A stretch of 26,457 nucleotides of DNA. It comes from Galdieria sulphuraria (Eukaryota; Rhodophyta; Bangiophyceae; Galdieriales; Galdieriaceae). Position numbers and translations under genes: made by a program. Numbering within the stretch: position 1 is the first letter of the stretch; every line of letters begins with the position of its first letter. The notes under the pieces were generated by a model, which worked only from the letters and a program-made list of their open reading frames with translations, had not been told where the DNA came from and made no database searches. Shown in pieces: positions 1-26,457 of this stretch. The stretch lies in the NCBI RefSeq assembly GCF_000341285.1, contig NW_005178431.1, forward strand, positions 1-26,457, given 5' to 3'.

Positions 1-1055
1 TGCGTTTTCTGGCTTAGTATCTACGTTATGTTTGCAACCTCTTGACGTGGTTAAGACTCGAATGCAGCAAGGTTCTCAATATATTGTGAGTCCAAGTGTT
101 ACTTTGCAACGAGTGTTGTCTCCAAGGTAGTTTGTTTCCTTCAAGTTTCTATACTTTTTCTTTTTCGACTAAGATATAATTATTCTTTTCTCTTTTTATA
201 CCTCTATATAGGAACCCTCTTTCTGTAGCAGCCAGTATAGTTGCTAATACGGGTATATTGAGTTTATGGAGAGGAACTTCTCCTACCATAATTCGTAACT
301 GTTTAGGTGTTGGTATTTACTTTGTTTCCTTAAACGCCATAACGAACTTGATGCAGTCTGATGACCCAGAGACCCATATGCCAGCTTGGAAAACTTTGTT
401 AGCTGGAGGGCTTTCGCGTTCACTTTCAGCCGTTCTTCTTTGTCCTTTATCTGTGTTGAAAACCAGGTTTGAAGCTCAAGTTATCGATCAAAACCGCGGA
501 ATTATCAAAGCACTTGTAGAAATATACAAAAAGGAACGTCTTCGTGGTCTCTTTAGTGGACTTGTACCTACTATTGTGAGAGACGCTCCATATTCTGCAA
601 GTTATTTTCTTATATATTTAAGAGTTCGTGAAGGTCTTTCTTCGATAGTGAATGGAACTTATTTTTCACATCTATCGATGACAAAAACAAACATTTCCTC
701 TTCACCTTCAGAATATCATATGATAACTATGTCAGTTAGTTTCGTAGCAGGTTTAATAGGGGGTTTCGCAGCTACTTTTCTTACACAACCACAAGATGTT
801 ATCAAAACCAGAATGCAGTTGAGAGCTTATTCAATTAACCGTTCACAACAGGACGCCTCAACCATAGAAGTTATTCATACAATCTATCGAGAAGATGGTA
901 TTGTTGGATTTTTTCGTGGAGCTTCTCCTCGTTTTCTTAAACGTTGCTTGGGTTCTGCTATAACATGGATGATATATGAGGAGTTTGTGGCTATCTTTGA
1001 TAAACTATTAAATGAAAAAACTCAAAGACAGTCATCTCAACATGTTCGAGCATGA
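1..1055 (+). CDS. SLC25A38: Mitochondrial glycine carrier, SLC25A38/Hem25 type (5' end outside window)
   Basis: Two exons are visible, 2-126 and 212-1055, joined over an 85 bp GT-AG intron in phase 2; together they encode 322 residues. Three carrier repeats carry the signature stretches PLDVVKTR, PLSVLKTR and PQDVIKTR. The second repeat lacks the usual acidic residue, as in human SLC25A38. Further SLC25A38-like stretches are RGLFSGLVPTIVRDAPYSAS and a C-terminal TWMIYEE. The family resides in the inner mitochondrial membrane and imports glycine for the first step of haem synthesis (family knowledge). Only a few N-terminal residues are missing, because the first visible residues already belong to helix 1. 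A serine-rich insertion (about residues 170-195 of the visible part) separates repeats 2 and 3. The gene ends tail-to-tail with the TPR gene, with 290 bp between them. Another SLC25 member is possible, but the C-terminal match makes SLC25A38 the best call. Confidence 0.85.
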
Positions 1056-1345
1056 TGAATGATACGTATTTGAAAAATATTGGAAAATGTTGGATACTCC
1101 TTATCTAAAAAAGAAAGGCTCGTTTGAAGGCTTTCCTAGTCACTATTCTTTTGTTGATAATGGAAATATGCTTGCTCTTTATATAATATACATAATATAA
1201 CAATATGAGCCTCTTAAGAAAATGATAATTTTAAAACAGTACGTGAATAACTGTTCCTCATGTAATATAAAATAATATCTACCGAAACTTTCATAGAGTG
1301 TGATGAATGTAAGAATAGTAAGCAGCTGAGAACTGAAGTATATTA

Positions 1346-2113
1346 TCATTCCTTGTTATTGTTCAAGTTACCTTCCTCAAAGCACAACTCCTGAATGAGA
1401 GCACAAGGTTTTGAATAGGTTTTTGATATTTGTGAAGATAAATATTCGTTTGGTTGCTTGTCTGTTCGCACTGCAAAAAGTAGAGACTGTGGTGAGTCTA
1501 ATATATGGCGACGTTGATTTTTTTGTTCATAGTTTGAGCTTGCTTCTGTCCCCTGGTCAACTAATGCTTGTGTAACTAGCGAATAAAGCCTATGGCATTC
1601 AGGGTTATTGGGTTCCAGCTTTCGTACTTGTTCCAAGCTAGCAAGCGCAGAGTCCAACTGAAGTAAATTCAAAAACGCCGAAGACCTTCTCAACAAACTT
1701 TTCACAAGGACTTTTGTAGAGCACGTTCCCTTCTGATGCAAATCAATAGCTTTCTTTGCGTCCCGTTCTGCTTCTTGAAACTTCTCTAGTATCAGTCTTG
1801 TTTGGGCTAAATTGGAATAAAGAGCTTGAAGTGTGCTACGCTTTTCTTCCTGAAAGGGTGGTTTGGTATTCGTAATAGGAACTCTCCTCTCATCTTCGAT
1901 TTGCGTGATTGCTATCATATAGACTTGCTCTGCTTCTAGGAGCCTCTTTTGTTTGTAGAGAGCATTGGCTCGTTCTTTTAATTCTGAAACAGATATACTT
2001 TCAGTGTTATCATTGTACAATTGTAGTGTCTCACAGGAACAGCGCGTGTTATCCACAAGAGTTTCCTTGTCCTTGCGAAACCAATGAGAAAGACAATTCA
2101 ACTGTTTGGTCAT
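1346..2113 (-). CDS. TPR protein, probable Hsp70/Hsp90 co-chaperone
   Basis: A single-exon gene of 255 residues. The open frame extends one TTG codon further upstream, but the first ATG is at 2113. Roughly residues 45-180 form three TPR motifs. Residues that make the carboxylate clamp in Hsp-binding TPR domains can be placed: K and N in the first helix (LKERANALYK), N in the second motif (YSNLAQ), and K and R in the third (VKSLLRRSSA). This predicts binding to the EEVD tail of Hsp70 or Hsp90, which is inference from the motif. There is no second domain such as an FKBP or J domain. The C-terminal 70 residues are polar and look disordered. The gene is divergent from the VPS39-like gene, with only 34 bp between the two start codons. 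The exact orthologue is unclear; TTC1/TTC4-like proteins are the nearest in style. Confidence 0.7.
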   Translation of the reverse strand: MTKQLNCLSHWFRKDKETLVDNTRCSCETLQLYNDNTESISVSELKERANALYKQKRLLEAEQVYMIAITQIEDERRVPITNTKPPFQEEKRSTLQALYSNLAQTRLILEKFQEAERDAKKAIDLHQKGTCSTKVLVKSLLRRSSAFLNLLQLDSALASLEQVRKLEPNNPECHRLYSLVTQALVDQGTEASSNYEQKNQRRHILDSPQSLLFAVRTDKQPNEYLSSQISKTYSKPCALIQELCFEEGNLNNNKE

Positions 2114-2147
2114 CAATCGATATGAAAATTTGTGGAATTGGAAAACT
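2114..2147. promoter_or_regulatory. Minimal head-to-head intergenic region between TPR and VPS39-like genes
   Basis: Only 34 bp of AT-rich DNA separate the two start codons. No TATA box or other known element can be named. Promoter elements and 5' UTRs must overlap the neighbouring gene or start very close to the ATGs. Its role as a bidirectional promoter is inferred from geometry alone. Confidence 0.35.
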
Positions 2148-5092
2148 ATGATACACTCGCCATTGTCTGACCTGTTTTTGGTTAGTCCTTGTATTACAGA
2201 TTTTGTTTACAAAATCAATAGTCTGTGCGCTGTAGACGCTGACAGCTTGGTTATCACCACAAACGAAGGTTATCTTTTGTATGTTTTAATCAGTACGTCT
2301 TCTCTTTTGTTTTCCTTTATACTGTATTTAGGCGCAGAAAGGCACTGGAGAATCACACAAATATAAGATTATTCATTCAAGAAGAATATCGTTGAATAGG
2401 TCAAGTTCAGGTTTCAGTTCTAACCATTCTTTAAGTCCTGTGCAGTTTGTGAGGCTCGGAAATACTCGTCTTGTGTTCCTCTTGGTAGATTCTGTTCTTG
2501 TCGCTTACGAAGTTCCTAGTTTGGATTTATTTCCTCGACAGTCCTCTCAGTTGCAGTTTTTGTCTGAAAAAAGTAGTGGAGCTCATGTGTTTAGTGTTCA
2601 CTCATGGAATGAAGAAAAGGCGTACATTGCTATTGCAGCTAAAAAGAGGGTTCGGTTACTAACCTTGGATAGTTCACACTTAGACTCTGGATTTTGTTTT
2701 GCGGGTGAGCAAGACTCTGCGGATTTACCTCTGGCTATTAGATTCGGTGGTAGCTCAAGCAAAAAAGAACTTTGTGTTTCAACCTTACGAGACCATATTA
2801 TTTATGCTGTTGTAGACGATGGATCGCTACAAGTCCGAAGTGTAGTATCGATGAAGTCAGATTTGGATAATGCTAATAGTCGAAGAACTGCAGAGCCTTC
2901 CAATCCCTCGGAGTTGACTTCTTCGTTTTACATTTTGCGCAGAATGAAAGGCTTAATGTCTAGTAATTCAGTGAGAGAGCCTATTGCTCTTCCACTTCCA
3001 GACAGTGATAGATGGCTTCTAGAATTAGAACAAGCGAGTGTTTTTCGTATATTTTCTCCGTCTGAAGGGTTTATGAATCATGTTACTTTCCTCTCATCGG
3101 AAAATCAAGTTCCATTGTCAGTCGTATTTTGCCGTCCTTTTTGCATTTTGTTGTATTCAAGAAATCATTTGATAGTTCGTACATTGTCTAGCAATGGAAT
3201 CGGTAGTGTTGTTCAAAGTATTCATTTGCAAAATTTTGTGTCCTCCAGTCGTTTTTTTAACACCCTCTGTATGATTGTGCCTTCCTGTGGAGATCTGACG
3301 CGTTCTGATATTGCTGGATACGCATTTTGGTATTCGAAGGTCTTAAAGTTATCGCTACGTGAGCCAATTTGGGATATAACGAAGCAGTTGGAAAATGAGG
3401 TAATTGAATGATTTATCGCAATTTTTTATGTTGACTTCGCTTCAGGATCAACTTCAACTTGCCTTGGAGATTGCTGAATCTTTACCTGAAGATTTTGGAA
3501 GAGAAAGAGTTTATTCTTTGCGTGAGGCGCTATCGTTGGATGCCTTAAAAAAAGGGAATCATTCACTTGCCATTGCATTCCTTACTGAAATGAATATTTC
3601 TACTCAGCAAATATTGGAACTTAGAGATAAATATGTGCCACAAAGTTGGAAGGAAGCTTTAGAAGTATGGGCAAGCTTTTTGGCTAGGCATTATACAGAT
3701 GAACTGAAAGAGATAAGGAAGCTTCGAGGATTGTCTGAAGATACACGCGTCGATACTTTATGGATTCCAGGTCGAGATGCAGTATTCTGTGTAGTTATAG
3801 AAACAATGTTGATGGCCCATACGGAAAGTCGAAAGCTCATCGAATTGGTGCAACAAGTACACTGCCATGTTGTAGACTCTGAAGTTATTCAATGGCGTAC
3901 ACGTACTAAATATATGTCAGAAACTGATAGTGATTTGTTTTGGTTTTATTTTTATCATTCAGCGGGATGTTACGAAATGGCATTGGAAACTCTTGAACTT
4001 TTGATCGAATCAAGTGCTGGAGATACGCGAAGTGCGTATATTCAGAATTTGGGAACGTATTTGAGCGAACTGTCGGTATCTTTAAATAGTAACTCTAGTC
4101 AACTTATTCTTGAACATTTACAGTGGTATTTTGATCATGGAGGAGATTCAGATTTGGTACTCAAGTTGTTGTCGAAGCCATTGATTTCTTTATCGGATGC
4201 TTTGTCTTTTTTGAGGCAGCAAAATTGTAGTTTGCTTATTCAGTTTCTAGAACAACAACTTGAAAAGCTAGTACAAGACAACCGTATGAATTCTCGATAT
4301 TATCAAATTCTTATTGATAATTTGGCAAACGCTTATATTGACAATTACATTTACGCCAAGCAAAATGAGACTCATAAGACTTTGGACAGTCCAATTGATG
4401 CTAAGAAGAAGATTTGTGAGTTTATTTGTCAGCGCGGGGGTTTTGATCCGCAATATGTTCTTAGTCAACTTCCACAGGATAAGGAATTATACAAGGAACG
4501 TGCTTTTCTGGTTGGTCAACAGGGCAGATATATGGAAGCACTTCATTTATTGGTTGAAGAGGGTTTTGATCCGGATGCAGCAGAAAACTTTATCAGAGAC
4601 ACAGTTCCTTCCCATGAGAGTAGAGAAGTGTGGACTCAGCTAGTAAAAATGTATTTGTCTTTGGCAGCCAGTGATTCTTCGAAGGTGGAAGAAGAGAAAT
4701 ACTCCGATACATCGAGGTTTGTGAATCGCGCATGCCAACTTCTTTCTTCAAGGGAGGGTTTGAAAGTGGATTGTAGTCGAGTAATAAGAGAGTTACCTGC
4801 CGATATTGAACTCAAATTGATTATTCCTTTTCTTCTATCATCTCTGTCGAATGCTGTTGGTCTAGTGCGGTCCGCAAAGGTGAAAAAGTCCCTTCTGAAA
4901 AGCGAGCACTTACTCCTCAATGATCAACTAGTTCAAATGAAGAAGCAGAAGGTAGTGATAGGGAGAGACCGGGCTTGTTGTATTTGTAATCGTAAAGTTG
5001 GAACATCTGCAGTAGCTGTTTATGCCGATTATTCGGTTGCTCATTTGCTCTGTCATCGAAATCGCAAACCGATTGGGCGTAATTATCGTTGA
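2148..5092 (+). CDS. VPS39: VPS39/VAM6-like HOPS tethering subunit
   Basis: Three exons, 2148-2282, 2332-3399 and 3446-5092, give about 949 residues (human VPS39 is about 880). The N-terminal part reads as a citron-homology (CNH) beta-propeller; its start has the family's hydrophobic strand ending EGYLLY. A long alpha-solenoid follows, from about residue 402 (DQLQLALEIAESL, compare the DKQFELALQLAEM-like stretch of VPS39). The C-terminal 40 residues form the Vps39_2 zinc-binding module, with CxxC followed by HLLCH. The family tethers late endosomes or vacuoles through Rab7/Ypt7 as part of HOPS; TGFBRAP1/VPS3 of CORVET is the main alternative. The first splice is uncertain. The better donor, GTATGT at 2279, breaks the frame, while GTTTTA at 2283 keeps it. 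The next gene starts 31 bp after the stop on the same strand. Confidence 0.75.
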
Positions 5093-5123
5093 AATCAACT
5101 CGCTCAAGCAGAACAACAACAAA

Positions 5124-6356
5124 ATGGCAACAGCAACAACTGCCGCTAGTAAAACTCAAACTGTAAAGACAGTGCCAAGTTACATGCAGTTCGTTTTTGG
5201 TGGCCTTAGGTACGGAACTTGCAGTATTTCGGGTTCGATGTATCTTAAAAGCTAGTTGTATAGTGGGATGACAGCAACCACTATAGTTCAACCGATTGAT
5301 TTGGTGAAGACCAGACTGCAACTTAGTGGTCAGGGCACAAGAGGTGTTCCAAAAGTGGGATTCTTTAAGACTTTTGCTGGAGTAGTTGAAAGAGAAAGTT
5401 TCTTTGGTCTGTATCGTGGTTTAACAGCTGCTCTGTTTAGGCAGGTATTCATAGAACTTCAACTTATACGACACGATATATTCTTTTTGGTTAGGTTACC
5501 TATACCACAACTAGGTTGGGCGTTTTTGGTGCACTAAGGGATGCCATGGATAAGATGACCACACAACCACCTCCTTTTTATCTAAAAGTAGCGGCTGGGT
5601 TGACAGCTGGAGCAATTGGTGCCTTTGTAGGAACTCCTGCAGAAGTAGCAGTAAGCTTTCCTTTTCTAAAATATCGATCTTTAGTTGAACACGCTTTAGT
5701 TGATTCGTATGACCGCAGATGGAAGACTCCCAAAGGAACAGCAGAGAGGGTAATATGCTTTGAATTCACGTTTTTCATATAGTTTTATGGCTTTTTAGTT
5801 ACAAAAATGTTGTAGACGCTTTGATTCGTATTGTCCGGGAGGAAGGTCTCTTTACACTGTGGAGAGGAGCGTTTCCCACTATCGGTCGAGCCATGGCGTT
5901 GAACGCAGCACAACTTTCAACATACGACCAAGCCAAACAAGTGTGTATTTTCTCTAAGAGTTGTTTATGTTTTCTAATTTTTGGTTAGCTCGTTGTTTCT
6001 CATGGCCTTATTGGTGATCACATTGGAGCTCATGCTTTTGCCTCTTCAGTTGCTGGTTTCTGTGCTTCTTCTGTTAGTTTGCCTTTAGATATGGCAAAGA
6101 CGAGAGTTCAGAATATGAAGGTAAAGTATTTTTTGGATTTATTTGTTTCGTGTTTGAGTTGTTTTGCAAGACCATTGATGGTAAAAGAGAATACAATGGA
6201 ATGATAGATTGTCTTATAAAGGTAGTGAAGTACGAAGGCTTCTTTGCTTTATGGAAAGGATTTTGGCCGTTCTTTTTCCGAATTGGTCCACACACAGTAT
6301 TGACTTTTATATTTTTGGAGCAATTCAAGGGATGGTACTTGCGAAGTCTTAAGTAA
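5124..6356 (+). CDS. SLC25A11: Mitochondrial 2-oxoglutarate/malate carrier (SLC25A11 type)
   Basis: Seven exons (5124-5209, 5264-5444, 5495-5650, 5700-5749, 5799-5940, 5989-6120, 6171-6356) join in phase across six introns of 48-54 bp, giving 310 residues (the human carrier has 314). Signature stretches are QPIDLVKTR, RQVTYTTTRLGV, GAFVGTPAEVALIRMTADGR, a third-repeat PLDMAKTRVQNM, and the C-terminal RIGPHTVLTFIFLEQFK. All are near-identical in arrangement to the animal oxoglutarate carrier. The family exchanges 2-oxoglutarate for malate across the inner mitochondrial membrane and feeds the malate-aspartate shuttle. Several junctions cut straight through strongly conserved segments, which makes the splice model reliable. 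The start ATG lies in a CAACAAA-rich context and no upstream ATG competes. The related dicarboxylate carrier SLC25A10 is less likely because of the third-repeat sequence. Confidence 0.9.
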
Positions 6357-6618
6357 TCCTCCATGACAACAGCTAATTAGAAGTTTTTCTATATTGTGTC
6401 TGTTACAAGAACTTTTTTCATGTTTGGAACGATTGCTTAAAGTTCTGTTGTGTTTCACATTGCCAAGTAATTCGAGTTGGTTTCCAATTGTACTTTGAGA
6501 AATAAAGCTTTTTAAGAGATTGCGGACAGAATTGCTTTGTAAGGTGTTGTGCTCACTTGTCAACCAATTTTTCTCGACTAGTTTGGAAATAACATTTGAC
6601 AATTTCTATCCATAAAGT

Positions 6619-6876
6619 TTAACAAAGAATGGACAGTGGAAGCAGTTTTATTTTGTGATTTCTTTTATTCAACATGAAAACAAAGAATATTATGAAGTTT
6701 TGTCTCTTGAAAGACATATCGAATCTCTGCAAGAAAAAGAGGACAAAAAGAAGAAAGTTCAATTCAATTCAAATATTGCCTTTCTGGATTGAATTTATTA
6801 TACATACACTTACCATAACTTTGTTCTCTTTTATTTTCTGGATGAAAGATCCAGTCATCGATAGATCTCCCAACAT
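6619..6876 (-). CDS. Possible tiny spliced gene, 56 residues, unknown
   Basis: On the minus strand a textbook intron (6727-6813, 87 bp) starts GTAAGT and ends in a long pyrimidine run with TTGCAG. It joins a 63 nt exon beginning with ATG at 6876 to a 108 nt exon ending in TAA at 6619. The product starts MLGDLSMTGSFIQKIKENKV and carries a hydrophobic patch (FIIFFVFML) near residues 32-40. I recognise no family. The start lies about 100 bp from the PNUTS-like start on the other strand, a spacing that fits this compact region. The alternative is a non-coding spliced transcript, or a further exon in the open frame at 6249-6602 that runs antisense to the end of the carrier gene. The intron is better supported than the protein. 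Confidence 0.3.
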
Positions 6877-6975
6877 TGCTGAGAGAGATATGAAGAAAAG
6901 TGGAAATGGCTCGTCAGTGCTGTATTCCAAAATTTAAAATTTTCTAGATTGGACAACCGAGTGTGTTGTGAAGAG

Positions 6976-8036
6976 ATGCCCTTTGACGACTTTGTCAACT
7001 TGAAGGAGCATGTTACTCTCGTTTTGTTGAAAGCATTCCTCAAGGACCTGGCAAAATGCCCTCTTGAATCTAGGGATGCGCTTCTGAGTAGAATAAGGGT
7101 GGATTTACTAAAAGTTGTTTCAAGTCCTTGCTTTGGCTATTTTTCAAAGCTTTTCGATGTTTTGGTGCAGGAGGCAGACTGGCAACTCCTTTGCTGCCTA
7201 ATAAATTTGTTAGATTGGTTACCAATTGGAAAGGTAGGTTTCGGTTTCTTTCACTCGATTGTTACTTGACTGTCTATTTTTTAGAAAAAGTTGGTTTCTT
7301 CTGTTGAATTATATCAAAACCTGAAGAAACTTGGAGAAGCTAGTTTTCCTTGGAAGGTTTCTTGTAAAGTTGAGAAAGATCTTTTGCTCTCGAAATGTTG
7401 CGCACGAAGAATTCACGAAAAGTGGAAGTATCTGTTGAACCCTATGCGAGGAAATTTCGTAAGACGGTAAGGCGAAGTTCGTCTTCCACTTTCTGATTCC
7501 TATAAAGTATATATGATAGTGAGAAGAATAAAATTATGAAGAATAAGGTTACCCAAGCCATTTCCAAGCACAGAGAGGATTATGGAGTTGATATATCTAT
7601 TGCGAGATCAAGGCCTTCGTTAGGTTCTGTTGAGCGTTATTCAACACCAAAAAAGAAAAAGAAAGCAAGAAGAGTCAGTTTTCCTCCTGATGAGAAGCTA
7701 GTATCGATAAGATATATTGATGCTTTCGGTGCGAAGGAACCATTATGCGAAGCAAATCTTTCGAATGGCACTGCAGAACTTTTCAAAGTAAAATTGATTG
7801 ATACTGACAATGGTTGGAGTGATAGTTCTGAAATTGCTTGGTTTCCTCCTTATCCATTGTACGCTGAAGCAAGTTGGAGACAGCCGTATATTCATACTGT
7901 GTTTTGTGCTGATCGTGATACTATGTTTCCCGAAACAAGAGATGAACTACATCTGAAAAGACTAGAAAATTTTTATTTAAAGGACTTTCAAGATGGTCTT
8001 TGTATCGAGATACCTCTAGTCAATGTGAACCATTGA
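6976..8036 (+). CDS. PNUTS (PPP1R10)-like PP1 regulatory protein
   Basis: Three exons (6976-7233, 7285-7466, 7520-8036) with 51 and 53 bp introns encode 318 residues. Residues of about 60-140 resemble a TFIIS N-terminal (LW) helical bundle, ending ARRIHEKWKYLL. A lysine-rich stretch then leads to RVSF at residues 198-201, a canonical PP1 docking motif. The following text, PPDEKLVSIRYIDAFG, then an IAWFPPYPL segment, parallels the order seen after the TVTW motif in animal PNUTS. PNUTS is a nuclear subunit that targets PP1 to RNA polymerase II for transcription termination (family knowledge). Here the protein is much shorter than animal PNUTS and has no visible RGG or zinc-finger tail. Assignment is by motif order, so an unrelated PP1-binding nuclear protein cannot be excluded. 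A second open frame continues past the stop, but I could not join it with a plausible intron. Confidence 0.5.
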
Positions 8037-8347
8037 CTGGATCCTTTGTAAAAGGAACAAGCAATGTTGAAGTCATAGAATTACTAAAAGAGTGTCTGGA
8101 AATCTCCACCGTATCGTTATGTCACTTTGAAAAGTTTCATTGACTTAAACGAGTAGTATCAAGATTCATTTGAAAATGATTGTAGTAGAATTTTTCACCA
8201 TATGTGAATAACTACAAAGAATGTTCAGTTTAAGCTTCTTGAGAAGCGAAAGCTTGCTGAATATTATGAGATATTCACTCAGTTGAAATCATAAAGCTCG
8301 AAAAGATTTAAGACTATAATGGAATAAGTCATTTTTGGAACCCTTCC
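8037..8347. other. Intergenic region between PNUTS-like and L10 genes
   Basis: This 311 bp stretch holds no gene I can support. A frame offset from the PNUTS-like gene stays open to about 8145, and no intron connects it convincingly. The rest is AT-rich DNA that should contain the 3' UTR of one gene and the promoter of the next. Confidence 0.4.
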
Positions 8348-9183
8348 ATGGCCACCAAAACGGTGGATCTTCGACAACTACGTCGGGAACTTATCATAAG
8401 AGAGTGGACTAGAATATTTAAGAATTTTAGATATCTTGGGTTTGTAGGTTTTACCAAAGGAGTACCCTGGAGACGGTTGTTTCTGAGGTAGGGTTTATTG
8501 CTTTGGTAAAACTTTTATTCATACAAGTTCAAAGACAGCGAGTGACAGAAGGGCTTTCCGAAGTGGACGCACGTTTTTGTAAGCCTTGGGAAGGTCGCGA
8601 AGTTACCGAGAATTTAGGGTATGTTTTGCCTCAGTTTTTATATTCTTTTTTGTTGATCTGCCTGTGCCAAGATGGAAGGATATGAAACCTTTGTTTCTGG
8701 GTTTTCCAAGTGCTGTCTGTTTTTCTAACGACTCACAACAGTTTATGGAAGCTATGAAAAGAAGTTGTTCTCTGATTCCAGGTATTTTTCTTAAGACTAG
8801 CTGTAAACGAATAGCTGTAGATTTTCCAGGTGGTTTATTATTGGGAGCTAAAGTAGATGAGTTATTACTATCAGGACCTTCCTTTCAGAAAATTCTGGCA
8901 AGTAGTAATGAACTTAGTTTTAGTTTCGAATGTGATTGGTTTGTGCTTATAGAATGGTCCGAGCCAGAAGGAATTGCAACTTCAGTTATTGAACTCTCTC
9001 AAAGGGGATGTGTCCTTAGTCACTGTACTAGGACGTCCTCAACAAGAGTTGGTCAATATTTTTTCGGTAAGAAGACAATATAGGGCTTGTCCACCGCTAA
9101 GTTTCATTGAATGGGTTATAGAACCGTCTTCGGTCGTTGACTTGTGTATTGGACAACTACGAGAAGAAGCTGTCTTAGTCTAA
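8348..9183 (+). CDS. MRPL10: Mitochondrial large-subunit ribosomal protein L10 (uL10m)
   Basis: Five exons (8348-8487, 8535-8618, 8672-8781, 8830-8897, 8953-9183) give 210 residues. The order of motifs follows human MRPL10: an N-terminal LRRELIIREWTRIFKNFRYL helix, MKPLFLGFPSAVCFS (human LLPLFVGHNMLLVS), IPGGLLLGAKVDELLLSG, and GPSQKELQLQLLNSL (human LPSLPLVQGELVGGL). uL10m anchors the bL12 stalk on the mitoribosome and helps recruit translation factors (family knowledge). Introns 1-3 are GT-AG (47, 53 and 48 bp). The fourth, 8898-8952, appears to be a GC-AG intron with a GCAAGT donor. The segment between LLLSG and the PS motif then aligns with human L10 without a gap, whereas no GT donor in the area keeps the frame. 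The 48 bp third intron is free of stops and a multiple of three, so it could be mistaken for coding. A plastid L10 is a less likely alternative. Confidence 0.7.
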
Positions 9184-9807
9184 ACTTTTGTCAGATTTTT
9201 GCAGGGCCATGATGATCTTTATCTGTCAATCAGCGGATAGTTTATATGTGAAGATTGATTTACCTCTAAGAAGTTCTGAGCTCTGCGAGTACTCAAGAAA
9301 TAGCTTTTTGTTTTATAGAAAAGAGCATTAGAGCAATTTCAGAACACATAGTTATATACTGTGTTCTAAGATCTTTGTGATAAGAAATAAACGAGTGTCG
9401 TTAAGGAGCATTTTATTTAAAATTGTCTAAAATTTTCAAACGCTTTCCATTGAAAAGCAGTACTTTTGTATCAACACTGTAGAAGAATTGAAGATGTAAG
9501 GTGTTAAGGATGTGTAGTTGAACAGTTTGTCACTGTTGAAGTTCTTCAATATTCAATATTGGAAAAGTTCAAACATCGAAACAACTCTGTATTCAAAAGT
9601 CTTTTCGCAAACGATACCCAAGTAAAAGTCTTGTTTTGTGTATCGGAACAAAGCTTTCCATAATAAGAAACCAATGATCACTACAGAAACTTTGCTGCAT
9701 CGTAAGCCACCAAAGGGACACGAAATGCATTTTGGGCAACCCTTCAAAAAATCCCTTCAAGGGTCGCGATGCTTTAAAGATTCGAATGACATTTCTTTTC
9801 TCAATTT
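9184..9807. other. Intergenic region between L10 and actin-like genes
   Basis: This 624 bp stretch has no convincing gene. On the minus strand a 64-codon frame (9553-9747) with a CxxCxxC start and a hydrophobic core is open, but its only start codons are a TTG and out-of-frame ATGs. I find no splice pair or known family to support it. It probably contains the L10 3' UTR and the promoter of the actin-like gene. Confidence 0.4.
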
Positions 9808-11067
9808 ATGATGCCCATTGTTGTTGATTGCGGTGCCAATACTTGTAAAGTAGGCTTTGTCAATGAAGATCAGCCTTGTGCTATATTTGAACCATTTGTT
9901 AGCCAAGCAAAGCCAAGAAGAGAACTGCTCAATAGCTCCAATGCATGCTATGTAGGTAATCAGTTGTCTAGAAGACGTGACGTGTTCCCTCTAGCATCTT
10001 CTCCTATTCAAAATGGCATTATTCAGGATTGGCATGCTATGGAAGAAATTTTTAAGTACATCTTTTTTGATGAACTCGACGTGGATCCTTTGCATCAAAC
10101 AGTAATCTTGTCAGAGCCATCTCTCAATCCGCTCAAGCAAAGAGAGAGAATGGTTGAAATGTTGTTTGAAGTATTTCATATTCCAGCTTTATATATTGCA
10201 AGCCAATCTATGTTGGCACTTTACAGTAGTGGCAAAACAACGGGAATTGTAGTTGATTCTGGTGATAGTATGACCAGTGTTGTTCCTATATATGAAGGTT
10301 ACACTGTTCAGAATGGTATACAACAACAGGATATTTCTGGAAAGCATTTGGAACAGTATTTAGCAAGAGTACGTATTTTCTCTCTTTTAAAAAATAACCT
10401 TCTCAATGCAAGCAAAAGTTGTTATGGAAGAAAGGATATCGCTTCGGCCTTCATCATAGAGAAAACGATATCATAAGAACTATGAAAGAAAATTCTTGTT
10501 ACATTGCATTAGACTATCAGAAAGAAATGGAACACTTTAAACAGGGCAAATTGAAAGGAAAATGCTTTCAATTACCGGATGATAGCCAAATTACTTTGGA
10601 CATTGAATGTTTTCAATGTCCTGAAATGTTGTTTCATCCACAACTAGTGGGTATACAGTCTTATGGGTTGATTGATATGGTTTGTAAATGCATTCAAGAA
10701 ATTCCATACAACATACGAAAGGTAATCGTTGTGGTCAATATTATCATATAACAAACTTTGAATAGGATCTGTGGAATAATATTGTCCTATCCGGAGGAAG
10801 CATGATGATAACGGGAATTCAAGATAGACTCAAGAAAGATTTAAAAAATAACATTCCATCCACTGCTGCATTTCATATCTTTCGTCTACCAGATGCTCGG
10901 TAATTATAGTTGAGGCATAGTCGTTATTTTAATAACTTCTTAGTAGATTGTCAACCTGGTTAGGAGGTTCCATTTTAGGCAATCTCCCATCTTTTGAAAA
11001 AATATGTATGACTTTGGAAGAGTATCATGAACTAGGAGCTGCAATGATTCATGAAAGATGCTTCTAG
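9808..11067 (+). CDS. Divergent actin / actin-related protein
   Basis: Four exons (9808-10368, 10413-10721, 10766-10899, 10944-11067) separated by three introns of exactly 44 bp encode 375 residues, the length of conventional actin. The fold is collinear with actin to the end: phosphate loop 1 as VVDCGANTCK, DSGD at 150-153, VPIYEGY, NNIVLSGGSMM, TWLGGSIL, and a C-terminal IHERCF. Several positions differ from true actin. The serine of loop 1 is alanine. The catalytic histidine of GVTHTVPIY is serine here (residue 157), while the catalytic glutamine is kept (Q133). The DNase-binding loop is replaced by a basic segment (QAKPRREL). The acidic N-terminus is missing. ATP binding looks possible, but hydrolysis and ordinary filament contacts are doubtful (inference). 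I cannot place it in a named ARP class. The start could be either of two adjacent ATGs. Confidence 0.8.
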
Positions 11068-11293
11068 TGTAGAATTCATAAAAAGGAATGTGAATAAACT
11101 CAAATTTCCGTCAATGAAAAAGAGATTTAGAGACGCACGAGATTTTTCAGTCTCCAGTGAATCAGCAGATAATCATATATACAAAAATGGGTGAGATAGA
11201 AACTTCATAGAGACAAAAGTTTGCATCGTCTTTCAATTCACAAGCAACTCAACGATTGTCGTTTTTCAACTTGTTGGAATGAAACATCAGTAA
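11051..11293 (+). CDS. Possible small spliced ORF overlapping the end of the actin-like gene
   Basis: An ATG at 11051 opens a frame different from that of the actin-like gene and overlaps its last 17 bases. It stays open for 46 codons, and a GTGAGA...CACAAG intron (11191-11244, 54 bp) would join it to 11245-11293, giving 62 residues. The product is basic and serine-rich at first, with a short hydrophobic end (IVVFQLVG). No family is recognised. Overlap of two same-strand coding regions is unusual, so this may be open 3' UTR. Confidence 0.2.
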
Positions 11294-11355
11294 ATACGAG
11301 AAAATACAATCTTCGGTCCAGTTAGCAAACATGCTTTATTGTTTTGAAACTACTT

Positions 11356-12552
11356 TTACACTTCAAGCTCAAAGTTGGCTGCTTGTACTGCGGTCATTTG
11401 TGTATGGAGACAAGGAGCGTAAAATAGTTCCCCAGTATATGCTCTTAAGAATGTGTTCACCATAACGATCCACCACAATATAAACAATACGCAAATAAAG
11501 ATGGTCGCCGATATTTTAAAAAATAGAAGCTGTGTCAATTTGTACAGATCCACAGTAGCCGCACTAAAGACTCCCAAAGGAAAAATAAGGCCCCACCAGC
11601 CAAGATTGAAAGGAAGACGATCTACAAACGTCTTTATGACTGCGAAAACTGCAAGAACGAGCCACCAAAAACCATAACCCCATAAGACACACGCTACTAA
11701 TATTCCTATTGCTGAAGTAGCCGAGGCAAGACTTTCATAAGCCACATCCGAAAGAGTATCCCCGAGACTTGCGAATATACGAGGGGCTGAAATACTGAGA
11801 CCAGTGGCTGCTAATGCCGCTGAACCTATAGGACCCAGAGGTAAGAAACAGCTAATAATTAGATCATTCGGTGGCAATTTGTGTAACACTAGGCGAAGGA
11901 AGAAAATAACGAGAATGCTCATTGCTATGGGCACGGATATGCCCCATAAGATAGCACTCAAAAATGCAATATAGCGAGCAAAAGCTATATTAGCAATGGT
12001 TGGTAAGATAACTCCACCAGTCGCTGCCGCTACTTCTGCTGGAACAACAGGTAAAACCCAAACGGCTGTCATCTTCTTCAAGGTGTGCTCATGTGTGCTT
12101 ATCATATAGATAGGAACAAGTAAACCAGAAGCCAAAGCCAACACGACGTTGATGCACCATAAAACCTCTGCTAGAGTTACAAATCCCGGACCCCATACCG
12201 GAACACAAAATAAGGCAACACCGTTGACTATTGTGGAAAGACCCATAGGAATAGCACCTAAGAACATGGATTGGACAGGATGGGAGAACATGGGTAAAGC
12301 GTCTTTGAAATAGAAAGTCCAACGAGCTAAAAACAGAATACTAAAAATAGTGAAGAGACCAACGTTCAACCACCAATATGCCCAAGCCAAGTCGAACAAG
12401 TGCGTAAATGGAAAAGGAAAATCATGTAAAAGTACCGCCAGAATACCAGTCCCCATAGTAGCAGCGAACCAACTTGGTATAAACTGTCGAACTATTTCCT
12501 TTGGACTGTCAATCTTTGTTAGTGGTTTTGGTATCTGTTTCAACACTTTCAT
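11356..12552 (-). CDS. TDT/SLAC1-family transporter (malate or sulfite type)
   Basis: An intronless gene of 398 residues with about ten hydrophobic segments. The N-terminal PSWFAATMGTGILAVLLHDF is the hallmark opening of the voltage-dependent anion channel / tellurite-resistance dicarboxylate (TDT) family, which includes yeast Mae1-type malate uptake, fungal Ssu1 sulfite efflux, bacterial TehA and plant SLAC1. The loop with PLGPIGSAALAATGLS and the late WWGLIFPLGVFSAATVDL segment also fit. Substrate cannot be read from sequence; organic acid or sulfite export would suit an acid-dwelling alga (inference). Both termini are short and no regulatory domain is attached. Being intronless among spliced neighbours, it is a candidate for acquisition from a microbe, though the TPR gene nearby is also intronless. 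It is head-to-head with the F-box gene across about 800 bp. Confidence 0.8.
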   Translation of the reverse strand: MKVLKQIPKPLTKIDSPKEIVRQFIPSWFAATMGTGILAVLLHDFPFPFTHLFDLAWAYWWLNVGLFTIFSILFLARWTFYFKDALPMFSHPVQSMFLGAIPMGLSTIVNGVALFCVPVWGPGFVTLAEVLWCINVVLALASGLLVPIYMISTHEHTLKKMTAVWVLPVVPAEVAAATGGVILPTIANIAFARYIAFLSAILWGISVPIAMSILVIFFLRLVLHKLPPNDLIISCFLPLGPIGSAALAATGLSISAPRIFASLGDTLSDVAYESLASATSAIGILVACVLWGYGFWWLVLAVFAVIKTFVDRLPFNLGWWGLIFPLGVFSAATVDLYKLTQLLFFKISATIFICVLFILWWIVMVNTFLRAYTGELFYAPCLHTQMTAVQAANFELEV

Positions 12553-13355
12553 TTGGTCAACTGTCTACACACAACCAATCCAAAGAACAGACTTTAAGTA
12601 CCGACGATACATAAAAATTTCTTCCAGAACTGAATTTGATGCCAATCAAAAGTAGAAAAAGGGCGGCTCTTCTGGAAGTCTTTATTTGCTGTCTTTTGCT
12701 TGGGAGGGGAATCAGTTGGATGTAAAACTTGTGATACTTGTTGATGTGTCACTTCATAAAGAATAACATATACTGAGGAGAAAAAAACATTTTTGGGCAA
12801 CTAGGACATTATGACTCAAAGCGTAGTTGATACCATTTCAGAATAATTCATAAGATGTATTATGTTTCAAGTGGGAACGAAACGAATATCTTTTCAGTGC
12901 TATTGTGGAAGAGTTGTTCAAGCAAACCTTGTATACATTTATCTTCTAAAACGTTTTGTCAAATAGTTTGCAAACCTTGTATTTGATAAACTATAAACGT
13001 AACTCATTTCTTAGTCTTTTTAAAACAAAGCAACGTATATATTTCATGTAGTTTAGTCACCTTGAAAAGGAGCGAGAGAAGTAATCACAACCAGACGATC
13101 TTCCCGCCGCTTCGATTTCTGTTGAGAGAATTGGAGGATTTCGTTGTTCGACTTGAAAAGGAAACAACGAGTAAATTATAGGGAAGGGTTATTCTTTTGA
13201 AATCTAGCTCTGAATCAGACAGAGTCTACAATTTCTCGTAAGCTCCTAGTATACGAATATAGAAATATAGTTTCTAGTCATTCGTTTGAACCTTGACCCG
13301 CTGTGGCACGAATCTGAAACAGTCTGTGTTATGCTGCAATTAATGGAATCGGACC
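12553..13355. other. Long divergent promoter region
   Basis: About 800 bp lie between the start codons of the transporter (minus) and the F-box gene (plus), long for this window. A 68-codon minus-strand frame at 12594-12800 begins with TTG and has no family resemblance. A 13 bp direct repeat is described separately. I see no RNA gene. The space probably holds two promoters and 5' UTRs. Confidence 0.45.
12922..12982 (+). repeat. 13 bp direct repeat in divergent promoter
   Basis: GCAAACCTTGTAT occurs at 12922-12934 and again at 12970-12982, 48 bp apart start to start. It could be a paired factor-binding site, but chance is possible in AT-rich DNA. Confidence 0.4.
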
Positions 13356-14715
13356 ATGTTTCTTGAAACACTGCCAGCAGGTATACAAGGCCCTTTTCTT
13401 GGTTTGTTATAGACTCTAACCTAATATTTCAGATGTTTTGAGGAATATATGCTGTCACTTGGACGGTATATCTCTAGCTCGACTTTCTAGCACCTGTAGA
13501 AAACTTAGAAACGTTTGCTCAGATGAGACTATATGGCTTGCTTGTGTCAAAAAAGAAATCCTGGAAGATGTCAAAGAAGAATTTATTCCGTTGTTAAACA
13601 AAAATTCTCCCAACCAAAGGGGCTGGTATAAGATATACCAATCACTTCATGGAGCTTCTTCACCCTGCTCTAGTGGTGACGGTTTGGATTTAACTACCAA
13701 CTCTTCGTTTACTTTCGATATTCCAGATTTCTCAGGCTTGAAACAATTTACTTTGAGTTTCTGGTTTTTCCTTGCCCGAGACGCAGATACACGTGATTTT
13801 CGTGCTCTCTGTTTTTTAGTTCCCAGTAAGGAAACCTTAAATGGTACTTTATGTTTACTATTAGGAGATGAAGACAATCGTTGCCATGTTTCTCAAGTCA
13901 TCTCGTCGAATGGAAATGTTCAAAGTGTTGATGAGGAGTCCGTATCGGTTCATGAAAGAGACAGCTTTCTTGTAGCTTCAAGAGTTCATTCCACTTTAAA
14001 GGAACTCCCATTTTATGAGTGGTCTCAAATTGTATTGGTTTGTCATCCACAAGACTCTGATGAACCTTGTGAGGCACCTTTTGAAATTTTCTTGAATGGA
14101 GAATCACATGGTGTGAAATTCGCATTGCCTGTCGAATACAATTTGGCAGCCAACTCCGTTCAATTGACATTCGGTTCTATGGATGGCCGCGCTAGGTTAC
14201 CTAATGCTTTTGGTCATTTGAGTAGAATCTTATTGATACCTCGTGCTGTCGACTCGTTGGGTTTATTGGCAATTTTACATCAAAGTTCGCCCTTTCTACC
14301 TTATCCCTTGTCTTGGATAGTATCGGCACAAAATGCATTTCATGAACGTGTAAATGAGGTACGTGTCCTAAGGAATTTTTTGGTTTGCATTCTGAATATG
14401 AAAATGGTGCAGATTGTACATGCGTCTAAAAGTTGTGACTTTTGTCATATCTTTCCAATGAAAGGCATTATTTATCGTTGTTTAGAATGTTTTCCAAGCT
14501 ATGATTTGTGTATGAAATGTTTCGAATCGGATGAGTTTATATTGGGACCATCGCTTAGTGACCATAGAGATGATCATCTGTTTCTTCCTGTTCGGAGACC
14601 ATGTTCCTTTCGATATTTTACTTATTTCAGACGTCATTACTCGACTGGTTTGATAAGTGTCACTACGAATGATTTGGAGCAAATAACTTTAGGCAATACT
14701 AGAAATGATGAATAA
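13356..14715 (+). CDS. F-box protein with LamG-like and ZZ zinc-finger domains
   Basis: Three exons (13356-13380, 13433-14358, 14413-14715) encode 417 residues. The tiny first exon supplies MFLETLPA, and the 52 bp intron joins it in phase 1 to complete an F-box at residues of about 3-45 (LPADVLRNICCHLDG ... LSSTCRKLRNVC). Residues of about 85-275 read as a beta-rich concanavalin/LamG-like sandwich (FTLSFWFFL; WSQIVLVCH; FEIFLNG). Residues of about 322-375 are a ZZ finger: CxxC, CxxC, CxxC and a closing H-x4-H. An F-box suggests an SCF ubiquitin-ligase substrate receptor; the other two domains would bind substrate or ligand (inference). The 54 bp second intron is stop-free and a multiple of three, so retention would insert 18 residues before the ZZ finger. 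The gene ends tail-to-tail with the facilitator gene. Confidence 0.75.
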
Positions 14716-14823
14716 ACAAGGTCTGTTTGTCTGTTTGCGCATGAGAGCGTGTGTTTGAAAACTTTATTTCATTGGTAAACATAAAAAAATACTTGTTATT
14801 ACATGTACGTATTGTATGAAAAT

Positions 14824-17298
14824 CTACCACTTGCTTTGTTCTATTTTCCATGGCCAAGGAGGTAAGCCACCTGCAATTATATAAATCATCAATAACAAAC
14901 CACTTTCTAAATAAAAAAACGACCGTCCATAAGTGAAAGGAAAAGGCAAATTCAGAGAAATAGCAGAAGCAAAAAGCGAACCCCCAATTACTGGTCCCGC
15001 CGCAAAGCCAGCACTTTGCAAACCTTGAGCAAGGCCTAAAGCTATTCCAACAGAGGAAGGATGTACAGAATTCTTCACAATCAATGCAATACCGGCCCAA
15101 CAACACTGTTCAAAAAAAGCCAGAAAAATATCAAACGATGCATAACCCAACCAAGATGCTATATTCTTTCTACTCCATCCAAATGAAGTAATGATAGCTG
15201 GTAACAAATAATCTAAACTCCCGACAAATAGACCTAACCGAATGGTCTTTACAACACCAAGTCTTCTAGCAATAAAAGGAAAGATATACAATGCAACGAG
15301 AATAGTTGTCATACCACTTATAGCCTGGACAAGTCCAATATCTGTTGAGGAAAATCCAAGTCCTCCAAAACTGGGTTGCGTGGAAGCCCAAATGGGAATC
15401 ACTTCATCTCCAGCCATCAAGGTAAATGAGATAAGCACAGCCACTATTAATACTTGACGAAAAGTTCGATTCTCAATGATAGCACCAGTTGGTTCCGGAA
15501 GTATTGTTCCTTCTTCATCAGGAGAAAATAAAGGAGTCTCTTCTATATTATTCTCTATAACTGTACTAGCCGCATCTTCTTCATCTATTCTTAACCTTTC
15601 AATAGCTTTCGAAGGAGCTCTAGAACGTAGGGCAGGAGAAAGCAAATTTGTAGCAGTAGCACCCAAACTTCCACTTAAACCATATGTCACAAAACTTGAG
15701 CTCTCACTACCTCTTCTTTCCGCGCTCGAAATCCCACGATTCTTTGGATACTCATCAGAGTAAAACCAATCATCTTCCTCCATTACGTCTCTTACTTGAG
15801 AACCCTTATATTCAGTTTCGTCATTGTTGTTATTATCTTCTTCTCTTCCATCTTCAGGAATACTAGTGCTTATAGAAAGACTTCGTTGCGAAGATGATAA
15901 TGCCTTGCTCCTCTTGTCTATCTCATCGTCTTCCGGTTCTAATATAGTCTCTGTCAGTAAAGGACCGATCTGTTCCGTATAACTTTCACGATTACTCCAA
16001 GAAAGACGATCATCCCACTCATGTTCCCTTCGTTCCCTACCTCTTCTACTACGAATGGATCGAGTTGAAGGCGTTGCTAGACCTGTAAAATCACGGGACC
16101 TCTCCGAACCAAGCAAAGGGCTTCGCAAGGAACGATTTGTCGGAGAAAATTCATTCAACGACATTGGTATAGAGGAGAATAGACTTTGACTCATTCGAGG
16201 TGTAATTCCAACTTGTCTTTCAAAACTTTCCAGTAGGTTTCTATCCAAAAAATTCTTCTCCTGTTCCCTTACAGATAAAACATCTGAAGGTGCCACAGAT
16301 ACCGTTTCAACTCCAGCTGACGAGTCGATCCATACTCCGGACTCTTGTGCAGAAGCATTGTCCGTAATTCCATACGCATAAGATAAATTTTGCTCTCTCG
16401 TACTGAAGTCATATCTGGGCTTACTTTCATCGAGAAAGAAGAATGCAAAAATTAAATCAATAAAGATATAGATAGAAACCACTAAGCAAGGTAATAAATA
16501 AGGATATCTGTCAAGAAGCGAACCAGAAGAAACATATTGAGGAAAATGTACTGCTGGTCGTGATAAGAATCCACCTATAACAGGTCCTATAACAACACCA
16601 ACTCCAAAGGTCAACCCAATCAAACCGAAAGCAGCGGATTCATTTGTAGAGTCCGTCACATCAGCTAGATAAGTTTTTGCCACAGCAATATTTCTACAAA
16701 GAGTCACAATATATTTGAAAAGGCTAATACTGACTTACCCACTAGAGAGGCCGTGTAAGAAACGAAATATCAAAGAAGTCGCTATATTTTTTGCCGTTCC
16801 AAAGAGATTAATAAAAATAAAATCGCCAAGTAGACCAACAAGTATAACAGGTCTCCTTCCTATTTGATCACTCAAAGCTCCCCATAATGGACTTCCAAAC
16901 ATGGACCCCAATGTAAAGCAAGAAGCAATCAAACCTGAATAGTAGCCTACTTCATTTTGACGCCAATCTGGTATGTTCATGAGGTCTCTTACCAAGAATG
17001 GCGCAAAAGGATAAACAACTATGCAAGTCAACAGAAATACTCTGAGAAGCAAAATTACTCACTAGTTACTGAAAATGCATCGGCTAGCACAGCAAGACCC
17101 AGAATAACACTATCAAATAAAACAAAAAAGTTCAGCTTTAGAACTCAACACAGTCAAACTAGAAACTCACAGTCGAAGAGTCGGAAGCGGAGTTGTGGTT
17201 GGTTTGGGTAACTCTAGAGATAAAGTTGGTTTCTCTGCAGGTGTGGTAGTTGCTTCTGGAGAAGGATATCTAGGAGGAAGGACCGAACTCTTTTTCAT
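14824..17298 (-). CDS. Major facilitator, ZIF1/ZIFL-like, with long acidic-serine loop
   Basis: Four exons (minus strand: 17171-17298, 17063-17109, 16739-17018, 14824-16693) with introns of 61, 44 and 45 bp give 774 residues. The first half matches plant ZIF1-like transporters and yeast YCR023C: VILGLAVLADAFSVTIVYPF in helix 1, GYYSGLIASCFTLGSMFGSP, the MFS signature GALSDQIGRRPVILVG, and a GLTFGVGVVIGPVIGGFLS segment. Helices 6 and 7 are separated by about 315 residues rich in S, R, E and D, where most family members have a much shorter loop. Plant relatives act at the vacuolar or plasma membrane on zinc-chelator or proton-coupled organic solutes; the substrate here is unknown. A 44 bp intron must be removed to restore helix 1; the unspliced reading would insert a false hydrophobic stretch. 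The start codon lies 17 bp from that of a possible small plus-strand gene. Confidence 0.75.
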
Positions 17299-17315
17299 TT
17301 TAAGAGTTTCTCAAG
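17299..17315. promoter_or_regulatory. Possible 17 bp head-to-head gap
   Basis: If both flanking starts are right, the facilitator and the small plus-strand gene share only 17 bp between ATGs, so their promoters must lie inside each other's transcribed DNA. This depends on the less certain small gene. Confidence 0.2.
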
Positions 17316-17613
17316 ATGATGAATTCTGCTTTAACTGGTTTACCTACGATCCAACCGAAGAATGAAACAACGAATTTCTGGTGGAAGCATCGGCAGATTT
17401 CAAAGCCAACTCAGCAAATGGAATTGTTTTAATAGGAATTGGAGGTTACTTAGTTGGAAATAAAAGTTTGTAAGTTTGAAAGGGCTAACTTTACAAAAGT
17501 ATTCTTGTATCTACAGTAAGTCTGACGAGTTTATCCTCTTTTACGTTGGAACAATGCGGTCTTGCCAACAAGACTTGGTCGTTTATTTCAATGATATATC
17601 GGCAATCAACTGA
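17316..17613 (+). CDS. Possible small spliced membrane protein, 66 residues
   Basis: Three short exons (17316-17337, 17388-17469, 17517-17613) fit together in phase. The second intron (17470-17516, 47 bp) is a strong candidate: GTAAGT donor, CTAAC branch-like site, CTACAG end. The first (17338-17387, 50 bp) has a weaker GTTTAC donor. The product has a small-residue transmembrane-like segment, GIVLIGIGGYLVG, at about residues 19-31, then KSFKSDEFILFYVG. It has no family I can name. The phase agreement over two introns and the typical intron sizes favour a real gene. The alternative ATG at 17319 would shorten it by one residue. About 170 bp separate its stop from the end of the fusion gene on the other strand. 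Confidence 0.4.
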
Positions 17614-17781
17614 TCTCCTTTATCTTTCAGAAATAATTAGTGTGCTATTTCGTCAAGTTCTACTAATTCAAGAGTCTTCATTTTGGGCCATGTTTAATCC
17701 CAAATCTGTCTCCTAAACATTTCTAAAATGAAACAAGTCCCAATTCCGCATTGTGTGGCTTTTGAAGAAGAATATCCATTC

Positions 17782-19849
17782 CTATAGAATGTTTTGTACC
17801 TGTTCACGAATTCTTTCAACTTCCTCCTTGATAAGTATAGCTCGCATACTAATATACGAATCAGCACATTTCGCGGTGATAGTGTTGGCTTCTCTTAGCC
17901 ATTCTTGACAAATGAAATTGAGTCGTCGACCAACCTGAGGTGCCACTTTTAGACTTTCGGTAAAGAAATTTAAGTGAGAACGAAATCGAACTGTTTCTTC
18001 GGTTATATCGATTCTATCCGCTAGTAGTGCCAATTCTTGGTCGAGACGAGACTCATCAATAGCATGATTTCCTTCCAAACAATCCTCAATCCTTTGCTTC
18101 ATTCTTCTCTTTTGCTGAACAACTCTTGTTGGAGCATACTGATCAATTTCGTCCAACCAACCACGTAATAATTCTATTCGAGTTTCTATATCAGCTACTA
18201 ACCTTTCTCCTTCTTGTCTTTGTACTTCAATTAATGCCCGTATTGCTTTATGGAAAGCCTCTTCTATACAAGGCCATAGATCTTCCTCACTATTTCATTT
18301 TGTAAAAAAAAACTACATCTTTAAACGACCGCTCAACAACTTACTTTTCAATCATATGTTCTTTTGAACGAATAACAAGATCACGAAACTGGAGTACATG
18401 GTTTAGATCTATTGGAGTCTGAACTTTTAAAATTTGAGATATTCGTTCAAGTATTTGTTTGATATCTTTCACAGAGGGTTCCATTAATGAGATTGGCAAC
18501 GAGTCCTCAGAAGCAGAGATCGACACGGAATAATGAACTTTGCCTCGACAAAGAAACTGTTTCAAAAGATTGTGTATTTTGGATTCTGAACCTTCCAACA
18601 TGGGAGGCAGAGTTCCACAAATATCTAAATATCTCCCATTTTGTGATCTTAAATCTACTGTCACCAGGGAATACTTTCCGAAAGATTGCGCTCTACTGAA
18701 TCCCGTCATGCTTTGAACAAACATTTTCTCTTGATGAAAAGAATTCAAAGAATCTTGCATATGGAGTGCTTCTAGTGCCTGTTGGTGTAAGGTATTTGTT
18801 CTTGCTGCCAAGACACAACCTGAATAGGAAGAGATTGTTAAGGAATTCCCATTCCAATCAGTGATACATCCTCCGGCGTTTTCAATGATTGGAACAAGAG
18901 CCAAATAGTCCCAAGGCTTAAGATCCGCTTCTGCAACCAAATCAACAAAACCACTTGCCAACAAAGCATATGCATAACAGTCACAACCATACAATGTATA
19001 TTGTACTCGTTTCGACAACCCTTTAAAGGCATCTAACATTTCATTATGAAACATATCTGGTGAAGTCGCATATAGTACACAATCTCTCAATTGATCTTGT
19101 GAACATGATTCTCTTTGTAAAGTATTCGATATAGGAGTATCGTTATAAAACGCACCATATCCTTTCGCACCAAACCATCTTTCTCTCAGTATAGGTTGAT
19201 CGATAATTCCAAGAATAGGAATTCCTCCCTCTAAAAGGGCTATTAAAGTACCAAACGTTGGTTTACCAGTCATAAATGCTTTCGTTCCGTCAATCGGGTC
19301 AAGAACCCAAGTATAATCCGAACAAGTTTCGTTAGATAACGAGCCAAGAGATTCTTGTCCTTCCTCCTCACCTAAAATATTATGTTGTGGATAACTTTGC
19401 TTTAATAGAGTACGCAACGTTCGCTCAACTTCTTTATCCGCCAGAGTGACCGGGCTTTGATCAGATTTGACTAGGAATCTGTTGGTTTTCCTAAAATGTC
19501 TTCTTAATATAGACCCAGCAACATCAGCTAACTGAAAGGCAAGATCCACATAGTTCTTGGGGACTACTTCCGACATATACACGAACAAGTGATTACTGCT
19601 TTGAGAACTACAAATCCTTAGTCTTCGAGGCCTCCAGTGGTGAAAAGAATATCTACGAGTTCGAAAGGAAAGTTCAAAAAAGTTGTAGGACGCTCTAGTA
19701 GGTCGATTACGAAGAAAAGTCAAGTTGTCAGCATGAATAGACATACAGGGCTGACATGATGGAAATTTCCAAAGATATTCCACAAAGTGACTCCGAATCA
19801 TTTTACTGTTAACAAAAAGATTCTGATCCAGCCGGTGATCGCTCATCAT
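17782..19849 (-). CDS. Fusion: HisN-type histidinol-phosphatase + YicC-type endoribonuclease
   Basis: Two exons (18345-19849, then 17782-18289) joined over a 55 bp GTAAGT intron encode 670 residues. Residues 1-95 are rich in R, S and F with few acids and could be a plastid transit peptide, with Met36 a possible alternative start. Residues of about 98-365 are an inositol-monophosphatase-fold enzyme: metal ligands in GEEEG (160-164) and DPIDGTKAF (184-192), then GKPTFGTLIALLEGG, GIIDQP, ERW, and WDYLALVPIIENAGG (313-327). The GKPTFGTLIAL and GIIDQP-ERW text is typical of plant HISN7/IMPL2, which performs the penultimate step of histidine synthesis. From residue 378 the chain is a complete YicC protein: QSMTGFSRA, RSQNGRYLDI, RGKVHYSVSI, QVGRRLNFICQEWLREANTI and a C-terminal IREQVQNI. 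Bacterial YicC/YloC are RNA endonucleases. The linker is about 12 residues with no stop or intron. Met376 could start a separate YicC product. Confidence 0.85.
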
Positions 19850-19989
19850 TCCACAAACGGACTTTATTGGTCGCTAAAATTCAAAATTACGTCTGTACAT
19901 TTTCTTTCGATGCCAAAAACTCACAAACGGTGTGAGAACCTACACAAACTTGAAGAATTAAATAACTAAGACAAACTACGCTTGAAAAA

Positions 19990-20796
19990 CTAAAAGGGGA
20001 CAACGGCATCATCCTCTTCTTTTTCTCTATCCAAGGTTGAGGGGCAAGTATCGGATAGGTCACTTGTGACCACACTTGTAAAGGACTCGTTCACCTGGAA
20101 ACCGAAGTCTTTCAGAGCTTCGACAATTTTTTCTTGTAACTTGGAGACTTGTCCTTTGCAACTTTCTAAGTCTTCTGGTTGAAGCAATAACACGTAGTCG
20201 CCGTTGTCGACCAAAGCTGCGACACAGGGCAACGCACAGCTAACGGCGGATCTTAGCTATGTATCGAGTCAGACATGGTAGCTAAAAATTGAAGAAAAAC
20301 GAACCTTTGGTTCCATTTCATCTCTATGAATATTGAAAAGGGGAACACCTAGCCAACCTGTCTTTTGGAGTATTGTCCACTCCGGTTTTACTTTTCTTGG
20401 ACCGTGGGTAATATCACAAGCAGCACAGTGACCTTTTCCTAACCACTTTCGAAGCAGGTAGAGTAGCTCTCCCGCAACTGTCCCGTCTGCGTCATATACT
20501 ATATACAAAGCTTCGAGTGATACAATCTTGCGTTCTACTTCCATAGGCTTCTCTATTTCCTTCCAGACTTGCTTTCTTGAACACAAGGTCATTTGTTTGG
20601 TGTGAATCAAAAAGCCACGAAAGGTAAAGTAGTCAGTGAATTGTAGAAGACTGGAACATAAGCAAATAAATAGCAACAATAAATTTGACAACTTTGGTGG
20701 GGTTGCACACTGCCCTTTATTTGGATTTCTGTGGTGGAGATCAACTGATGCCCAGCCATAAGATATTTCCATTTTGGCGCAAAATCCTTGATTCAT
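19990..20796 (-). CDS. Conserved protein of unknown function (CDITHG motif)
   Basis: Two exons (20305-20796 and 19990-20256) joined over a 48 bp GTTCGT...CATAG intron in phase 0 give up to 252 residues. The recognisable core is LYIVYDADGTVAGELLYLLR followed by HCAACDITHGP and VPLFNIHRDEMEPK. After the junction comes SAVSCALPCVAALVDNGDYVLLLQPEDLE. I recall small bacterial and plant proteins with the same DADG / CALCDITHG / HRDE pattern, but no assigned function. The paired cysteines and histidines suggest metal binding or redox, which is speculation. The start is uncertain: the first ATG (20796) adds about 70 residues with a hydrophobic LLLLFICLCSSLL stretch that may be a signal or non-coding, while the ATG at 20592 starts closer to the core. 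The last 30 residues are acidic and probably disordered. The gene lies 140 bp upstream of the fusion gene on the same strand. Confidence 0.6.
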
Positions 20797-22006
20797 TCAA
20801 AACCCGGAAGATACTTCTGTTATTATTGACAGGATGATAAGGAAGTTAACTCAACATTCAGTAATGAAAGTTTTGCAGATCTATTGCGTAATTGGCTAGC
20901 GAAAAAGTTCTCTTTTTAGCTTGGTTCGATAAAGGCTTTATAAGTAAAGTTTTTGTTGCAAAGCCCTTTTTCTCGATGACCACTGTGATACCAAAAGCAA
21001 TGCATAGAAGAAATAAAAAAATAGGTTGCCTTATTTGCACACTCTTTTTCGTTGTGAAGCGATTATTTGTCTAATTTCGATTTGATTCTTTCTAGTTTTA
21101 TACTTTGTTGTTGGTATACTATAGCGACAACTTTGTTAAATTTCAAAAAATTGAAGGTTGCAAATGTGATGCTACACTTCATAGTTATAAACAGTTTCAT
21201 GGTTCCTTGTTCATCATGTTCCAACAAACTGTATAGGAAATTGTCCAAAACAGATTGTTAATTGTTGCAACTGTTGTTTGTGAAAGAGCTATGCCTTGGT
21301 TAGCCGCGATCAGGATGGCTATCGAAAAACCAAGGTGAAACCTTGGTAGAGGAAACAAAGGAAACGACTTTCCAATAGCTACAGCGCTGAAAACTTGAAG
21401 TTGAAATAACCGGGAACTCAGGAAGATTTGAACACGATAGGAAAGATTTGAACCATCGAAGCGTTTGTACTCTGGAACTGCCTTTCGAGTTAGCTCGAAT
21501 TTGACCGAGTTTCCAGGTGTCCAAGAAGCTGGAACAGAAACAGTTAATATTTTGAAAAGCCTCACGAGGCGACCGTCAAACGGGAACTTTTACGAGACCT
21601 TTCTACGGTTGGAAACTGTGTTACAAGGTACTTCTAGTGACAGTGAAAGAAAAGTTGAGAATATTTTAAACACATTGATGACAGCTGCGTCTCGACTTTG
21701 GGGAGATCAATCTATAAAATTGTTGAAGAGAACGTGAAGACTGGGTTAGCGCTCTGGAGAAGTGAACCTCTGTATTACTGATTAAACTGTGTGTAAAGAT
21801 CAGATCACACATTACAAATTTAGAAGTACTAGATGAAAAGACAAGTTATTTGAAACTATTCTAGCCTTTCTCAAGTCAACCACAAGTGTTGTGAAAATTC
21901 TGTTGGAAAGGGAATAGCAGCAACCAAAAGTGCGTCTTCATGCGAATCGAATTGAATCGAATTGGAAGGCCCGCCTTAAAATTGGCCGTTTGAAACGGAT
22001 TCCGCA
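20797..22006. other. Unresolved 1.2 kb region upstream of the kinesin gene
   Basis: No gene can be supported with confidence. Between about 21200 and 21765 three overlapping frames stay open: plus 21465-21737 (TEFPGVQEAGTETVNILKSL and on), a second plus frame at about 21385-21510, and minus 21197-21565 (122 codons, hydrophobic end). A weak 3' junction (GTCTCG...TTGAAG) would give the first plus frame an AEREDWVSALEK ending like the last helix of a PH domain, but both splice sites are poor. The remainder, 20797-21060 and 21766-22006, is AT-rich and should include the kinesin promoter. Confidence 0.4.
21329..21347. repeat. Perfect 8 bp inverted repeat with 3 nt loop
   Basis: ACCAAGGT, GAA, ACCTTGGT forms a perfect short hairpin. 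Another CCTTGGT lies about 45 bp upstream. It might be an operator-like palindrome or chance; nothing nearby decides. Confidence 0.4.
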
Positions 22007-25000
22007 ATGGAAGTCTTTCCTTGTTTGGAAAGAGAAGGAAGAAGTAGTTCGAGTCCTTCGGATAACAACCATAATAGTACTTCCAAGACCGATACACTGA
22101 AAGTTTATGTTAGAGTGCGACCATTAAATGTTAGGGAGCGTGAAGTGGTAAGATCGACTAGTCTGTCATGGCAGATATATGGAAATCAAATAACGCAGTG
22201 CCACGCTGGTAAACCGTTGACCTATTGTTCTTATGCTTTTGACAGAATATTTACACCTGAAGATAACAACAAAATTGTTTTCGAAGAAGCTGCTAGTTCA
22301 GTGGTTGACTCGGTAATCGATGGTTATAATGGTACCATATTTGCTTACGGACAAACTTCATCTGGAAAGACACATACAATGCTAGGTACACCTGAAGATA
22401 AAGGAATTATTCCGCTTTCCATTTATCAAGTTTTTGGACGCCTCGAAAGGATAGAAGATAGGGAATTCCTGCTAAGAGTATCCTACATTGAAATATACAA
22501 TGAAAATATTCGAGATTTGTTAGCACCACATAATGAAAATCTCAAAGTACACGAAGATTTCAATGGAAGGGTGTTCGTCGATGCAAAGGAGGAAGTTGTT
22601 GATACTCCTGAGACAGTTCTTGAGATAATGAAGAAGGGAGAAAGCAATAGGACCATAGGTTCGACCAACATGAATGAACATTCTTCACGTTCACATACGA
22701 TATTTACTGTCTTTATTGAGTCTCGTGAAAAGAATAGAGACATTGAAAGCGATGGACTTTCCGTGAGAGCGAGCACGTTGACTTTAGTTGATTTAGCTGG
22801 TTCTGAGCGTGTTTCCCAAACAGGTGCTGAGGGATCAAGGCTGAAGGAAGGCATGCATATAAACAAGAGCCTACTCACGTTAGGGACTGTCATTAATAAG
22901 CTATGTGAAGGAGTTAATAGTCATATTCCTTATCGAGATTCCAAGCTTACTAGAATCTTACAGCCTGCATTGGGTGGTAACTCAAAGACAACTGTTATTT
23001 GTGCAGTCACTCCTGCTGCTATGCATATAGAGGAAACTCATTCAACGTTGAAATTTGCGAGTAGAGCAAAGAAGGTAAAGATTAATGCGTATTGCAATGA
23101 AATTTTAGATGACAAGGCTATGTTGTCGAACTATCGTAAGGAAATAGAAATGTTGCGTAATCAGCTGACGGAACTGCAACAAGATCGTCAAGGAGGAGAA
23201 AAATCTTTACCTTATGAAAGTGGTCAAGAGATTATTCGAGAAAATGTTGACAGTGAACCAACACTCTCAGAGATAGATTTTTCTGCTCCCCGAAAGAGGA
23301 TGTATGATGGTTATATCAACGATGAACACTTGTCAAAATTGCAAAAACTCTCAACTCACCATTGCGTTATCTCGACAGAATCTCCTCGCAAGCGGACAGT
23401 CGTTTCTTTCGTGCATGCATCATTTGACACATTCGACTACATGGAAAGTTATTTGGTGTCTCTAGAAAACACTCTCAAAGAAGAAGAAAACGAAATACAA
23501 TGTTTAAAGAGTCAACTTATGCAAGTAACAAACAACAACGAGTTGTTAGAAATGGAGAATGCTTCTTATAGAAAGCGTTACACTGAGTTATACAGTCAAC
23601 ATTGTTTTCGAGTGTCGCAAGATGTCGTTACGGATTTAATGAACAACGTCGTGCAAAATGAGTTGGAAAGATGTTCTGAATTGAAGTGCAAACAGTGGGA
23701 GCAACATAATAGAAAACAAGATGAAAAGTTGTTCGAATTGTTTCAGCAGAAAGAAGAGTTGGAGAACAGAATCAACGCTTTGGAAGCTGATTTGTCCAAG
23801 AAAACATCACAGTTAGAAACATATCACACGGCTATGCTTCCCAATGGGAATCAGTCTATTTTAAAGGAAAATGACTCCTTGAAACAAAAAGTTACGGAAT
23901 TGGAGTCAAAATGTCGCTCTTCCAAGGTTCTTTGTTCGCAAGCAACATCAGAGAAACAGCAACTGGAAAGAGAGTTGAAAGTTTTGCAAAAACAGTTGCG
24001 AAAGCTAGAAGCGGAGAATGTGAAATTGAAGGAATCTTCTTCGAAACAAAAGGAAAATTCATCGCAAGTGAACAATTTGGAAAATAAGCTGGAAGACTTG
24101 ACGAAAGATAGAGAGAAAACTATGGAAGAATTGCAAACTCTTGAAAAGGAAAAGAATGAATTTATGCTTGAGAATAAGACGTTGTTAATGAAACTAGAAG
24201 AAGCAAGAGAACGAGTTGAGAATTTTCGGAGCGATTTGGAACAGAGTAGAGAAGAGTCATCTAAGGTCGCTGCTCAAAACGAGTTGCTTCAACAAGAAAA
24301 TGAACAGATGCGACACCAGATAGTGTCTTTGAATGACAACCTTGAAGAAATTTCTGCAATTAAGAAGAGCTTATCTAGAAATGTGGAAGAACTGGAACAA
24401 AGAGTACATGTACTAGAGAGTTCCTATAATGAGTTACAAAGTCGTCGTGAAGAAGAGCAGAGAGAATTTGAGGAAGAGCGAAACAGCAACTATGAGCAAC
24501 TAACGGAAGCACATTTACAGGTATGGATTATTTTTTATTGATCTTTTTTTGTAAATATTTTGGAATAGCTGGAGCAATCGAAAGTTGCAATAGAGCAGTT
24601 ACAAGCGTCGCTCAGCGATGAACAGAAAAAATCTCAAAGCTACTATTCCGAGTTAGAGGAGGTCCGAGAAAAATACGTAGAAGATACGGAACACTGGAAA
24701 GAGTTGTCAGAACATAAGGATTCTGAATTCGAGAGAATTTCGGTTCTTTATTCGGAGTTACTGACCAGTTTGGAGTCGGTGGACAGTGAACGACGTCAAC
24801 TGGAAAGAGATGTGAATGACTGTTCGCATACTATCCTATTGATAAAGGAGCGCTTGGAACTTGTTTGGAAGGAGAAGCAACAGTTATCGATGGAACTGGA
24901 TTTGTCTAAAGAGTTGCGCGATAATTATAAGCCAATCTGTAAAACTTCGATCCCCTCGCTCAGTATCAACCCTTCCACAGTCATAAGTTTGCTTCCAGTC

Positions 25001-25728
25001 GAAGGTGTGTAAAAAATTTTGTTCTCGTTTCAACGTTCTTCGTTTAACACTAGTTGCAGGAGATGACCCGAATTCTTTGTGGAAGCAAGAATTCGAAAAA
25101 ACGAACCAAGAACTAGCAAAGTTTTATAAGGAGAAGAAGAAGTTGTTGGAGACGATCCATCAAAGAGATCAAAAAATCGAACAACTGGAAAATTCTTACC
25201 GGGTACGAAGAATGTATATGCTGTTATGCGTAGATTGGTTAATTGCTTTTTAGAATCTCGTGGAAGATAACGGCGTGATAGGCAAGTTGAAGCACAAATT
25301 GGAGCGAAGAGATGCTGACTTGAAACGAGTCAATGAAGAACTTCGTAAAGTAGAAGAGTTGGCTGTTGCTGCGTGTAAAGGCTCCGGCTTTGAAGATGGT
25401 CGCCAATTGGTTCGTTTACAAGCAGACAATCATGCTTTGCAAGATCAAGTAACTAGTCTTAACAGACAAATTGAGAATCTGCAAAATGTGAGAATTGACG
25501 TTTGGAAATTTTTTGTAATTCATATGAATTTTTTAGGAACGACAGCAATTGCTAGAAGAGTCTAGTAGACTCCGAAAGGAAATCAAAAAACGAGACCTTC
25601 ATCGTATTGAATTGGAAGAAAAATTTTGTTTATGGAAGCAACAGTTATATCAAGATGATCAAAACGGGAGAACAAAAAGGAAACCGCCTCGTCCTCCACT
25701 TCGGGTTATTCCAAACGAAACTCAATAA
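22007..25728 (+). CDS. Kinesin motor protein, kinesin-7 (CENP-E)-like
   Basis: Five exons (22007-24520, 24569-25004, 25060-25202, 25254-25487, 25537-25728) with introns of 48-55 bp encode 1172 residues. The motor domain occupies about residues 30-360: LKVYVRVRPLN, P-loop GQTSSGKT (115-122), switch I NEHSSRSH (223-230), switch II DLAGSE (262-267), and HIPYRDSKLTRIL (306-318). All nucleotide-sensing residues are intact, so an active plus-end N-terminal motor is expected. The FASRAKKVKIN neck entry and overall motor text favour the kinesin-7 group, which includes CENP-E and the plant cytokinesis kinesins. From about residue 370 to near the end the protein is heptad-rich coiled coil (many E, Q, L, K), so it should be a dimer. 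The C-terminal 30 residues are basic and proline-containing. There is no other tail domain. The TAA stop lies inside a CAATAAAG sequence that could also serve as polyadenylation signal. Confidence 0.85.
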
Positions 25729-25807
25729 AGAATCTTCTGGTTTCACTGCTTGTTGTTGGGAGTTGTGGTTACGTATACAATTCACGCACATATAGATAAA
25801 GTTTTTC

Positions 25808-26386
25808 TCAAGGATGATACAGCTTATTCTCTCCATTCCAACCAGACCAAACGGGTCCGAAGTCTTGAGGAGCTAATTCGGCTTCATAGGTCTTTCTGGA
25901 ACGTTTCCTTTCAAGGCCGAACCAAGAGGGTGCTGAAGAGATGTTAGCTTGGTCAATTTCTGAACAGTTCTTGTCAGCAGCACTTGGTTGTTCTACGTGG
26001 ATATGAGTATCTACGTTGCCGTCCGATCTTCTATCCCCAAAACGAAATTTCAAGTAGTTCGCATTTACCTCGCTTGATCCCATTTGGTCGCTCAGTTGAT
26101 AACAGAAGCTAACAAGTTCCTCCAAAGAGACTGTTTGTTTACCTGTTGAAGCTTGTTCTCCAACCTAGAAAATACTAATTATGGGATAGAAGAAGCATTC
26201 AAAACTGATTGTTACCCAAGAAAGTACACTTTCGAGAGCATATTGAATTCCTAAGTTTTTTGCTCTCTTTTCAACATTAAGTGAGTTTCGGTATAAGTTT
26301 GTCAAGCAGTTGGCTGCTGCTTTGAAGTTTTCCAAAAGCAGTTCTTGTTCACTGTCTTGACTACTCAACAACTCCTGAGGCGGCAT
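25808..26386 (-). CDS. HAPSTR1: HAPSTR1 (C16orf72)-like stress-response protein
   Basis: Two exons (26216-26386 and 25808-26164), joined over a 51 bp intron in phase 0, give 175 residues. The stretch LLENFKAAANCLTNLYRNSL ... KNLGIQYALESVLSWV, then TVSLEELVSFCYQL, aligns in order with the conserved core of human C16orf72/HAPSTR1 (FQNAATAVTNLYKES ... IGIQIGYQ ... VLAWV ... REDLISFL). The animal protein works with the ubiquitin ligase HUWE1 in a nuclear stress response; whether this holds here is unknown. The C-terminal half is polar and diverged, ending with a basic RKRSRK patch that could be a nuclear signal. The ATG at 26386 is the first in frame, but the frame stays open to the window edge and human HAPSTR1 is longer at the N-terminus, so an upstream exon may lie outside. 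The gene ends tail-to-tail with the kinesin gene. Confidence 0.65.
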
Positions 26387-26457
26387 ATCACCACCACAAC
26401 AACTAATCGTTTCCCTCACCACCAACAAAAAATATCCAAATAACAATCCCAAAGATC

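Follow-up and report, generated by a model that had tools for sequence, protein, structure and literature searches.

The locus analysed here raises the question of whether a histidinol-phosphatase and a YicC endoribonuclease are genuinely joined in one nuclear gene of the red alga Galdieria sulphuraria and, if so, where the two halves came from and what the join provides. YicC is an RNase that is conserved across bacteria and whose cellular role is unknown (PMC10793500). A preliminary description of the DNA had proposed that both proteins are encoded in a single gene. We examined this proposal in the 26,457 nucleotides of contig NW_005178431.1, the whole stretch analysed, subsequently referred to as the window.

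One open frame with a single intron

The gene was delimited by open reading frame analysis and splicing. It occupies 17782..19849 on the minus strand, from the first in-frame ATG at 19849 to a stop codon at 17784-17782, and encodes 670 aa in two exons. Exon 1 belongs to a stop-to-stop frame of 510 codons (18341-19873, minus strand), and the chance of finding this many stop-free codons is about 7e-16 at this base composition without selection. The frame is followed by a short gap and then by a second open stretch up to the stop codon. A GT-AG intron of 55 bp lies at 18290..18344 on the minus strand, after the second base of codon 502 and thus inside the YicC part; its ends read GTAAGTTG...AAATAG (18344-18290), and its removal gives an in-frame join with 670 residues counted from ATG 19849. 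To place this intron, both strands were searched for 40-79 nt gaps that start with a GT[A/G][A/T]G donor and finish in AG; 60 open codons were required on each side, as well as a stop if the gap was left unspliced. The scan returned 17 solutions in total, several of them alternatives for one donor. The stretch 18344-18290 was the sole solution at its donor, in agreement with the one clean 55 bp intron of the preliminary description. With a 45-nt gap at 16738 and a 48-nt gap at 24521 among the other solutions, short introns of this kind seem to be usual in the window. Galdieriales are reported to carry more than 10,000 introns and Cyanidiales fewer than 50 (PMC9812998), and an intron-bearing fusion gene therefore fits the former better.

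The candidate start codons in frame are M1, M2, M17, M36 and M92. M17 (19801), whose ATG is preceded by AAA, is an alternative start. The upstream neighbour on the same strand has its stop codon near 19990, about 140 bp (19850-19989) before the ATG of the fusion gene, so that the promoter and leader of the latter must be short. Two other reading frames in the window gave domain matches. One is a long single-exon ORF at 11356-12564 (minus strand) that covers nearly the whole profile of the SLAC1/TehA anion-channel family (Pfam, 7.7e-85); the other (13420-14715, plus strand) carries both an F-box domain and a ZZ zinc finger.

The phosphatase, the linker and the start of YicC are all located within one stop-free exon. 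The linker (residues 364-375, 18725..18760, minus strand) is in frame and free of stops, and its 12 residues match the length given earlier. We infer that a 3' end and a promoter could hardly be accommodated in these 36 bp, though the neighbouring genes are close-packed. The two halves also resemble each other in codon usage: GC3 is 0.292 in the phosphatase half and 0.281 in the YicC half, the corresponding means of log synonymous codon usage are -1.035 and -1.043, and both halves fall within the 2.5-97.5% range of size-matched windows taken from the seven long ORFs of the window. Since the YicC half contains the intron, and since its Pfam match becomes continuous over the junction once the intron is spliced out, this half should be nuclear and eukaryotic. 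Bacterial contamination was considered and rejected in view of the intron and the codon usage.

"Misannotated fused genes" are named as a problem in red-algal gene sets in PMC9812998. The fusion described here does not depend on gene prediction, since the open frame can be read directly in the DNA. The claim that a single open frame carries two domains of named families was borne out by the Pfam and NCBIfam matches detailed below and by the 510-codon exon. Judged from the DNA, this nuclear gene is likely to be a genuine fusion between two known families.

The phosphatase half and its N-terminal extension

Residues 102-363 (18761..19546, minus strand) were assigned to the inositol-monophosphatase superfamily, HISN7/HisN type, by Pfam, NCBIfam and a phylogenetic tree. 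The Pfam model Inositol_P matches this region with an E-value of 1.6e-56 and 192.2 bits (cut-off 27). The region contains the motifs GEE (160-162), DPIDGT (184-189) and KPWD (311-314), which we take to be the metal-binding motifs of the superfamily. Against the HisN model TIGR02067, the whole protein scores 270 bits and the phosphatase half alone 273.5 bits; these scores are 1.7-5 bits below 275.15, the curated cut-off, which is a threshold meant for annotating prokaryotes. The next best NCBIfam family follows with 104.8 bits for the whole protein (CysQ) or 108 bits for the half alone, so that all rankings point to the HISN7 type. As the curated cut-off is narrowly missed, we use the label HISN7-type and do not regard the domain as a proven HISN7. 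Membership in this family suggests histidinol phosphate as the probable substrate.

A tree was calculated from 36 rows, consisting of the query, 30 HisN sequences of Pseudomonadota and five chains from the PDB; in it, the phosphatase half is the partner of chain 5eq7 from Medicago, with a support of 99/94. We take 5eq7, the single plant sequence in this tree, to be the Medicago histidinol-phosphate phosphatase; the PDB listing gives "Inositol monophosphatase". This pairing, with one plant sequence compared, suggests that the phosphatase half is most likely a resident, plant-type enzyme. It shares with the plant HISN7/IMPL2 proteins (Medicago 5eq7; Arabidopsis At4g39120) the metal-site motifs, an N-terminal extension and, in the case of Medicago, 50% sequence identity. 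It differs from them in that a whole YicC is attached to the C-terminus and that the fusion scores below the TIGR02067 cut-off, whereas the aligned part of the plant chain 5eq7 scores above it (302.8 bits).

The N-terminal extension, residues 1-91 (19577..19849, minus strand), is a candidate plastid transit region by its composition. It is basic and rich in phenylalanine, with 14 K+R, 5 D+E and 9 Phe residues, in contrast to the acidic phosphatase body (23 K+R, 33 D+E). Arabidopsis IMPL2 is a plastid protein, and its N-terminal 77 residues suffice for targeting (PMC4288329). Given the plastid location of IMPL2 and the basic, Phe-rich and acid-poor extension, the fusion protein is probably plastid-targeted as well. 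The organelle targeting put forward in the preliminary description thus stands as a prediction, drawn from the basic extension and from the location of the plant counterpart.

The YicC half is complete and conserved at functional positions

The YicC/YloC endoribonuclease part comprises residues 376-670 (17785..18724, minus strand), begins with its own methionine, M376, and is split by the intron. It scores 194 bits against TIGR00255, the whole-protein model of YicC/YloC (curated cut-off 167.5). Both Pfam domains were found: YicC-like_N (PF03755) at 378-532, with an E-value of 1.5e-30 and a score of 107.1 (cut-off 25), spans the splice junction in codon 502, and YicC-like_C (PF08340) at 550-669 has an E-value of 1.4e-36 and a score of 125.7 (cut-off 27).

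Alanine mutants of E. coli YicC are inactive at M5, N28, R30, E216, E217, F244, R251, E252, R280 and E281 (PMC10793500), and all ten of these positions are identical in the fusion. The published mutant set covers 15 positions (PMC10793500), of which 14 could be compared in our alignment; the fusion is identical at each of the 14. The exception, E287, lies outside the aligned chain, where the fusion ends in Leu, and the E287 mutant is active (PMC10793500). The conserved set includes the catalytic Glu cluster (E216/E217/E252/E281) and the RNA-binding residues R30/R251/R280, in addition to M5, N28 and F244. Together with the GEE, DPIDGT and KPWD motifs of the phosphatase, these 14 residues bear out the earlier remark that both halves look intact, as far as residue identity can tell. 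The fold of both halves appears settled by homology to solved structures.

When compared with the E. coli enzyme YicC/YloC ("RNase CS"; 8ver, 8ves, 8hvj), the YicC of the fusion is likewise full length, at 32% identity. In contrast to its E. coli counterpart, it is part of an intron-containing eukaryotic gene and follows a phosphatase domain. Because M5 is located only a few residues past the join, the active cavity of the YicC half could be disturbed by the attached domain.

Origin of the YicC half

The best matches to the YicC half came from the phylum that contains the Ignavibacteriae, which we take to be the Bacteroidota in the wide sense, Ignavibacteria included, following the GTDB placement. 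All 99 of its 99 genomes gave a match, the best one with 203 bits, and identity ranged from 35 to 40% among the 15 best. Best scores were 153 bits in the gammaproteobacterial phylum (Pseudomonadota; matches in 187 of 299 genomes), 144 bits in the acidobacterial phylum (79 of 80) and 137 bits in the phylum of the treponeme (54 of 80). Among 14 control genomes, the YicC N-terminal family was present in five, and it was absent from the cyanobacterium and the archaea of this set.

This placement agrees with a comparison against eight reference rows, in which the Ignavibacteriae row was the closest one for 12 of the 15 top-scoring members of the wide Bacteroidota and not for the other three. The seven low-scoring members that were checked were all nearest to Phocaeicola, Parabacteroides or Prevotella (Bacteroidales), with 38-51% identity. 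In three of the best-scoring loci of this phylum (L162, L165 and L166), YicC resembles a gammaproteobacterial or acidobacterial sequence about as closely as those of its own group; the 62-row tree described below keeps these three inside the group.

Three trees were calculated. In a quick tree of 87 rows, the YicC half grouped with 15 rows of the phylum and the Ignavibacteriae row (SH-aLRT 99). A more careful tree of 62 rows, which adds Bacillota, Fusobacteriota, named alphaproteobacteria and Phocaeicola, placed it with Bacteroidota/Ignavibacteriota at 100/98, Phocaeicola being inside this group. With nine extra rows from the Bacteroidales side (71 rows), the wide Bacteroidota group comprised 27 rows at 100/99. 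Inside this group, the YicC half joined the Bacteroidales-like rows at 60/73, and an Ignavibacteria-like position was equally good (p-AU 0.516, 71-row tree). A position just outside the Bacteroidota-group rows of the 62-row tree had a p-AU of 0.437 and was retained. Holding the YicC half with four Clostridia cost 25.9 log units (p-AU 0.029). An alphaproteobacterial, i.e. mitochondrial, origin of YicC was rejected at a cost of 45.6 log units (p-AU 0.00116).

The query sits on a long branch (1.62 in the 62-row tree, 1.35 in the 71-row tree), Chloroflexota, Planctomycetota, Chlamydiota, Cyanobacteria and others are outside the trees, and the donor phyla are sampled unevenly. "Bacteroidota-like donor" should therefore be read as a working statement. 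With this proviso, the trees suggest that the YicC half was probably gained laterally from a bacterium of the wide Bacteroidota. In PMC6629376, Bacteroidetes/Chlorobi are reported among the sister groups in 10 of 96 candidate families for lateral transfer into Cyanidiales, which makes a route from Bacteroidota to the alga plausible.

One of the bacterial sequences deserves a separate comment. The YicC of the MAG Gammaproteobacteria isolate HyVt-560 (L001, 1820-2677) reaches 153 bits, compared with 131 for the next among the Pseudomonadota listed. Despite this high score, it groups with gammaproteobacteria in both the 87-row and the 62-row tree.

Previous reports

Among the matches listed in our searches of the open-licence literature, we found no report of a HISN7-YicC fusion or of a eukaryotic YicC, and queries for YicC/YloC in eukaryotes and for histidinol-phosphatase in Galdieria returned nothing. 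The only match for a YicC endoribonuclease fusion in open-licence papers was an annotation of Haemophilus hypothetical proteins. The main text of PMC6629376, the paper on lateral transfer in Cyanidiales, is without the terms "YicC", "endoribonuclease", "fused" and "gene fusion". Viral contigs were also searched for the fusion, which gave two pattern matches and no relative.

A multifunctional protein of the histidine pathway is known from plants. HISN2 is a bifunctional enzyme whose two domains are analogous to separate bacterial enzymes (PMC8102479). The fusion resembles HISN2 in combining a histidine-pathway enzyme with a second domain, and would likewise be multifunctional. However, the two steps combined in HISN2 belong to one pathway, whereas the partner in the fusion is an RNase.

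A model for the fusion and its alternatives

The explanation that we favor, with a probability of roughly 0.72, is that a resident gene of the HISN7 type and an acquired, complete YicC gene were joined and share expression and organelle address, giving one message and one protein. The lineage would have acquired the YicC gene from a bacterium of the wide Bacteroidota (Ignavibacteria included), and the complete YicC would then have been joined in frame to the resident phosphatase with its N-terminal targeting extension. One message would be transcribed, the 55-nt intron removed and one protein of about 75 kDa translated. By family enzymology and residue identity, the phosphatase half is expected to hydrolyse histidinol phosphate with metal ions bound at the GEE/DPIDGT/KPWD site. 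The same considerations predict that the YicC half forms a hexameric clamshell and cuts RNA by means of its Glu cluster and Mg2+; such a hexamer would bear six phosphatase domains. YicC would gain the promoter and the organelle address of a housekeeping plastid enzyme. This gain is most likely the advantage of the join, and a metabolic link between the two reactions would not be needed. Of the three ideas offered in the preliminary description, the one that the fusion gives an acquired bacterial YicC a transit peptide fits best, since the phylogenies give the two halves different kin, the plant enzyme for the phosphatase and the wide Bacteroidota for YicC. The targeting itself is one that we infer.

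It is also conceivable, but unlikely, that the locus yields two products, the fusion and a free YicC, the latter arising either by initiation at M376, with a promoter located within the phosphatase coding sequence, or by proteolytic cleavage of the linker. In sequence comparison, the YicC part starts at the same point as free bacterial YicC, and M376 (position 18724 of the window), which has been kept and has AAA before its ATG, is the apparent original initiator methionine of YicC. It looks like a relic of the free gene and, given an internal promoter, may be a second start. However, 24 ATGs in all frames precede M376 on the long message, which makes leaky scanning to this codon unlikely. A scan of the linker for bacterial-type promoters and terminators is uninformative for a eukaryotic gene.

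We consider it rather improbable that the tether serves a functional coupling of histidine supply to RNA cleavage, for example in that histidinol phosphate or histidine status alters a plastid YicC, or that YicC controls messages related to amino-acid status. The more specific version, in which the acquired YicC has been built into the plastid histidine pathway and RNA cleavage is coupled to its penultimate step, either allosterically or by co-assembly of six phosphatases, seems equally doubtful to us. Both active sites look intact and would be on one chain, and the maintenance of two activities would be easier to explain if the join were useful. However, the bacterial genomes examined give no hint of such a link. 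We examined 192 YicC-carrying loci (out of 222; 173 distinct sequences), whose flanks ranged from a few bases up to 6 kb with a median of 1.5 kb, and a HisN homologue was found beside YicC in none of them, at E-value thresholds of 1e-6 or 1e-2. The search for the HisN family itself covered one phylum, the Pseudomonadota, where HisN was above the cut-off in 31 of 150 genomes, 23 of which also had a listed YicC. By-eye comparison of the coordinates in these 23 genomes showed the two genes on the same contig in eight, at least 590 kb apart, and on different contigs in the other 15, which give no distance. Instead, yicC was found beside or near gmk in four annotated loci: upstream of gmk and rpoZ in three from Bacillota, and upstream of gmk and nadD in Parabacteroides. 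Descent from a hisN-yicC operon thus receives no support from the bacterial loci examined, which represent few phyla (Pseudomonadota in the HisN search).

That one half is non-catalytic and a mere anchor or oligomerisation domain for the other is similarly improbable. In its favor are the score of the phosphatase half, slightly under the HisN cut-off, and the long branch of the YicC half (1.62; 1.35); against it, the metal-site motifs are present and the YicC functional residues that were compared have all been kept.

An assembly or sequencing error, whether a false junction of two separate genes or an overlooked stop or frameshift in the linker, is very unlikely: a 27-nt imperfect repeat does touch the linker and the region upstream of the gene, but it is a two-copy match of about 21/27, of a kind often due to chance, the join lies between complete domains, codon usage is unchanged on either side, and joining at random would seldom produce an in-frame linker of 12 codons. 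The two copies of this direct repeat (78%), at 18721-18747 and 19897-19923, read GAAAATGT on the minus strand; one overlaps the beginning of the YicC part and the other is about 50 bp upstream of the first ATG of the gene. The repeat is perhaps a product of chance or a trace of the YicC gene's own leader.

Biological meaning

From the sequence comparisons, the fusion of these two known families is likely to be an unusual one, with a probable lateral gain of YicC. It would be a tidy case of an acquired gene that obtained expression and targeting through fusion. If the two activities do interact, the protein would represent a new type of link between metabolism and RNA. A eukaryote with an acquired YicC fixed to a housekeeping enzyme would provide a natural tagged version of this RNase, together with a likely cell address, and hence a route to the targets of YicC.
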